Source of the DNA: Enterococcus mundtii | Lineage (GTDB): Bacteria; Bacillota; Bacilli; Lactobacillales; Enterococcaceae | Length of the DNA stretch: 64,000 nt | Direction: 5' to 3' | NCBI RefSeq assembly: GCF_013394305.1 | Contig: NZ_AP019810.1 | Coordinates: 1,404,501-1,468,500 of the forward strand | Program-made: the position numbers and the translations under genes | The notes under the pieces: model-generated | What the model was told of the DNA's origin: nothing | Databases searched by the model: none | Seen by the model: the letters and a program-made list of their open reading frames with translations, nothing else | Part shown: positions 1-64,000 of the stretch, one piece after another | Numbering within the stretch: the stretch's first letter is position 1 | How the letters are laid out: each line of letters opens with the position of its first letter

Positions 1-430
1 TCGCAATCATTTGAGTAGCTGTTTTTACTTTTCCAGGCCAAGCAGCTGCCATGACTTCCCCGTCCTCGACAAGCAATAATCGTAACCCTGTTACAGCCAA
101 CTCACGACAAACGATGATCGCAATCACCCATGCTGGCGCTCTTCCTTGACCTACCAACATGATAAAAGCTGTCATAACTAACATTTTGTCTGCTAATGGA
201 TCAGCAAATTTTCCGAAGTTCGTCACTAATCCTCTGGAGCGAGCAATTTTCCCATCTAGCCAATCCGTCACACTTGCTAAAGCAAAAATGATGGCACCTA
301 CTAGCTGAGTGATCGCTAATGACGTTGTTCCTACCGTTAATTGCCCCCAATCTAACGGAAGGCCGACGACTAAAATAAACACTGGAATCATACAGATTCT
401 AAGTACAGTTAATTGATTTGGTAAATTCAC
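1..430 (-). CDS. pgsA: CDP-diacylglycerol--glycerol-3-phosphate 3-phosphatidyltransferase, 3' end beyond window
   Basis: Membrane enzyme that makes phosphatidylglycerol phosphate, the first committed step to phosphatidylglycerol and cardiolipin. Reading down the minus strand from a GTG at 430, preceded by AAAGGAG, gives VNLPNQLTVLRICMIPVF. The CDP-alcohol phosphatidyltransferase signature DGxxAR(x8)GxxxDxxxD is present: DWLDGKIARSRG followed by NFGKFADPLADK. Hydrophobic helices flank it. About 143 codons are visible and the C-terminus lies off the left edge. It follows rodZ, the usual Firmicute order (ymfM-pgsA-cinA-recA). The frame is open from 430 to base 1. Confidence 0.93.
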   Translation of the reverse strand, partial: MNLPNQLTVLRICMIPVFILVVGLPLDWGQLTVGTTSLAITQLVGAIIFALASVTDWLDGKIARSRGLVTNFGKFADPLADKMLVMTAFIMLVGQGRAPAWVIAIIVCRELAVTGLRLLLVEDGEVMAAAWPGKVKTATQMIA

Positions 431-543
431 AAGAACGACTCCTTTCTTTCCTATTTTACGTCAGTCCAGCAAAAGTTTCCACCAATAGTCTCTCAATTGC
501 TAAACAAATCTTTCACTACATTATAACCTACTATCTAAACAAG

Positions 544-579
544 AAAAGAGAGCCCAACACGAGATTCCGGCTCTCTTTT
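544..579 (-). terminator. Rho-independent terminator after rodZ
   Basis: AAAAGAGAGCC (544-554) pairs perfectly with GGCTCTCTTTT (569-579) around a 14-nt loop. On the minus strand the stem ends in TTTT, just past the rodZ stop at 602. It sits between rodZ and pgsA, so pgsA probably has its own promoter or relies on read-through. Confidence 0.8.
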
Positions 580-601
580 ACACGGTTGATGTTTAAACTA
601 G

Positions 602-1492
602 TTATTCTGCATACTGCAAGGAAAGTGAAATATTCTTCAGACTCGTATTATTTGGGCCTGCGTTGATAGGCAGTTCTTCACCATTTAATTTGACCGTTGC
701 ATTACTCGCTGCTCCAAGTGTGATCATTGCATTTGTCGTATTTTCTGGAAGTTCTGTTGTTTTTGTATCATTGGCAACCAAGGTTTCTTGATAGTGATAG
801 TCAAACGTATTGTTCAATTGGACACCAATCCAGACACGTTCACTTGCTGTAAATTCCAATGTGATCGGTTTTTTCGCATCTTTTACCTCGATTGAAAGCG
901 CACTTCCTGTGTCTTGTCCCGGTGTGATGATCATTTTTTTCTCTTCTTCTGTTGATTTTGTTGTCGATTCCACGGTCGATTCAACCGTTGATTCACTTGA
1001 CTCCGGTTCTTCTTCCGTGATCGAACCATCGACAGATACCGTTGAAGCTGTTCCACCAATGATCGGCTCCGATTGACGGTCTTGCCATGACATATATGCC
1101 ACTACTGTGATAATTGCTACAGCGACTAATCCTAATAAAATCACTGGCAGACTTGTCCAGAATTTTGTTAGATTCTTTTCTTCTTCGTGCATGGCTTTTC
1201 TTGAACCACTCACTGTTTCTGGTTCTGGTCGTTTTTTGATGGTCTCATCTGCGAAAGATTTTTTCCCATCAAAAACATCCACTAAATAATCACCATCTTC
1301 ACCAACAGCTTCTGCATATTGACGAATAAATGCACGAACATAAAATTTACCTGGCAATTGATCAAATTCGTTTTGATCGATCGATTCCAAGTAACGTTTT
1401 TGGATCTTCGTCATTTGTTGTAATTCATCTAATGATATTTTTTTGTTTAAACGGGCTTGCCGTAATTTTTCCCCGATGGTTTCAAAAGCCAC
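602..1492 (-). CDS. rodZ: RodZ/YmfM-like cell-shape protein: HTH, one membrane span, DUF4115
   Basis: 296 aa. Residues about 5-67 form a RodZ-type helix-turn-helix (GEKLRQARLNKKISLDEL). A single membrane helix lies near 112-133 (SLPVILLGLVAVAIITVVAYM), then a Ser/Thr/Glu-rich linker with STVEST repeats (about 155-185), then an extracellular beta-rich DUF4115 domain. In the family, the HTH end contacts MreB-type cytoskeleton or elongation factors. Start is GTG at 1492 behind GGAG, 11 nt away, a rather long gap; an ATG at 1500 is out of frame. Neighbours yfmF-yfmH upstream and pgsA downstream match the Bacillus ymf order, but the ymfI reductase usually between yfmH and rodZ is absent. Confidence 0.88.
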   Translation of the reverse strand: MAFETIGEKLRQARLNKKISLDELQQMTKIQKRYLESIDQNEFDQLPGKFYVRAFIRQYAEAVGEDGDYLVDVFDGKKSFADETIKKRPEPETVSGSRKAMHEEEKNLTKFWTSLPVILLGLVAVAIITVVAYMSWQDRQSEPIIGGTASTVSVDGSITEEEPESSESTVESTVESTTKSTEEEKKMIITPGQDTGSALSIEVKDAKKPITLEFTASERVWIGVQLNNTFDYHYQETLVANDTKTTELPENTTNAMITLGAASNATVKLNGEELPINAGPNNTSLKNISLSLQYAE

Positions 1493-1651
1493 TCGTTCAT
1501 CTTCTCCAGTCTGTGTATTCTAGTCAGAAGGTGCTTTCTCTACTGAGGATCGACCATTTTTTCTGACTGCTTCTCATTGAATTTTTGCTTTATTCATGCT
1601 CAATGTATAGTGTTCCCTCTATATTGATCAATCTTGCACTCAATCTACTTA

Positions 1652-1660
1652 AGAATACCA
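1652..1660 (-). promoter_or_regulatory. candidate extended -10 promoter for rodZ
   Basis: On the minus strand the bases read TGGTATTCT, an extended -10 (TGnTATTCT) about 160 nt before the rodZ start, inside the roughly 295-bp gap between yfmH and rodZ. No good -35 is visible at 17 nt. The rest of the gap is AT-rich and I see no gene in it. Confidence 0.3.
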
Positions 1661-1787
1661 CAAAGCGAACTTACTTTGGACAACATTTCATCTGTTTTAA
1701 AGTGAAATTTAAAACTTTCTTTTATTCTTACAAAAAGCATGACGAAACAGCGAGTATGTCCAATAAATTCAGAGTTTTTTTACTGTT

Positions 1788-3077
1788 TCACTTTTTTGGC
1801 TGCATATAAAATTCACTAAACACATCAGCATTGATAAAAGAGCGTCCTACTTGAAGAAGATCCGTCATCTGGATTGATTCAATGATTTCTGGCAAATCAA
1901 ACAATGTTTGGTCACCAAATAGACTTTGTGTAAATTGATTGGCGATGTATTCGATGGAGTTCAATGATTGGAAATACTGCCCTAACATTTTCTTTTTCAA
2001 TAAGTTCAAGTTTTCTTCTGTGATTCCTTCGTCATGTTCAAAGTTCAATAGAATCTCTTTTATTTTTTTTACTGCTAGTTTTGGTTGGTCCGAATCGCCA
2101 CTGAAGTCAGCAAAATGAAATTCACGATCTAAACTAAACTCAAAGCCAAAACTATCATCAATAATTCCTTCGTTGTAAAGGGCTAAATAGTTTTGTGCAG
2201 TTGGGCCTAAAAGTAATTGTAGTAACAAACGAATCGCTGTTTTATATCTGAGCAATTCTCTCCCATTTTCAGGTAACACATCGATTCCTTTGATCCCTAA
2301 CACAAATTTTTCTCGTGTGATCGCTGCTTCTAAGGTACTTATCGGCAGAACATCTGCTTGATTTTCGGGAAAGAATCGTTCGATTTTTTGAGCGGGTGGA
2401 AATTCTTTGGTAGCTTGATTGTGGCGAATTTGCTCCATCAACTGTTCTGGTTCCAAATTACCAACTACAAATAACACCATATTGCTTGGTTGATAAAAGG
2501 TGCGATAGCAAGTATATAGATCCTCTGCTGTGATGTCAGCAATACTTTCCACCGTTCCTGCAATATCGATGTGTAATGGATGATTGGGGTATAGATTGTT
2601 TAAGATACCAAAGAATAACCGCCAATTCGGATCGTCTTCATACATCTGGATTTCTTGACCAATGATCCCTTTTTCTTTGTTGACTGTTTCTTCAGTAAAA
2701 TAAGGTGCTTGAACAAAATCAAGTAAGGTCAAAAGATTCTTTTCTACCTGATCTGTCGTTGAAAACAAATAGCTGGTTTTTGTAAAGCTCGTGAACGCAT
2801 TCGCTGATGCTCCTTGTTGACCGAACAACTGGAACACATCGCCTTCTTCTTTTTCAAATAACTTATGTTCCAAGAAATGCGCGATCCCATCAGGAACTTT
2901 CACTTTTTCCGTTGCATCATAGGGAATAAATTCATTGTCGATCGACCCATAGTTCGTACTGAATAAACCGTATGTTTTGTGATAATCGTTTTTTGGTAAC
3001 AAGTAAACCGTCAAACCATTCGGTAAGACTTCGTGATACAGTGTTTCATTGATTTGACTGTACTCTGCTTTATGCAT
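1788..3077 (-). CDS. yfmH: M16-family zinc peptidase YfmH-like (active-type subunit)
   Basis: 429 aa. It carries the inverted zinc motif HxxEH as HFLEH (about 67-71) and a downstream glutamate in the EKGIIGQEIQMYEDDP segment, so it looks catalytically competent. Member of the M16 insulinase/processing-peptidase family; NCBI links YfmF/YfmH to the EF-P 5-aminopentanol modification pathway, although the substrate is not settled. The start is ATG 3077 (MHKAEYSQ), 8 nt after GGAGG. The longer GTG start at 3086 would lie inside that site. It overlaps the 3' end of yfmF by 8 bp, indicating translational coupling and probably a heterodimer. Confidence 0.88.
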   Translation of the reverse strand: MHKAEYSQINETLYHEVLPNGLTVYLLPKNDYHKTYGLFSTNYGSIDNEFIPYDATEKVKVPDGIAHFLEHKLFEKEEGDVFQLFGQQGASANAFTSFTKTSYLFSTTDQVEKNLLTLLDFVQAPYFTEETVNKEKGIIGQEIQMYEDDPNWRLFFGILNNLYPNHPLHIDIAGTVESIADITAEDLYTCYRTFYQPSNMVLFVVGNLEPEQLMEQIRHNQATKEFPPAQKIERFFPENQADVLPISTLEAAITREKFVLGIKGIDVLPENGRELLRYKTAIRLLLQLLLGPTAQNYLALYNEGIIDDSFGFEFSLDREFHFADFSGDSDQPKLAVKKIKEILLNFEHDEGITEENLNLLKKKMLGQYFQSLNSIEYIANQFTQSLFGDQTLFDLPEIIESIQMTDLLQVGRSFINADVFSEFYMQPKK

Positions 3078-4338
3078 TCTCTTCACCTCCAGCTAAAAAG
3101 AAAATTGCTTGTAATTCGATTTGGTTTGCCACTTCTTGAATATCTTCGATCGTTACACGTTCCATGCGAGCCAGCCATTCCTCGTCCGATAGTTCAGTAT
3201 CAGGAAGCCAGTGTGCTAAATAAGCGGATTCGATTGCAGCTTGTGGCGAATCCAAAGACAACAAATAGTGATTACGTAACATTGCCTTGGTTTGTTCAAG
3301 CTCCAATTCAGTGACTTCGCCATTTTGTAAACTTGCCAGTTGTTGATGGATCAAGTGCAAGACTTGATTACGATTTTTGGTCTCAATGCCTGTTTGTACA
3401 GTCAATAACCCACGAAAAGTATCAACGTTGCTAGACGCATAATAAGCTAAGCTTTCTTTTTCACGTACATTCATGAAAAGTTTGGAGTGAGGGAAGCCTC
3501 CGAACAAGCCATTAAAGACCATCAATGAAAAACGTTCTGGCTGATCGTAATAAACATTGGTTTGATAGGCTAGGTTCAGTTTGGCTTGCACCACTGGTTC
3601 TTGGATTTGTCGTTCCTTGATCACGTTGTTTTGTGTTTGTTGATAAAAGATTTCTGGTCGTACCACTTTTCGCTCAGTGAAAGGAAGCTCTTTTAACGCT
3701 TCGATTGCCATTGTTTCTTCGATATCACCCACTACAAAAATATCCACTTGGTCTTCTTTGATCATACGTGCATAATATTCTGCTAAGGCACTTGATGTGA
3801 TATTTTCGAGTTCTTCAACGGACCCCATACTTGGGATTTTTTGTGCATCTGACTGTTCAAAATATAATTCTTGTAATGCTAATGAAGCCATTGTTTGCTT
3901 ATCTTCATTTAAGCTTTCCAAATATTGCTTTAAGTTATTTTTCTCTAAATCAAATGTTGCTTGATCAAATGTTTGATTTTTGATGTTAGGGTAGAATAAT
4001 ACCTCTTTTAAAAAGGAAACGGCATTCGTCAAAATCGTGCTGTCATTGACATACGCACCATTGACGAAACTGATTCCCGCATTCATCCAATGTAGATTGC
4101 CTTTTTTCCGAACAGAAAAACCGAAACCAGCTCCATACAAATCAGCTAATTTTGCACTTAATTGTGTCTGATCCGGATAGTTCAAGCTATTCGTCTCTAA
4201 TAAACTACTCAGTAATGAACGTTTGGTGACGATGTCTTTTTCTAAGGCTGTGGTGAACCGTACAAAAATACGGATCGTTTTAAATTGTTTGGTTGGTAGC
4301 ACATGAAGGTTGACACCTTCTGTCAATTGATAGGCCAT
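3070..4338 (-). CDS. yfmF: M16-family peptidase-like protein YfmF-like (non-catalytic subunit)
   Basis: 422 aa with M16 fold features (N-terminal VNLHVLPTKQFKTIRIFVRF; later LAYYASSNVDTFRGLLTV), but the HxxEH zinc motif is missing where it would be expected (SLLSSLLETNS). This is typical of the inactive partner of paired M16 peptidases. Start ATG 4338 follows GGAG by 9 nt. First gene of a yfmF-yfmH unit; the two genes overlap. A promoter is not obvious in the roughly 220-bp gap shared with the divergent mscL gene. Confidence 0.85.
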   Translation of the reverse strand: MAYQLTEGVNLHVLPTKQFKTIRIFVRFTTALEKDIVTKRSLLSSLLETNSLNYPDQTQLSAKLADLYGAGFGFSVRKKGNLHWMNAGISFVNGAYVNDSTILTNAVSFLKEVLFYPNIKNQTFDQATFDLEKNNLKQYLESLNEDKQTMASLALQELYFEQSDAQKIPSMGSVEELENITSSALAEYYARMIKEDQVDIFVVGDIEETMAIEALKELPFTERKVVRPEIFYQQTQNNVIKERQIQEPVVQAKLNLAYQTNVYYDQPERFSLMVFNGLFGGFPHSKLFMNVREKESLAYYASSNVDTFRGLLTVQTGIETKNRNQVLHLIHQQLASLQNGEVTELELEQTKAMLRNHYLLSLDSPQAAIESAYLAHWLPDTELSDEEWLARMERVTIEDIQEVANQIELQAIFFLAGGEENA

Positions 4339-4506
4339 AAATAACTACTCCTTTTTGTCATGATCCTTGGATCTCTTAGCGATGATCGTTGTTGTTTCAA
4401 CGACATAAAAGTTCTCTTTTTTTGTCCAATTTTTTTAAAAGTCACTTTCTAGTATAGCATACAAGTGATTGAACGAACGTGTGGGGATATTATTAAGCGT
4501 GTTGTT

Positions 4507-4534
4507 TTTACATTTTTTTATTCTTCGATATACT
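4507..4534 (+). promoter_or_regulatory. sigma-A promoter of mscL
   Basis: TTTACA (4507-4512), 16-nt spacer, TATACT (4529-4534). The mscL ATG is 26 nt downstream, giving a short leader that carries GAAAGGAG. Confidence 0.65.
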
Positions 4535-4560
4535 AGGATTAACAAGAAAGGAGAAAAACA

Positions 4561-5025
4561 ATGATCAAAGAATTTAAAGAATTTATCATGCGAGGTGATG
4601 TGCTAGATCTAGCTGTCGGTGTAGTGATCGGTAGTGCTTTTACGGGCATTGTGAATCAAATCGTGCAAGGTCTGATTACTCCCTTAATTGGTTGGGTCGT
4701 TGCAATGATCACAGGTACCTCTGATTTGGATGGTGCATTGTCTGTTCTTGATTGGTCACCTGCGAAAGGGGTCACCTTTTCTTTTGGGAATGTTATTAGT
4801 GCAATTATTACATTTGTCATTACTGGTTTTGTTCTATTCCTAGTGGTCAAAGCAGCCAATCATGCGAAAAACTTACGTCCAAAAGAAGAAGAAGTGGTGG
4901 AAGACAAACCCACTGCGGAAGATTATCTTAGTGATATTCGCGATCTATTGGCACAACAAACAGCTGAAAATAATGCACGCCCCACTGCCCAAGCAACTTC
5001 TGAGAGCACGGATCCTAAAGCGTGA
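4561..5025 (+). CDS. mscL: large-conductance mechanosensitive channel
   Basis: 154 aa. Homopentameric emergency valve opened by membrane tension in hypo-osmotic shock. The N-terminal amphipathic segment MIKEFKEFIMRGD and first membrane helix (VLDLAVGVVIGSAFTGIVNQ) are classic MscL; TM2 is near residues 78-100 (ISAIITFVITGFVLFLVV). An acidic cytoplasmic helix (DYLSDIRDLLAQQ) follows and the tail is polar. Start ATG 4561 lies behind AAAGGAG. Single-gene unit with its own promoter and a shared terminator. Confidence 0.97.
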   Translation: MIKEFKEFIMRGDVLDLAVGVVIGSAFTGIVNQIVQGLITPLIGWVVAMITGTSDLDGALSVLDWSPAKGVTFSFGNVISAIITFVITGFVLFLVVKAANHAKNLRPKEEEVVEDKPTAEDYLSDIRDLLAQQTAENNARPTAQATSESTDPKA

Positions 5026-5030
5026 GATAA

Positions 5031-5060
5031 AAAAAACAGAAGGAAATCCTTCTGTTTTTT
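5031..5060. terminator. bidirectional terminator between mscL and the GNAT gene
   Basis: AAAAAACAGAAGGA (5031-5044) pairs with TCCTTCTGTTTTTT (5047-5060), a 14-bp stem with a 2-nt centre and T-runs on both sides, serving the convergent genes. Confidence 0.9.
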
Positions 5061-5498
5061 TTATGCTTGTTTTCTCATGTCTAAGTGGGGGATTCCATCT
5101 TCTAAATATACTTCTGAGATTGCCTGAAAACCAAAGGATTCATAAAATGATTGTAGATATTCTTGTGCCCCGATCACGATCGGACGTCCAGGTGCATTGG
5201 CTTCGATCGCCGCTAATGTTTGTGCCACGATTTTTTGTCCTAACCCTGACTTGCGATGCGCCTGATTGACCAAGACTCGTCCAAAATGAACTGTGTCTTC
5301 TTCTGCATAAATACGTGTATATGCCAAAATCGTACCATCTTCATCTTTAAAATAAGTATGCCATGCGATTTCATCGATCTCATCGACTTCTTGGTAAGGA
5401 CAATTTTGTTCAACAACAAATACGGCGATTCGCTCTTTCACGATTGCATAAAATTCTGCTGTTGTTAGTTCTGCAAATTTTTTTACATAATGCTTCAT
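5061..5498 (-). CDS. GNAT N-acetyltransferase, ElaA-like
   Basis: 145 aa from ATG 5498. A second in-frame ATG at 5501 is closer to GGAGGT (4 nt), so 5498 (7 nt) is preferred. The GNAT acetyl-CoA loop is visible (VNQAHRKSGLGQKIV), preceded by the beta-strand HFGRVLV. The N-terminal ERIAVFVVEQNCPYQEVDE is characteristic of ElaA-type GNATs. Substrate unknown. It stands alone between two terminators. Confidence 0.82.
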   Translation of the reverse strand: MKHYVKKFAELTTAEFYAIVKERIAVFVVEQNCPYQEVDEIDEIAWHTYFKDEDGTILAYTRIYAEEDTVHFGRVLVNQAHRKSGLGQKIVAQTLAAIEANAPGRPIVIGAQEYLQSFYESFGFQAISEVYLEDGIPHLDMRKQA

Positions 5499-5547
5499 CA
5501 TCAGGACCTCCGTTCTTTCTTGCTAATAGCATAACGAGTTAGATACA

Positions 5548-5593
5548 AAAAAGCAAACGAACCTCATATATAATCTAGGTCCGCTTGCTTTTT
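5548..5593 (-). terminator. terminator after veg
   Basis: On the minus strand a 16-bp stem (5593-5578 with 5563-5548, two G-U pairs) with a 14-nt loop runs into a T-stretch. It overlaps the last bases of the veg stop codon. Confidence 0.85.
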
Positions 5594-5837
5594 AAACTGC
5601 TTCAGTTAAAAATTCGATCTCAACTGTTCGAGTAAGTACATCTGAATAACTGTAAGATACTCGTTCAAATGAATTTTCTTCAGGATCTAAGTCTACGACA
5701 AATACTGAAGGATAGGTTTCTGTTAAAACGCCTCGGCGTTCCGTTTGACGCTTTCTTCCGGTCTGTGCAACCAACATGATTTGGCTGCCGATACGACCTT
5801 CTAAATCTTTTTTGATTGTAGCTAAAGTTAGTGGCAT
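5592..5837 (-). CDS. veg: Veg family protein
   Basis: 81 aa from ATG 5837 (MPLTLATIKKDLEGRIG), behind GAGGTGA. The frame is open about 40 codons upstream, but that stretch is AT-rich leader and contains the promoter, so it is not coding. Veg is a small conserved Firmicute protein; in B. subtilis it promotes biofilm matrix expression by antagonising SinR, and no enzymatic role is known. Its promoter is close to consensus, as for B. subtilis veg, so strong expression is likely. The usual neighbour ksgA is absent; here it sits downstream of sigH. Confidence 0.9.
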   Translation of the reverse strand: MPLTLATIKKDLEGRIGSQIMLVAQTGRKRQTERRGVLTETYPSVFVVDLDPEENSFERVSYSYSDVLTRTVEIEFLTEAV

Positions 5838-5856
5838 ACAATTCACCTCAATTACT

Positions 5857-5885
5857 ATCATACCATATATAGTAAAATTTTTCAA
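5857..5885 (-). promoter_or_regulatory. strong veg promoter
   Basis: Minus strand: TTGAAA (5885-5880), 17-nt spacer, TATGAT (5862-5857), with TGG directly before the -10 (extended -10). Near-consensus sigma-A promoter; the ribosome site begins only a few bases after the expected transcription start. Confidence 0.8.
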
Positions 5886-5953
5886 GTTTACCATATCAAA
5901 AAAAGAAATGCAATAGAAATAAGTAAGAAAAACATTAGTAATGCTATAAAAAA

Positions 5954-6529
5954 TCACTCATTATAATCTTTCAGATGTTTTTTTATCTTATATTTCACTC
6001 GACCGTAAGCGCTTTTTATTTGCTTCAGATCCATTGATAATTCTCTCTCCATCTCGCTAAAATCATTGCCTTGCATGTAATGTTGAAAGATTTTTGCCTC
6101 TTTTGATGAGAATTTGATATCACAGTCCTCGAAAGCTTCTTTTAATAGTAATTGTTGCATCGCAACAGGTTCTTGGATGGTGATCTCGGCTAAAAAATCT
6201 GGTCCTTCTGTCGCTATTTTTTGTTCAATAGAAATTTCATTTTTTTGGTCTCGACGTTTTAGCGCGTTTTGCTTACGCAATAAAGAGTAGATTTGGTTAC
6301 TGATAATACTTTTGTAATAACTCCCAAAACTGACACCTTTATTATTTTCGTACGTTTTAAGTGCTTGATATAGAGCAATCCTTGCTTCTTGTTCCCAATC
6401 TTCACTTACATAATTCCTTAGATAATAAATATTTTTCAACCGTAATAATAACGGGAAATATTTTTGATACAGCATAGAAAATGCTTCTTCATCTCCATTA
6501 CGGGCGGCGCACAATAACTCCTCGGACAT
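5954..6529 (-). CDS. sigH: SigH/ComX-like alternative sigma factor
   Basis: 191 aa from ATG 6529 (MSEELLCAARNGDEEAF). Region 2 is clear: AFSMLYQKYFPLLLRL, then EDWEQEARIALYQALKTYE and SFGSYYKSIISNQIYSLLRK. Region 4 is weaker (FSSKEAKIFQHYMQGNDFSEM). Identity as the sigH orthologue is supported by position: cysS-mrnC-rlmB-yacP-sigH is the B. subtilis order. In B. subtilis SigH starts sporulation and competence genes; the enterococcal regulon is not established. A longer frame from 6577 lacks a ribosome site. The site used, GGAGGA at 9 nt, lies inside the 3' arm of a perfect hairpin (6536-6566), so translation is probably controlled. Confidence 0.82.
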   Translation of the reverse strand: MSEELLCAARNGDEEAFSMLYQKYFPLLLRLKNIYYLRNYVSEDWEQEARIALYQALKTYENNKGVSFGSYYKSIISNQIYSLLRKQNALKRRDQKNEISIEQKIATEGPDFLAEITIQEPVAMQQLLLKEAFEDCDIKFSSKEAKIFQHYMQGNDFSEMERELSMDLKQIKSAYGRVKYKIKKHLKDYNE

Positions 6530-6535
6530 AAAATA

Positions 6536-6566
6536 ATTCCTCCATAACTTTCGATTATGGAGGAAT
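6536..6566 (-). promoter_or_regulatory. RBS-sequestering hairpin in the sigH leader
   Basis: On the mRNA strand ATTCCTCCATAA (6566-6555), 7-nt loop, TTATGGAGGAAT (6547-6536): a perfect 12-bp stem. The whole Shine-Dalgarno GGAGGA lies in the 3' arm, paired with an anti-SD TCCTCC in the 5' arm, and the sigH ATG follows 6 nt after the stem. This would keep sigH translation off until melted (by heat, a protein or a coupled ribosome). The A/T-rich tail could also make it a weak terminator. Confidence 0.75.
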
Positions 6567-6606
6567 CTTACCATCAATTCATTGAATAACTAATCGTATC
6601 TGGCTG

Positions 6607-7137
6607 TTATTTTTCTTTTCTCATTAAATCGTCCAATTTTTGGGACAATTTTTCTAATTGTTCTTCATTCCACGGAGAATTTCGTCGAAAATCAATAAAA
6701 CGCATATTTATATTATCTTGGGTAATATTTTTTTCTGTTTTTTTGATTGTTTTATATAATTCGTACGCGGAAGTTCGTAAGGCACCTTGTGAAAAAATCA
6801 CCCATTGTTCCGCTAAGTCACTCGTTGCGACAGTCACTTGCGTCAAACGAGTATTCAACTCTCCAGCGATCCGCTCGATATACGTATCTGCCGTTTCATC
6901 CTCTTTTGTGAAAACAACTTCTAATTGGTATTTTCGATAATTTTGTTGGATACCCGGCACTAATTGTGCATCAAAGACAACGATTACTTCTAGGCCTTCA
7001 TATTTTGCATAATTCGATAAACGATGCAACAAGGCTTCTCTGGCATCCGCCATTTTATCTTGCTTTTTCAGTGCCACTAATTCCGGCCAAGAACCGATCA
7101 TATTATAGCCATCGACGATCAACAGCTGCTTCTTCAT
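6607..7137 (-). CDS. yacP: YacP/Rae1-type NYN-domain endoribonuclease
   Basis: 176 aa. The N-terminus KQLLIVDGYNMIGSW is the NYN/PIN-like metal-binding aspartate motif; further acidic positions appear in VIVVFDAQ and EDETADTYIE. The family member Rae1 in B. subtilis cleaves mRNA in the ribosomal A site. Start ATG 7137 is 3 nt after the rlmB stop, using a G-rich ribosome site inside the rlmB 3' end, so the two are coupled. Within the conserved cysE-to-sigH cluster. Confidence 0.9.
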   Translation of the reverse strand: MKKQLLIVDGYNMIGSWPELVALKKQDKMADAREALLHRLSNYAKYEGLEVIVVFDAQLVPGIQQNYRKYQLEVVFTKEDETADTYIERIAGELNTRLTQVTVATSDLAEQWVIFSQGALRTSAYELYKTIKKTEKNITQDNINMRFIDFRRNSPWNEEQLEKLSQKLDDLMRKEK

Positions 7138-7140
7138 GCC

Positions 7141-8004
7141 TTATCCCCCCTGACGCTGAGAAAAAGCCTGATACATCAGTAGCCCAGCCGCAACACTCGC
7201 GTTCAAGCTTTGAACATGACCGACCATAGGGATCGTTAACAACTCATCCATTTCTTTCTTCAAGCCTGCACTCATGCCACGACCTTCGTTACCGATCACT
7301 AACGCTATCGATCCTTTTGCATTCCATGATTGGAAATTCGTTCCTTCCATATCCGTTCCGAATACCCAAAATTGTTGCTCTTTTAGCTGCTGGACAGTTT
7401 GAACTAAGTTTGTCACACGAGCCACTGGCACGTATTCAACGGCGCCTGTCGATGTTTTCGTCACGATTGGCGTGATTCCGACTGCGCGATGTTTAGGAAT
7501 GATGACACCGTCCACCCCACTGGCATCTGCCGTTCGTAAAATCGAACCAAAATTGTGAGGATCTTCGATACTGTCCAAGATCAAGAAAAAGGGTGTTTCC
7601 GTTTTGCTCTTCGCCTGTTCCAATAGTTGATCCAACGTCAGATATTCATAAGGCGTGATGGCCAATACCACCCCTTGATGAACACCACGATCACTCAGTA
7701 GGTCTAATTTCTGCTTAGGCACCCACTTGACCGGCACCGATTGTTCTCGAGCAATATTTTTCAACTCTTCAACCTTGTCGCCCCGTGAATCTTCTTGGAG
7801 GAACAATTTATTTCCACGACCTTGTTGCAAAGCTTCGACTGTCGCATGATGACCAAATACAAAATTGTCTTCACTCGTTGTGTCCTCTTGACCAACATAA
7901 ACTGTTTCCTTCTTGGCACTACGTTTCTCATTGCCTTTTGTAAAACGTTGAGAATCTTTTTTGTTTCGTTTTTGATAATTACGTTCTTTATTTTCTTTCC
8001 TCAT
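7141..8004 (-). CDS. rlmB: 23S rRNA (guanosine-2'-O-)-methyltransferase RlmB (TrmH/SpoU family)
   Basis: 287 aa. The lysine-rich N-terminal tail is followed by the L30e-like substrate-binding domain ([15 protein letters not shown]) and a SPOUT knot with the three SpoU motifs: [28 protein letters not shown] and [17 protein letters not shown]. It uses SAM to 2'-O-methylate a guanosine in 23S rRNA. Start ATG 8004 with AGG(TGA) 8 nt before; a GTG at 8013 is less well placed. Overlaps the mrnC 3' end by 17 bp. Confidence 0.92.
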
Positions 8005-8392
8005 GGGTTTCACCTACTTTCTCAATACACCAATTGATCAATTCTTCCATACGTTCGGTTTGTTTTGTTAGATGTAAGTAGCCCATCAAGGCTTCAAACC
8101 CTGTTGCAACGCGATAAGTGGTAATATCCGCATTTTTTGCACTCGTATGGCTTTTGGCATTTCTACCCCTGCGATAGTAAAGTTCTTCATTTTCTGTTAA
8201 CAGGTTTTCTTGCAACATTTGTTGGATCAAAAAAGCTTGTGCCTTTGCCGAAACATAGTGTGTCGCTGCTCGGTGCAGTTTATTCGGCTTTGTTTCACCT
8301 TTTTCAATCAAGTAATCTCGAATATAGATTTCGTAGATAGCATCTCCAACATAAGCAAGTGCTAAACCATTTAGTTGTGTATGATCTCTCAT
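7988..8392 (-). CDS. mrnC: Mini-ribonuclease III
   Basis: 134 aa. RNase III-type catalytic domain without a dsRNA-binding domain: [21 protein letters not shown] carries the acidic catalytic helix, and [11 protein letters not shown] the second. It matures 23S rRNA ends. Start ATG 8392 overlaps the cysS stop as ATGA, with GGAGAAG about 8 nt before. Part of the cysS-mrnC-rlmB-yacP coupled operon. Confidence 0.93.
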
Positions 8393-9801
8393 GCTTCTCT
8401 TCTCCAACGAGTACCTTGTGGAGTGTCATCTAACAAGATACCTTTTTCTTTTAATTGGTCCCGAATTTCATCACTACGAGCGAAATCTCGGTTTTTTCTG
8501 GCTTGTGTTCGTTCTTCGATCAGTTGCTCGATTTCTTCATCCAACATTTCTGCTGTCGTAAATAAGATACCAAAGATCGACAACCATTGGGTAAATAGTG
8601 CCTCACTTTTGGATAGGATCGTTTTGGAGACAGTCGGTTGTTCCAAATACGTATTGATCCATTTTGCTAATTCATAGACAACTGTGATGCCGTTAGCCGC
8701 ATTGAAATCATCGTCCATTTCTTTGATGAATCGTGTCTCTAATTGTTCCAGTTCTGTTACCTGTCTCTCATCTTCCGACTGGGCTGCTACCGCATTTTCA
8801 AAACGGAAGTTTAGATTATCAAACGTATTTTTCAATCGCTGTAAGTTTGTCGCTGCTTCTTTCATCGTTGCTTCACTATAGCGAATCGGTCGACGATATT
8901 GTGTGGTTGCCATAAAGAAGCGTAACACTTGTGGGTCTACCTCTTGGATCATTTCGTGGACAGTGATAAAGTTCCCTAAAGACTTACTCATTTTTTGATC
9001 GTCTTCACCAATCGTCACATAGCCATTGTGCATCCAATAGTTCGCAAATTTTTTACCTGTTTTCGCTTCACTTTGGGCAATTTCGTTCTCATGATGAGGG
9101 AACTCCAAGTCTTGTCCACCACCATGGATATCGATTGTCTCACCTAAATGTTTCGTTGCCATCACGGAACATTCGATATGCCACCCTGGACGACCTTCGC
9201 CCCATGGCGATTCCCATGAAATTTCGCCTGGTTTTGCTTTTTTCCACAAGGCAAAGTCTAAAGGATCTTCTTTTTGTTGCTGTTCTGCGCCAGTACGTTG
9301 ACTTGCACCAATCTCTAACTCGTCTATTGATTGATCACTCAATTGACCATAATCAGTAAATTTACGCGTACGATAATAAACATCGCCATTCGATTCATAA
9401 GCAAAACCTTTGGCGATCAATATTTGGATGAACACACGAATATCTTCCATGTGATCCATTACTCTTGGATGGCTCGTTGCTGGCTGCACATTCAAGGCTT
9501 TCGTATCTTCTTCAAAAGCTTTGATAAAACGATCAGCAACTTCAGGCGCCGTGATCCCAAGCTCATTGGCAGCCTTGATGATTTTATCATCCACATCTGT
9601 AAAATTCGATACGTAGTTCACTTGATATCCACGGTATTCCAAATAGCGTCGAATCGTGTCAAATGCAATCGTACTTCGGGCATTTCCAATGTGGATATAA
9701 TTATAGACAGTTGGTCCGCAAACATACATTGAAACTTGTCCTTCTTTTAAAGGAACAAAAGTCTCTTTTTCTCTTGATAGCGTATTATAGATTTTTATCA
9801 T
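8389..9801 (-). CDS. cysS: cysteine--tRNA ligase
   Basis: 470 aa. Class I synthetase that charges tRNA-Cys. HIGH motif as HIGN (37-40), zinc ligand C28 (CGPTVYNY) with the later WHIECSVM and HHENE segments, KMSKS at about 268. Length is normal. Start ATG 9801 has GGGGA 5 nt before; the ATG at 9807 abuts the G-run and leaves no room for a ribosome. Overlaps the cysE 3' end by 17 bp, so both are governed by the T-box upstream of cysE. Confidence 0.97.
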
Positions 9802-10333
9802 TCTCATCCCCTACTTTCTCTCCATTGATTCGGACAACTTTTGCTGGTATCCCTACTGCTGTTGCCCCATCAGGTATATCTTTTAAGACGACTGCGCCTG
9901 CACCGATTTTCGCATCTTTTCCTATGGTGATCGGTCCTAAGATTTGGGCATTGGCTGACAACATTGCGCCTTTTTTGACGGTTGGATGTCTTTTCCCCGT
10001 TTCTTTTCCAGTCCCCCCTAAAGTGACACCATGAAACAAGACGACATCATCTTCGATTTCTGCTGTTTCTCCAATAACGATTCCCATACCGTGATCGATA
10101 AATACACCCGTTCCAATCGTCGCTCCTGGATGTATCTCTATTCCCGTAATAAATCGCCAAAATTGGGCATTCATTTTGGCAATCAAATAGAGACGATGGC
10201 GATATAAATAATGGGAGAAACGATGCCAAAATAATGCATGTAGCCCAGGATAGGTCAAAATGACCTCTGCTGTGGTACGCGCTGCTGGATCATTTTTCTT
10301 TACGGCAATGACAGCTCGTTTGAACCATTCCAT
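9785..10333 (-). CDS. cysE: serine O-acetyltransferase
   Basis: 182 aa. Makes O-acetylserine, the direct cysteine precursor. Left-handed beta-helix with hexapeptide repeats ([21 protein letters not shown], then [20 protein letters not shown]), and the catalytic His/Asp region in IDHGMG. Start ATG 10333 behind AAAGGAGAGG; the frame extends upstream but without a ribosome site. Preceded by a Cys T-box, so transcription rises when tRNA-Cys is uncharged. Gene order gltX-cysE-cysS is as in Bacillus. Confidence 0.95.
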
Positions 10334-10387
10334 CGACTTCCTCTCCTTTCCTTTTTCGACTGTATGTAAGAACAACGAAAGACAACT

Positions 10388-10620
10388 AAAAAACGTCTTT
10401 TAATAAGTTTCCTTATTAAAAGACGCTATGAGGCGTGGTTCCACTTTTTTTCATAATCAAATGATTATCTCTAACAGGTAACGTCTGCTATTCGTTCTTC
10501 GCTACTTTCAAGGATTGAGATTGATCAACCCCCTCTTCGCAAAGACCACTCCCAGAGGCATTTCAAAAAAGAACAATTGACAACTTACACCACCCGTTGA
10601 CTCTCTTGAAACCATTCTTT
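10388..10620 (-). ncRNA. T-box riboswitch, cysteine-specific, upstream of cysE-cysS
   Basis: On the minus strand: stem I landmarks AGAGAG and GGGUGGUG; then GAAAUGCCUCUGGGAGUGG, where UGC (10560-10558) is in the usual specifier context, matching Cys; then the T-box core GUGGAACCACGCCUC (10444-10430). A terminator follows (CGTCTTTTAATAAG / CTTATTAAAAGACG, 10425-10394, 14 bp with loop GAAA) and a T6 run. Uncharged tRNA-Cys should favour the antiterminator and switch on cysE-cysS. Limits are approximate. Confidence 0.93.
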
Positions 10621-10645
10621 TTTTACTTCTTTCTGTTCATCGTGT

Positions 10646-12106
10646 TTAGTTCAATACTTGGTTTAAATGTGCTAAAGATTTTTCTTTTCCTAACAATTCG
10701 ATTGTTTCTGGTAATTCAGGTCCATGCATTTGTCCTGAAACAGCGACACGGATCGGCATAAACAGGTTCTTTCCTTTTACCCCTGTTTCTTTTTGTACTG
10801 CTTTGATTGCTGCTTTGACTGTTGGTGCATCTACCACTTCCATTTGAGTAAGTTGTTCTTTGAAAGCTTTCAACACAGTCGGAACCGTTTCACCCGCTAA
10901 TACTTCTTTGGCTGCTTCATCTAATACAGGATGTTCGTTAAAGAATAATGTTGATACTTCAACGATTTCCGCTGCATAACTCATTTGTGGTTGGTACAGA
11001 CGAACAATTTTTTTCACCCATTCGATTGTTTGTGCATCTGGATTTTCTTGCACACGACCATCAGCGATCAAATAAGGTAAACACATTTCTGTCAATGCAT
11101 CTAGATCCATTTCTTTGATGTAATGGTTGTTCACCCATTGTAATTTTTTTGCGTCAAATGCTGCTGGTGATTTGCTCAAGCGCTGTGGATCAAACATTTT
11201 GATCAATTCTTCTTGACTGAACAATTCATCTTCACCGACAGGCGACCAGCCTAGTAAAGCAATAAAATTGAACATCGCTTCTGGTAAGTAGCCTAATTCA
11301 CGGTATTGTTCGATAAATTGTAAAATCGATTCATCACGTTTACTTAATTTTTTGCCCGTTTCAGAATTGATGATCAAGGTCATATGCCCAAATGTTGGCG
11401 CAGTCCAACCAAATGCTTCATAGATCATTAATTGTTTTGGTGTATTCGCAATATGATCATCCCCACGTAATACGTGAGTGATCTTCATTAAGTGATCGTC
11501 AACAGCTACCGCAAAGTTATAGGTTGGCATACCATCGCGTTTTTGGATGACATAATCCCCACCGATATTGTCTGATTCAAAGGTGATATCTCCTTTGACC
11601 ATGTCGGTAAACGCATATTCTGTATTGCGCGGCACACGGAAACGAATCACTGGTACAATACCTTCTGCTTCTTTTTTCGCTTGTTCTTCAGGTGACAAGT
11701 TCGCACAAGTCCCAGCGTAGTGAGGCATTTCGCCACGCGCACGTTGCGCTTCACGTTCTGCTTCTAATTCTTCTTCTGAACAATAGCATTTGTAAGCACG
11801 ATTGCTTGCTAATAACTGATCGATCCATGGTTGGTAGATTTCTTTTCTTTCAGATTGACGGTAAGGACCGTATTCACCTGGATTTTCAGGTGATTCATCC
11901 CATTCCATCCCTAACCATGCAAGATTCTCTAATTGGCTTTTTTCGCCATCTTCAATATTTCGTTTTTGGTCAGTGTCCTCAATGCGGATAATGAAATCTC
12001 CATCATTGTGACGGGCAAATAAATAATTGAATAATGCAGTTCGTGCATTCCCAATATGCAAATGCCCTGTTGGACTTGGTGCATAACGTACGCGTACTTT
12101 CGTCAT
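10646..12106 (-). CDS. gltX: glutamate--tRNA ligase
   Basis: 486 aa. Class I GluRS: HIGN at 17-20 ([14 protein letters not shown]), KLSKR at 253-257, zinc-type cysteines C107, C109 and C134. In Firmicutes lacking GlnRS this enzyme also charges tRNA-Gln. Start ATG 12106 behind GAGGAAG. Transcription that starts at the gltX promoter probably also runs into the Cys T-box, as no other promoter for cysE is evident. Confidence 0.97.
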
Positions 12107-12431
12107 TTTCTTCCTCTTCTTTCAAACTAGACTTTGAGACGCCAAAAACAACTGACAATACAATATCTTATCAGATTGTTTTGGGTTGGATCTCCTTTAG
12201 CGATAAATGTTGAAATTTAAAGCTACTCAGCACAAATTTTACCTTTTATACGTTAAATAGTAAAGAGATTATGAAAAAGTCATTCAAATCTACGTAAGAA
12301 GGCGGGAATCGAAAAAATAGTTTGGCCTACTTTTCAATCCTCGCCTACTCCACCTAAACTGAGGAAACAAAAACCATCTCTCTAAAAAATCTGACGATGT
12401 CTAATTGCCTCATATTTACCATATTGCGTTT
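12107..12431. other. gltX leader and yacL-gltX gap (325 bp)
   Basis: No gene. It holds the gltX promoter and a roughly 120-nt leader with an imperfect inverted repeat: CCAAAAACAACTGA near 12142-12155 against TCAGATTGTTTTGG near 12170-12184. A degenerate hairpin lies near 12298-12350, with about 17 bp of stem reading AAGGCGGGAATCG against CTCGCCT. It resembles the core of the palindromic repeats at 46-48 kb, but I cannot prove relatedness. Confidence 0.5.
12236..12264 (-). promoter_or_regulatory. gltX promoter
   Basis: Minus strand: TTTACT (12264-12259), 17-nt spacer, TAAAAT (12241-12236). It lies about 130 nt before the gltX ATG. Confidence 0.65.
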
Positions 12432-13580
12432 TTATTTCGCTTTTTTCTCATTTTCACGCTTATTGTCGATTCCTCTACCCGCATGAGCAGGTTTTGCAAA
12501 GATCATTCGTCCAGCAGCTGTTTGTAGTGCACTCGTTACCACGACTTCGATCCGTTCATTCATGTAATGTTGCCCATCTTCCACAACCACCATTGTACCG
12601 TCATCTAGATAAGCCACTCCTTGTTGACGTTCTGTGCCTGCTTTGACCACTAGTACATTCATATTCTCACCAGGGATAACGACTGGTTTCACTGCGTTAG
12701 CAAGTGCATTGATATTGAGAACAGGTACATTTTGAAATTCAGAGACTTTGTTAAGATTATAATCATTGGTCACGATGACACCATCCAATAGTTTTGCCAA
12801 TTTGATCAGCTTACTATCTACTTCACTGATGTCTTCAAAATCACCATCATACATCTCAACTGAAATACCTTCTTCTTTTTGTAACGCATTCAAAATATCT
12901 AGTCCGCGACGTCCACGTACCCGCTTCAGGCTATCGCCAGAATCAGCGATATATTGTAATTCATACAGGACGAAATTTGGGATCATCAAGGTTCCTTCTA
13001 GAAATCCTGTTTTTGTAATATCGTAAATACGTCCATCAATAATGACGCTTGTGTCTAAAATTTTATATTTATGAAAATGATCATCTAATTTGCGTTCTAA
13101 TAACTGACTTTCCACCTGACTAGGTGTTTCTTGCTCCACCTTTTTACTTCTAGGTCCAAATATTTTCTTCCATTCTTCGATGCGGGTCGTTCCCATTCGC
13201 AAGCCCAAATAGCCAAGGATCACCATCAATAAGATGGGTAAAACACTGTTCACAAAAGGTATTTCAATATTGTAAAGCGGCGTTGAGATCACAACCCCCA
13301 ACGTTAGGCCAATAATTGCACCGATTGCGCCAAATAAGAGATACGTCAAGCTGACTTCACTTAATTTTTCTTCAATTTGCTTGATGACTGCTGTTATATG
13401 TTTTGCCAATAGCAAAGATAATAGAAAGAAAATAAGTGCACCTAACAAGCTATTGGTAAAGGTGTTATTCAGCCATCCATTCGTCTGTTGACCGACCGCC
13501 TGCCAAGCTGTAGGTAAAAAAGAAATCCCTAAGCTGGCACCAACGATGATCATCAGTAAGGTGATGACACGTTTTTGCAT
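12432..13580 (-). CDS. yacL: YacL-like membrane protein with PIN and TRAM domains
   Basis: 382 aa. Four hydrophobic segments in residues 1-130 (TLLMIIVGASLGISFLPTAW; SLLGALIFFLLSLLLAK; LLFGAIGAIIGLTLGVVIS; LPILLMVILGYLGLRMG). A PIN domain then starts at KILDTSVIIDGRIYDI with later acidic residues (EVDSKLIKLA, VIVTNDYNL), and a C-terminal TRAM-like domain follows (VLVVKAGTERQQGVAYLDDG). Probable membrane-tethered RNase of unknown target. Start ATG 13580 behind GGAGGA. It sits between radA and gltX; disA and ispDF, present at this point in Bacillus, are missing. Confidence 0.9.
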   Translation of the reverse strand: MQKRVITLLMIIVGASLGISFLPTAWQAVGQQTNGWLNNTFTNSLLGALIFFLLSLLLAKHITAVIKQIEEKLSEVSLTYLLFGAIGAIIGLTLGVVISTPLYNIEIPFVNSVLPILLMVILGYLGLRMGTTRIEEWKKIFGPRSKKVEQETPSQVESQLLERKLDDHFHKYKILDTSVIIDGRIYDITKTGFLEGTLMIPNFVLYELQYIADSGDSLKRVRGRRGLDILNALQKEEGISVEMYDGDFEDISEVDSKLIKLAKLLDGVIVTNDYNLNKVSEFQNVPVLNINALANAVKPVVIPGENMNVLVVKAGTERQQGVAYLDDGTMVVVEDGQHYMNERIEVVVTSALQTAAGRMIFAKPAHAGRGIDNKRENEKKAK

Positions 13581-13606
13581 CCTGTTTCCTCCATTTCATT
13601 TTGATT

Positions 13607-14977
13607 TTAGCGAAATACTCGTCTAAGAGTTTCATCAAGTGTAGCAACACCTACGACTTCGATACCCTCTGGAATATTCCAACCACCTAAATTATTTTTA
13701 GGTAAATATACTTTTGTAAAACCTAATTTTTGTACTTCTTTGACTCGTTGTTCAATTTGGTTGACTCTTCTGATTTCACCAGTCAGACCGATTTCTCCAA
13801 TAAAACACTCCGTTGGTTGCGTTCCTTTTTCTTTGTAACTAGACGCAATACTGACTGCAATCGCTAAGTCGATTGCAGGTTCATTTAATTTTACCCCACC
13901 AGCTGCTTTTAAGTAAGCATCTTGATTTTGCAACAATAATCCTGCCCGTTTTTCTAAGACTGCCATGATCAATGACACCCGATTAAAGTCTAAACCAGTC
14001 GTTGTTCGTTTGGCATTTCCGAACATCGTAGGCGTGACTAAGGCTTGGATCTCAACCAAGATCGGACGTGTACCTTCCATGGCGACAACGATCGCTGAAC
14101 CTGTCGCCCCATCCAATCGTTCTTCTAAGAAAATCTGTGAAGGATTGGCTACTTCTTCAAGGCCATGGGTGTGCATCTCAAAAATACCGATCTCATTGGT
14201 GGAACCAAAACGATTTTTGACGGCACGCAAAATGCGAAAACTATGATGTTGCTCACCTTCAAAATACAAGACCGTATCAACCATGTGCTCTAACATGCGC
14301 GGACCTGCAATCGAGCCTTCTTTCGTGACATGACCTACTATAAAGATAGCAATACCGTTTGTTTTTGCGATTTTCAATAGCTCAGCTGTGGTTTCTCGCA
14401 CTTGACTAACACTACCAGCGACACTCGTAATATCAGGTTGAGTCATTGTTTGGATCGAATCGATGATGACATAATCAGGTGAAATTTGTTCGATGGCTCG
14501 ACTGATTTCATTCATATCTGTCTCTGCATACAAGTAAAACTCTGTGTCGATCGAACCTAATCGTTCTGCACGCAACTTGATTTGGTCCGCACTCTCTTCT
14601 CCCGATACGTAAAGGACTTTTCCACCAATAGCAGCCAGTTGCTGTGATACTTGCAAGAGTAAGGTGGATTTTCCGATACCAGGGTCGCCACCGATCAAAA
14701 CCATCGAGCCAGGGACCACACCACCGCCTAAAACACGGTTCAATTCTTCTAGCTTCGTCTTTACTCGTGGTTCTTTCTTAGGAACCACCTCAGCAATTTT
14801 TGTTGGCTTGGCTTTTTCTCCGGTCAAACTCGTTCGTACTCTGCGGTCCGTTGTATCTTGTTCGATTTCTTCAACCATGGTATTCCATTTACCACAATTT
14901 GGGCAACGTCCTAAAAATTTAGGCGACACATAGCCACAATTTTGACAAACAAATTGAACTTTTGCTTTTTTGGCCAT
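13607..14977 (-). CDS. radA: DNA repair protein RadA
   Basis: 456 aa. RecA-like helicase that extends D-loops in recombination. N-terminal zinc finger C11-x2-C14 and C25-x2-C28; Walker [10 protein letters not shown] (97-105); RadA-specific KNRFG motif ([15 protein letters not shown]); C-terminal Lon-protease-like domain without the catalytic Ser/Lys pair ([12 protein letters not shown]). Start ATG 14977 ([10 protein letters not shown]), the conserved family start, behind AGGTGG; an upstream ATG at 15001 has a poor site. Follows dut, in one transcript. Confidence 0.96.
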
Positions 14978-15042
14978 TTCGGTGTACCACCTGTCTTTCA
15001 TTTTACTTTTCTTGAGTTAAAGATAACTTAAATCTACTTTGC

Positions 15043-15570
15043 TTATTGGTTGGATGAACCAAATCCACCTTGACGAGCATTAGCGGTTTGATCTTGGTCC
15101 GCTTTTAAGAACGGTAGGAAGATTCCTTGCCCAATTCTTTCCCCTTTTTTGATCACTACATCTTTGAAACCAAAATTCGTGAATTGGAACATGATATGCC
15201 CTTCATTTGCTTCGTTATTATAATAGTCACTGTCGATCACGCCGACACCATTCGTCAAAATCAAAAAACGTTTTAATGGATTGCTCGAACGATTGGCTAA
15301 TTGTAAGAATTCATCCTCACCCATATACGCTTTGATTCCTGTAGGCACTAAAACGGGTTTGATTTTCTTTTCCTCTGCTGACATTTCAGAGATCAGCGCA
15401 TCTGATACAGCTGTTAGTCCTTGCTTGAACCCGGCTTTCCAAACACTTGGAATCACCACATCTTCTGCTGCTTCAAAATCATAACCGGCAGCGTGATGAG
15501 TCGCTCTTTGCGGCAATTGGATCTGTTGATCCTGATAACGTGTAATTACTTCAAAACCTCTTTTATTCAC
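15043..15570 (-). CDS. dut: dUTP diphosphatase
   Basis: 175 aa. Trimeric dUTPase that keeps uracil out of DNA and supplies dUMP. Motifs in order: AAGYDFEAAED (I), LANRSSNPLKR (II), NGVGVIDSDYYNN (III), GERIGQGIFLPF (IV) and the Gly-rich GGFGSS C-terminus (V). It is longer than typical (about 145) because of an insertion around FKQGLTAVSDALISEM, seen in enterococcal and lactobacillal versions. Start GTG 15570 behind GGAGGG. First gene of a dut-radA unit. Confidence 0.94.
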   Translation of the reverse strand: MNKRGFEVITRYQDQQIQLPQRATHHAAGYDFEAAEDVVIPSVWKAGFKQGLTAVSDALISEMSAEEKKIKPVLVPTGIKAYMGEDEFLQLANRSSNPLKRFLILTNGVGVIDSDYYNNEANEGHIMFQFTNFGFKDVVIKKGERIGQGIFLPFLKADQDQTANARQGGFGSSNQ

Positions 15571-15598
15571 CGAATCCCTCCCAGAGTAAACTAGTTCT

Positions 15599-15629
15599 AT
15601 TTTAACATACCAAGCGACTGAATACCCAA
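15599..15629 (-). promoter_or_regulatory. candidate promoter of dut-radA
   Basis: Minus strand: TTGGGT (15629-15624), 19-nt spacer, TAAAAT (15604-15599) with TGT directly before it (extended -10). The spacer is long, so the extended -10 is probably doing most of the work. Confidence 0.45.
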
Positions 15630-15784
15630 AGTTAACGAATTCTTCATGAAATTCCTTTCTCTATTTAAGAAACAAATTTATTGATTTTTTGAAAAAAAGT
15701 TTATTAAAACATGACTTTATGATTGAAAACAAGTAGAATAGAGCAAAATCATTTCTGTGTAAAAAAGATTAGTTGAGGTGCACC

Positions 15785-16588
15785 ATGCGAAAAGAAATAA
15801 TAGAAGCAAAACGAATCATTATAAAAGTAGGAACAAGTACGTTGATCTATCCAAATGGCAACATCAATTTGGGTGCGATCGATCAACTCGCTTTTGTTCT
15901 CTCTGACCTTCGTAATCAAGGCAAAGAAATCGTCTTAGTCTCTTCCGGTGCAGTAGGTGTTGGGATGCACAAGATGAATCTAGCAAAGCGTCCTAATACG
16001 ATCCCCGCACAACAAGCGATTGCAGCAATTGGACAAGCTGAATTGATGAATATCTATAATCAACGGTTCAGTGCCTATGGTCAACAAACGGCACAAATCT
16101 TAGTGACGCGAGATGTTATCGATTACCCTGAAAGCCGAAAAAATGTTGTCAATACGTTAGAACAGCTACTAGCAATGGGAACCATTCCGATCGTCAATGA
16201 AAATGACACCGTCGCAGTGGATGAATTAGATCACTCCACCAAATTTGGCGACAATGATCAGTTATCTGCGATCGTTACCAAACTGATTGCCGCTGATCTA
16301 CTCATCATTCTTTCAGATATCGACGGTTTTTATTCGGATAATCCAACCATCAATCCTGACGCTGAAATGTATCAAACAGTTACCGCGATCGACGATGAAC
16401 TGATGGCCCAAGCAGGTGGTGCTGGTAGTGCCTACGGAACTGGTGGGATGGCAAGCAAACTAAAAGCAGCTTTAAGGATCTTTGAAGCAAATCGTCCGAT
16501 GATCTTAGCAAACGGAAAAAATCCAGCAATCATTTTTGATATTTTAGCTGGAAAAGAAATCGGCACATTATTTAAGGAGGTTTTATAA
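15785..16588 (+). CDS. proB: glutamate 5-kinase, without PUA domain
   Basis: 267 aa. First step of proline synthesis: phosphorylates glutamate. Amino-acid kinase fold: IIIKVGTSTLIYPNG, LVSSGAVGVGM, PIVNENDTVAVDEL, KFGDNDQLSAIV, and GTGGMASKLKAA near the C-terminus. The C-terminal PUA domain of the E. coli form (367 aa) is absent, as in many lactic acid bacteria. Start ATG 15785 follows GAGGTGCACC; a TTG at 15773 is upstream in frame but lies within the site. Its stop shares one base with the proA ATG. Confidence 0.95.
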   Translation: MRKEIIEAKRIIIKVGTSTLIYPNGNINLGAIDQLAFVLSDLRNQGKEIVLVSSGAVGVGMHKMNLAKRPNTIPAQQAIAAIGQAELMNIYNQRFSAYGQQTAQILVTRDVIDYPESRKNVVNTLEQLLAMGTIPIVNENDTVAVDELDHSTKFGDNDQLSAIVTKLIAADLLIILSDIDGFYSDNPTINPDAEMYQTVTAIDDELMAQAGGAGSAYGTGGMASKLKAALRIFEANRPMILANGKNPAIIFDILAGKEIGTLFKEVL

Positions 16589-17835
16589 TGACTGATCTTA
16601 ACCAACTTGGGATACAAGCAAAAAAAGGCGCGCGAGAACTTGCTTTGATGCCGACTAAACAAAAAAATGACTTATTGTTGCAAATGGCACAAACAATCAA
16701 GAGAAATCAACTAGCCATTCTTGAAGCCAATCAAAAAGACTTAGATCAAGCGACAGAAAATAATATTAGCGAAACAATGCAAGATCGTTTACGGCTAACA
16801 CCAGAACGCATCCATACAATGGCGGAAGAAATCATTAAAGTGGCGCAACTAGACGACCCAATCGGAAAAGTTGATCACATGTGGCAAAACGAAGATGGTT
16901 TATTGATTGGCAAGAAACGTGTCCCTCTAGGTGTCATCGGCATGATCTACGAATCACGTCCGAATGTGACAACTGATGCGGCAAGTCTCGCATTTAAATC
17001 AGGAAATGCAGTGATTTTACGTGGTGGAAAAGAAGCCTTCCATTCCAATCAACTGTTGGTTGAATTACTTCAAGAAACATTGGGAAATGCTGAAGTTTCG
17101 CCTTACGCGATCCAATTCGTGGATGATACCTCTCATGAGACGGCTGCGGAATTGATGCGATTAACGGATTATTTAGACGTATTGATTCCTCGAGGTGGTG
17201 CTTCGTTGATCAAACGTGTGAAAGAGCAAGCCACTGTACCAATCATTGAAACGGGTACCGGCAACAACCATATCTATATCGATAAAGAAGCACAATTAGC
17301 CATGGCCGTGGATATCATTGTGAACGCCAAAACATCTCGCCCTTCTGTCTGTAACGCTGCCGAGACTTTGCTGATCCATTCAGAGATCGCACCTTTCTTC
17401 TTGCCATCTATTGAGCAAGCACTGGTTGAACATGGTGTCTCTCTACATGCAGATGCTCACGCGTTAGATTATTTAGAGACCGCAACCTTAGCAGACGAAA
17501 CCGATTGGGATACAGAATATTTGGATTATATTTTAGCGGTTAAGATCGTTGATTCTTTGGACGAAGCAATTGAACATATCAACCGTCACAATACACAACA
17601 TTCCGAAGCTATCGTGACGGACAGTTACACAGCAAGCCAACGCTTTTTAAATGAAGTTGATGCAGCTGCTGTTTACGTCAATGCGTCCACTCGCTTCACG
17701 GATGGTTCAGTATTTGGCTTCGGTGCAGAAATCGGTATTTCTACACAAAAACTTCATGCTAGAGGTCCAATGGGGCTAAATGAGTTAACAACGACGAAAT
17801 ACATCATCTATGGAGATGGACAAATTCGTAAATAA
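16588..17835 (+). CDS. proA: glutamate-5-semialdehyde dehydrogenase (gamma-glutamyl phosphate reductase)
   Basis: 415 aa. NADPH-dependent reduction of the ProB product. Aldehyde-dehydrogenase fold: GVIGMIYESRPNVT, FKSGNAVILRGGKEA, and the catalytic cysteine in SRPSVCNAAET. The glycine-rich region is IPRGGASLI and the C-terminus ARGPMGLNELTTTKYI is typical. ATG 16588 overlaps the proB stop (TAATG) with AAGGAGG before it, so the pair is translationally coupled. Confidence 0.97.
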   Translation: MTDLNQLGIQAKKGARELALMPTKQKNDLLLQMAQTIKRNQLAILEANQKDLDQATENNISETMQDRLRLTPERIHTMAEEIIKVAQLDDPIGKVDHMWQNEDGLLIGKKRVPLGVIGMIYESRPNVTTDAASLAFKSGNAVILRGGKEAFHSNQLLVELLQETLGNAEVSPYAIQFVDDTSHETAAELMRLTDYLDVLIPRGGASLIKRVKEQATVPIIETGTGNNHIYIDKEAQLAMAVDIIVNAKTSRPSVCNAAETLLIHSEIAPFFLPSIEQALVEHGVSLHADAHALDYLETATLADETDWDTEYLDYILAVKIVDSLDEAIEHINRHNTQHSEAIVTDSYTASQRFLNEVDAAAVYVNASTRFTDGSVFGFGAEIGISTQKLHARGPMGLNELTTTKYIIYGDGQIRK

Positions 17836-17851
17836 TGTTTCACGGGAAACA
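17836..17851. promoter_or_regulatory. parS-like 16-mer
   Basis: TGTTTCACGGGAAACA immediately after the proA stop. It differs at one base from the Firmicute ParB/Spo0J palindrome TGTTTCACGTGAAACA. No T-run of terminator quality follows, so a short terminator is less likely but not excluded. Binding is inference. Confidence 0.5.
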
Positions 17852-17923
17852 TTTTATGTGCGAGTTGTCTTTCATAATAAAGTTACGTAAAAATCAGATT
17901 ATTCTTTATTAAAAGAAAAAAAT

Positions 17924-17971
17924 AAGACGACATCCACAAAATTTTAAAATAAATTTCGTGGATGTCGTCTT
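17924..17971. terminator. bidirectional terminator between proA and the 103-aa gene
   Basis: AAGACGACATCCAC (from 17924) pairs with GTGGATGTCGTCTT (to 17971). Inner A/T pairs extend it to about 20 bp, with TTG on one side and A-rich sequence on the other. Placed between convergent genes. Confidence 0.85.
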
Positions 17972-18015
17972 GTTTCTAAAGAGTGCACACTATTAGTACA
18001 TTCTCCCTTGATAGA

Positions 18016-18327
18016 CTATTCTTCCGTTAATTGATCAAATAAAGAAAAGCCATCAAATGTTTCTCCATCGTAATAGCGCAATAATTGTTCACTCGTCAGA
18101 TTTGTGGTAGTTTCTTTTTCCTCTTCTGATTCAAGAAGAAGTTGTTCACGATAGATTCGGTAGGTCTCTGCTAATTGTTGTTGCATTTTTATCCTTGAAT
18201 TAGCCTCCGCATTGATCGTCGGAAGCTCCTTGATCAATCCCCGATAAATCAACTGTTCATCTACCCATTCAACAGGTAGTTCGACCATCGTCAAACCTAC
18301 CTCTTTAAAATATTCTTCGATCATCAT
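18016..18327 (-). CDS. small acidic protein of unknown function
   Basis: 103 aa (ATG 18327, or 18324, which is better spaced from GAGG). Mainly helical and strongly acidic, with a Glu run (LLLESEEEKETTTN) and a C-terminal YYDGETFDGFSLFDQLTEE. No signal peptide, membrane span or cysteines, and I recognise no family. It has a plausible ribosome site and terminator, so it is probably real. Its start is about 80 bp past the end of the DUF2798 gene on the same strand. Confidence 0.6.
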   Translation of the reverse strand: MMIEEYFKEVGLTMVELPVEWVDEQLIYRGLIKELPTINAEANSRIKMQQQLAETYRIYREQLLLESEEEKETTTNLTSEQLLRYYDGETFDGFSLFDQLTEE

Positions 18328-18408
18328 CTAAGCCTCACATTTATGTCTTGCTTGCATTTTAGCTTATCTAACTGAAAGTTGCTAGCGACAACATAGAGAC
18401 TTCTTTAT

Positions 18409-18849
18409 TTATTTTTGGATCGTCGCCAAAACTGCACGTGAAACTGGACCGACAAATAATAACTGTAACGGCAACGCCATGATCACATTCATTTTCCAAG
18501 CTGTAAGATAGGCAGAAAGAAATTGTTCTGGAATCCCTTGTTCAATAACAATACCGAATAATGACATACATGTCACCATACCTAAAACCATGAGACATGA
18601 AATCGTAAGGATCATTTGCATTTTATTTTGTTTATTTATAGGTAGTTTGAAAGCAATCTTTTTTGCGACTACTCCTACGATAAAAACATCTAAGATAAAT
18701 GCCACGATAAATCCTGGTATAAGTCCTACGAATAAGTTTGATACATGCAACGCATTATGTAACCATAGATTATAGATACTCATCCCTAAAACCATCAGAA
18801 AACACATCATTGTTGTAAAAATAATTCCTTCTTTTTTGTTTGTTGGCAC
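18409..18849 (-). CDS. DUF2798-type four-helix membrane protein
   Basis: 146 aa from GTG 18849 (MPTNKKEGIIFTTMMCF), 8 nt after AAGGAG; a GTG at 18858 lies too close to that site. Four hydrophobic helices: IIFTTMMCFLMVLGMSIYNL, LIPGFIVAFILDVFIVGVV, MILTISCLMVLGMVTCMSLF and MNVIMALPLQLLFVGPVS. The family is conserved in Firmicutes and has no known function. Confidence 0.8.
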   Translation of the reverse strand: MPTNKKEGIIFTTMMCFLMVLGMSIYNLWLHNALHVSNLFVGLIPGFIVAFILDVFIVGVVAKKIAFKLPINKQNKMQMILTISCLMVLGMVTCMSLFGIVIEQGIPEQFLSAYLTAWKMNVIMALPLQLLFVGPVSRAVLATIQK

Positions 18850-19069
18850 TTCAATCACTCCTTTTCATGAAAAACAGCATAGCATAAATGAAAATTTTTC
18901 GTAAGTTTTTATTTTATTTTTTTCATCGAGCTATATTTCTTGACTTAATTTAGAAAATATATTGGAAAATAATTAAATTTACGATAGAATAATATTAGTA
19001 ACACCGAAATAAAAATAACATTTTCTTATCAATCAAATAAAGAAAAGATTATAACCAGGAGGATATTTG

Positions 19070-22000
19070 ATGAAAGTAAGGATTTTGCTTGCATCGATAA
19101 TGTTATTAAACGCATCATTGTCGCCATGTATTGCTTTAGCAGAAACAGTAACAAACAATAATCAGCAAACCGAAACCACCTCAAGTTCAATCACCGAAGA
19201 AAAAACAACGAATGTAATATCTCCAACTACCATTTCAACCACAAATGAAGAGATACCCCCACCCAGCACTGACACACCAACTATAATAGGAACTCCCCAA
19301 TTAATAGGAGAAAGCTATAAGGATGGTGTCAGTAAACCGAAACGAATCAACGTATCAGCGACTGAAACTATGCAACAAACATTTATTGAAGATGAGGAAA
19401 ACAAAAAAACAACACATAGCTACATTGGTGGAAACACAATCTATGAAATCAATTCCACAGATGTGCAAGTCCCTAACCCCCGAACTACTGATTCATCCAC
19501 GATCCAGTTAGCTGTCTACACTGGAGATGTCTCACAAACCAAACAAACTTTAGCTTATTATCTTGCACAACAGTTTAAAACTTATCAACTCTCACTCGAA
19601 AATCTCACAGATATTCTTTCAATTGATCCAACTTTAGCGATCAATGAAGATAGTTTGTTTGCTTTGATCCAAGAGTATTATCCGCAGGTCACAGAAAAAA
19701 CCACCATTCGAGAAATAGAAGATTTAACTGATCAATATGGGAGTGTGCAAGACACACCAATATTCCCCACTTTATCTCTTCAAGAGAATAGCGAGGTAGT
19801 TACAGGAAAAGTCGTTTTGGCTCAAAAAGCAGTTTTATCTGACCATACTACTTGGTTTTTTGCTCAAAATGCTAATCACCAAGGTTGGATAGCTGCAGAA
19901 GCTATAACAACCTATATCCCTCACTCAATTAGTGAAAGAGAAAAAAAAGGCACATTGACTTCAAATGCGAAACTTTATTCTAATTTAACCAACGCCTGGC
20001 TTGATATAGCCGATGAGTCGATTGATACCACTATAATTTATGATGTAAAAAATAGTATTGAAATCGATCAATCAACTTTTTATGAACTTTCACTAGATGG
20101 AGTAACAGCTGGTTATGTGCCAAAAGAAAACTTTCAATTAAATGATGGCGAAAAAGGTCTCGATGATATATCTAGGGGTGAATCTTCTATCATCACTAGC
20201 GATGTTCCAACTGACGCTCCTGAACTTTCTAGAAAAAGTAATCAAGATAGTTTTATTACAGAAAGAACAACTCAACAAGCTATCCTTACTTACGGCACAC
20301 ATATACGAAATATCGGATGGCTTCCTGAAGTAGCAGACGGTGAATTATCAGGTACAACCGGCAGAGTTCTCCCAGTTGAAGCCCTTCGCTTAAACTTAAA
20401 CACTTCTTTACAGGGAGCTATTGAGTATACGTCTTATGTCGAACAAACTGGGTGGCAAAACTGGGTCACACAAGGAAATATTTCAGGAACTGTAGGTCAA
20501 GCGAAACAAATCGAAGGAATCAAGCTACGTCTGACAGGCCAATTAGCCAATCAGTTCAATATTTTCTACCGTGTTCACGTGAAAAACATGGGTTGGTTAC
20601 CATGGACAAATAATGGGAGCGCTGCTGGATCAATTGGTTATAACTATCATATTGAAGCAATTGAGATACGTCTAATTGATCGATCACAGACAGGACCAGC
20701 TACGGGAGATTCTTATCGCGAAAAAGACCCATTCGTTTTAGCCCGTACTCATGTGACTAATCGTGGGTGGTTAAGTGAAAAAGATGCCAATACTTTTGTA
20801 GGAACGACGGGACAAAATTTAAGTTTACAAGCCATCCAGTTAAGATTATCAGAAAATACAATTGGTGGGGGAATCAATTACCAAACTCATGTGGCAAATC
20901 ATGGATGGGAAACTAGTTGGCGTTCTAATGGCTCCACATCAGGAACTACTGGCTTACATCTGCCAATTGAGGCTGTAAGAATCAATTTAACTGGAGCAAT
21001 AAGTACACGTTATGATATTTATTACCGAGTCCATGCACAAAATTTTGGATGGTTAGATTGGGCAAAAAATGGAGAGAATGCTGGGACTCAAGGATACGCG
21101 ACACAGTCAGAAGCCCTGCAGATCCGCTTAATACCAAAAGGAGCGGCAGCACCAGGACCAACAGCCCGTGCGTTCCGTCTCGCCCCCCCTAAACTCACTT
21201 TGCAAGGACATCTGTCCACAAATGGATGGGTTAGCCGTACAGGACTGACTACGATGATCAATTTCGCAAACCAAGGACGTCAATTTGAAGCAATTCGGGC
21301 AACCTTAGCAAATTCTAACTACTCTGGAGTGATAAACTATGATTCACACCTTACTAATATAGGTTGGACAACACCTGTCTCAAATGGAGTAATATCTGGG
21401 ACTACTGGTCAAAATCGTTCCCTTCAAGCTTTCTCTTTTAGCTTAACGGAAGAATTATCTGAAAAATACGATATTTACTATCGTTCATTCGTCCGTTCAC
21501 GCGGTTGGTTAGGTTGGGCTTCAAATGGTCAAAAAGCAGGCTCAGTTGGAATGAGTCTACCTGTCGAAGCAATTGAAGTCACGATTGTAGAAAATGATCG
21601 AAAACCAGCGGGTTACCAAGCAAATCAACTGACCATATTAGGTCAAATTGACACTTCAACACCAGAAGGAAGATTTGTCAATTCTATTACACAAAGTGCA
21701 AATCGAGTTGCTCCAGCATACGGATTATACACTTCTGTCATGCTTGCTCAAGCAATTCTAGAGACCGGCTATGGCACTAGCTTCTTGGCACGCAATGCGA
21801 ACAATTTCTTTGGAATGAAGTTCAAAGATGGGGAAGATGAAGGGAAATATGATTACGTTTGGCATGTATCCAATGAAGTTGTCAACGGGATCACGATACC
21901 TGTCAATTCTAAATTCCGTGTCTATCAAAGTACCGATGAATCTTTCATCGACAATGCTGTGAAACTGAAATATGGCGTACCTTGGGACCCTGTTCGCTAT

Positions 22001-22138
22001 CGTGGAACTTGGAAAGTTAATACACGTTCTTATCGAGATGCGACCCAAGCCTTAACTGGAACATATGCAACTGATCCAAATTATGGAACAAAATTAAACA
22101 ACATCATTGAACGTTGGCGTTTGGATCAGTTTGATTGA
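19070..22138 (+). CDS. secreted glucosaminidase with GW-like modules and nine ChW repeats
   Basis: 1022 aa from ATG 19070, 7 nt after AGGAGG. Signal peptide 1-25 (ILLASIMLLNASLSPCIALAE), then a Thr/Ser-rich linker. Two SH3/GW-like modules lie near residues 230-365 (NHQGWIAAEAITTY; GVTAGYVPKENF). Nine ChW repeats follow at about 407-840, each with an xxGW near its start and a G(T/S)xG element, arranged as three triads split by proline-rich linkers near 545 and 700. The C-terminal glucosaminidase domain (about 857-1022) has its catalytic Glu in QAILETGYGTS and ends ERWRLDQFD. It should cut peptidoglycan glycan strands, with the repeats binding cell wall. Convergent with a second glucosaminidase. 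Confidence 0.88.
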   Translation: MKVRILLASIMLLNASLSPCIALAETVTNNNQQTETTSSSITEEKTTNVISPTTISTTNEEIPPPSTDTPTIIGTPQLIGESYKDGVSKPKRINVSATETMQQTFIEDEENKKTTHSYIGGNTIYEINSTDVQVPNPRTTDSSTIQLAVYTGDVSQTKQTLAYYLAQQFKTYQLSLENLTDILSIDPTLAINEDSLFALIQEYYPQVTEKTTIREIEDLTDQYGSVQDTPIFPTLSLQENSEVVTGKVVLAQKAVLSDHTTWFFAQNANHQGWIAAEAITTYIPHSISEREKKGTLTSNAKLYSNLTNAWLDIADESIDTTIIYDVKNSIEIDQSTFYELSLDGVTAGYVPKENFQLNDGEKGLDDISRGESSIITSDVPTDAPELSRKSNQDSFITERTTQQAILTYGTHIRNIGWLPEVADGELSGTTGRVLPVEALRLNLNTSLQGAIEYTSYVEQTGWQNWVTQGNISGTVGQAKQIEGIKLRLTGQLANQFNIFYRVHVKNMGWLPWTNNGSAAGSIGYNYHIEAIEIRLIDRSQTGPATGDSYREKDPFVLARTHVTNRGWLSEKDANTFVGTTGQNLSLQAIQLRLSENTIGGGINYQTHVANHGWETSWRSNGSTSGTTGLHLPIEAVRINLTGAISTRYDIYYRVHAQNFGWLDWAKNGENAGTQGYATQSEALQIRLIPKGAAAPGPTARAFRLAPPKLTLQGHLSTNGWVSRTGLTTMINFANQGRQFEAIRATLANSNYSGVINYDSHLTNIGWTTPVSNGVISGTTGQNRSLQAFSFSLTEELSEKYDIYYRSFVRSRGWLGWASNGQKAGSVGMSLPVEAIEVTIVENDRKPAGYQANQLTILGQIDTSTPEGRFVNSITQSANRVAPAYGLYTSVMLAQAILETGYGTSFLARNANNFFGMKFKDGEDEGKYDYVWHVSNEVVNGITIPVNSKFRVYQSTDESFIDNAVKLKYGVPWDPVRYRGTWKVNTRSYRDATQALTGTYATDPNYGTKLNNIIERWRLDQFD

Positions 22139-22151
22139 TCTGATCTTTTAT

Positions 22152-22200
22152 AAAAAATATCTACTTGACATTATTTAAAAATGCCAAGTAGATATTTTTT
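22152..22200. terminator. bidirectional terminator between the two glucosaminidase genes
   Basis: AAAAAATATCTACTTG (22152-22167) pairs perfectly with CAAGTAGATATTTTTT (22185-22200), a 16-bp stem with A/T runs on both sides. Confidence 0.92.
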
Positions 22201-22205
22201 ATTTA

Positions 22206-23366
22206 TTAATTCGCGTAAAAACCGATTCCCTCATATCTCCAACCTAATGGTGTCAAAGAATCTCTTTCTACTGAACTTAATGTGTAATGATGTGTTCCGA
22301 TAGTTTCATTTGGGTTAAATAGTCGATAAATTGGTTTAGAACCTCCAGAATAAAAACTTAGCCCTTCATATCTCCAGCCTAGTGGTGTAAGGAAGTTGAT
22401 TTCTGACTGAGCCATTGTATAATGATGATCCCCATTATTTGGATTATACAGACGATACACCGGTTGACCACTATTTGGTGCTTGCCATGCAATTCCTTCG
22501 TATTTCCAACCAACTGTTGATAAATAGTTTTTCTCTCCCGCATTTAATGTGTACAAATGTTGCCCTGTACTTTTATTATATAAGCGATACATCGGTGAAG
22601 AACTAGAGTTTGGCGTATCATATTGTGTCAAATTATAGGTTTCAATAATACTATTCAATGTTGAACCATAGTTTGGTGCTGTCGCGTAACGACCTGTTAA
22701 CCATGCTGTGGCATCTTTATACGAAGAGGTATTACTTTTCCAAGCACCTGAGTAATAATACACACCCGATTGGAACGAAGTTGTTTTAAGAACAGTTACA
22801 TTATCCTGTAAAGATTCTGCGTACGAAGGATATTTACGAAAAGCGGCATTTACAGTGATCCATTGCCCATTTACAAACTCAGAAGTTGGCATTGTCACGG
22901 ATTGCCCATTATAACTTCCCTTTATTCCAAATAAATTGTAGTTAGGTGCCGAAGCTAGCGTACTTTTCCCCCAGCCACTTTCAACAATCGCTTGAGCGAT
23001 CATAACTGAAGCATATAAGTCATTCGCGCTTGCTAAGGTCTGTGCACTTGCAGCAATGCTATCAATGAACGCTTGTTGCGCATTTGAAGAAGCACGTGCT
23101 GAAAATGCTGCTATGCCAGGATTTTCAAATTGTGATAAATCCGCTTGATGTGTGTGTGTTAGTTCTTCCCCATTTGTCAGAGGATTCGTAATAGATTCAG
23201 TTTGTTCCACATTTTCCGTAGGCTGTTCTGTCACATCGTCTGCTTGTGTCGAAACGGTGGTTTCAACAGAATTATTTGTCCCTACTTCTTCTGCAAGTAC
23301 AGTAAGGTTGGTAGTCACAAGACTACTCAGAACAATTGCACTAAATAATAAATTTTTTGCTTTCAT
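22206..23366 (-). CDS. secreted glucosaminidase with three C-terminal DUF5648 repeats
   Basis: 386 aa from ATG 23366 behind AAAGGAG. Signal peptide 1-26 ([18 protein letters not shown]), then a Thr/Gln/Glu-rich stretch. The glucosaminidase domain is at about 105-250 (catalytic Glu in [35 protein letters not shown], closely parallel to the neighbour's C-terminus). Three 42-aa repeats follow, each beginning xYRLxN and containing GWxYEG (DUF5648, probably wall or sugar binding). Peptidoglycan hydrolase for division or turnover. Confidence 0.9.
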
Positions 23367-23572
23367 TACTTCTCCTTTATTCTTAAAAATAAAATAATTT
23401 AATGTGTTGCATATGATAACAGAAATATACACTCTCTTTAAACATCATACACTTTTTAATTATACATAGATTTCAACATTTTTCAGTATATAAATTCTTA
23501 AGATTTAGAGGAGTCTTTATGCCATTTTGTAACTTTCTATTTTTGAAGTCGATGATTATTGGCTCAAATCAA

Positions 23573-23655
23573 AAAATAAAAAACTCTTAGAGGCTTGCCG
23601 GCATAGTTTAGAAATACATCTGCTATTTCCAAACCCATACGCGTGCTCTAAGAGT
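23573..23655 (-). terminator. long-hairpin terminator in a 330-bp gap
   Basis: ACTCTTAGAG (23583-23592) and CTCTAAGAGT (23646-23655) pair perfectly. The arms continue imperfectly inward to TAGAAATA / TATTTCCA, about 30 bp in all. On the minus strand the stem runs into TTTTTTATTTTTT, so it terminates the reductase gene that stops at 23697. The rest of 23367-23572 is AT-rich leader of the glucosaminidase, with no gene seen. Confidence 0.75.
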
Positions 23656-23696
23656 AACATTCCTATTAAATTCGGTAGAAAAAACTAGTCCTTAAT

Positions 23697-24542
23697 TTAG
23701 ATACCTAACTCCCTTAACCCATCTTCTATCGAAGTCAATTCGCGTCCTAATACTTTTGCAAAATCATCAGAAGTTACATCTAACTGATTATTGCGAATAT
23801 CATTTTGGATTGCAGTCGTCATTTCTGCACCACCTTGAGAAAATCCCGAGGCTGTTAGTTTGTCTGTAAATTCATCTGGAGCCAACGAAAGGATGTCTAA
23901 AGGTTTCCCACTTACTTTAGCAACTTGTTCTGCCAAGGTTTGATAGGTGATTGGTTTTCCAGATAATTCTAAGAACTCAGGATAATCCATTCCTGCTAAC
24001 ACTTTTGCAGCTACTTCTGCATACTCTCTCTTTAACGCCCAACCGGTTTTCCCTTCGCCAGCTGCATAAACAAACTGACCAGTTTTCAATGCTACTCCAA
24101 TCAATGGCATCTCATTTTCTAAGTACCAGTTATTTCGTAAAAAGGTATGTTTAATACCCGATTCTTTGATGATTTTTTCTGTAAATTGATGGTCTGGAGC
24201 CAGGATACTAGTCGAATGATCTGCATCCGCAAAACTAGTATAGGCAATAAAAGAAACCCCCGTTTCTTTTGCTGCTTCTACAACATGTTGATGTTCAGCT
24301 TGTCGGTTTCCCGGTACACCTGATACAAATAATAGACGATCGATGCCTTGTAGCGCCTGTACCATCGTCTCGCGATCAGCATAATCGCCGATGCGAACTT
24401 GAAGTCCTGCTTCAATTAATTTCTGTGCCTTTTCTTCATTACGAGCAAGGACATAGATCTCCTCCAATGGAACCAGCTTCTTTAATTCTTCTAAAGCGTA
24501 GTGTCCAAATCCTCCAGTTGCTCCTGTTACTAAATAAGTCAT
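23697..24542 (-). CDS. NmrA/QorB-type NAD(P)-binding reductase
   Basis: 281 aa. Atypical short-chain dehydrogenase fold with a Rossmann motif at the N-terminus (YLVTGATGGFGHYALEEL). NAD(P) specificity elements are LARNEEKA and LLFVSGVPGNR; the active-site YxxxK is absent, which fits the QorB/NmrA group (quinone reductase or NADP sensor). Start ATG 24542 behind GGGAGTGG. Divergent from an Rrf2-type regulator, a recurrent pairing for redox or electrophile response. Confidence 0.82.
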   Translation of the reverse strand: MTYLVTGATGGFGHYALEELKKLVPLEEIYVLARNEEKAQKLIEAGLQVRIGDYADRETMVQALQGIDRLLFVSGVPGNRQAEHQHVVEAAKETGVSFIAYTSFADADHSTSILAPDHQFTEKIIKESGIKHTFLRNNWYLENEMPLIGVALKTGQFVYAAGEGKTGWALKREYAEVAAKVLAGMDYPEFLELSGKPITYQTLAEQVAKVSGKPLDILSLAPDEFTDKLTASGFSQGGAEMTTAIQNDIRNNQLDVTSDDFAKVLGRELTSIEDGLRELGI

Positions 24543-24582
24543 ATTCCCACTCCCTATTGATTAATTATTTTTGTTCATATAG

Positions 24583-24603
24583 CTGTACATTTTTAAAATA
24601 CAC
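24583..24603. promoter_or_regulatory. candidate operator between the reductase and Rrf2 genes
   Basis: TGTACATTTTTAAAATACA is an imperfect inverted repeat centred in the 121-bp divergent gap. It is the most dyad-like element there and a reasonable Rrf2 target, but this is inference. Confidence 0.35.
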
Positions 24604-24663
24604 CATTATCATAAAGAGTATGCTAAGATAAGTCAAGAAATCAAGTTGAAAGGATGGATTTTA

Positions 24664-25131
24664 ATGAAATATTCTCTACAATTAAGCGATGCGATCCACA
24701 TCTTAGCTTATATCCACATATTTCAAGGAACTGATTTACTTTCAAGCGACATGATTGCAAGTAGCATTGAAACGAATCCAACAAATGTTCGAAAAATCAT
24801 GAGTCAATTAAAAAAAGCAGATCTTATCCATACAACAAGTGGGAAACCAACACCCGTACTTGCGAAAGCTCCCGAAAATATCAATTTATTGGAAATTTAT
24901 CGAAGTATTGAAGGCAACACAAATTTGATCCAAGTAGATCCAAAAACAAATCCGAATTGCGTGGTAGGCGCTAATATCCAAGAAGTCTTGGCTGCAACTT
25001 ATTCTCGATTACAAAAAAAAGTGGAAGAAGAAATGGCAGTAATCACTTTAGATGGACTCATTAAACAGATTGCATTATCAGAAAAAGAGAAACGTCCAGA
25101 AAACCAGCCGCTCGTGGAAAAATTTCTTTAG
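24664..25131 (+). CDS. Rrf2-family transcriptional regulator
   Basis: 155 aa from ATG 24664 (MKYSLQLSDAIHILAYIHI) behind AAAGGATGG. Winged helix: SSDMIASSIETNPTNVRKIMSQLKKADLI, then the wing TTSGKPTPVLAK. Only one cysteine (NPNCVVG), whereas Fe-S Rrf2 proteins such as NsrR and IscR have three, so it probably senses by a thiol or ligand rather than a cluster. Most likely controls the divergent reductase and itself. Confidence 0.87.
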   Translation: MKYSLQLSDAIHILAYIHIFQGTDLLSSDMIASSIETNPTNVRKIMSQLKKADLIHTTSGKPTPVLAKAPENINLLEIYRSIEGNTNLIQVDPKTNPNCVVGANIQEVLAATYSRLQKKVEEEMAVITLDGLIKQIALSEKEKRPENQPLVEKFL

Positions 25132-25302
25132 TTTGATGTAAATCAGAGTCACTTTTAGTTATCTAAAAATTAAAATAACAGTTTTATATTATTATTAATT
25201 TTATAATAGATTAAATAATCTTCGTACTGGAAAAAAATTGCTGTTTTCTTTTTATTTATTCGGTAAAATTAAACTATGAAGATAACTAAAGGAGGAAATT
25301 TT

Positions 25303-26910
25303 ATGAAAGATTGGAAAAACGATTTTTGGGAATCTGATTTAGATCATGGCTATGAAATGTTTATTGAAAAACGCGTTCATGGATGTTTGTTTACACAAGA
25401 AAAAATCATCGCAAAAGTCACAGAAGAAAACAAGAAGGAGTATGACATACTTATCCAATTAACAGATGACAACCAATTCTATGGTCTGTCTTGCAGTTGC
25501 TCCCACGAAGACACAGGTCATTGTCCTCATGTCGTGGCTACCTTATTCAAATATGAACAAGAAAAAGAGCAGAGAAAAGCAAATGAACTGGTCAAGTTGA
25601 TTTCTTATGCAAATGAACAAGATATTCAAGACTTTCTATTAATTATTTTAAAAGAGAACCAAGAACTAGCTCAACGATTCCAAGAACATACTGCAATCAA
25701 AAATATGGACGATTACGATAAAATGATTGTTATTTTAGAAAAACATACCCATTATTCTGGAAGCAATATTCATGATCGTACACTTCAAAACATCAATAAA
25801 GAACTGTCTGAATTTTTAAACAGTCTTATTGATACATCCATCGCAAAAAAACAGATCCTTCATGCATTCGAATTAATGAACAGAATAGTTGAACACTTTG
25901 ACTTAGCAAAGGTACATAATGTAGAAAATGATATCAGCCTTATCATGCATCAATGGTACTCTCTATGGAAAAAATTACTTAGACATGCGTCTGAGCAAGA
26001 AAAACAACGAATATATTCTAAACTTTCGGCTAAAATAAATAACGCAAGCCAATCTCGTTTTTATATCCAACAAATTTTACATGAAGAATTCCCTGAACAG
26101 TTCTCTGATCAGGATCAGCAAAAACTTGATCAAACATCTGAAAATAACGGACACTTAAACTATAAAAACAAACGACTGCTATCCATTCGCCAAATGGAAA
26201 ATTTGAATTATACAGACAATCAAATTCATCAACGTGCACGCGAAAGCTGGCAATCTCCAACTATACGTTCACAATATATTGACTATCTGATGCAAAAGAA
26301 AGCATATGAAGAAGCAATCACTGTTTTGAATGAAAGTATTGTATTAGATCAACACTCTTCTGATATGGTCACCTTGCATCGCTATGCATTAAAAAATCTT
26401 TATCATAAACTAGGGGAAAAAGAGCTGTATGCGGAACAAGTCTTGCATCTTCTATTAGAGGGAGAGACCGTCGATATGAATTTGATCCATCAATTGAAAA
26501 AAACATATTCGATTGATCAGTGGGAAGAAGTACGTGAAAACTTATTTGAAAAATTAAAATATCGTACAGACGTTGGATTGTTTTATTCAAAAGAAAGACG
26601 TTATGATTTATTGTTGGATTATGTCCTCAAGTCACCTGGACTGGAAGAAGCAAGTCGCTATTTTTCTTTCTTGAGAAAGCAATTTCCAGAAGCGCTTCTT
26701 CAAAAATATGAATACGAATTACGGCGGATGGCTGCTGAGACAACTACACGTTTACGGTATCATAAAATGGCTTTGTTGATCGCCGAAATGGCCACCCTTC
26801 CAAGTAGCACCATCTCTGTTCAATTACTGATCAAAGAACTAAAAGAAAAATACCCACGCAGAAAAGCGATGCTAGAAGAATTGAGAAAATTAGAAAAAAC
26901 GTATAAATAA
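25303..26910 (+). CDS. SWIM zinc-finger protein
   Basis: 535 aa from ATG 25303 behind AAAGGAGGAAA; the frame opens 9 codons earlier without a better site. SWIM motif CxC-x7-CxH at residues about 64-76 (SCSCSHEDTGHCPHVV), predicted to bind DNA or protein. The rest is helical and repeat-like (KKAYEEAITVLNESIVLDQ; LYHKLGEKELYAEQVLHLL), resembling TPR-type solenoids. In many Firmicutes such genes adjoin an SNF2 helicase, but none is seen here. Role unknown. Confidence 0.8.
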   Translation: MKDWKNDFWESDLDHGYEMFIEKRVHGCLFTQEKIIAKVTEENKKEYDILIQLTDDNQFYGLSCSCSHEDTGHCPHVVATLFKYEQEKEQRKANELVKLISYANEQDIQDFLLIILKENQELAQRFQEHTAIKNMDDYDKMIVILEKHTHYSGSNIHDRTLQNINKELSEFLNSLIDTSIAKKQILHAFELMNRIVEHFDLAKVHNVENDISLIMHQWYSLWKKLLRHASEQEKQRIYSKLSAKINNASQSRFYIQQILHEEFPEQFSDQDQQKLDQTSENNGHLNYKNKRLLSIRQMENLNYTDNQIHQRARESWQSPTIRSQYIDYLMQKKAYEEAITVLNESIVLDQHSSDMVTLHRYALKNLYHKLGEKELYAEQVLHLLLEGETVDMNLIHQLKKTYSIDQWEEVRENLFEKLKYRTDVGLFYSKERRYDLLLDYVLKSPGLEEASRYFSFLRKQFPEALLQKYEYELRRMAAETTTRLRYHKMALLIAEMATLPSSTISVQLLIKELKEKYPRRKAMLEELRKLEKTYK

Positions 26911-26946
26911 TGTAGCAATAGCGACCCTATTCACAGTCCGTACTTC

Positions 26947-26989
26947 AAAAAGCCGAATCAACAAGCAACGCCGTTGATTCGGCTTTTTT
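26947..26989. terminator. bidirectional terminator between the SWIM gene and the T7SS operon
   Basis: AAAAAGCCGAATCAAC (26947-26962) pairs with GTTGATTCGGCTTTTT (26973-26988), a perfect 16-bp stem with T-runs both ways. A second smaller dyad (AATAGACAA / TTGTCTATT) lies just to its right. Confidence 0.9.
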
Positions 26990-27081
26990 GAATAGACAAT
27001 TACAAATTTGTCTATTTCCTATATTTTCCTAAAAAAGAAAAAGCATTTTAAAAACTTTTAAATAACATGATATCTCATCTG

Positions 27082-27414
27082 TCAATCAAATCCAATCGGA
27101 ATTGATTGGGCTGATTTACTGGTTGCTTGCTTCACGTCAGTCTCCCACTTGCTATAGATCTCTAAAAATCTCACTTCTTCTTCATCACTATATCCTTCAA
27201 AAACAACTTTATCGATATTTTTATGATCAAAAAAAATAGTGGTCTCAGGATTTAATCCTGAGGGATAAAGTACTGCCATATAGTCTGCAAACGTATCTTT
27301 TTTCGACTGTTGATCTGTATATACAGCACCTCTTCCAACGATGACTAATTTTTGTAACCCTTCCTCAAGCAACACGACACTTCCTAATGGTAATAACTTT
27401 TTCCCCTCATTCAT
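27082..27414 (-). CDS. DUF4176 protein, distal gene of the T7SS/LXG operon
   Basis: 110 aa from ATG 27414 behind AAGGAGG. The N-terminus LLPLGSVVLLEEGLQKLVIVGRG is the DUF4176 hallmark, shared with the protein at 30443-30844 ([25 protein letters not shown]). Both also end in a segment like KVVFEGYSDEEEVRFLE, so they are paralogues. DUF4176 proteins are tied to LXG/T7SSb loci; their job is unknown. Overlaps the upstream membrane-protein gene by 8 bp. Confidence 0.82.
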   Translation of the reverse strand: MNEGKKLLPLGSVVLLEEGLQKLVIVGRGAVYTDQQSKKDTFADYMAVLYPSGLNPETTIFFDHKNIDKVVFEGYSDEEEVRFLEIYSKWETDVKQATSKSAQSIPIGFD

Positions 27415-28300
27415 TATATATTTCCTCCTTATCAGTTCCTTTGATATGTTTGTTAAAATATTTCTCTCCATACCATTCTAATTGTGTTTTCCCTTCAAAA
27501 TTACGGTATTCTTCTGAGTATTTGTGTTTATAATAACCGTGTAATAGATACGGGAAGAATAGATAGGCTTCGGCGAGAATCACTGCAATATTAAACGCTA
27601 TCCACATAGCAAAAATATTAATAAAACCGATCATATCTGTTCGAGGTGTATTCCCACTAGGGAAAATGAATTTCCAAATCATGACTATTATGACCACTAT
27701 CCAGCCATAGCTCATTACCATCTGAATGATTTTTTTTATAAAACCACCCACCTTATGTTTCTCTTTATCTTTTATATTAAGCATTTTTATATTTAAGGAA
27801 TTACATTTACTTCTAATAACGATATAACCTACTATCGTTAATAAAATCAAAACGATTATCATCCCAATAGAAGTTAATAGTTTCAGAAACATAGTAATAA
27901 AAAATAAATTTACTGTCAGTATTAACCAAATAAGGTAATTGTTACAGGTGTTCATTGTAATAAAAATTCTTGTACTACTATTATTCCTATTTTTATATCT
28001 TGTATATAACCAGATAAATAAATAAATAAAAAGAAATATCCAAAAAAAACTTTCTGGCAAAAAATTTATATCTGGTTCAGGAACAAGGCTATTTCTATCA
28101 GGATCTTTTATCCCTAATTCAGTAAATTTAACAAAACCATATTGTCCCATTATTAAAATTATTGATATAGATATTAATAAAAAACGCTTTTTCCCATTAT
28201 ATAATCCTCTTTTTTCAGTATCTTTTATCATATAATCGACTAAACGATCATCCAACAAGTTTAAGCTTTGTTCAAACGTCGCATTGAATAATTTTTTCAT
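27407..28300 (-). CDS. polytopic membrane protein after the LXG effector (candidate immunity protein)
   Basis: 297 aa from ATG 28300 behind GGTGA; GTG 28309 is also in frame. About six hydrophobic segments (ILIMGQYGFVKF; FFWIFLFIYLFIWLY; YLIWLILTVNLFFITMFLKLL; MIIVLILLTIVGYIVI; YGWIVVIIVMIWKFIF; IFAMWIAFNIAVILAEAYLFF). I recognise no family. In LXG cassettes the gene directly after the effector usually encodes its immunity protein. A membrane location fits an effector with a glycine-rich, membrane-active-looking end. Codon content is markedly AT-rich compared with its neighbours. Confidence 0.65.
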   Translation of the reverse strand: MKKLFNATFEQSLNLLDDRLVDYMIKDTEKRGLYNGKKRFLLISISIILIMGQYGFVKFTELGIKDPDRNSLVPEPDINFLPESFFWIFLFIYLFIWLYTRYKNRNNSSTRIFITMNTCNNYLIWLILTVNLFFITMFLKLLTSIGMIIVLILLTIVGYIVIRSKCNSLNIKMLNIKDKEKHKVGGFIKKIIQMVMSYGWIVVIIVMIWKFIFPSGNTPRTDMIGFINIFAMWIAFNIAVILAEAYLFFPYLLHGYYKHKYSEEYRNFEGKTQLEWYGEKYFNKHIKGTDKEEIYNE

Positions 28301-28305
28301 ATTCT

Positions 28306-29826
28306 TCACCAATTAAAGCTAATTTTTGGTATTTTTACCGAAAATAGCATCTTTCCTGTTGATTTACCTACTTGTTGAATATTTTTATACACATGTTTGA
28401 CTGTATCAATACTTTGTTCAATCACCTTACCCACTTTCTCAACACTCTTATCGTATGCTTCATAAGCAACTTTTTTTCCATAATCGTACTTATTTGGAAA
28501 AGCAAACTGCAATATTTTATTTGAAAGTCCAAAAGCAACACCAAGTAAAGCACCCGGCGGCCCAGCGACTGCCGCACCTAATGTCATTCCCTCTAACGGT
28601 CCAATGCTCTTCACCATCTCTATTCCACCGCCTATTATTCCTTTGCCAACACTTCCTGTTTTTCCATATTCATTCACCGCATTGGCGGCGAAAGTGACGC
28701 CTAATTGCGCGTAAGTAGCTACTTGGCCTGCCGTTCCTAATCCTTTGGCAACACCCCAATTTTTAGCTCCTTGCACAAATTGAGATTTCTTCAAGGCTTC
28801 GCTGACATAGGTTTTTACGGGAGAGGTAAATTTAGTGAAATTTTGATAGGCCTTGCCTAGCGTATCGATTTTAGGAATCCATTTCCCTTGGGCAACGGCT
28901 TTACCGAACATTTCGTATTTTGCAAGACCGCTAAATAATTTATTTTTCATACCTGATGGTAGATGATTAGCAAGCATCCAAAATTCATCGTTGGATGCCA
29001 ATTTGTTGACTAATGCATCCGGATAATTTTTGATCAACATTTCGAACCGCTTGACTGCATCGGTTTTCCCATCTTTCAAGGGTTGGACCAATTTTTCGAT
29101 CTCCGCATACATTTCTAAGTAGGCATTATTTGAAGATTCTTCCAACAAAGCTTGTCCGTTTGGTTTGTACTTCTCAAACCAACTCCCATCCACTCCTTTC
29201 GGCAATACATAACTACCGTCTGCCTTGATGGTTGTTTGGTTCAAGACTAATACGCTTTGCATGGCGAGTTTCAATTCCAGTAGACTGTTATTGAACAGTC
29301 CACTGGTTTGGAAGTTAAAGGCATGCAGTTTTTGTTGTTTGCGTTGCAACTTGTAGATATCTTCTTGCAGGCTGTCCGCCATTCGCATCAAGTTTCGATG
29401 AAAATCACTGAGCATTTCTGTGATACCTGGTAATATGCTTGTATTGGCGATCTGCCTAATCGTCTGCGCGTGGTTATCGATTGATTGTTTAGCGAATGTT
29501 TTGGCACGAATCTGTCCGCTTAAATTCTCTTCATCCAAGTATCCTTCACTGGCAAGCATTTGATGTGCGGAAGAGTAAAGATTCAAGTCTGACTGAATCC
29601 CTTGTACCGCAGTGTTTACCCGATTGATCGTAGGAATGATCAACTCAGAAAACAGCCCTTTCCCAGCTTGATAAGCAGCTCCTGAGAGTTTTTTGCCATC
29701 AACCGCTTGAACAACTTGTTGACTACCTGTTCGTAGTTGGGTGATCGTTGTACGAGCAAGCGATAAATTAGTGGTCAGATTGCTCATTAAATTAGAAGAC
29801 TCTGTGGCTGAATAAATTAGTCCCAT
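28306..29826 (-). CDS. LXG-domain T7SS effector with glycine-rich C-terminal domain
   Basis: 506 aa. The N-terminal LXG helical domain occupies about residues 1-210 (LGLY-type targeting region; helical stretches such as TTITQLRTGSQQVVQAVDG). A middle linker follows (KGVDGSWFEKYKPNGQALLEE). The C-terminus at about 360-440 is rich in Gly/Ala (GTAGQVATYAQLGVTF; GKGIIGGGIEMVKS; TLGAAVAGPPGALLGVAFG), like the glycine-zipper ends of pore-type LXG toxins. No nuclease or NADase motif seen. Start ATG 29826 overlaps the preceding gene by 10 bp. Probable antibacterial toxin exported by the T7SSb encoded upstream. Confidence 0.82.
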   Translation of the reverse strand: MGLIYSATESSNLMSNLTTNLSLARTTITQLRTGSQQVVQAVDGKKLSGAAYQAGKGLFSELIIPTINRVNTAVQGIQSDLNLYSSAHQMLASEGYLDEENLSGQIRAKTFAKQSIDNHAQTIRQIANTSILPGITEMLSDFHRNLMRMADSLQEDIYKLQRKQQKLHAFNFQTSGLFNNSLLELKLAMQSVLVLNQTTIKADGSYVLPKGVDGSWFEKYKPNGQALLEESSNNAYLEMYAEIEKLVQPLKDGKTDAVKRFEMLIKNYPDALVNKLASNDEFWMLANHLPSGMKNKLFSGLAKYEMFGKAVAQGKWIPKIDTLGKAYQNFTKFTSPVKTYVSEALKKSQFVQGAKNWGVAKGLGTAGQVATYAQLGVTFAANAVNEYGKTGSVGKGIIGGGIEMVKSIGPLEGMTLGAAVAGPPGALLGVAFGLSNKILQFAFPNKYDYGKKVAYEAYDKSVEKVGKVIEQSIDTVKHVYKNIQQVGKSTGKMLFSVKIPKISFNW

Positions 29827-30167
29827 CGTTTATTCCTTTCTTTCTGAAGTTCCGTACGTTCTTCTTCAAGTTTGATTACACCTTTTAAGTATTCTTGATC
29901 TAGTTGGTGCTGTTGGTTTTCTACCAACTGCGTGAAGTAAGTTGATTTCCCTTCATTCTCATTTTGCTCCCAACGAGCAACTTGGCTTCCTTGGGATACT
30001 AATTCTTCTGTGAATTGTTGGATTTCTCGAAAGCTTTTTCGCATGTCCATCTCTAAATAATACATACATTGTTTTAACTGCTGTTTTTCTTTACTCAGAC
30101 GCTCCAATCGTTGTTCATTGTTGCTGATTTTACGCTCATATTCAGCGAGCAACTCTTCCTTTTCCAT
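29817..30167 (-). CDS. DUF3958-type helical LXG partner
   Basis: 116 aa from ATG 30167 behind AAGGAG. Almost wholly charged coiled coil (YERKISNNEQRLERLSKEK; LKGVIKLEEERTELQKERN) with no signal or membrane span. Small helical proteins encoded directly before LXG genes (LXG-associated proteins) form a complex with the LXG domain needed for export. Its stop overlaps the effector start, consistent with fixed stoichiometry. Confidence 0.75.
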   Translation of the reverse strand: MEKEELLAEYERKISNNEQRLERLSKEKQQLKQCMYYLEMDMRKSFREIQQFTEELVSQGSQVARWEQNENEGKSTYFTQLVENQQHQLDQEYLKGVIKLEEERTELQKERNKRWD

Positions 30168-30176
30168 ACTGACTCC

Positions 30177-30431
30177 TTACTTGAATCTTGTTTGACTGTC
30201 TCTGACTGCGATTGCTTGAGCAAGCTGAGGGAATTTGTTTGCCTGTTCATTGACACAAGTAACTAGATTTGAAATATCGGTGAGTAGGTTGTTACTGACC
30301 TCTACTCCTGTTTTCATACTGCTGATCGTGCTCTTGCTTAAAGAACTTGTTTTACTACTACTAACAGATACATTTTTTATTCCTGATACGGCTGCTGTTG
30401 CAGTGGATTCCTGAGAAGCGATTTTCGGCAT
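30177..30431 (-). CDS. DUF3130/SACOL2603-family small T7SS protein
   Basis: 84 aa, Ser/Thr-rich, helical (SSLSKSTISSMKTGVEVSNN; LLTDISNLVTCVNEQANKF). It matches the family described as type VII secretion effector, SACOL2603 type, a WXG100-like partner that pairs with the LXG domain. Start ATG 30431 behind AAGGAG. Lies 9 nt before the DUF3958 gene. Confidence 0.75.
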   Translation of the reverse strand: MPKIASQESTATAAVSGIKNVSVSSSKTSSLSKSTISSMKTGVEVSNNLLTDISNLVTCVNEQANKFPQLAQAIAVRDSQTRFK

Positions 30432-30442
30432 CTTTTTTCTCC

Positions 30443-30844
30443 TTATCTGAATTGATAGAATGGGTCTTCTTTTAATCTCTCTTCTTCATTGATTTTTATA
30501 GTTTCTACAATCTGTACAGGTTTCTCCTCTTGCACGAGTGGTGGTCTAGTTGGCGCATCCCTAAGTTGCTTCAGCAAATCGTCTAAAAATTCTTCATCGT
30601 CTTGGTTTTGGAAGCCTTCGAACAACACTTCTGTGATTTGATCGGCATGGATAGAAAAGACTTCTTGGCTCGGTACATCTCCAAACGGATGGGGGGCTAC
30701 TCGATATCTCGCTATCACTTTTTCTTCTTCATTTTTAGCGATGGCACGAGCAACGACAAAATAGAGCAGTTGGTCATCCTCTGTCCCAACTAGTCTTAAG
30801 ATACTACCTAGTGGCAAAAACGGTGTGATCATTTCTTCTCTCAT
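30443..30844 (-). CDS. DUF4176 protein directly after essC
   Basis: 133 aa. DUF4176 core ([41 protein letters not shown]), then a proline-containing acidic tail ([18 protein letters not shown]) absent from the paralogue at 27082. Start ATG 30844 overlaps the essC stop as ATGA, with GGAGG 7 nt before. Function unknown; the tight link to essC suggests a role in secretion or effector delivery. Confidence 0.8.
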
Positions 30845-33800
30845 GCTTCTTCCTCCGTAGGAAACACCAAAGCTTCCAAGTGTTCATCCTTCAAACTGTG
30901 TAGGACGTTTTTAGCAACTATTGCGTTTTTTTCTTGATAAGAAAGATTTTCAATAAATAATTGATTTTGTAAGCTTCCACCAAATAAAATATGATCGATA
31001 TTTTCTTTTACGAACATAGTGATTCCGCCAAAGGTATTACCCACTTTCGTCATATGATCGAGAAAAACAAACTGTAAATGCTCGTTTCCTCCACTTAGCA
31101 GAGCGGTAACTTCCTCAGGGTTCAATGTTAATTTATCGACCAAGTCTGCGATACCATTGATAATGATGATTCTCTTGCCAGTTTCATTTGTTAAGAGAGC
31201 TTCTAAAGCCCCTTTTAGGGCTGTTACTTTTTCACTAAGACATGAACGGTCCAAATATAGTGAAACTTTCGGCTTTGCTGGTTCGAGTGTTCCATTTGCA
31301 TCGATCAACACCACTTCTTCTTGTCTTTCTTGACAAATTTGTTGAAGCAGCCAAGGCATCATCGCACGAAGTTGCTTATTGGATTTGAAAAAGATCCCTA
31401 ATCTCATGCGCTGGAACAAGTCGAACGATTCTACTGAAGAAGTGGCTTTGTTTAATCCCAAATACAGTGTGTGGCTGTCGTCTTGTTCAAGGTAAGAAGC
31501 AAAACTTTTTTGCGTTAGGTTTTCTGGTACCATTGGAATTTTATCTGGGCGTTCGCCTGTCCAAGCTTGATTGATTTCTATAATTTCTTCTTCCAGATTT
31601 TGGAGTAGTTCCGCATCATTTTTCCCGTTAATCGGCAGATAAAACTGAATGGTAGTTGGCGTAGAGAGTAAGACTTGTCCGCGCCCATTGATTGCTTCAG
31701 GTGACAAAGCATTTCTGCCCATGACCATATTTATTTCATTTTCATCGTTTAAATATAGCGTTATCTTAGTGGCAATATTGCTCATCATGTTAGTCCGAAT
31801 ACTTCCTACACGATTCGCGGTCATCACAAGAAAGATACCCAAACTGGCACCATCTCTTAGTAGTTGAAGAAGCACTTCGTCGATTCTATCTTTGCGCTTA
31901 TCTTCCAAGCTCAGGCCATCATAACTATCAAGAATGATTCCTAAGATCGGTAATTTTTCTCTTGTTCTTGTTTCGTATTGCGTTAGATTCGCGACACCAG
32001 CTTGCTTGAACAAATTTTTGCGTGCTGCCAATAATTTTTCGATGCGATCAAGCATTTTTTGCAGTTTTTCATCTTCTTCCAAAGTCGCTATATCCGCAAT
32101 ATGGGGTAATTCCTTGAGTACTAATAAACCATTATTCCCAAAATCAATTAAATGAAACTGAATCGTTGCAGGGGTGTTTTGACGGGCAAGGTTCATTACA
32201 AGAGTTTGCAACACTGTCGACTTCCCATAGCCTGGACTAGCTACGATCAATGTGTGACTCGCTTCTTCGAGATTGAAGGTATAATTCATTTGTTTTTGTT
32301 CAGAAGGAATATCTAAACAACCAAATGGGATAGCTAGATTACGAACTTCTGACTGTTTTATTTTTGGCGCCATAATCTGCTTATTTAAGTTCGGTAGCCA
32401 TGGCTTATCCGGCAATTTGTAGGTAGAATCGGCAAAGATTGTCTTGATCTTATCAATCACTGCTTCTAATTGTGTCGGCAAATCTCGTGTATCTTTTCCT
32501 TGAATGATTTCGATATCTGGATCATAGAGTAATTCTAACTGGCCCAATTCGTTGATTTTGAATACCCGTTCATCAATCACTTCTTCGATCAATTGTTCTG
32601 GATCATATGGAACCCCCGCATAGCCACTTTGAAATAATTCATATACCTCATTTTCGCCAACTTTCAAATAGCCTCGTCCAGGATTCGTGATTTGTGCGGC
32701 ATCTGGCGTTTTGAGTAACTCATTCGAGTCTTGGACACTCGCCATTTTCAAGGCAATTTTACTCGTACTATTGGCTTCGATCTGGTCATTGACTACCCCA
32801 GAAGGTTTTTGGGTGGCTAAAATCAAATGAACACCTAATGAACGTCCGATTCGTGCAACAGAAGTGAGCTCATCTAAGAATTCTGGAACATTGGCTTTAA
32901 GCTCCGCAAATTCATCCGAAACTAAAATCAAATGGGGCAAAGGTTTTTGTGGATAAACAACGTCTGGTTTTGGGGTATTTCTTTGTTTATACAAGGTCAT
33001 GTAGCCGTTGATATTATTTACACCATATTTGGCAAACTCTCTTTGACGTTTCGCTAGCTCTGCTTTGATGCTTGCTAAGGCTCGCGCAGTTCCAGCACCA
33101 TCCAAATTAGTGATTGCGCCCATAAAATGGGGCAAATGATCTAAGGTATTGGCTATTCCGCCACCTTTCCAGTCAATAATCAACATGCCGATATCTTCTG
33201 GCGAAAAATTGATTGCTAAGCCGATCAAATAAGTCGTTAAAAATTCAGATTTCCCGGAACCAGTCGTACCACCAACTAAGGCGTGTGGTCCATGGACTCG
33301 TTCATGTAGATCCCAGTAAACTAAATCTTTTTTTCCACGCCAACCAATTAATGAACGAATCGATTTATTAGGTTCCGCAGTAGCCCAGCGATTTGAAATC
33401 GCTAGTTCTTCAACTGTCTTGACCTCATATTGATCCAATAGACTCAAGCTGTCAGGTACGGCATTTTTCTCTACTTCCACATGATGAAGATTCGCCAAAC
33501 GCCGAATGGCTTTTTCGATTGGATAGGTTGTCGGCAAATGATTGGGAATAAAACGCTGGTTCACATATTCATTGTCCTGATTGATCAACGTTGCTGCTTC
33601 ATTGCTTTGATATTCAATTAAAGTAGTCGTTGTTTCTGGCAACATATTCAACGTTTCTTTTCCCCAAATGACCGTCATTCCATAGTCTCCTAAGTTTTCG
33701 GCTAAAAACTCGTTCAATCCATGACCTGCCAACCAACTTTCATCCAAAATCGAAAAAACATACTGTGGCTGAAAGTGTACCTTTTCATTTCCCGCTTCAC

Positions 33801-33846
33801 GGACTTGTTGTTTTCTTTTTGCCACTATTTGATAAAAAGAATTCAA
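30841..33846 (-). CDS. EssC rear fragment: ATPase domains
   Basis: 1001 aa from TTG 33846, 2 nt past the stop of the front fragment. Only a weak GAG lies upstream, so reinitiation is the one way it could be made without repair. Walker [10 protein letters not shown] (192-200) with LIIDWKGGG Walker B-like in the first ATPase; SPGYGKST near 540 in the second; the third (about 780 onward) has lost a recognisable Walker A ([13 protein letters not shown]), normal for EssC D3. Confidence 0.7.
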
Positions 33847-33848
33847 AA

Positions 33849-35252
33849 TTATGTCTCGACTTTGGGGGTATGCACCATTCCTCTTAGATTTAAAGAACGG
33901 ATTTTGTTATGAGGTAACCAACGCCATTCTCGCCAATGTTGTTCGTACTCTTCCGACGGGATCAGTGTAATGAATTCGACGTCTCGATAAGAATGCAACA
34001 CACATAACTGAAATAATAGGAGTTGTAATGCTGTTCGTAAAACACTAGGTGTTCCTGCTAAGCCAACCGTCTGTTCCAGAAGTGAAACGATGATCGGGGC
34101 ATCTCCAAGTTGTTTATAGGGACTATTAAGATGCTCAAACGCTTCATTACTCAGTTCATCCTCTTCTACCGGCTGAAAGTTTGTTTGAAAACTAGCATTG
34201 ATTTCGCCGATTCCTAGGCGGACAGTCAAAAAATCTTCGTTCACTGTCATGCGTTCATAAATCCTCGCATGATAATCTTTAGCCATCAATGCTAATTCAT
34301 CCAGTGAAGGATTCATATATTCTAATGCTGTTTTTTGTGTTTGCTGTAAGACATTAAGCTCTGACTTTTTTTTGATCATATACTGACGGAAATGCTCTTC
34401 TCTCATATGATTTTTTCTGTTGATTTCTTTTTTGTTTGTAAAATAACTCGACACAGAAAAACCTGTTGTAAGTAAACTAGCACCTCCCATACTGATCAAC
34501 ATAACTGGATTGCCCCCGCTCAAAAAACTTGTCGCACCGCTCAAAACAACCATACCTAACGGTGGAACGATAGTTTTCAACCACTCATTCTTTCCTTCAT
34601 TAGATTTCTGCTTAGGCGCTTGGATCTCTATTTTTTCTTTTGGCTCCTTTAAATGGATTCTTGGACTACGCCTAAATGCTGGAAAATTTTCTGGATACTC
34701 GGGAATGTAGGGTTCTTCGAGCAACTGCCAGGGGTCCAACTGTAGCTGATTTTTTAAATCTGAGATCTTTAATTGTTTCTCACGCATCTCAATCATGAGA
34801 TAATCAATGATCAATTGATCGCCTACAGAAAATGGAAAGACACCTTTTTCTACACGTTGGTGATTGTAATAAATCTTGGCCTTACTAGGATAGATTTTTA
34901 TTTGATAGTCATCAGTACTATTACGATGAATAAAAATCAACGCATCCGAATCAATACGGATCGCCGAGTCTTGTGTATTTGATAGATAGACGCTTTCCCT
35001 TGGCTTATTGACGATTACCGTTTTCAAATTTTCATGATGAACGAGGAGAAACTTTTCATCCTTGACTAATTCTCCTCCACAAAAAAGCTGTCCGTCTTCA
35101 CAGGAAAGTGTTCGATTGTCCAGTATTACTTGATTGTTTTTTTCTGTTATTTGTTTATGAATAAACGTCGAACCAAAGTAAAAAAGATCATAAAGAACTG
35201 AAACGGAATGTTGGATTTGATCAGTTATTGAATTTGGCTTAGTTTGCTTCAT
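33849..35252 (-). CDS. EssC front fragment: FHA domains and membrane helices
   Basis: 467 aa ending with the out-of-frame tail VET after HTPK. FHA-like beta segments cover about 1-160 ([41 protein letters not shown]). Two adjacent hydrophobic spans lie near 228-265 ([37 protein letters not shown]). Start ATG 35252 overlaps essB by 14 bp. If stable it could still sit in the membrane without the motor. Confidence 0.7.
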
Positions 35253-36411
35253 TACTATCCGTCTCGCTTTCTAAGATTTCTAAGTACTTATTGATTTCTT
35301 CCTCATAACTTGTTAATAACTCTTGCTTCTTCTGTCCACTCATCTTGTTGTTTGCTCGCGTCGCGTCGTATAGTTTGGTGTAGGCATGTAAAATGTATTG
35401 ATGATCGCCGAGGTTTTGTGCGATATCTAATGATCGTTCAAAATTCCCCCTTCCAATATAGATCCAGTAAAGCAAAGTATTCTCATTTGATTTTTGAGAA
35501 ATGTTATTTAAGATTGCTGTCTTTTGCTCATTCGACAAATTATCCAGCTGTACCGCGCTGACTGCAGCGACATATTGGGCACCAGAAGGGAGATCTTCGG
35601 GTTTATCATCTTTTAATGTGGTCAAAACACCAGCATAATTATTAGCAATATATTGCGTTTCAGCAGAACTGATCCGTTCTTGTGCGGGAAGTTTATCAAA
35701 CGCATAGATACCTGTTGTAAGCGCCAAACCCATTGTTGAAATACTTAATAAAAGCGTGCCCCACTTAAACATAAAATAGCTTCTTTTGTTCACCATTTGA
35801 ATTTCTGATGCACGTTTCGTTTTCTGCTGTACGACTTGTTCGCCAATCATGCGGTCGATTTCTGCGACACTGTTTGCTCTTTGGATTCGTTTAGAAAACT
35901 CGTCCTTCAATGTGCCATTTCCTTCAATCAGTTGCTCATAATCGAACTTAGGATGTAAAATTGTCAGGATCAAGGCACGATATTGCTTCAAAAATTCTTC
36001 TTCGGTTATTTCATAAGGAATAATTGAATGCGCAAAACCTCTATGTGCTACGATGATTTCTTCTCCAAATAGAAATAGATTGGCTGGATGGATGAACGGC
36101 TGGATCGGGCTACTCAAAAACTCGGATAAGAAATTGATTTTTTGTGCAAGTAATAATCGTTGAAAAAGTTCTGTTCGTTTAAGGTACTCTTGCAAAGAAT
36201 ACATTTGTTTACTTTTCTGGTATTGAATGACGAGTTTTTCCTCTGAAGATTCTACGATCTGTCCAGAGAGCAAGTGTTTTTTCTGTGTTAAGAATAGTTG
36301 ATACTGTTCTAAACGATCGAGTTGGTATTGCTTAGCATTCAGTGTCACTTTGACAGCATCAGTTGTTGTCTCAATCATGATCGTTTCAGAAATATCTTTT
36401 ATGTGGGTCAC
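35239..36411 (-). CDS. essB: EssB, T7SSb membrane pseudokinase
   Basis: 390 aa. Cytoplasmic pseudokinase domain (about 1-210), one membrane helix near 215-237 (WGTLLLSISTMGLALTTGIYAF), then an extracytoplasmic helical domain (ERISSAETQYIANNYAGVLT; YWIYIGRGNFERSLDIAQNL). Core structural component. Start GTG 36411 overlaps the esaB stop (GTGA) with GGAGGA before it. Family identity is clear from order and architecture. Confidence 0.92.
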   Translation of the reverse strand: MTHIKDISETIMIETTTDAVKVTLNAKQYQLDRLEQYQLFLTQKKHLLSGQIVESSEEKLVIQYQKSKQMYSLQEYLKRTELFQRLLLAQKINFLSEFLSSPIQPFIHPANLFLFGEEIIVAHRGFAHSIIPYEITEEEFLKQYRALILTILHPKFDYEQLIEGNGTLKDEFSKRIQRANSVAEIDRMIGEQVVQQKTKRASEIQMVNKRSYFMFKWGTLLLSISTMGLALTTGIYAFDKLPAQERISSAETQYIANNYAGVLTTLKDDKPEDLPSGAQYVAAVSAVQLDNLSNEQKTAILNNISQKSNENTLLYWIYIGRGNFERSLDIAQNLGDHQYILHAYTKLYDATRANNKMSGQKKQELLTSYEEEINKYLEILESETDSNEAN

Positions 36412-36683
36412 GTTCGTTCCTCCGATTTTTGTTGAGATTCATGGATCAGTAAATGATCGCCTTCACTTAATGGATAGTCTGCCACATATGCCTCTTCCTT
36501 TAAGCGGATCGGTTTATTCAATACCACTAAGTCGAACACCTCTGGCAAGGACGAACCATTTTGTATGAAAGATTCCTTCAGTAATTCTTTTAATCGTGTA
36601 ATCGTTACTTGGGTCGGGATCTGTAAGTCAATGATTTCTTCTTTGACTTGTAAACTTATCCCAATTGCTTGATTTCTATCCAA
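36408..36683 (-). CDS. esaB: EsaB, ubiquitin-like T7SSb protein (YukD family)
   Basis: 91 aa beta-grasp protein (ISLQVKEEIIDLQIPTQVTI; LSEGDHLLIHES). Cytosolic accessory or regulator of T7SSb. Start TTG 36683 behind AAAGGA, the only initiator in that position. Its end overlaps essB. Confidence 0.88.
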   Translation of the reverse strand: MDRNQAIGISLQVKEEIIDLQIPTQVTITRLKELLKESFIQNGSSLPEVFDLVVLNKPIRLKEEAYVADYPLSEGDHLLIHESQQKSEERT

Positions 36684-36696
36684 CTACAACAGTCCT

Positions 36697-37182
36697 TTAA
36701 TCATTTTTGTATTTCTGCTGTGAAAACTTTTTACCAAGATAATTGCCTCCAATAGTCAGTAAAATACTTCCTAGTAGAAGTAAGATCCACAAAACAATTC
36801 TTCCCTGGATAGCTGTGTGATTTGGGTTAGCTGACACCTGATGTCCTACAGACATTTGCCCTTCTTTGAATAATTGGGGTGTAATTGTTTGCTCAAAGAC
36901 CTGTGGCTGTGGAGTTGCTTCCGACACAAAGACGAGGTTGTGAGCAGTAGAAATCTGTTGTCTTTGTTGTTGGACACGTTCTTGGTCTAATTTTGTTTTA
37001 TCTTCTAAAAATAAATCTTGCACTATAAATGTTGTTTCATGATCTTCGATGCCTTCCCTTTCTTGGTAGATCACATGGTTATTGATAGTGAGTGTGCTTG
37101 CAAAGACTGTGACATTCGGGTGACTTAAAAATAGTAAAACTACCAACAAAAAGAAAAGCCCCCCTATTTTTTTCTGAACCAT
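36697..37182 (-). CDS. essA: EssA, T7SSb membrane component
   Basis: 161 aa from ATG 37182 (MVQKKIGGLFFLLVVLLF), 6 nt after GGAGG. Longer starts at 37203 and 37236 would lie inside esaA and lack such a site. N-terminal hydrophobic segment, an extracytoplasmic middle (VIYQEREGIEDHETTFIVQDLFLE) and a C-terminal membrane helix (RIVLWILLLLGSILLTIGG). Lies 13 nt after the esaA stop. Confidence 0.87.
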   Translation of the reverse strand: MVQKKIGGLFFLLVVLLFLSHPNVTVFASTLTINNHVIYQEREGIEDHETTFIVQDLFLEDKTKLDQERVQQQRQQISTAHNLVFVSEATPQPQVFEQTITPQLFKEGQMSVGHQVSANPNHTAIQGRIVLWILLLLGSILLTIGGNYLGKKFSQQKYKND

Positions 37183-37195
37183 TTTATACCTCCGT

Positions 37196-38839
37196 TTATT
37201 CATTTGACCGTTCTTTTTTCTCTTCTGGTCGGACAATAAAATTCAGTATCACTCCAAATATCAGGAATAGAACGAGCATGAGATAACTTCCCCAACCGAT
37301 GACACCCTCATTCATCAGCACATTAAACCCGTTTTGAATATTCTGTAAAGGTGACAGACGATAGAGCCATTCTGTCAACGAGCCATTTTTGATTGCTACG
37401 CCCAACAAAGGAGTCAACATGAAGAACAAGCCAAAAATCCCACCACATAAATACAACGTGATTTTTTTGAATTGGCGCATGAACCCTAAAAGAATCAATT
37501 GACCACTAGCAAAGACTAAAAATGCATAAACGAACCAAACAAAAGAATGCGCGACTCCTGATACTATGGTCGTTAAAACGCTATAAATAAGTGACAGAAC
37601 TAACGTTACACTGAGTACCGCCACCATATTAGGCACGTTTTTCCATATACGGTTCGGTGTGACTAACAAATCGACAGAAGTCACTACACGTTTTTTCATC
37701 ACGCTAGACAATTGAAAGGATACTAACAGAATCATAAAGCCACCGATCAATGTCACATAGTAAGGAGTCAATGAGCTTTGTCTTGTTTGACCAAAGCTTC
37801 CTTGTCCTAAAATTGGACTTGCTAAAAAATTAAAGACATGTGGATTGTCTGCCCCTCCATTCTTTGTATTCGAAAGGACTTCACTAAATGATTCGGCATA
37901 TGTTTGATTTTCAGAGACAGTCTGTGCTGATTCATCAAGAGAGGTACTTAGATTACTTAAAATAGTGGTGGCATTCTCTTGTACTTCGATGGTCGATTCT
38001 TTTAGCTGATCGATTGTAGGTGTGATATCAGCTACTTCTGCCGCAGATTGACCGGTAACTTCAGCTGCTGCTTTTGAACTTGCCATCAATCCTTGCATCG
38101 TTTCGATCAGACTGGCTGTTTGAGCTTCAATCAGAGCGTATTCATTTTCTTTAGGATGTGGATTTTCTTCTGAGATGACGGATTCCGCTTCTGTTTGTGC
38201 CGTTTGCTGCCAACTGTCGTATACTGCATGGATTTGTTGATTCGCAGAGGCGAACCAGTGGTTTAATTTGTCCGCTTCTTCCATAAATGTCTGTGGTAAT
38301 GTCATTAATTGCAAGGTACCGTACAAGGTTGGTTTTAGTTCTTCAGGTTCTTTAGTCCCAGGAGAACCAATGACTGCTTGTAATGCAATGATTTGATTCT
38401 CGGTATCGCTATACAACTGATCCCCTGTTTTTTTGTATTCCTGATACAGTTGTTCACTGATCATCGAAGGTTTGTCGCTTTCCTGAAGATTGTTATATAG
38501 CCAATAGATCGAACGAGAATCAGCTAATTCAATAAGGGATCTCCCCATATTTTCTGGTTGATCGATCATCTGTCGATATGCGGGAATCGTTATAGAATGG
38601 TGTGGTGCACCAAATAGCGTGACGATTTGTTGCGCAGTCGTACTTAATAGTTGAAACTGTTCCAAGATTTGTGGCACATCATCAATCAATGGCTGATCCA
38701 TTGGAAGATATACCGAGAATTCACTCATTGGTTGTTCGCGTTCATTGATCATCCATGTGTAAAACACCTGATTGTATGAAGTAGTTTGTTGTTCTGGAGT
38801 CAACTGCCACTTTAAAGGAATGCTTACTTCAAAGTTCAA
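37196..38839 (-). CDS. EsaA rear fragment: coiled region and C-terminal membrane bundle
   Basis: 547 aa from an internal TTG with no ribosome site; the frame is open back to about 38935. Five membrane helices at the end (YYVTLIGGFMILLVSFQL; VLSVTLVLSLIYSVLTTIV; FVYAFLVFASGQLILLGF; LYLCGGIFGLFFMLTPLL; SYLMLVLFLIFGVILNFIV). Unlikely to be translated as a separate protein. Confidence 0.6.
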   Translation of the reverse strand: MNFEVSIPLKWQLTPEQQTTSYNQVFYTWMINEREQPMSEFSVYLPMDQPLIDDVPQILEQFQLLSTTAQQIVTLFGAPHHSITIPAYRQMIDQPENMGRSLIELADSRSIYWLYNNLQESDKPSMISEQLYQEYKKTGDQLYSDTENQIIALQAVIGSPGTKEPEELKPTLYGTLQLMTLPQTFMEEADKLNHWFASANQQIHAVYDSWQQTAQTEAESVISEENPHPKENEYALIEAQTASLIETMQGLMASSKAAAEVTGQSAAEVADITPTIDQLKESTIEVQENATTILSNLSTSLDESAQTVSENQTYAESFSEVLSNTKNGGADNPHVFNFLASPILGQGSFGQTRQSSLTPYYVTLIGGFMILLVSFQLSSVMKKRVVTSVDLLVTPNRIWKNVPNMVAVLSVTLVLSLIYSVLTTIVSGVAHSFVWFVYAFLVFASGQLILLGFMRQFKKITLYLCGGIFGLFFMLTPLLGVAIKNGSLTEWLYRLSPLQNIQNGFNVLMNEGVIGWGSYLMLVLFLIFGVILNFIVRPEEKKERSNE

Positions 38840-38862
38840 TTTATCTGATAGCGAAGGATATT

Positions 38863-40578
38863 CTATACGCTGGTATGTCTCTTCCGTTTCCTCCTCCGGT
38901 TCAATCGTCCAAGGTTGTACGATTGTGAATGATTTGTATCTACTCGGATTGCTGTTTCATAGTTGTAGGGGGCTAGTAACTGATTCAATTGAGTTTCCAT
39001 TTCTATAAAATCATATGTTGGATCAAAAAAGAGCATTCCTTGCTGCTCTTCTTCTGCTTGTATCGAGAGGAACGTATCTTGATTTAACTCAATTGACATC
39101 TGTTGATTGGTGGTGGGTAAAGAAATCATTGCATCATGTTGTGCGTTCGGTTCAAGATAAGCAAAAGAGGCTTCACTTCCGATTGGTCGGTCAAAATCAT
39201 GGGCATAGCGTGTAACAATCGCTAGCTCATCATTGAAAATGGCGGCCTGATCCTGACTGATCACTGCTTGATTTTGTAATTCAGCTAATAATAGAGCTAA
39301 ACTATCCACCGAGATCCGGGGCAATATCTCCTCGATAACTGATTGGTACGCCCCATCTAATTTGGGTTCATTCCTTTGATTTGTCATCAATTTGATAATC
39401 GCATTTTTCACTTGAACTTCTGTCGCAGTTGCGGGTGTACTTGTCGGATCATTATAATACGCATTGGCAATTTGACCTTTTAAGCGTTCTAGCTGTTCTA
39501 CTTGACTCTCCAACTCAGTAATTTGTTGTTGGATCTCTTCGATGCGGGTTTGTTGATTGGTTTGAAACGCCGTTGCCTGAGCCAAGAAATCCCAATAAAT
39601 ACCGAAACTATTTTGTTCATTTGGTGTATAAAAGTTACTAAATTGAGCTAAAATCGCATCATTGAATAAGTCGTATTGATTTCTATAATCAGTTGTTGCG
39701 TTCTCCCACTGAGTGGTTAATTGATTTTTTTGTAAGATGACTTGTTGATTGAATTGATCGATCGCTCCAGTGATTTTTTCATTCGTTTCTTTTGTATAAT
39801 CAACAATTGTCTCCTGAACATTTTCTGTCTCTTTGTGAGTCTCTTCTAAACTTGTATTATTGCGCTCCAAAAGAGATTGTACCGAATCAACAAAGGCCTG
39901 TTGTTGTGCCTTGAATGCACTATTTGTTGTATCTAAAATACTAGTTGAGTCTAATACACTCGCATAGTTGTCTGAAATATTTTGGAATGGCTGATAGATA
40001 CTATTTTCTAGATTTTGCTGATAATTGCTATGTGTATTCGTCATTTTATTCACGTTTTGCTGCGCTTCAGAGAGATTTCCTACAATACTAGAGAAATACA
40101 TCTGCACAACACGCTGATTGAAGTTTGTTAAAATCTGATTCACTTGTTCTTCGATCATTTGGTTAGTTATCTCATTTTGACCATCTCGAACTTGGTATTC
40201 GATGATCGCTTTTTCTGGATTGATACTTTGTAAAGATAATAGTTTTTCCGAAAAATCTTGGGGAATAATGATTTTTGCATCGAATTGGCCGTTCTCTAGT
40301 CCTGCTGTTGCAATATTACGCGTAGTCGTTTCCCAACGATTGGCAGTATCTTTATTGATCAGTGTCACAAAATCGGTTCCTAACAAGTACTGCTGACCTT
40401 CAAAATCTGCTCCTCGATCCTCATTTACCAAAACATATTGCATTTTTGTCGTCGGGCTGGCGGTGCTCGTGATGATACTCTTTTCTTTAAAGCCAATATA
40501 AGCAAAGAAAAGAAGCAAAGATAAACTTGCGATGATCGCAAGGATAAATGGCTGCTTTTGCTTCAGATGGTTTTTCAA
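38863..40578 (-). CDS. EsaA front fragment: anchor and extracellular coiled coil
   Basis: 571 aa. Membrane anchor 11-30 (FILAIIASLSLLLFFAYIGF), then DUF-type YhgE-like domain (MQYVLVNEDRGADFEGQQY), then long coiled coil (IEEIQQQITELESQVEQLERLK). The last 21 residues or so are read out of frame. Confidence 0.7.
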   Translation of the reverse strand: MKNHLKQKQPFILAIIASLSLLLFFAYIGFKEKSIITSTASPTTKMQYVLVNEDRGADFEGQQYLLGTDFVTLINKDTANRWETTTRNIATAGLENGQFDAKIIIPQDFSEKLLSLQSINPEKAIIEYQVRDGQNEITNQMIEEQVNQILTNFNQRVVQMYFSSIVGNLSEAQQNVNKMTNTHSNYQQNLENSIYQPFQNISDNYASVLDSTSILDTTNSAFKAQQQAFVDSVQSLLERNNTSLEETHKETENVQETIVDYTKETNEKITGAIDQFNQQVILQKNQLTTQWENATTDYRNQYDLFNDAILAQFSNFYTPNEQNSFGIYWDFLAQATAFQTNQQTRIEEIQQQITELESQVEQLERLKGQIANAYYNDPTSTPATATEVQVKNAIIKLMTNQRNEPKLDGAYQSVIEEILPRISVDSLALLLAELQNQAVISQDQAAIFNDELAIVTRYAHDFDRPIGSEASFAYLEPNAQHDAMISLPTTNQQMSIELNQDTFLSIQAEEEQQGMLFFDPTYDFIEMETQLNQLLAPYNYETAIRVDTNHSQSYNLGRLNRRRKRKRHTSV

Positions 40579-40644
40579 GTTGTTCTCCTCCTTCTAAAAG
40601 AGCATGGGGTCAGAAGTGACTTGTCTGTATTTCTACCTTTCAAA

Positions 40645-40696
40645 ATAAGCGTCAAAATCCAAAAATAGCTAGCTGATTTCGGATTTTGACGCTTAT
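40645..40696 (-). terminator. hairpin between esxA and esaA
   Basis: ATAAGCGTCAAAATCC (40645-40660) pairs perfectly with GGATTTTGACGCTTAT (40681-40696). On the minus strand it ends TTTTG, so it should terminate partially after esxA. This would make esxA far more abundant than the core genes. The 252-bp gap holds nothing else I recognise. Confidence 0.7.
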
Positions 40697-40830
40697 ATCA
40701 TGGCGATGTGCACTTCTGTCATATCCTCTTTTTAGGCTATAGCTGAGATGCTCTGTTTTACATTGTGTATTGTTGCACATGTGATTCGTTTAAGAAAATC
40801 TAGCAAAGTGACTTCTGTTTGAACATCAAG

Positions 40831-41124
40831 TTAAAATCCAAACGAACCTGCATCTTGACGATCGCGTTCTGCAACCGTATCAGCATACTTGTTCAACTGC
40901 TGATTGATGCGCTCAAGAAGTTCTTCCATTTGACGAACATTACCTTCTAATTGGTTGTATTGTTCCAAATAAGCTTGAAATGCTTGTCCTTTCCACTGTT
41001 GACTGATTTGTTGGTTCATTGCATTTACTTTACGGATCGCCTCTTGGATCTGAGAGGCTGCCTGTGAATAAACCTGTGCTTGTGACTTCAGTTGTTCGGG
41101 GGTGACTGCAATTACTCCTGCCAT
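40831..41124 (-). CDS. esxA: WXG100 protein EsxA
   Basis: 97 aa from ATG 41124, 7 nt after GGAGG; upstream open frame is promoter. Helical hairpin with the WxG turn at residues about 44-46 (QQWKGQAFQ). The C-terminal export signal YxxxD/E appears as YADTVAERD. Secreted substrate and core factor of T7SSb, first gene of the operon. Confidence 0.95.
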   Translation of the reverse strand: MAGVIAVTPEQLKSQAQVYSQAASQIQEAIRKVNAMNQQISQQWKGQAFQAYLEQYNQLEGNVRQMEELLERINQQLNKYADTVAERDRQDAGSFGF

Positions 41125-41154
41125 TTTTGTACCTCCTAAAATTTTTTTGACTAG

Positions 41155-41183
41155 TTTATCATACTTGATTTTCAACTGGTCAA
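41155..41183 (-). promoter_or_regulatory. candidate esxA promoter
   Basis: Minus strand: TTGACC (41183-41178), 17-nt spacer, GATAAA (41160-41155). The -10 is only fair. A dyad at 41190-41220 lies directly upstream of the -35. Confidence 0.45.
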
Positions 41184-41189
41184 AATAAA

Positions 41190-41220
41190 ATACGCCGAAT
41201 AAGGTTGATCTTCGTCGTAT
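41190..41220 (-). promoter_or_regulatory. inverted repeat upstream of esxA (operator or terminator)
   Basis: ATACGCCGAA (41190-41199) and TTCGTCGTAT (41211-41220) pair at 9 of 10 positions around 11 nt. On the minus strand TTTTATTTT follows, so it may terminate the regulator gene. Its position 7 nt upstream of the esxA -35 also suits an activator site. The sequence alone cannot decide. Confidence 0.5.
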
Positions 41221-41265
41221 ACGCACAATTCTTTTCGTATAAGATTAGTTATTTTAAGATAGCAT

Positions 41266-42156
41266 TCAATTACTAGCGGGGGGAAACTCATTCTTGAGTT
41301 CAAAATCCACATGGTACGCCTGCTCCACGAAGCGTAACAGTTCGTATTTTTTTTGATATTGTTGCTTTGAATCCAAGTAGCAACTGACTGCTAAAGCGTT
41401 TTTTATGTGATACTTCCCTTTCTTATTACCTTTGATCACATACCAGACGCCTTGCAAAAACAATTGCAAGTTACGCTCATAGTATAGTTCTTCTTCAAGG
41501 AAATACTCTTCTAACTTCGCACCATATTTCCAAACCAGGCGGAGATCCTGATTTTTAATAAATAGAATGAGGCCATTTGCCAACATGCGAAATGTCTCAC
41601 TTTGCCCGCTGCGGTTTTCTTCGTAGACCGCCAAACTAAGAAACGACTTTTCTAAAATCAAATCGATAAATTTAGGATGGAACGCATACATACAATTAGT
41701 AAACAAAAAAATTTCGTAGCGAGTCCATGTTTGTGCCTTCATTAAATACTGATAAACCTCTGAAGATAGCACATCGATTTTTTCCTCTTTTAATTGAGCG
41801 ATCATCAAGCGACACAGACTGATTAGATGACGTTCTCTTTGAGAATCAGGTTCTTCTGTTTCATACAACATGATAATACTATGTAATTCTAAACTATCTT
41901 TCTTTTCAAAAGCGACTACCGCTTCTTGCATCAATCGATTGACCTCGGATAAATCATTTGGAAAATTAAATAACTGCAATTCATCATAGTCCAAATTTAG
42001 TTTTTTCAAAAAATAAGTCAACTTACTGACTGTCGTATCTGCTTTATTTTGAATAAAACGTTTATATACAGAACGACTAGCTTCCTCTCCACAAAGTTCT
42101 GCAATCGTTATTCCTTTTTGCTTTCTGACAAATTCAACGATCTCCCATACTTCCAT
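41266..42156 (-). CDS. Rgg/MutR-like transcriptional regulator next to the T7SS
   Basis: 296 aa from ATG 42156 behind AGGAGTG. N-terminal Xre-type HTH (IVEFVRKQKGITIAELCGEEASRSVYKRF), then an all-helical solenoid of about 230 aa (EVNRLMQEAVVAFEKKDSLEL; LRLVWKYGAKLEEYFLEEE). This is the layout of the peptide-responsive Rgg regulators. Encoded on the same strand right before esxA, so it is the prime candidate T7SS regulator. No pheromone gene is evident nearby. Confidence 0.8.
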   Translation of the reverse strand: MEVWEIVEFVRKQKGITIAELCGEEASRSVYKRFIQNKADTTVSKLTYFLKKLNLDYDELQLFNFPNDLSEVNRLMQEAVVAFEKKDSLELHSIIMLYETEEPDSQRERHLISLCRLMIAQLKEEKIDVLSSEVYQYLMKAQTWTRYEIFLFTNCMYAFHPKFIDLILEKSFLSLAVYEENRSGQSETFRMLANGLILFIKNQDLRLVWKYGAKLEEYFLEEELYYERNLQLFLQGVWYVIKGNKKGKYHIKNALAVSCYLDSKQQYQKKYELLRFVEQAYHVDFELKNEFPPASN

Positions 42157-42254
42157 TTTTTCACTCCTGACCTCTTTCACTGAATCTTGAACTCAAAGAT
42201 TTTATAGAAAGAGCTTCTATGATTGAAATTTGATAAAGCTAAAAATCCCCGTTT

Positions 42255-42284
42255 ATTATAATCTTACCATCATTCTCGTTTGAA
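42255..42284 (-). promoter_or_regulatory. promoter of the Rgg-like regulator
   Basis: Minus strand: TTCAAA (42284-42279), 18-nt spacer, TATAAT (42260-42255), about 100 nt before the regulator ATG. The rest of the 364-bp gap to crtM is AT-rich and holds only this and the crtM terminator. Confidence 0.6.
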
Positions 42285-42439
42285 TATTACATTTATTTAT
42301 AATAACTGTTGTTTTTAAATATAAAGACTTTACTAATAAATACAAAAAAACAGAACAGAAAAACATTGATGTTATTTATAAGAGCGATAATAATGGAATA
42401 AACAATGTATTTTTTGTTCAAAATGTCATGATAAACAAA

Positions 42440-42480
42440 GAATGAGCACTCGCAACGGTACTTTCCGCGAGTGCTCATTC
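42440..42480 (-). terminator. terminator of crtN-crtM
   Basis: GAATGAGCACTCGC (42440-42453) pairs perfectly with GCGAGTGCTCATTC (42467-42480) around 13 nt. T-rich sequence (TTTGTTTATC) follows on the minus strand. Confidence 0.85.
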
Positions 42481-42520
42481 CGTTTTCTGATACATCAGAT
42501 TATCAATGCTATCATACCAA

Positions 42521-43417
42521 TTATAATGTTGATTGTTGTGGACTATTTATTAGAGTTTCTACATATTTTTTGGCTTTTCTCAGCAGTTGGATTTTTCTTA
42601 TCTGGCTGACATAGTTTTTACGATCTAACATGAAATAGTTATTTTCTCTGATTACGCTTAATTGCTCTCTATAGATCATTGCAGCAGCAGTTAATGCGAG
42701 TTGACAATTTCGGTCAATAAACGGCAGCATCGTAAAAGAAGTTTCATATTTTTTCTCTGCTTCATTAGCTATCGCTTCCCATAGATCAATCAATGGCTTC
42801 GCAGGTTTATCTGCTTGCAACATGGTTTCAGTCACACCATGGGCACGCATCATTTCCTTTGGTAAATAAATTCGTCCCATTTTATTATCTTCACCGATAT
42901 CTCGTAAAATGTTAGTGAGTTGCATCGCTTCACCCAGCCTTTTTGCCTGTGACTGGATTTTTTCTGCTTGGTCAGATAATAAAGGTAACAACATCAAGCC
43001 GACACTACCTGCGACATAGTAACAATAGTCTTCTAAGTCAGCCAATGTTTCTGGCTGTGTAAAGACTAAATCTTGCTTTTGACCTGCGATCATGTCGTAG
43101 AACGGAGACAAGGTCATGGGATAAACGGAAAAAACAACCGACAAGGCACGCCAAATTGGTTCATCAGGAATTTTACCCATGGAGAAAGCATCTAGTTGGT
43201 GTTTTAGTGCCAACAATTCTTCCTCACTATGGGCTAAGTCAACTGTATCATCTGCCAAGCGACAAAAAGCATAAATGGCATAGACACTTTTTGCTTTTTC
43301 TTCAGGAAGTTGAGAAAACGCAGCGTAAAACGATTTTGAATATTTTTTTATCACAGTTTCACAATAGGCAAAATCGTCTGCGTGTTTTTCAAACAGTTCC
43401 TGATTAGTTTTTATCAT
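42521..43417 (-). CDS. crtM: 4,4'-diapophytoene synthase (dehydrosqualene synthase)
   Basis: 298 aa. Condenses two farnesyl diphosphates to the C30 carotenoid precursor. Both aspartate-rich motifs are present: LADDTVD near residue 55 and LRDIGEDNKMGRIYLP near 168, plus the entry motif YAIYAFCRLAD. Start ATG 43417 overlaps the crtN 3' end by 14 bp, so the two are coupled. Confidence 0.95.
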   Translation of the reverse strand: MIKTNQELFEKHADDFAYCETVIKKYSKSFYAAFSQLPEEKAKSVYAIYAFCRLADDTVDLAHSEEELLALKHQLDAFSMGKIPDEPIWRALSVVFSVYPMTLSPFYDMIAGQKQDLVFTQPETLADLEDYCYYVAGSVGLMLLPLLSDQAEKIQSQAKRLGEAMQLTNILRDIGEDNKMGRIYLPKEMMRAHGVTETMLQADKPAKPLIDLWEAIANEAEKKYETSFTMLPFIDRNCQLALTAAAMIYREQLSVIRENNYFMLDRKNYVSQIRKIQLLRKAKKYVETLINSPQQSTL

Positions 43418-44894
43418 CTTTAACCAACTCCTCTACCGCAAGCTTAGCACTTTGCATCACGATTGGTACACCAGCTCCGGGATGTGTGCTGCTACCACAG
43501 AAATAAAGATTCTCAGCAGAAGCAAATTTATTATGAGGTCGATAATAGTTACTTTGTTTTAAGGTTGGTTTCAACCCAAATGTTGCACCATTATAGGCAT
43601 TGAAATGTTGTTCAAAGTCTTTTGGTGTATAAAAACTTTCTGAAACGATATGCCCTTCAATATCAGTAAAGTCTGTCTTTTCTTTTAATAATGTCAATAC
43701 TTTTTGACGATATTCTTGGACTTTCGCTTCTGACCAATCTTCGTATTTTGAAAGTTCTGGAACTGGTACTAATACATATAATCCTTCATGGTTTTCTGGG
43801 GCTAATGATTCATCCATGATCGTAGGACGGTATAGATAAAAGGATGGATCTTCCGGTAAACGACCATCTTCAAATAAATCATCCACATTTCGTTTGAAGT
43901 CATCTGCAAAATAGATGCTGTGGAGATAATCCCCCGGATATTTTTTATCTAGACCTAAATATAGTAAGAAACAAGAACAAGAGTATTCCATCTTATCGAT
44001 TTTCTTATCCGTATATTTCCCACGATTCTTTTCATCAGGAATCAACTCTTTCATTGCATAAGGAAAATCAGCACCACAAACGACCGCATCTGCTTCTATT
44101 CGTTCTTGTCCGATTCGAACACCTTTTGCCACTTTATCTTCAATGATCAATTCATCAACGGGTGTATTATAATGGATCGTTCCACCTAATTCTTCTAATA
44201 AGTTAGCTAGTGAGGTTGCTAAAGTATACATACCTCCTTTGATAAAATGAACGCCATATAAAAGTTCGATCATCGGGATAATCGTGTATAACGATGGACC
44301 TTGATATGGGGAAACACCGATGTATAAGGTTTGGAACGCCAATGATTTTCGCAAACGTTCATCTTTAACAAATTTAGCAATCGATGAATACGCATCACTA
44401 AATGTTCTTAGACGAATCCCTGCCCATAGTGATTTAGGATTATAGAAATCCCAAAAACCACGAAAGGATTTAGTAATAAATGCTTCTTTGGCTATGTGAT
44501 AACGCTTGTAGATATCCGCTAGAAACGCATAATAGCCTTGCGCATCTTCTTGGGAAATCGCTTCGAGCGTTTTGGTCAATTCAATGAGATCATTTGAAAA
44601 TTCGATTGGTTCTTCTTTATTGAAATAGAGTTTCAACATAGGATCGACTTTTTCCATCGGAATGTAGTCATCCGGATCTTTCCCACAAAATTCAAATACT
44701 TCGCGATAGATTTCAGGCATCATCACGATCGTTGGCCCCACATCAAACGTGAACCCATCTTTTTTGATTTGATTCATCTTGCCGCCAGGGCCACTTTCTT
44801 TTTCGTACAATGTTACTTCATAGCCTAATTTTTGCAAGCGTACAGCTGCACTTAATCCCGCAACTCCTGCACCTGTTACAATGACTTTTTTCAT
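43404..44894 (-). CDS. crtN: 4,4'-diapophytoene desaturase
   Basis: 496 aa from ATG 44894 (MKKVIVTGAGVAGLSAAVRL), behind AGGTGG; a GTG at 44903 is in frame but too close. FAD-binding GxGxxG at the N-terminus, and the C-terminal carotenoid-desaturase signature FCGSSTHPGAGVPIVMQSAKLA. Introduces double bases of conjugation to yield yellow 4,4'-diaponeurosporene. No crtP/crtQ/crtO follow, so the pathway probably stops at the yellow C30 pigment, as in pigmented enterococci. Confidence 0.95.
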   Translation of the reverse strand: MKKVIVTGAGVAGLSAAVRLQKLGYEVTLYEKESGPGGKMNQIKKDGFTFDVGPTIVMMPEIYREVFEFCGKDPDDYIPMEKVDPMLKLYFNKEEPIEFSNDLIELTKTLEAISQEDAQGYYAFLADIYKRYHIAKEAFITKSFRGFWDFYNPKSLWAGIRLRTFSDAYSSIAKFVKDERLRKSLAFQTLYIGVSPYQGPSLYTIIPMIELLYGVHFIKGGMYTLATSLANLLEELGGTIHYNTPVDELIIEDKVAKGVRIGQERIEADAVVCGADFPYAMKELIPDEKNRGKYTDKKIDKMEYSCSCFLLYLGLDKKYPGDYLHSIYFADDFKRNVDDLFEDGRLPEDPSFYLYRPTIMDESLAPENHEGLYVLVPVPELSKYEDWSEAKVQEYRQKVLTLLKEKTDFTDIEGHIVSESFYTPKDFEQHFNAYNGATFGLKPTLKQSNYYRPHNKFASAENLYFCGSSTHPGAGVPIVMQSAKLAVEELVKDDKN

Positions 44895-44928
44895 GACATC
44901 CACCTACTCAATTCTTGTTCTATAAATT

Positions 44929-44944
44929 TTTATCATCTGATAAA
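44929..44944. promoter_or_regulatory. 16-bp palindrome upstream of crtN
   Basis: TTTATCA TC TGATAAA, 7-bp perfect arms, 34 nt before the crtN ATG. It lies directly downstream of a possible -10 (TAAAAT on the minus strand, 44944-44949, sharing one base). The position suits a repressor operator; no regulator can be assigned. Confidence 0.45.
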
Positions 44945-45109
44945 TTTTAGGATATCATTAAATCCGTTATGTCATAAAATAAAACGCTCAAATAACATAC
45001 GTTACATTAAATTTTCTTCATTTTTCTTTGTTTTTAATTCATTTTTTATCATTTTTCACTCAGTATTATTTACACGTGAAATATACAATCTAGATAGCCA
45101 TTGTCAGCT

Positions 45110-45245
45110 AAAACTGAATAAACAGCCTTCAAAAGTCAATTCATTAAAAAAAGCCATGACATCCGAAAATATTTTCATATTTTTTAGATGTCACAGCTTT
45201 TTTGGCTGATTACTTTGTGAAAACTTAGACAGTTTATTCAGTTTT
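45110..45245. repeat. 14-bp inverted repeat flanking the dus terminator
   Basis: AAAACTGAATAAAC (45110-45123) and its exact complement GTTTATTCAGTTTT (45232-45245), the right arm lying over the dus stop codon. They would close a large outer stem around the terminator hairpin. Confidence 0.7.
45146..45203. terminator. bidirectional hairpin terminator in the crtN-dus gap
   Basis: AAAAAAAGCcaTGACATC pairs with GATGTCAcaGCTTTTTT, with an inner AAAATAT/ATATTTT extension. On the minus strand it terminates dus. The rest of the 339-bp gap contains the crtN promoter region and a 14-bp inverted copy of the dus 3' end. Confidence 0.85.
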
Positions 45246-46199
45246 ATGTTGAAATTCATCTAAACGTGCCCGAACTTCATCAGTGGATTTCGTGTTCATC
45301 AATTGCACACGCAAATCGTTGGCTCCTGGAAATCCTTTGACGTAGATTTTGAAGAAACGATGTAAGCCTGTGATCGAACGTGGGATCTCTTTTGCATAGT
45401 GGTCTTGTAAATCTAGTTGCAAACGCAGTAAATCAATAAGTTCTTCTGCTGAATGCTCTTTCGGTTCTTTTTCAAAGGCAAATGGATTTTTAAAAATACC
45501 TCGGCCGATCATGATGCCATCTACACCATATTTTTCCGCTAATTCAAGCCCTGTTTGGCGGTCAGGGATGTCACCATTGATCGTCAACTTCGTTTGTGGG
45601 GCAATTTGGTCACGCAAGGCAACGACTTCAGGAATTAGTTCCCAATGTGCCGCCACTTTACTCATTTCTTTGCGTGTACGTAAATGAACAGAAAGATTCG
45701 CGATATCTTGCTTTAGTAAATGACTGATCCAATCAACCATTTCAGCTTGCTCTGTGTAGCCAATACGTGTTTTTACACTTACCGGTAACCCTCCAGCTTT
45801 TGCAGCTTCGATCAATTCTGCCGCAACCTCAGGACGTAGGATCAAGCCACTACCTTTTCCACGTTCTGCCACATTCGGTACCGGACAACCCATATTGAGG
45901 TCTATTCCTTTAAAACCCATCTCGGCTAGTTGAATACTCATCTCTCTGAAAAATTCCGGTTTATCTCCCCAGATATGTGCCACCATCGGTTGTTCATCTT
46001 CAGTAAATGTCAAACGTCCTTTGACACTTTCTTTGCCATCTGGATGACAAAAACTATCTGAATTAGTAAATTCGGTGAAATACACATCCGGCGCACCGGC
46101 CTTTTGGACAACATGGCGAAAAACCACATCTGTCACATCTTCCATCGGTGCTAATACAAAAAAGGGCGTAGGTAGTTCAGCCCAAAAATTATTCTTCAT
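45234..46199 (-). CDS. dus: tRNA-dihydrouridine synthase
   Basis: 321 aa from ATG 46199 behind GGAGTG. FMN-dependent reduction of uridine in tRNA D-loops. TIM barrel with [18 protein letters not shown], the catalytic-cysteine motif [28 protein letters not shown], and phosphate-binding INGDIPD and [18 protein letters not shown]. Closer to the Firmicute DusB-like group with NMGCPVP; exact position modified not assignable. Confidence 0.93.
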
Positions 46200-46283
46200 C
46201 AAGTACACTCCATTTCGCTATATAAAAAGTTCCATCAAAAACATTGTTGCCATTATACAAGGAAAAAGAAAAAGAAGCAAAGT

Positions 46284-46700
46284 AGAGGTTGTGAAAGGAG
46301 CGATCAGCACTAAGGCATAAGAAAGGAAAATCGAAAATGGTTGTTTCATTTTTGATTTTCCTGGCTTATGTCCGAAGTGTTGCTCCTTGAACACCGTTTA
46401 TCATAGGTTGTGAAAAAAGCGTTTTGACCTGAGCAGTAAGATAGAAAATTGTAAAATAGCTTTTCATATTTTGCAATTTTTTAGCTTAATGTTGAAGGTC
46501 AGCTTTTTGAACACCGTTTATCGAGGTTGTGAGAAAGCCGGTCAGCTCCGAATATTAAGGCGGAAATTGGGAAAATAGCTTCTCATATTTTTTCAATTTC
46601 CGCCTTAATATTGAAGGAGTTGGCCTTCGAACACCGTTTATCGAGGTTGTGAGAAAGCCGGTCAGCTCCGACTTACTATTGAAGGAGTTAGCTTGCCTCG
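46284..46700. repeat. tandem array of 119-120-bp palindromic repeats (3 full units and a partial)
   Basis: Units open with GGTTGTGA at 46287, 46406, 46525 and 46645 (periods 119, 119, 120). The first three close with GAACACCGTTTATC ending at 46402, 46522 and 46642. Each is an imperfect palindrome, e.g. unit 3 AATATTAAGGCGGAAATT against AATTTCCGCCTTAATATT with a central AAAATAGC. The fourth unit lacks its middle: CTCCGACTTACTATTGAAGGAG joins the two flanks directly. It fills the 506-bp gap between dus and the ABC permease. Confidence 0.85.
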
Positions 46701-46705
46701 TTCGC

Positions 46706-47476
46706 TTAACTTCTTAACCCTCTACCTTTATTGATCAAGTACCAACACGTTGAATAAAGCACTACAATGAACAGTACAAGGATCGCAATCGAAATGAAGA
46801 TTGGCACATCGGTGGTGCCTAAGAAACCATAACGGAAACTTGAGATCATATAAACAATTGGATTTACTTTTGAGATGGCTTGCCAAATCGGTGGTAACAT
46901 CGAAATTGAATAAAACACCCCGCCAAGATAAGTCAAAGGTTGTAACACAAACGTTGGTACAATGGACACATCATCATAAGATTGGGCGAAAATCCCATTG
47001 ATCAAACCAGCAAGCGAGAATAAGATAGCGGTCATCAATAGTGTTAATACAACGATCGTCCATGAATAGACATGTAATGGCACAAAAAATAGAGAAATCA
47101 TTGTGACTAATGCACCGACCAAGACACTCCGTCCCAACCCACCGATCACAAATCCCCAGATGATGACATGTGTTGGTACAGGGGCAACTAAAATCTCTTC
47201 GATATTCTTTTGGAATTTTTGTGAAAAGAATGAAGAAGAAACATTTGAATAAGAGCTTGTGATGGCGGACATCATGATCAATCCGGGAACAATAAATTCC
47301 ATGTAGGAGAAACCACCCATATCACCGATTCGTCCCCCGATCATTTTCCCAAAAATGATAAAATACAAAGACGTAGTGATCACTGGTGGTACTAGCGTTT
47401 GTACCCAGATACGCATATAGCGATTGGTTTCTTTGATTGCTAAACTTTTTAATGCAGTAAAATAAAGATTAAACAT
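46706..47476 (-). CDS. ABC-2 family exporter permease
   Basis: 256 aa, six membrane helices (VPPVITTSLYFIIFGKMI; FIVPGLIMMSAITSSYSN; VLVGALVTMISLFFVPLHV; IVVLTLLMTAILFSLAGL; FVLQPLTYLGGVFYSISML; PIFISIAILVLFIVVLYS). YadH/DrrB-like ABC-2 transporter. Overlaps the ATPase gene by 8 bp, forming a two-gene exporter. Substrate unknown (drug or lipid-like). Confidence 0.88.
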   Translation of the reverse strand: MFNLYFTALKSLAIKETNRYMRIWVQTLVPPVITTSLYFIIFGKMIGGRIGDMGGFSYMEFIVPGLIMMSAITSSYSNVSSSFFSQKFQKNIEEILVAPVPTHVIIWGFVIGGLGRSVLVGALVTMISLFFVPLHVYSWTIVVLTLLMTAILFSLAGLINGIFAQSYDDVSIVPTFVLQPLTYLGGVFYSISMLPPIWQAISKVNPIVYMISSFRYGFLGTTDVPIFISIAILVLFIVVLYSTCWYLINKGRGLRS

Positions 47477-48410
47477 TTTTCTTCGTTGCCTCCATATGAT
47501 AAGTTTCTTCCGTAATTTTCAAGAAAAGTTCTTCTAAGCGATTGGATTTATTGCGCATAGACAAGACTTTGATCCCTTGCGCACTTAACTGTTCAAAGAT
47601 CCCATTCACTCCTTGATCACGCTCCACTTCAACCGCAAGTGTGCGTTCATCTTCTAAGATACTTGTATAGCCAATGATCTCTGGCTTTTTATCATAAGGT
47701 GCTAAGTCAAAGATAAACGTTTCAAATTGTAATTTGGAAAGCAAGGCTTTCATAGAGGTATTCTCAATCAGTTCACCCGATTGGATGATTCCAATATTTC
47801 GACAAAGCATTTCTGCTTCTTCCAAATAATGAGTCGTCAAAATGATCGTTGTTCCTGCGTGATTCAATTCACGTAGAAATTCCCACATTTCTCTTCTTAA
47901 TTCAATATCGACACCCGCTGTGGGTTCATCTAGAATCAATAATTTGGGTTCATGCATCAATGCACGGGCAATCATCAATCGTCGTTTCATCCCACCTGAA
48001 AGCATCCGCGCACGAACATTGCGTTTCTCCCACAAATTAGATTGTTTAAGATATTTTTCACTACGTTTCAATGCTTCATTACGGGACACGCCATAGTAAC
48101 CCGCCTGATTCACGACGATTTGTTGCACTGTTTCAAACGGATTGAAGTTGAATTCTTGGGGCACTAAGCCGATTTGTTGTTTTGCTCGTACTAAATCTGT
48201 ATCCAGATCATAGCCAAATACTTTCACTTTTCCCGATGTCTTATTCACTAATGAAGTGATGATCCCGATCGTTGTTGATTTCCCTGCACCATTTGGTCCC
48301 AATAATGCATAAAAATCTCCTTCTTCAACCGTCAGATCGATGCCTCGGAGTGCTTCCACACCTGTCCCATATATTTTTCTTAACTCATTTATCTCAAGAG
48401 CATATGTCAT
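47469..48410 (-). CDS. ABC transporter ATP-binding protein
   Basis: 313 aa. Walker A GPNGAGKST near 38-46, Q-loop GLVPQEFNF, signature LSGGMKRRLMIARAL, Walker B LLILDEPTAGVD and the switch His in TTHYLEEAE; then a C-terminal regulatory stretch of about 90 aa. YadG/DrrA-type partner of the adjacent permease. Start ATG 48410; AAGGAG lies 13 nt upstream, which is rather far. Confidence 0.92.
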   Translation of the reverse strand: MTYALEINELRKIYGTGVEALRGIDLTVEEGDFYALLGPNGAGKSTTIGIITSLVNKTSGKVKVFGYDLDTDLVRAKQQIGLVPQEFNFNPFETVQQIVVNQAGYYGVSRNEALKRSEKYLKQSNLWEKRNVRARMLSGGMKRRLMIARALMHEPKLLILDEPTAGVDIELRREMWEFLRELNHAGTTIILTTHYLEEAEMLCRNIGIIQSGELIENTSMKALLSKLQFETFIFDLAPYDKKPEIIGYTSILEDERTLAVEVERDQGVNGIFEQLSAQGIKVLSMRNKSNRLEELFLKITEETYHMEATKKNV

Positions 48411-48462
48411 TTTTTACTAACTCTCCTTATTTTGTCTGATTTACTATTTTAGCATGTAAAGA

Positions 48463-48630
48463 GGTTGTGAGAAAGCCGTTAAGCTCCGAATAGTAAGGCG
48501 GAAATTGAGAAAATAGTTCCTCATATTTTTTCAATTTTCGACTTACTATTGAAGGAGTTGGCTTTCGAACACCGTTTATCTAGGTTGTGAGAAAGCCGTT
48601 AAGCTTCATGCAGTAAGATGAAAATGAAAA
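48463..48630. repeat. second copy of the 120-bp palindromic repeat (1 full unit and a partial)
   Basis: Full unit opens GGTTGTGAGAAAGCCG at 48463 and closes GAACACCGTTTATC at 48580. The next opens at 48583 (period 120) and decays after about 45 bp, where it runs into the MutS-gene terminator. It occupies most of the 316-bp gap upstream of the ABC ATPase. Confidence 0.85.
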
Positions 48631-48676
48631 AACCACAAGTCCTTCCAGAAAATAATTCTGTCGTCTCTGTGGTTTT
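48629..48676 (-). terminator. terminator of the MutS-like gene
   Basis: AAAACCACA (48629-48637) and TGTGGTTTT (48668-48676), with inner CAGAA / TTCTG. On the minus strand a TTTTTT run follows. Confidence 0.8.
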
Positions 48677-48726
48677 CATTATCAATGATGGTTATTGACT
48701 AAATACTTTCAGCTTGGGCTTATTTC

Positions 48727-50376
48727 TTACTCCACTACCCGCCATTGGCGATGTTGATCAAAATAGGCGGCTTCTGCTTGTGCCTCTTTCACGATTGCTG
48801 TAGGATACTTCAGCACATCTAATAATGCGATGGCATTTCTTGTCTTAGCAGGTCCTTGTTTTAATTTAAAGTCAAAGCTGATCCCCTTCTCAGGCGTCAC
48901 TTGCTCTTCAAAATGGACATTGGCACAATCTTTTTTCAAGATCTCTGTCAGTTCGATATCATGTGTTGCGACAAAGGCTAAAGAAGGGTAATCACTCAAC
49001 CAATTCACGATAGCTGCTGAAGACGCGATCCGTTCAATCGTATTTGTCCCTTTCAAGATCTCATCGACAAAGCAATAGCAACGTTCTTTTGTTTCCACTT
49101 GCTGTAATAAGCGCTTGATCGATTTGATTTCTGAAACAAAGTAACTATCGCCTTCAAACAAATTATCTTCGATCGCCATCGAGGTCAAGACATGACCGGG
49201 TTGGATCGTGAAAGATTCGGCTAAAGCAGTTTGGATCGTTTGCGCTAAGATACAGTTGATGGCAATACTTTTGACGTACGTCGATTTTCCTGAAGCATTC
49301 GAGCCTGTGACCAATGTGTTCTGTTGCCAATCGATGGGATTGACGACTGCCTCTGCAATCAGAGGGTGATACGTATCCTCTGCCATAATCCCGCCTTCTG
49401 CAAAGACTGGTTGACAAGAATAGGGCATGTAGGTGCGATAATTCAATACTGCCGCAGCTACTTCTAGCTCTCCGAGTAATTGCCATAATTCAATCGCTTG
49501 TTCCGTTTTCTTTTCCAATCGGCTAATGACAAAATGATACGAAATAAATGGCAACATGAACATCATATTCAAGTAGTCAAAAAACAACTCCGCTTCTGAG
49601 CCATTTTTCACTCGAAATGAAAAACCGAACTTAGGGATTTCTTTTAAAGGCTGAACATTTTTTTGTAACTCTGCTTGTAACGGTGTGGCAAACGTAGCTA
49701 TTTTTTTCGCCGCAGAAATCGTAGAAACAAGATAGCTCATACTATTAAGTTCTGTTTCGAGTGTTTGCTTTTTTATCAAGTAATAAACCGTATTGAATAA
49801 CACACTAATGATCGCGAGATAAATGCCGATCACTTGTCCAAGTAAAAACAAGCCTAAACCAATGAGTGGTAACATGCCTAAAAAGGCAAATAGCCCAATA
49901 TGACCAATTCTTTTGCTTTTGCCATCTGCTAAGTATTGTTTGGCAAAATTCCGGTCTTTTTTTCCAATTCGTGCAAATTGATATTGGATTTCTTCTCTCA
50001 ACTTAGGATTTTCTTGATAGAAAGTAATCAACTTTTCTAGACGCTGATCTTGTCCAAAATCAAAATTACGCAGTCGCTGATAAAGCGCTTCTGAACCCAC
50101 ACTTGAATACGTATGATTGAGCGTTTCGAATACTTCAAACATATCTAGGTCATACCAAGTCAAGTCATCGACTTCACTGTCCCACGTGCGAAACTTTTTT
50201 TCTGTCTGCCAAGCTTCTTTTAAGCTCTCCTCCTTATCAAATCGTACTTGATATGGAAGCTTCCCCCATTTGTAACGGATATCTGCTCTTAATTTTTTTC
50301 GCGAATTGATTTCTAAGACAATTAAGATTCCAATGATGCCGACGATCAGGAGCATGATAAATTCTGTTTGACTCAT
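48727..50376 (-). CDS. membrane-anchored MutS-like ATPase
   Basis: 549 aa from ATG 50376 behind GGAGAAA. Membrane helix at 6-22 (FIMLLIVGIIGILIVLE), then a helical lever region, two adjacent helices at about 158-200 (IGLFAFLGMLPLIGLGLFL; IGIYLAIISVLFNTVYYL), and a C-terminal MutS domain V ATPase. Walker A GSNASGKST is at 358-366, with SYFVSEIKSIKRLL, Walker B FVDEILKGTNT and VATHDIELTEIL. The mismatch-recognition domain I of MutS is absent, so this is not classical repair. Widespread in lactic acid bacteria but functionally undefined. Confidence 0.87.
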   Translation of the reverse strand: MSQTEFIMLLIVGIIGILIVLEINSRKKLRADIRYKWGKLPYQVRFDKEESLKEAWQTEKKFRTWDSEVDDLTWYDLDMFEVFETLNHTYSSVGSEALYQRLRNFDFGQDQRLEKLITFYQENPKLREEIQYQFARIGKKDRNFAKQYLADGKSKRIGHIGLFAFLGMLPLIGLGLFLLGQVIGIYLAIISVLFNTVYYLIKKQTLETELNSMSYLVSTISAAKKIATFATPLQAELQKNVQPLKEIPKFGFSFRVKNGSEAELFFDYLNMMFMLPFISYHFVISRLEKKTEQAIELWQLLGELEVAAAVLNYRTYMPYSCQPVFAEGGIMAEDTYHPLIAEAVVNPIDWQQNTLVTGSNASGKSTYVKSIAINCILAQTIQTALAESFTIQPGHVLTSMAIEDNLFEGDSYFVSEIKSIKRLLQQVETKERCYCFVDEILKGTNTIERIASSAAIVNWLSDYPSLAFVATHDIELTEILKKDCANVHFEEQVTPEKGISFDFKLKQGPAKTRNAIALLDVLKYPTAIVKEAQAEAAYFDQHRQWRVVE

Positions 50377-50405
50377 AAATTTTCTCCAATCTATTGAATA
50401 CTTTA

Positions 50406-50414
50406 AGTATAGCA
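50406..50414 (-). promoter_or_regulatory. candidate extended -10 promoter of the MutS-like gene
   Basis: Minus strand TGCTATACT (TGnTATACT), 30 nt before the MutS-like ATG. No clear -35 at 17 nt. Confidence 0.4.
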
Positions 50415-50469
50415 CTGATTGGAAACATAAATGGACTTATAAAAAAACTATCCTTCTTTTTCACCGTAT

Positions 50470-51093
50470 TCATGTTGATTCTAGACACCAACTAATTCCA
50501 TCGAAAAGTACCATTTGATTTCCTTCATGTTGCAATCCTTCTGAAAAATGTGCAGGAGTCATACAAAAAACTTTACCTTTACCATACAGATGTCGCCAAG
50601 CAGCAATCGATTCACCATAGTGAGAAAAGCTGTGCATCAGAACTTCCGTTTCGCCTATAGCTACCTCAGTGAAATAGTGTTCGTCCCATATTTTATAAGA
50701 CTTACCATTTGGTTCTCGATAGGTTACTTCTGTAGGTTTGGGATGATGAAGGAAGCGCCCCCGCAACATCTCACTAAACGCAGAGTGGATCGGGTAGCTA
50801 GAAAGTCCTGAATGATACGCAATCAGGCTTCCGCCACCCGCTACATACTTGGTGATCAACTGATCGTATGTTTCATTTAACCAAAAAGCGTCATTTGTTT
50901 TGGGTGCTAACCGATTTTCCTTTGAAAGGAGGAATAAATCAGGTTGCTCATGTAATGCTTTGGTTAGTTGCTCGATCGTCAGATCAGTCATCTTTAGTTC
51001 TTGTGGGAAGTGCTTAGCGATCCCCTGAAAATAGTTGACTAACGGATCATGCGGATGGTAAAAATCGCCTAACAACGTGATCATTTTTTTCAC
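50470..51093 (-). CDS. ThuA-like domain protein at the end of the xyl operon
   Basis: 207 aa from GTG 51093 (VKKMITLLGDFYHPHDP), 8 nt after AAAGGAG. ThuA/class I amidotransferase-like fold: GGSLIAYHSGLSSYP, GRFLHHPKPTEV, and GKGKVFCMTPAHFSEG. ThuA-like proteins accompany sugar uptake or oxidation genes; their biochemical role is unclear. It lies about 30 nt after xylB, so probably shares its transcript. Confidence 0.78.
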   Translation of the reverse strand: MKKMITLLGDFYHPHDPLVNYFQGIAKHFPQELKMTDLTIEQLTKALHEQPDLFLLSKENRLAPKTNDAFWLNETYDQLITKYVAGGGSLIAYHSGLSSYPIHSAFSEMLRGRFLHHPKPTEVTYREPNGKSYKIWDEHYFTEVAIGETEVLMHSFSHYGESIAAWRHLYGKGKVFCMTPAHFSEGLQHEGNQMVLFDGISWCLEST

Positions 51094-51126
51094 TAGGAAC
51101 ACTCCTTTCACTTAGGTACTCGTTTA

Positions 51127-52611
51127 TTATTTTTCGTACATGTGACAAATTTCCTTTGTACATTCGTATACTTTACGATAACGCGCATACACCTTTTGGT
51201 AAATTTCCACTTGTTGCGGGTTCGGTTGCACAGGGGATTGGTAGGAAACAAAAACACTTGCACATTCGTTCAAATCAGTAAACCAGTCACAGCCTACTGC
51301 TGCTAACATAGCGGCGCCAAGCCCAGGTCCTTGTTCGGTGGTTAAAGTAACGATCGGTCGATTGAAAATGTCCGCTTGCATTTGGAGCCACGTCTGATTT
51401 TTTGCGCCGCCACCGACTGATACGATTGTTTCGATTTTTTGTTGGGTCATCTCTTCCATGATCGCTTGGGAGTCCTTTAGAGAGAAGGTAATCCCTTCTA
51501 GCACGCTACGGGTAAAATGTTTCAATTCGTGTTGCGTATCTATCCCAATAAAGCTTCCTCTGATTTGACTATCACTGTAAGGCGTCCGTTCCCCTACGAT
51601 ATAAGGAGTGAACAATAAGCCATTACTGCCTGCATCAACACTTCCGATTTCTGATAGCAACTCGCTGAAGGAACGATTAGGAGCAAAGCGCTGTTTGAAC
51701 CAACTCAAGCTGTCGCCAGCTGCTAAGGTCACACCCATGGAATACGCGGCACCTGAGGCATGTTGGAAGAGATGGAGCTTCCCTTGATAGTCTCTATCCA
51801 CATTTTTTTCGTAACGAAGGAATACTCCACTTGTGCCGATGGAACATAATCCAAGACCTTCTTCTAAAATACCAGCGCCAACAGCGCCACAGGCATTGTC
51901 GGCACCGCCTGCAATCACTTTGACTGGCTTGGTAAAGCCGTATCTTTCTTTTAATTCCTCTTTCAATGTCCCCACCACGTCAGTAGAAGCCACTAAAGGA
52001 GGTAAGATGGCTGGATCGATCCCAAATTCTTCTAAGATTTCTTCATCCCACTGCTTCGTTTCTTGATCCAGCAGTAGTGTGCCAGCCGCATCTGACTCGT
52101 CCATATGATACGAACCAGTCAACCAGAATCGTAAATAATCTTTCGGTAATTGAATGTGTTTGACCTTTTCCCAACTCGCTGGTTCGTGTTCTTGGACCCA
52201 TAAGATTTTCGGTAGTGTAAATCCTTCTAACGCTTTGTTTTTCGTGTGCTGTAACAACTTATCCCCCATTATTTCAGTGATTCGTTGACATTGTGGTGTC
52301 GTACGAACATCATTCCATAAAATAGCTGGTCTTACAACTTGATCGGCTTCATCCAAAAAAACTAAGCTGTGCATCTGTCCAGAAAAACTGATGCCTGCCA
52401 ATTCATCTTTAAGATCAGTCACTTTCCCTAATAATTCTTTCAATATTTGATCTGCTGCTTTGAGCCAATCCGCCGGTTGTTGCTCGCTATACCCCATCTG
52501 TGGATTGCTCATAGGGTAAGAAGCAACTGCTTCTGCCACTAACTTTCCTTTTCGATCAAACACTAGGCCCTTCAAGGCACTTGTTCCTAGATCTAAACCT
52601 AATACATACAT
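51127..52611 (-). CDS. xylB: xylulokinase
   Basis: 494 aa from ATG 52611 (MYVLGLDLGTSALKGLVFD) behind AAAGGGG; the upstream open frame has no site. FGGY kinase: GISFSGQMHSLVFLD (substrate), AGGADNACGAVGAGI, and SVGGGAKNQTWLQMQADIF near the C-terminus. Phosphorylates D-xylulose to xylulose 5-phosphate. Downstream of the sugar ABC genes in the xyl operon. Confidence 0.95.
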   Translation of the reverse strand: MYVLGLDLGTSALKGLVFDRKGKLVAEAVASYPMSNPQMGYSEQQPADWLKAADQILKELLGKVTDLKDELAGISFSGQMHSLVFLDEADQVVRPAILWNDVRTTPQCQRITEIMGDKLLQHTKNKALEGFTLPKILWVQEHEPASWEKVKHIQLPKDYLRFWLTGSYHMDESDAAGTLLLDQETKQWDEEILEEFGIDPAILPPLVASTDVVGTLKEELKERYGFTKPVKVIAGGADNACGAVGAGILEEGLGLCSIGTSGVFLRYEKNVDRDYQGKLHLFQHASGAAYSMGVTLAAGDSLSWFKQRFAPNRSFSELLSEIGSVDAGSNGLLFTPYIVGERTPYSDSQIRGSFIGIDTQHELKHFTRSVLEGITFSLKDSQAIMEEMTQQKIETIVSVGGGAKNQTWLQMQADIFNRPIVTLTTEQGPGLGAAMLAAVGCDWFTDLNECASVFVSYQSPVQPNPQQVEIYQKVYARYRKVYECTKEICHMYEK

Positions 52612-52703
52612 GAATCGTTCCCCTTTCCGACAAAAACAAGCGAAAGAAACAGTCCGTTCCATCAAGACACCACCTGTTCCTTTCCACTGATTACATACGC
52701 TTT

Positions 52704-53753
52704 TTATTCTGTTTCTTCTGTACTTTCTACTGAAGAATCTTCTACTGAGTCTGTTTTCACTTTACTTTTTTCTTTTCCATACTCTTCTAACTCTTCAGCT
52801 AACACATAGTTGACATCGATCGGAATTGTTGCGTCAATTGTTTCACCGTCGATTGCTTTCACTAAATTCTCGATCACTTGATAGCCGATTTGGTACGCAT
52901 CTTGGTCAACGATCGCTGTGATTCGTTCGTCCGCTACTCCGCTTAACCAAGTGTCCGTATAATCAAATCCATAATGAAGCACCTGTCCTGCTTTTCCTTG
53001 AGATTCTAATGCACTCATCACACCGACATTCGGCCCTTCTGAACCTAATGAAAAGACAGTGACTAAGTCTCTATTCGCCGCAATGTAGCCTTCTAATTGT
53101 TTTTTAGATTCTGATGGTTGATCATTGTCTTGGATCGTCGCTAAAAACTTAAAGTTCTCAGCATCTTTTCCATAGATCTCTGCAAAACCTTCTTTCAGTC
53201 CTTTTTCACGATCGATCATAGTTGGTTGTGCGACGTCCACACAAACGATGGCGATCGAACCACCGGTAATGCCTTTTGCCTTCATTTCTTCAGCCGCACG
53301 TAACCCTAATTCTTTTCCAGCTGAGACATTGTCTGTACCGACGTAAGCTGTCCGATCTTCAGGATTTTCTAAATCGGCATCAAAGGTGATGACTGGAATA
53401 TTTTTATCCATGGCTGCTTTGATTGGATCAACGAACGCTTTTTTCTCAATCGGTGCAATGGCGATTCCTGCTACGTTTTTGGCAACTGCTTCTCTGATAA
53501 AGCCGATATGTTTCTCTTTCTTACTTGGTTCAGCAGAAGGAGATGTTTTCGTGACCAATGTATAGCCCAATTCTTGTGCCGCATCCTCTGCTCCTTTTTT
53601 CATGGGGTTCCAATAAGCCCCGGTGTCTACGATTGGAATGAAATACAAGGTCTTTTCACTATCTGCATCTGCAGAATCACTCGTACTACATCCTGTACCA
53701 ACTAATAATAACGCAACGAACATACTGATGACCCAAAATGATTTTTTTAACAT
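52704..53753 (-). CDS. sugar ABC transporter substrate-binding lipoprotein
   Basis: 349 aa. Lipobox VGTGC with Cys22. Type I periplasmic-binding fold: LYFIPIVDTGAYWNPMKKGAEDAA, GIAIAPIEKKAFVDPIKAAMDKNIPVITFDAD, and GYQVIENLVKAIDGE, all of the ribose/pentose branch. An acidic C-terminal tail (DSVEDSSVESTEETE) is extra. Operon context suggests xylose or another pentose. Start ATG 53753 behind AAGGAG. Confidence 0.88.
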   Translation of the reverse strand: MLKKSFWVISMFVALLLVGTGCSTSDSADADSEKTLYFIPIVDTGAYWNPMKKGAEDAAQELGYTLVTKTSPSAEPSKKEKHIGFIREAVAKNVAGIAIAPIEKKAFVDPIKAAMDKNIPVITFDADLENPEDRTAYVGTDNVSAGKELGLRAAEEMKAKGITGGSIAIVCVDVAQPTMIDREKGLKEGFAEIYGKDAENFKFLATIQDNDQPSESKKQLEGYIAANRDLVTVFSLGSEGPNVGVMSALESQGKAGQVLHYGFDYTDTWLSGVADERITAIVDQDAYQIGYQVIENLVKAIDGETIDATIPIDVNYVLAEELEEYGKEKSKVKTDSVEDSSVESTEETE

Positions 53754-53778
53754 GGTCTTTTCACTCCTTAGATTATAA

Positions 53779-54744
53779 TTATGACTGACGACTTGCTCGA
53801 CGTTTCAAATAATCAATGATGATTGCTAAAATAATGACTAGACCGGTCACTGTATCTTGTAAAAATGAATTTACCCCCATCAATGTCAAGCCATTTTTAA
53901 ATACTTGTAAGGTTAAGATACCTGCTACCGCTCCGCCAATCGTGCCGATTCCACCGCTAAATGATGTACCACCCATGATAGCTGCCGCCATTGCGAACAA
54001 GTCTAAGCCATTCGCATCTTTGGAAGCGCCACCATTTAAATTCGAAACAATCAACAAACCAGCGATGGCTGCTAACATTCCTTCAATCATAAACATCTTG
54101 ATGATATGTTTATCCGTATCGATACCGGATAGTCTGGCTGCTTCTTGATTTGACCCTACCACATAGGTATATCTTCCCAAACGCGTATTTTTCATTATAA
54201 AAGCAAATACAATGATGATAATTAAAAAAATCAAGGCATTGCTTTTGAACATATCCGTACCAATCGGCGTTTTCGCTAAGCGATTGAACCACTCGTTTTC
54301 GGAACCGATAAATTGTTCGTCCGTGAAAAAACCGAGCATCCCTTTGATGACATAACTTGTTCCTAACGTTAAAATAAACGAAGGCAAATCAAATTTCTTG
54401 ATCAACAAAGCGTTCACCGCGCCTAACATTGCCCCTGTCAATAATGCCAGAAGCACAACGACTGGCGCAGGCATTCCTTGATTTGCCGCATATAAACCGA
54501 GCATTCCTGATGCCATTCCGACATAACCAATTGATAGATCCACATAGCCGCAAATCAAAATCATCGCATAAGCAACAGTTAAAATGCCTACCGGTGGAAT
54601 TTGTTGGAAGAAATTTTCAATATTGAATGTGCTCAAAAAATTCGCATTTGCAATTGAAAAATATAGGACTAAAGCAATTAACACTAAATAAACAGAGTAG
54701 TTCATAAAAAGTGACTTGATCGTTAACTTGTTTCGTTTTTCCAT
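53779..54744 (-). CDS. sugar ABC transporter permease (RbsC-like)
   Basis: 321 aa, about nine membrane helices (YLVLIALVLYFSIANANF; ILTVAYAMILICGYVDLSIG; MAAAIMGGTSFSGGIGTIGGA). The DLSIG and GGTSFSGG motifs are typical of the BPD_transp_2 pentose permeases. Start ATG 54744 behind AAAGGAG. Between the ATPase and binding-protein genes. Confidence 0.9.
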   Translation of the reverse strand: MEKRNKLTIKSLFMNYSVYLVLIALVLYFSIANANFLSTFNIENFFQQIPPVGILTVAYAMILICGYVDLSIGYVGMASGMLGLYAANQGMPAPVVVLLALLTGAMLGAVNALLIKKFDLPSFILTLGTSYVIKGMLGFFTDEQFIGSENEWFNRLAKTPIGTDMFKSNALIFLIIIIVFAFIMKNTRLGRYTYVVGSNQEAARLSGIDTDKHIIKMFMIEGMLAAIAGLLIVSNLNGGASKDANGLDLFAMAAAIMGGTSFSGGIGTIGGAVAGILTLQVFKNGLTLMGVNSFLQDTVTGLVIILAIIIDYLKRRASRQS

Positions 54745-54785
54745 CGTTCTCTCCTTTGTTTACATATCCTCTAACTGAAGAATCG

Positions 54786-56297
54786 TTAATGCTCATTAAG
54801 CGTAGCATAGGTCATAATCAATTCTTGCGCCTCATCTTTTCTGTCCTGATACTCAGCGACGACGACTTCTCCTGTAATCTCACCTTCCCGAAAAACATGG
54901 ATTCGATCGCAGATCCCTAATAATTCAGGGATTTCCGAAGAGACGATCAAAATCGTTTTCCCTTGGCGTGCCAACTCATTGATGATCGTATAGATTTCTG
55001 ATTTTGCCCCCACATCAATACCTTTTGTCGGTTCATCAAAAATATATACTTGATTTGTTGTATTCAACCATTTTGCTAAAACGACTTTTTGCTGATTCCC
55101 ACCAGAGAGACTGGCAACTGGACGCGCAATATCGCTGATCTTGATCTTCACGTCTTGTACAAACTGATGAGCCGTTTGATTAAGTGATTCATGTTTTAAT
55201 ACAAATCCACCTAGATTCGTTATCGTGATATTGTCTTGGATCGAAAGACCAAGAAACAAGCCTTGGTGTTTACGGTCTTCCGTTAGTAGTCCAATTCCTT
55301 GACGAATCGCATCCACCGGTGACTTGATCACTACCGGCTGGTTCGCCAATTTGATTTCACCAGATTTTGCTCGATCTGCACCGAAAATCAATCGCATCGT
55401 TTCGGTTCGACCACTTCCTACTAACCCCGCAAAGCCCAATACTTCCCCTCGTCTTGCCTGGAAGCTAACATTTTTCACCCGCCCAAAAGAATCAGAAAGA
55501 TTCAAAACTTGTAAGTAAGTTTCTCCTAATTGGGTAGGTTGTTTCGGATACAGATCGTTGATTTCTCGCCCAACTAAGCGAGCGATGATTGCTTCTTCAG
55601 ACAAGTTTTTCACTTCATCGGTCAAGATATATTCCCCGTCGCGCATGATCGTGATTCGTTCACCTAATTCAAAGATCTCTTTCATCCGATGGGAGATGTA
55701 AATACTGGATACACCTTTTTCCTTCAATCTGCGAATGATAATAAACAAAACTTCGACATCTTTTTCAGACAAAGAAGTCGTTGGCTCATCAAAAATGATC
55801 ACTTTGGCGTTCAAACTAAGCGCTCTGGCAATTTCAACTAATTGTTTATTGGCAGTAGACAACGAAGCAACCAGTGTAGTAGGAGAAATCGCAGATCCTA
55901 CTAGATTCAGCCATTGTTGCGTGTCTTCATATAATTTTTTGAAGTCAACAATTCCTAACGCCTTATTTTTATAGGGCAAACGACCAATAAAAATATTTTC
56001 TGCCACAGACAAATCTTCTGCTAGATTCAACTCTTGATGAACAAAGGCAATCCCTAATTCTTGTGCGAAGTCAGGAGTCATTTTAGGGATTTCTTTCCCT
56101 TCAAATATGATTTCTCCTTCGTCCTTATCGATCAATCCAGCAAGAATGTTCATTAAAGTAGACTTACCGGCTCCGTTTTCTCCCATAAAAGCATGGATCT
56201 CGCCTTTATTTATCTCAAGTCTTGCTTTTTTCAAGACGTGGACAGGGCCAAAACTTTTTTCAATATTAGACATTGAAAATAAACGTTCTTTTTCCAT
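54786..56297 (-). CDS. sugar ABC transporter ATP-binding protein (RbsA/XylG-like)
   Basis: 503 aa with two ABC domains in tandem. The first has Walker A GENGAGKSTL (near 38) and LSTANKQLVEIARAL; the second a degenerate Walker A (GLVGSGRTE) and an intact signature LSGGNQQKVVLAKWL with IFDEPTKGIDVGAK. This duplicated layout is the pentose-importer type. Start ATG 56297 behind GAGGGGAG. Confidence 0.93.
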   Translation of the reverse strand: MEKERLFSMSNIEKSFGPVHVLKKARLEINKGEIHAFMGENGAGKSTLMNILAGLIDKDEGEIIFEGKEIPKMTPDFAQELGIAFVHQELNLAEDLSVAENIFIGRLPYKNKALGIVDFKKLYEDTQQWLNLVGSAISPTTLVASLSTANKQLVEIARALSLNAKVIIFDEPTTSLSEKDVEVLFIIIRRLKEKGVSSIYISHRMKEIFELGERITIMRDGEYILTDEVKNLSEEAIIARLVGREINDLYPKQPTQLGETYLQVLNLSDSFGRVKNVSFQARRGEVLGFAGLVGSGRTETMRLIFGADRAKSGEIKLANQPVVIKSPVDAIRQGIGLLTEDRKHQGLFLGLSIQDNITITNLGGFVLKHESLNQTAHQFVQDVKIKISDIARPVASLSGGNQQKVVLAKWLNTTNQVYIFDEPTKGIDVGAKSEIYTIINELARQGKTILIVSSEIPELLGICDRIHVFREGEITGEVVVAEYQDRKDEAQELIMTYATLNEH

Positions 56298-56337
56298 GAA
56301 AGATCTCCCCTCTTACTCCTGAAGCGACCACACTGTC

Positions 56338-57954
56338 CTATTCACTTTGCTTTTCCCGATAATCAAAATAATCAAAAACAGCTGGTAAATCATATCCTGA
56401 GTAATCGATGTTGACCATTCCCACAAATGCACCCGTAAAAAATCCACCATGGGTTTGGTTGACATATTCATCGGATAGTACTTTTGCATCTAACTGGATC
56501 GCTAATTCGATCCATGTTTTTCCGTCAAACGAATAAGCATATGTGTAAGTTTCTCTTCTGACGATCGTTTTGAAATAAACAATTGTTACATCCTCTGGAA
56601 TTGGAATGACCTGTTCCTGCAAATAACTTTTGAATACGCCTTGATTATTCTCAGTGAGTTCAATGACACGACCTTTTTCTTCGTGCCAAGTAACTTGGAT
56701 CATCGACCAATGTTGCGAATTGTAATAATTCGTCAGCCCTGCCATTTGCTGGAAGGTCGTTGGCGAATAGCTCAATGCAGTTTCCGCTTCAAACTCAAAT
56801 GCTTGCCAACGTCTAGCAACTAGGGAGTTTCCATGTGTATTGGCTAAACTTCCGGCACCTCGTAATGTCAGCTTTCCCTCTTTCAAGATGCCGATGTCCT
56901 TCGTAAAAGGGACACGTACTGTTTGAAATTGTGGTGGCAGTTCGCTTTGTTCGAAGTTAGTCCTTTCTGGCAGTTTTTCATAAGGGTGAGGTGTCACTCC
57001 TTTAGGTGCTTCCACCTCCATGCTCCCTTGCTTTCCACCAACGATTTCTGGCCACAATTCTTTAGACCATGTCACCTTTTGGATCGCTGTTTCTCTGCCT
57101 AATGTACACCAGCCACGAGGATCATGGATGGATTCATTTTTGTGATGCCACGGTCGACCAGTCAAATGGGCAAAATACCATTCGCCTTCTGGTGTATCGA
57201 CTAATGCACCATGCCCGCATTTTTGCAACGGATTTTCTGGAGAATCATAGGCAGTTAAAAAGGTCTCTGCTTGGCTTTCAAAAGCTCCTTCTAAAGTTTT
57301 TGACCGTGCCACCACTTCTTGGTGCGTATAGACGGTACCACCTTCTGCACAAAACAAATAATAATAACCAAATAACTTATACAGATGTGGGCCTTCCACT
57401 AATTTCACGTCAGTTCCTTTCCAAATGATCTTACCTGTTTCCGGAAGTAGACGTTGCTCTTCTACTGAATATTCGGTGCATTTGATCCCGTTAAATGGAT
57501 GATGGTATTCGCGATGATCCCATTCCATTTGAACTAGGTATTTGCGGCCATCGTCATCATGGAAAAGAGAAGCATCGAAGCCGACACCGTTCAACCGGAT
57601 CGGTTGACTCCATGGACCAGTGATCTCTTCTGCAGTAGTCAAATAATTTGTACAATCTTTGAACGCTCCATTGACCACTTTGACATCGGTATAAACTAAC
57701 CAAAATTTCCCATCCGCATAAGAGAGATCGGGCGCCCAAATCCCTCCTGAATCTTCATTGCCCTTCATATCCAACATCTCGACAGAAGCCAATGGACGTG
57801 CCACTAAACGCCAATTCATCAAGTCCTGCGACTCATAGATCTGAACGCCTGGAAACCATTCAAACGTTGAGTTGGCAATGTAATATGTTTCTCCCACACG
57901 CACAATAGACGGATCAGCATGAAAACCTGTTAATACTGGATTTTTAATTTTCAT
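56338..57954 (-). CDS. GH43 beta-xylosidase
   Basis: 538 aa from ATG 57954 behind GAGGTG. Five-bladed propeller with catalytic base Asp in GFHADPSIVRVGETYY, the second acidic in GFDASLFHDDDG and acid Glu in LVEGPHLYK; then a C-terminal beta-sandwich (about 330-538) typical of GH43 xylosidases. No signal peptide, so it hydrolyses imported xylo-oligosaccharides in the cytoplasm. Its place between xylA and the transporter suggests the importer takes xylo-oligomers as well as xylose. Confidence 0.9.
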   Translation of the reverse strand: MKIKNPVLTGFHADPSIVRVGETYYIANSTFEWFPGVQIYESQDLMNWRLVARPLASVEMLDMKGNEDSGGIWAPDLSYADGKFWLVYTDVKVVNGAFKDCTNYLTTAEEITGPWSQPIRLNGVGFDASLFHDDDGRKYLVQMEWDHREYHHPFNGIKCTEYSVEEQRLLPETGKIIWKGTDVKLVEGPHLYKLFGYYYLFCAEGGTVYTHQEVVARSKTLEGAFESQAETFLTAYDSPENPLQKCGHGALVDTPEGEWYFAHLTGRPWHHKNESIHDPRGWCTLGRETAIQKVTWSKELWPEIVGGKQGSMEVEAPKGVTPHPYEKLPERTNFEQSELPPQFQTVRVPFTKDIGILKEGKLTLRGAGSLANTHGNSLVARRWQAFEFEAETALSYSPTTFQQMAGLTNYYNSQHWSMIQVTWHEEKGRVIELTENNQGVFKSYLQEQVIPIPEDVTIVYFKTIVRRETYTYAYSFDGKTWIELAIQLDAKVLSDEYVNQTHGGFFTGAFVGMVNIDYSGYDLPAVFDYFDYREKQSE

Positions 57955-58057
57955 CGTACACCTCACTCTATTTTTTTAGGAGAATCCCTTTCAACCATCC
58001 AAAGGAGTCAGTGACATCTATCCTTAGCTAACTGAATGAGACTCTCCATAAGTTGGA

Positions 58058-59365
58058 TTAAACTAAATAATCATTCAAACAAGATTTGACATATTCGATA
58101 TGGCTTGATTCCAGCTCGATATCTTTCAACTTCAATGCATAGTCAGCCAAACTTTCCAAATCTTCCTTGTCGTTGACAATGGATTCCCCAATGCCTTCTT
58201 GGAACGTAGCATAGCGTTTCTCTTTTAAGGTATCGAAGAAGCAATCCTCTTTTAATTTCGCAGCTGCCTTCAGCCCTCTAGCAAAGGTATCCATCCCTGC
58301 GATATGCGCTAAGAATAGATCTTCCATGGCAAAACTGGAACGACGGACTTTCGAATCAAAATTGATTCCTCCTGGTGCGATACCGCCATTTTCTAAGACA
58401 CCATACATGGCCAATGTGACATCATAGACGTTCGTTGGAAACTCATCAGTATCCCAGCCAAGCAACACATCCCCTTGATTCGCATCTAGGGAACCTAACG
58501 CGTTGTTGATCCGTGCTACTTCGATCTCATGTTCAAACGTATGCCCAGCTAACGTTGCATGATTAGCCTCTAGATTCAGTTTGAATTTCTCTTGTAAACC
58601 ATATTTTTGAATAAATTGTAAAGCCGTTGCGGCATCAAAATCATATTGATGTTTACTTGGTTCCATTGGTTTTGGTTCAATCAAGAATTGTGGCGTATGA
58701 CCGATTTTTTCACTATACGCGATCGCCATTTTGAACAAACGTGCAATATTATCTTGTTCAAACGCCATATCCGTATTCAACAACGTTTCATACCCTTCAC
58801 GACCACCCCAGAATACATAATTTTGACCGTTGAGTTTTCTTGAGATGTCTAAGCCTTTTTTGACTTGAGCAGCAGCATAGGCAAAGACATCCGCATGATT
58901 CGTTGAAGCTGCACCATTCACGTAGCGTGGGTGGCTGAACATATTTGCAGTATTCCAAAGTAGTTTGATTCCCGTACGCTCCATCTGTTCCTTGATCAAA
59001 TCGGTGATTTCATCTAAGTTTGCATAGAATTCTTCTAAACTATCCCCTTCAGGCGCGATATCGACATCATGGAAACAAAAATATTCGACACCTAATTTTT
59101 CTAAAATCTCAAAAAAGGCCGCTACTCGATTTTTTGCGGTTTCCATTTCAGTCGCACCTAGCCACGTTCTTTGATTGACTGGTGAGCCGAATGGATCACT
59201 GCCATCTTGTGTCATGGTATGCCAGTAAGCAACAGCAAATCGTAAATGCTCCTTCATCGTTTGACCGGCAACTACCTCTTCTGGATTAAAATGGCGAAAA
59301 GCAAAGGGATTGGTTGTCGTTGTACCTTCATATTGGATTTTTTCTATTTGTGGAAAATAGCTCAT
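58058..59365 (-). CDS. xylA: xylose isomerase
   Basis: 435 aa (class II length). Catalytic His in YFCFHDVDIAPEG; metal ligands in FLIEPKPMEPSKHQYDFD, NLEANHATLAGHTFEHE and WDTDEFPTN. Converts D-xylose to D-xylulose. Start ATG 59365 behind AGGAGG. First gene of the operon, under a XylR operator and a cre site. Confidence 0.97.
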   Translation of the reverse strand: MSYFPQIEKIQYEGTTTTNPFAFRHFNPEEVVAGQTMKEHLRFAVAYWHTMTQDGSDPFGSPVNQRTWLGATEMETAKNRVAAFFEILEKLGVEYFCFHDVDIAPEGDSLEEFYANLDEITDLIKEQMERTGIKLLWNTANMFSHPRYVNGAASTNHADVFAYAAAQVKKGLDISRKLNGQNYVFWGGREGYETLLNTDMAFEQDNIARLFKMAIAYSEKIGHTPQFLIEPKPMEPSKHQYDFDAATALQFIQKYGLQEKFKLNLEANHATLAGHTFEHEIEVARINNALGSLDANQGDVLLGWDTDEFPTNVYDVTLAMYGVLENGGIAPGGINFDSKVRRSSFAMEDLFLAHIAGMDTFARGLKAAAKLKEDCFFDTLKEKRYATFQEGIGESIVNDKEDLESLADYALKLKDIELESSHIEYVKSCLNDYLV

Positions 59366-59398
59366 AACATATTCCTCCTAATTTATTCATTCTATATT

Positions 59399-59423
59399 AG
59401 TTAGTTTATCTAACAAACTAACT
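59399..59423. promoter_or_regulatory. XylR operator (xylO) upstream of xylA
   Basis: AGTTAGTTT (59399-59407) and AAACTAACT (59415-59423) are perfect 9-bp arms around 7 nt. They match the known XylR operator style TTAGTTTGTTTG...CAACAAACTAA. It lies between the -10 and the xylA start, so bound XylR blocks transcription. Confidence 0.85.
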
Positions 59424-59433
59424 TAACAAGCAT

Positions 59434-59462
59434 ATAGTATACGCTTTCATAATTATAGTCAA
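59434..59462 (-). promoter_or_regulatory. xylA promoter
   Basis: Minus strand: TTGACT (59462-59457), 17-nt spacer, TACTAT (59439-59434). Confidence 0.75.
59436..59450 (-). promoter_or_regulatory. cre site (CcpA) over the xylA -10
   Basis: Minus strand ATGAAAGCGTATACT fits the consensus WTGNAANCGNWNNCW at every fixed position and overlaps the -10. CcpA would therefore repress the operon while glucose is present. Confidence 0.82.
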
Positions 59463-59624
59463 GTTATTTTTTTATTATTAATCAAAGCATTTATATTCGA
59501 ATGAAGTTAATTTATTTACTTTACAAAACGAAATAGCTATAGATAAATAACTAGAAAAATAATGAGATTACCAGTATACTTTAGAACGTATCCTCATTAC
59601 ATAATGAATAGGAAGTGATTTACT

Positions 59625-60776
59625 TTGAAAAATCCAACGTATACTCGACGGAGCCCAAATGAGTCTCTCTGTTTAGAATTGATTATGAATCAACCCGCTC
59701 TTTCTCGTGCAGAGCTTTCAGCCATAACTGGACTAACCAAAGCAACTGTGTCCTCTATTGTGAAAAAATTGATCGATGATCAACTAGTCATCGAGACCGG
59801 CATTGGAGAATCTAGTAATGTCGGTGGACGTAAACCGATCATTCTTCAATATAATGGAAAAGCTGGCCTCTCTATTTCTATTGACATCGGCTATAATTAC
59901 ATCCATGCTCTCCTTACTTATCTAGATGGGGAAGAGATCCAACATATCCAAAAAAAGCCAATCACATTAGATGAGGAAGCCATCCATCTGTATCTTTCAG
60001 AAATCTTCACGTTATTTGAACAACATCTTCCGACGACAGAATATGGAATTATTGGGGTAGCAATTGCCGTTCATGGCCCTGTCTACCATGGTGAGCCGAT
60101 TTTTGGCCCACATTACAATTTCGATCACATTCCTTTTCGCAAAATAGCTGAAAAACTGAGAGACTATCCTGTCTATTTGGAAAATGAAGCAAATCTGTCA
60201 GCTTTAGGTGAGTATAGCTTTACCTCAGATCCGGAAAATCTTGTCAGTATCAATATGCACAGCGGCATTGGTGCAGGAATCGTCAAAAATGGGAATTTAG
60301 AGGTTGGTGCCCATGGTTTTGCTGGTGAAATCGGTCATCAGATCATCGTGATGGACGGTAAGGAATGTCGCTGTGGCAACCGAGGTTGTTTGGAGATGTA
60401 CGCTGCCAACAAAGTTTGCTACGATCGGTTTGCTCAGAAAAAAAAACTAGACTATGTCAATGGCATCATCCTTAGAGAATACTACCAAAACCAAGATCGT
60501 GATGCGCGACAAGTCGTAGAAGAAAATATCAACTACTTGACGATCGGTATCAACAACTTGATCGCCCATTATGACCCATCGATCATTATTTTGAATAGCT
60601 CACTTTATCGCGAAATACCTGATATGATCGAACAATTAAAAGGGAATCTGCACAATCATTTTTCGAATCAATTAGTCGTCCGCAACAGCTCTTTGAACGA
60701 AAAAGCGACACTTCTAGGAGGATTGGTCTTAAATCTCCAACACTTTTTAGAAATCAAACACCTGAAATTAAAATAA
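59625..60776 (+). CDS. xylR: xylose repressor XylR (ROK family)
   Basis: 383 aa from TTG 59625 behind AGGAAGTG. N-terminal winged helix (QPALSRAELSAITGLTKATVSSIVKKL), then ROK sugar-kinase-like domain: ISIDIGYNYIHALLTYLDG, AVHGPVYHGEP, IGAGIVKNGNLEVGAHGFAGEIGH, and the zinc motif CRCGNRGCLE. Divergent from xylA, with the operator in the 260-bp gap. Xylose binding should release it. Confidence 0.94.
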   Translation: MKNPTYTRRSPNESLCLELIMNQPALSRAELSAITGLTKATVSSIVKKLIDDQLVIETGIGESSNVGGRKPIILQYNGKAGLSISIDIGYNYIHALLTYLDGEEIQHIQKKPITLDEEAIHLYLSEIFTLFEQHLPTTEYGIIGVAIAVHGPVYHGEPIFGPHYNFDHIPFRKIAEKLRDYPVYLENEANLSALGEYSFTSDPENLVSINMHSGIGAGIVKNGNLEVGAHGFAGEIGHQIIVMDGKECRCGNRGCLEMYAANKVCYDRFAQKKKLDYVNGIILREYYQNQDRDARQVVEENINYLTIGINNLIAHYDPSIIILNSSLYREIPDMIEQLKGNLHNHFSNQLVVRNSSLNEKATLLGGLVLNLQHFLEIKHLKLK

Positions 60777-60791
60777 TCATGAATCAATAAA

Positions 60792-60838
60792 AAAATCTGC
60801 CAAACCGGAAAACATTGAATTCCAGTTTGGCAGATTTT
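60792..60838. terminator. bidirectional terminator between xylR and tkt
   Basis: AAAATCTGCCAAAC (60792-60805) pairs with GTTTGGCAGATTTT (60825-60838). T-runs both ways serve the convergent genes. Confidence 0.92.
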
Positions 60839-60902
60839 ATCTAAATAAAGTACGTGTATCTTTAACTTGAAATTTTAAATAGTAAAAGAACAAAAATACC
60901 TT

Positions 60903-62897
60903 CTACAATTGATCAAACACTTCAACAACATGTTCCACTGTAAACTGATAATTTTGGATGATCGTTTCCCCAGGTGCGCTCGCACCGAAACGATCAATCG
61001 CAATGATTGCCCCTGCTGTTCCCGTATAGCGCTCCCAGCCAAATGAAGCAGCCATTTCGATAGAAACACGCTTCGTCACTGCTTTTGGCAAGACACTTTC
61101 TTGATATTCTGCAGATTGTTGTTCAAACAAATCAAAACTTGGCATAGAAACCACTGAGACATCTTTTCCTTGTTCCGCTAATACTTTTTGCGCTTTGACC
61201 GCTAGATTTACTTCTGAACCTGTCGCGATCAAGATTCCTTCTGGTTGTTCCCCTTTAGCTGGAGACAAGACATAGGCACCTTTTTTAACCATATCATCCG
61301 CCACTTCTTTTGTTGTTGGAAGAACTGGTAGATTTTGACGACTCAAGACTAAGATCGTTGGTGTATCTGTCGATTCCATCGCAACTTTCCACGCCGCACG
61401 AGTTTCGTTCCCGTCCGCCGGACGTAAGACATGGACACCTGGCATACTTCTAACCGAAGCCAATTGTTCCACTGGCTCGTGCGTCGGGCCATCTTCACCA
61501 ACTGCCACAGAGTCATGGGTCAAGACGAAAATAACTGGCGTGTTTTGGATCGCTGCTAAACGCACAGCTGGTCGCAAGTAATCGACAAAGACAAAGAATG
61601 TTCCCCCATAGATCCGGGTACCACCATGCAATTGGATCCCGTTCATCGCTGATGCCATCGCAAACTCACGAACACCAAACCAAATATTGCGGCCTTCATA
61701 GTGTTCAGGCGTGAAATCTTTGTCTGCTGTCACCATCGTATTGTTTGATCCAGATAGATCGGCAGAACCACCCCAGAAGCTTGGGATCGCTTTTGATAAT
61801 TCTTGGATAACTTCTTTACTTGAGACACGACTCGCTTGGCTTTCACCTTCGTCGTACGTTGGAAGTTCGGCATCCCAATTCTCTGGTAACTTCCCAGCAA
61901 AAGCATCTTCGAATTGTTGCGCTAATTCTGGATACGCTGCTTTGTATGCTGCGAACATCTCACGCCAAGCATTTTCAGCTTTTTCGCCTTCTTCAACCAT
62001 CGTTTGACGGAAGCGTTCCGCCACTTCTTCTGGTACGGTAAAGTCAGGGTATTCCCAACCATAGATCTCTTTAGCTTTTTGAATGCCTTCTAAGCCAAGT
62101 GGTGCGCCGTGAACCGCAGAAGTTCCTTGGTTTGGTGCACCAAATCCGATGACCGTTTTCACTTCGATCAATGTCGGTTTGTCTGTTTCGGCTTTCGCTT
62201 CTTCAATTGCTTTTGAGATAGCTTCCAAATCATTGCCGTCTTTGACCAAGATATGTTGCCAACCATAAGCTTCATAGCGTGCGCCAACATTTTCAGTGAA
62301 GGCTTTTGAGGTTGGTCCATCTAAAGAAATATCGTTTGAATCGTATAAAACGATTAATTTTCCTAATTTCATATGTCCAGCCATCGAACTTGCTTCTTGA
62401 GACACACCTTCCATCAGGTCGCCATCGCCACATAACGCATAGGTATAATGATCAACGACGTTGAATTGATCTTTGTTGTAGGTCGCTGCTAGATGCGCTT
62501 CTGCCATTGCCATCCCCACAGCCATTGCGATCCCTTGTCCTAACGGACCAGTCGTTGCTTCGACGCCGTCCGTATGGTTGACCTCAGGGTGTCCTGGTGT
62601 TTTTGACTCCCATTGACGGAATTGTTTCAAGTCATCAATCGTCACTTGGTACCCTGCTAAGTGCAACAAGCTGTACAACATCGCTGAACCATGTCCCGCA
62701 GATAAGACAAAACGGTCACGGTCTGCCCAGTTTTTAGAAGTTTTCGGATTCACTTTCAAGTGTTTCGTCCAAAGGGCATAAGCCATTGGCGCGGCACCCA
62801 TTGGTAACCCCGGATGTCCTGAATTTGCTTTTTGTACTGCATCGACACTCAATGTACGGATCGTATTCACACCAAGCTGATCTACTTTATCAAACAA
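60903..62897 (-). CDS. tkt: transketolase
   Basis: 664 aa. Thiamine-diphosphate motif [19 protein letters not shown], catalytic His segments ([24 protein letters not shown]), substrate-binding GFGAPN. Exchanges two-carbon units from xylulose 5-phosphate. Start TTG 62897 behind GGAGGA. Right next to the xyl regulon, though on its own transcript. Confidence 0.96.
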
Positions 62898-62944
62898 TAT
62901 AATTCCTCCTTATTCGTTCCTATAAAATAATACCTATTCTTTAA

Positions 62945-63112
62945 TTTTCACTTTGAAAATAAGACAGAAGAATCAAAAATGAATGAGGCATTCTCAATTT
63001 TCCTGTCTTATTACTCGATGGTGACCGGCTTTCTTATAACCTAGACAAACGGCGTTCGAAAGCCAACTCCTTCAATAGTAAGGCGGAACTGACCGGCTTT
63101 CTTACGACCTTC
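62945..63112 (-). repeat. third, degenerate array of the palindromic repeat (reverse orientation)
   Basis: On the minus strand: GGTCGTAAGAAAGCCGG (from 63110), AACTCCTTC-type palindrome arms, GAACGCCGTTTGTC, then a second opening GGTTATAAGAAAGCCGG and a degenerate core ending near 62945. Same order of landmarks as the arrays at 46.3 and 48.5 kb but with more mismatches. It fills the tkt-alsE gap. Confidence 0.75.
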
Positions 63113-63114
63113 TC

Positions 63115-63804
63115 TTACCCGATCGTTTTCCCAGTCATTTCTTCATAATCGGTTTTCATGATTTCCCATGACTTTTCGATTTTTTCATCTAAACCAAACA
63201 AGCCACTGCGACCGACGATATAAATATCTGGTCCTGCTGCATCGATTCGTTTGAAGGATTTACGGTTGGAAGAGCCGTCCATTTCAATCACATAGTGATA
63301 CCCTTTTTCTTCGCGTAGTTCGCGTAAAGCAACGATCTTATCCAGTGTACTTTCAATAAACCGTTGTCCAGCAAATCCTGGATCGATCGTCATGATCGTG
63401 ATTTTATCGACCAATTCGATGTATGGGAAGATGGCTTCGATCGGTGTTTCTGGGTTCAAAACGACGCCAGCTTTTAACCCTGCGTCATGGATTTGATCGA
63501 TCAAACGAAAAGCTAAACCATCTAATAATTCGGCGTGCATACAGATCCATTCACACTTTTGCTCGATTAATTGATTCACCCAAAAACTTTGATCTTTAAC
63601 CATTAAGTGCGCAGACATCGGTAGATTACTGATTTTACGTACCTCATCAATGAACCATGGAGATAATGTGATATTTGGTACATAATGACCATCCATGATA
63701 TCGATATGGTAAGAATCGACATGATCATTTAAAAATTCGATTTGTTCTTTGAACTTATCCAAGTCCATCGTCATCAATGAAGGTGAAAATTCCACTTTTC
63801 CCAT
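63115..63804 (-). CDS. alsE: D-allulose-6-phosphate 3-epimerase-like / ribulose-phosphate 3-epimerase family
   Basis: 229 aa TIM barrel. FSPSLMTMDLDKFKEQIEF, HIDIMDGHYVPNITLSPWF, LNPETPIEAIFPYIE, TIMTIDPGFAGQRFIE and EMDGSSNRKSF. These are closer in wording to E. coli AlsE (PSLMCMDLLKFKEQIEF) than to Rpe, but a role as ribulose-phosphate epimerase cannot be excluded. Start ATG 63804 abuts the stop of the next upstream gene, so the two are cotranscribed. Confidence 0.8.
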   Translation of the reverse strand: MGKVEFSPSLMTMDLDKFKEQIEFLNDHVDSYHIDIMDGHYVPNITLSPWFIDEVRKISNLPMSAHLMVKDQSFWVNQLIEQKCEWICMHAELLDGLAFRLIDQIHDAGLKAGVVLNPETPIEAIFPYIELVDKITIMTIDPGFAGQRFIESTLDKIVALRELREEKGYHYVIEMDGSSNRKSFKRIDAAGPDIYIVGRSGLFGLDEKIEKSWEIMKTDYEEMTGKTIG

Positions 63805-64000
63805 TTATTTGTTCCCTCCTTGAAAGCTTTCCCAGTCCGCCATGAATTGCGCAATCCCTTTATCTGTCAATGGATGGCTCCACAACGTTTGGTACAATGA
63901 TGGCGGTACAGTGGCAATGTGTGCGCCAACTAAACTCGCTTTTTCCACATGTTCCGAATTACGGACACTTGCTGCAATGATTTCTGTAGAAAACCCGTAA
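63805..64000 (-). CDS. transaldolase / fructose-6-phosphate aldolase family protein, 5' end beyond window
   Basis: Last 64 codons read [20 protein letters not shown], then [15 protein letters not shown] and an end at QGGNK, stop 63805-63807. TalC/Fsa-type barrel with RNSEHV and GAHIATVP. Carries C3 units in the non-oxidative pentose phosphate route. Stop and the alsE ATG are adjacent (TAAATG) with AAGGAGG inside its last codons. The N-terminal catalytic lysine is off the window. Confidence 0.88.

Follow-up and report, generated by a model that had tools for sequence, protein, structure and literature searches.

How enterococci keep sigma factors of the SigH/ComX type switched off is a question that the leader of one such gene may help to answer. 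In an enterococcal transcriptome study, all sigma factor genes except sigA and sigN are described as not expressed in the conditions of that study (PMC7724050). Here we analyse the leader of a sigH-like gene in a stretch of 64,000 nucleotides of Enterococcus mundtii (contig NZ_AP019810.1; the whole stretch is hereafter called the window). The original prediction for this locus described a perfect 12-bp hairpin in which the Shine-Dalgarno sequence (SD) GGAGGA is fully paired with an exact anti-SD copy, with the ATG 6 nt beyond the stem. The sequence of the minus strand is as described. The question is what a hairpin that seals a ribosome binding site does in front of a sigma factor gene.

The product of the gene has a Pfam Sigma70_r2 match and resembles the SigH models, with scores under their curated cut-offs (NF006147: 67.6 vs 212 bits; TIGR02859: 62 vs 294.8). 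As the scores are under these equivalog cut-offs, 'sigH' is a fair label and not a formal assignment. In the collection searched, the closest named relatives are Enterococcus mundtii (99% protein identity), villorum, durans, ratti and lactis. The gene ends a run of same-strand genes headed by a T-box leader; between the T-box and rlmB lie genes that we take, from their translations, to be cysE, cysS and mrnC. The gap between yacP and sigH measures 77 nt, and 39 nt lie between the yacP stop and the 5' arm of the hairpin. The sigH reading frame is open through the hairpin as far as a TTG at 6577, and an in-frame ATG at 6574, if used, would add 15 residues.

Table 1. Features of the sigH locus, in positions of the window
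Feature	Position	Strand	Basis or remark
sigH-like sigma factor gene, 191 aa	5954..6529	-	ORF; Sigma70_r2 and SigH-type models
sigH start codon ATG	6529-6527	-	inner ATG of the ORF
SD-sealing hairpin	6535..6567	-	5' arm 6567-6554, loop 6553-6549, 3' arm 6548-6535
SD GGAGGA	6538..6543	-	wholly within the 3' arm, 8 nt before the ATG
Predicted transcription start, A	6558	-	seventh letter after the -10, just past the anti-SD
Anti-SD TCCTCC	6559..6564	-	also the six letters between predicted -10 and +1
Predicted extended -10, TG (6573-6572) and TAAGAT (6570-6565)	6565..6573	-	motif conserved across genera
yacP (NYN domain), upstream neighbour	6607..7137, stop 6609-6607	-	PF05991, 186.7 bits
rlmB, gene upstream of yacP	7141..8013	-	TIGR00186, 265.2 bits
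T-box leader heading the gene run that ends at sigH	10416..10649	-	RF00230, 121.3 bits

On the minus strand, the hairpin consists of GATTCCTCCATAAT (5' arm), CGAAA (loop) and GTTATGGAGGAATT (3' arm). The perfect Watson-Crick stem pairs ATTCCTCCATAA with TTATGGAGGAAT; the RNA fold lengthens it by G-U ends to 14 pairs around the same loop. A piece of 49 nt folds with -18.6 kcal/mol (z -4.8), and none of 200 dinucleotide shuffles is equally stable; in a context of 121 nt, z is -2.5 and 4 of 200 shuffles are as stable. We compared this leader to 192 starts that have a perfect SD of 5 nt, drawn from 464 kb of this genome, namely the window plus 20 stretches of 20 kb. An uninterrupted Watson-Crick helix across the whole SD is absent at 190 of these starts, spans 5 bp at one and 12 bp at sigH. 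As the sole start with such a helix longer than 5 bp, sigH bears out the claim that the stem is far stronger than chance. With partition functions, the SD exposure is below 0.05 at 10 of the 192 starts, sigH included, and below 0.25 at 46, and sigH is the only start below 0.001. The exact hairpin is single-copy in the genome (3 mismatches in the next closest matches), and no exact match was found in viral contigs; a mobile or phage repeat was rejected on these grounds. No Rfam 15 family reaches its gathering score at the sigH leader, where the hits are sub-threshold chance hits, and the sole match in the window is the T-box. A known RNA family was thus rejected as well.

To follow the hairpin beyond this genome, we collected leaders from the same genus (g1; genera, leaders and genomes are numbered g, L and G), the same family and the same order. 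In the genus, the gene is present in 16 of 16 genomes, 15 of them with upstream DNA. The stem over the SD is kept in all 15 leaders, although the DNA that separates yacP from the hairpin differs among them; inner stem and loop are variable too, with inner pairs partly broken in L006 and L009. In the family, the gene was found in 105 of 106 Enterococcaceae genomes from 17 genera (G066 has no match). We read 104 leaders (L007 lacks upstream DNA) and scored 99, excluding L025, L075, L093, L102 and L103 for want of a clear -10. We placed the start codons manually in L032, L041, L057, L058 and L087, and the -10 positions in L024, L034, L061, L065, L068 and L072. From other families of the same order we took 60 stretches; L198, in which no start was found, and stretches with a weak SD were skipped, leaving 54.

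We observed that in most genera a hairpin again lies over the SD, with letters that are unrelated between genera. For instance, the pair that covers the SD is TCCTCC/GGAGGA in g1, CTTTTCATC/GATGAAAGGAG in g17, CCAAGCATT/AATGCTTGGAAGGAG in g13 and CACTCCTCTCA/TGAGAGGGGTG in g3. SD exposure from partition functions is below 0.05 in 64 of the 99 family leaders and below 0.25 in 90, compared to 6 and 15 of the 54 leaders from other families; 12 of the 15 scored genera include at least one leader below 0.05. Among the 85 distinct family leaders, 53 are below 0.05 where 7.2 are expected, and 76 are below 0.25 where 29.0 are expected, the expectation coming from dinucleotide shuffles of the DNA upstream of the SD alone. 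Occlusion is weak in g6 (0 of 4 leaders below 0.05), g14 (0/1), g16 (0/1), g8 (1/3) and g4 (2/10). A helix count that permits G-U pairs was positive in 97 of 104 leaders; we judged it too permissive and left it unused.

Furthermore, compensatory changes were found in g13, where ten hairpins chosen by eye were analysed. Two-sided changes affect 4 of 15 pairs (shuffled mean 1.9, as high in 11 of 500 shuffles) and amount to 7 cells (shuffled mean 2.8, as high in 0/500). The covariation score of 0.295 exceeds the shuffled value of 0.228 (0/500 as high), further pair types number 12 compared to 10.8 (55/500 as high), and every slid control is lower. Free energy and conservation of the leader had been named with the original prediction as checks. 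In line with its proposal, the hairpin, which pairs the SD far beyond chance in a conserved arrangement, should make SigH synthesis conditional. Letters of the arms or the loop that might serve as a binding site are not conserved across genera; the parts that are conserved are promoter-like and SD-like.

The promoter-like part is a motif TGnTAnnnT, which sits where the 5' arm begins on its outer side (in g3, in the loop) and reads TGnTAYGCT in many genera and TGnTAAGAT in most of g1. The motif was chosen by score alone, blind to the letters that follow, and the leaders were aligned on it. Leaving g3 out of the count of start letters, we found a purine at place 7 after the motif in 62 of 64 distinct leaders (A in 46, G in 16). 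The six letters between the motif and this purine, which hold the anti-SD, are 81-92% pyrimidine in the same 64 leaders. Judged by these letters, the arrangement looks like an extended -10 followed by a discriminator that is the anti-SD and by a +1 inside the hairpin. At the sigH site, a simple promoter scan gives no entry, no -35 is evident in g1, and in g3 the -10 is uncertain, the predicted start falling within the SD in L071, L080 and L088. Measured from the yacP stop, the predicted -10 ends after exactly 42 nt in 14 of 15 g1 leaders, 17 of 22 g13 leaders and the single leaders of g2 and g16, with differing letters.

The original prediction had taken a transcription start inside the hairpin as evidence against a regulatory stem. 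Such a start, at A6558, is what the comparison predicts; it does not void the hairpin, which is given another job, namely the silencing of RNA that arrives from upstream.

Further upstream, an (A)AATGAGA box stands exactly 18 nt before the TG in some leaders of g4 and in those of g5, g6, g7, g8, g10 and g17 (e.g. L048, L059, L070 and L090), and the letters in between vary. The box may act as a -35 of unusual sequence or as a site for an activator. The strict pattern ATGAGA-N18-TGnTAYGCT was found in 23 of 105 genomes, none of them in the window's genus, compared to 1 of 105 genomes with a control spacing of 21 Ns. As 18 of these 23 matches lie, by coordinates, at sigH itself, the strict pattern is nearly specific to this gene, and a wider regulon was rejected. 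We also rejected autoregulation by SigH, a weak negative: the candidate box at comGA, GCGTAY, differs from the TGnTAYGCT of sigH and is missing from the genome of the window (L156). Of 35 comGA stretches, 20 have GCGTAY a short way ahead of the SD (e.g. L139, L163 and L171), where it is a candidate for a SigH-dependent -10. In G101, the comGA leader (L145) carries a tandem duplication of the leader plus the first codons.

We then computed how free the SD is in RNAs with different 5' ends. For the window, 5' ends at 6680, 6620, 6580 or 6568 give a probability of a free SD of 0.0003-0.0005, and later ends give 0.02 (6564), 0.07 (6561), 0.37 (6559) and 0.32 (6558). Lacking the anti-SD, an RNA from A6558 thus has a freer SD (0.32) than read-through RNA (0.0003). 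Across the family (99 leaders, of which 96 contribute at the predicted start), mean exposure is flat at 0.20-0.22 up to the end of the -10, reaches about 0.6 within six letters and then stays steady; in the window's genus, the exposure in the short RNA is only 0.23-0.52. As a control, ordinary leaders were cut 28 nt before the start, which raised their mean exposure from 0.44 to 0.60, and with the same cut 9 of the 10 occluded starts of the own genome, sigH included, pass 0.25. Since ordinary leaders also gain when cut, the gain in exposure alone is not specific.

We conclude that the sigH leader is probably a read-through-silencing leader with a predicted promoter nested in its hairpin, which would insulate sigH from the operon in front of it. 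Polymerase leaking from rlmB and yacP would copy both arms, so that the hairpin forms, the SD is locked and no SigH is made. The gene's own extended -10, which reaches into the beginning of the 5' arm, would instead start an RNA at about A6558; this RNA would be free of the anti-SD TCCTCC and would expose its SD. We infer the promoter, its start site, the read-through from yacP and the resulting translation from the arrangement of the letters and the computed folding. As promoter discriminator and anti-SD are the same letters, SigH would depend only on its own promoter. If this is true, the hairpin is a filter on the origin of the RNA and not a sensor that waits to be opened, and the search for an inducer shifts to the promoter of sigH, and with it to the AAATGAGA box found at a fixed distance in several genera. 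Should the T-box run be induced by amino-acid starvation, SigH would be shielded from this response by the lock. For the Enterococcaceae as a whole, we put forward a broader reading more tentatively, at somewhat less than even chances: the discriminator would be the anti-SD throughout, one element would serve as promoter part, as transcript-origin filter and, where a U run follows, as terminator, and most genera would have built this insulator anew from unrelated letters, leaving SigH blind to the operon.

Other readings of the hairpin have to be weighed against this one. The strong and conserved seal of the SD in enterococcal leaders is also what one would see if the hairpin were a regulated translational lock on a main sigH mRNA that starts upstream and is opened in some cells by an RNA, a protein or a growth state, as proposed for sigH of Staphylococcus aureus (PMC3486894). 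We regard this as unlikely, given that no letters of the arms or the loop are conserved across genera as a binding site, that the 5' arm shares letters with the promoter-like motif and that the purine at place 7 is left unexplained. The original prediction had offered heat, a helper RNA or a coupled ribosome as triggers, and none of them finds backing here. The SD does lie within a hairpin, as in an RNA thermometer, but its computed exposure goes from 0.0001 at 37 C to no more than 0.0002 at 50 C and 0.0019 at 70 C, and a stem closed in silico up to 70 C led us to reject heat. A helper RNA meets with the same missing binding letters and with an Rfam search in which no family reached its gathering score at the leader. 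Coupling was rejected because yacP ribosomes stop 39 nt short of the 5' arm, from where a terminating ribosome should not melt the stem. A thermometer or a lock opened by yacP ribosomes is therefore very improbable. We give hardly any credence to a chance or mobile inverted repeat, with a sequence unique in the genome, no exact match in viral contigs and an arrangement conserved in the family, and just as little to a hairpin that is part of a longer protein from the ATG at 6574: the frame is open in the window, but it is lost in L010, L011 and L015, so that a conserved upstream start was rejected.

The hairpin could also be primarily an intrinsic terminator, or attenuator, of the yacP operon, with occlusion of the SD as a by-product of its position. 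The hairpin of the window is terminator-like by scan, and under a loose rule 25 of 104 leaders carry a U run behind the SD hairpin, most clearly in g17, g10, g7 and g12. Yet only 4 of the 14 pairs in the window's stem are G-C and its tail is ATTTTATG, the scan gives 3 sites in the region compared to 2.1 expected by chance, and most leaders with an occluded SD have no U run, e.g. those of g5 and most of g3 and g13. This reading thus appears quite improbable; where a U run does follow the hairpin, read-through RNA may also be terminated there. Between yacP and sigH, the scan lists no further terminator-like site. In other leaders, terminators are found apart from the SD hairpin: a stem with TTTTTTT stands just before the promoter-like motif in L046, L052, L053, L057 and L058 of g4, where occlusion is weaker (exposure 0.16-0.45), and strong terminators also occur in L097 and L099 (g6), L063 (g3), L073 (g7) and L020, L022 and L031 (g13). 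Within g6, L097, L099 and L100 combine weak SD occlusion with a terminator of long stem and T run, placed between yacP and the promoter motif. Leaders with a strong terminator, a set picked by hand (dG -11 or lower and at least 7 T in 8; L025 fits but is unscored), have a median SD exposure of 0.19 (n=13) vs 0.003 in the others (n=86; one-sided p 0.0007, uncorrected for kinship). The higher exposure in the presence of an upstream terminator looks as if either device suffices to silence read-through.

Lastly, we compared the read-through-silencing leader proposed here to known systems. The original prediction held that the control of such factors in enterococci is largely unexplored. This fits our literature search, which covered open articles and found no paper on the sigH leader in enterococci. 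It does not extend to S. aureus, where the sigH repeat has already been studied by experiment (PMC3486894). As in our leader, a perfect repeat of 12-13 bases lies there just before the start codon of a SigH-type factor, seals the ribosome binding site and represses SigH (PMC3486894, PMC9072672). A perfect 13-base inverted repeat was found to seal the site, and deleting one half of it is reported to give SigH activity in all cells, whereas the native leader behind a foreign promoter was active only in a minor fraction of the cells and in one medium; the authors suggest sequestration and leave a small RNA possible (PMC3486894). Thus, the lock is experimental there and predicted here, the letters differ, and the parts of that report considered here describe no nested promoter. 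In the passage considered here from a paper on SigH of L. sakei (PMC3364868), we found no leader hairpin. In nine genomes of the family f17, which we guess to be staphylococcal, hairpins lie near several sigH-like starts, and in L324 and L320 they contain -10-like letters (TATGAT and TATCCT), a hint of nesting that is weak given the AT-rich loops. The reading proposed here, if true, offers a second and testable explanation of the S. aureus repeat, and the same device might underlie the silence of sigH in staphylococci.

Parallels to the proposed logic come from two other genes. In B. subtilis, sigG (spoIIIG) is, like our gene, a sigma factor gene behind another operon, and a large hairpin is proposed to keep read-through RNA from being translated; transcripts of the gene's own promoter are unable to form it (PMC5942855). 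In contrast to our gene, sigG encodes a sporulation factor and is transcribed by sigma-F and sigma-G, its hairpin has at least 20 bp, and a second, small hairpin at the ribosome binding site damps the RNA from its own promoter (PMC5942855). In the lysozyme gene e of phage T4, the DNA that encodes the 5' strand of an SD-sealing hairpin contains a late promoter, so that the long early RNA is silent (about 100-fold) and the short late RNA is translated; unlike here, this is a phage gene with T4 late promoters and not a sigma factor gene, and its start sites and structure are experimental (PMC3014915). The hairpin of enterococcal sigH is thus most likely a transcript-origin filter of the kind described for T4 gene e and sigG, and its leader would be a variant within the known kind of read-through-silenced leaders, with a predicted nested promoter.
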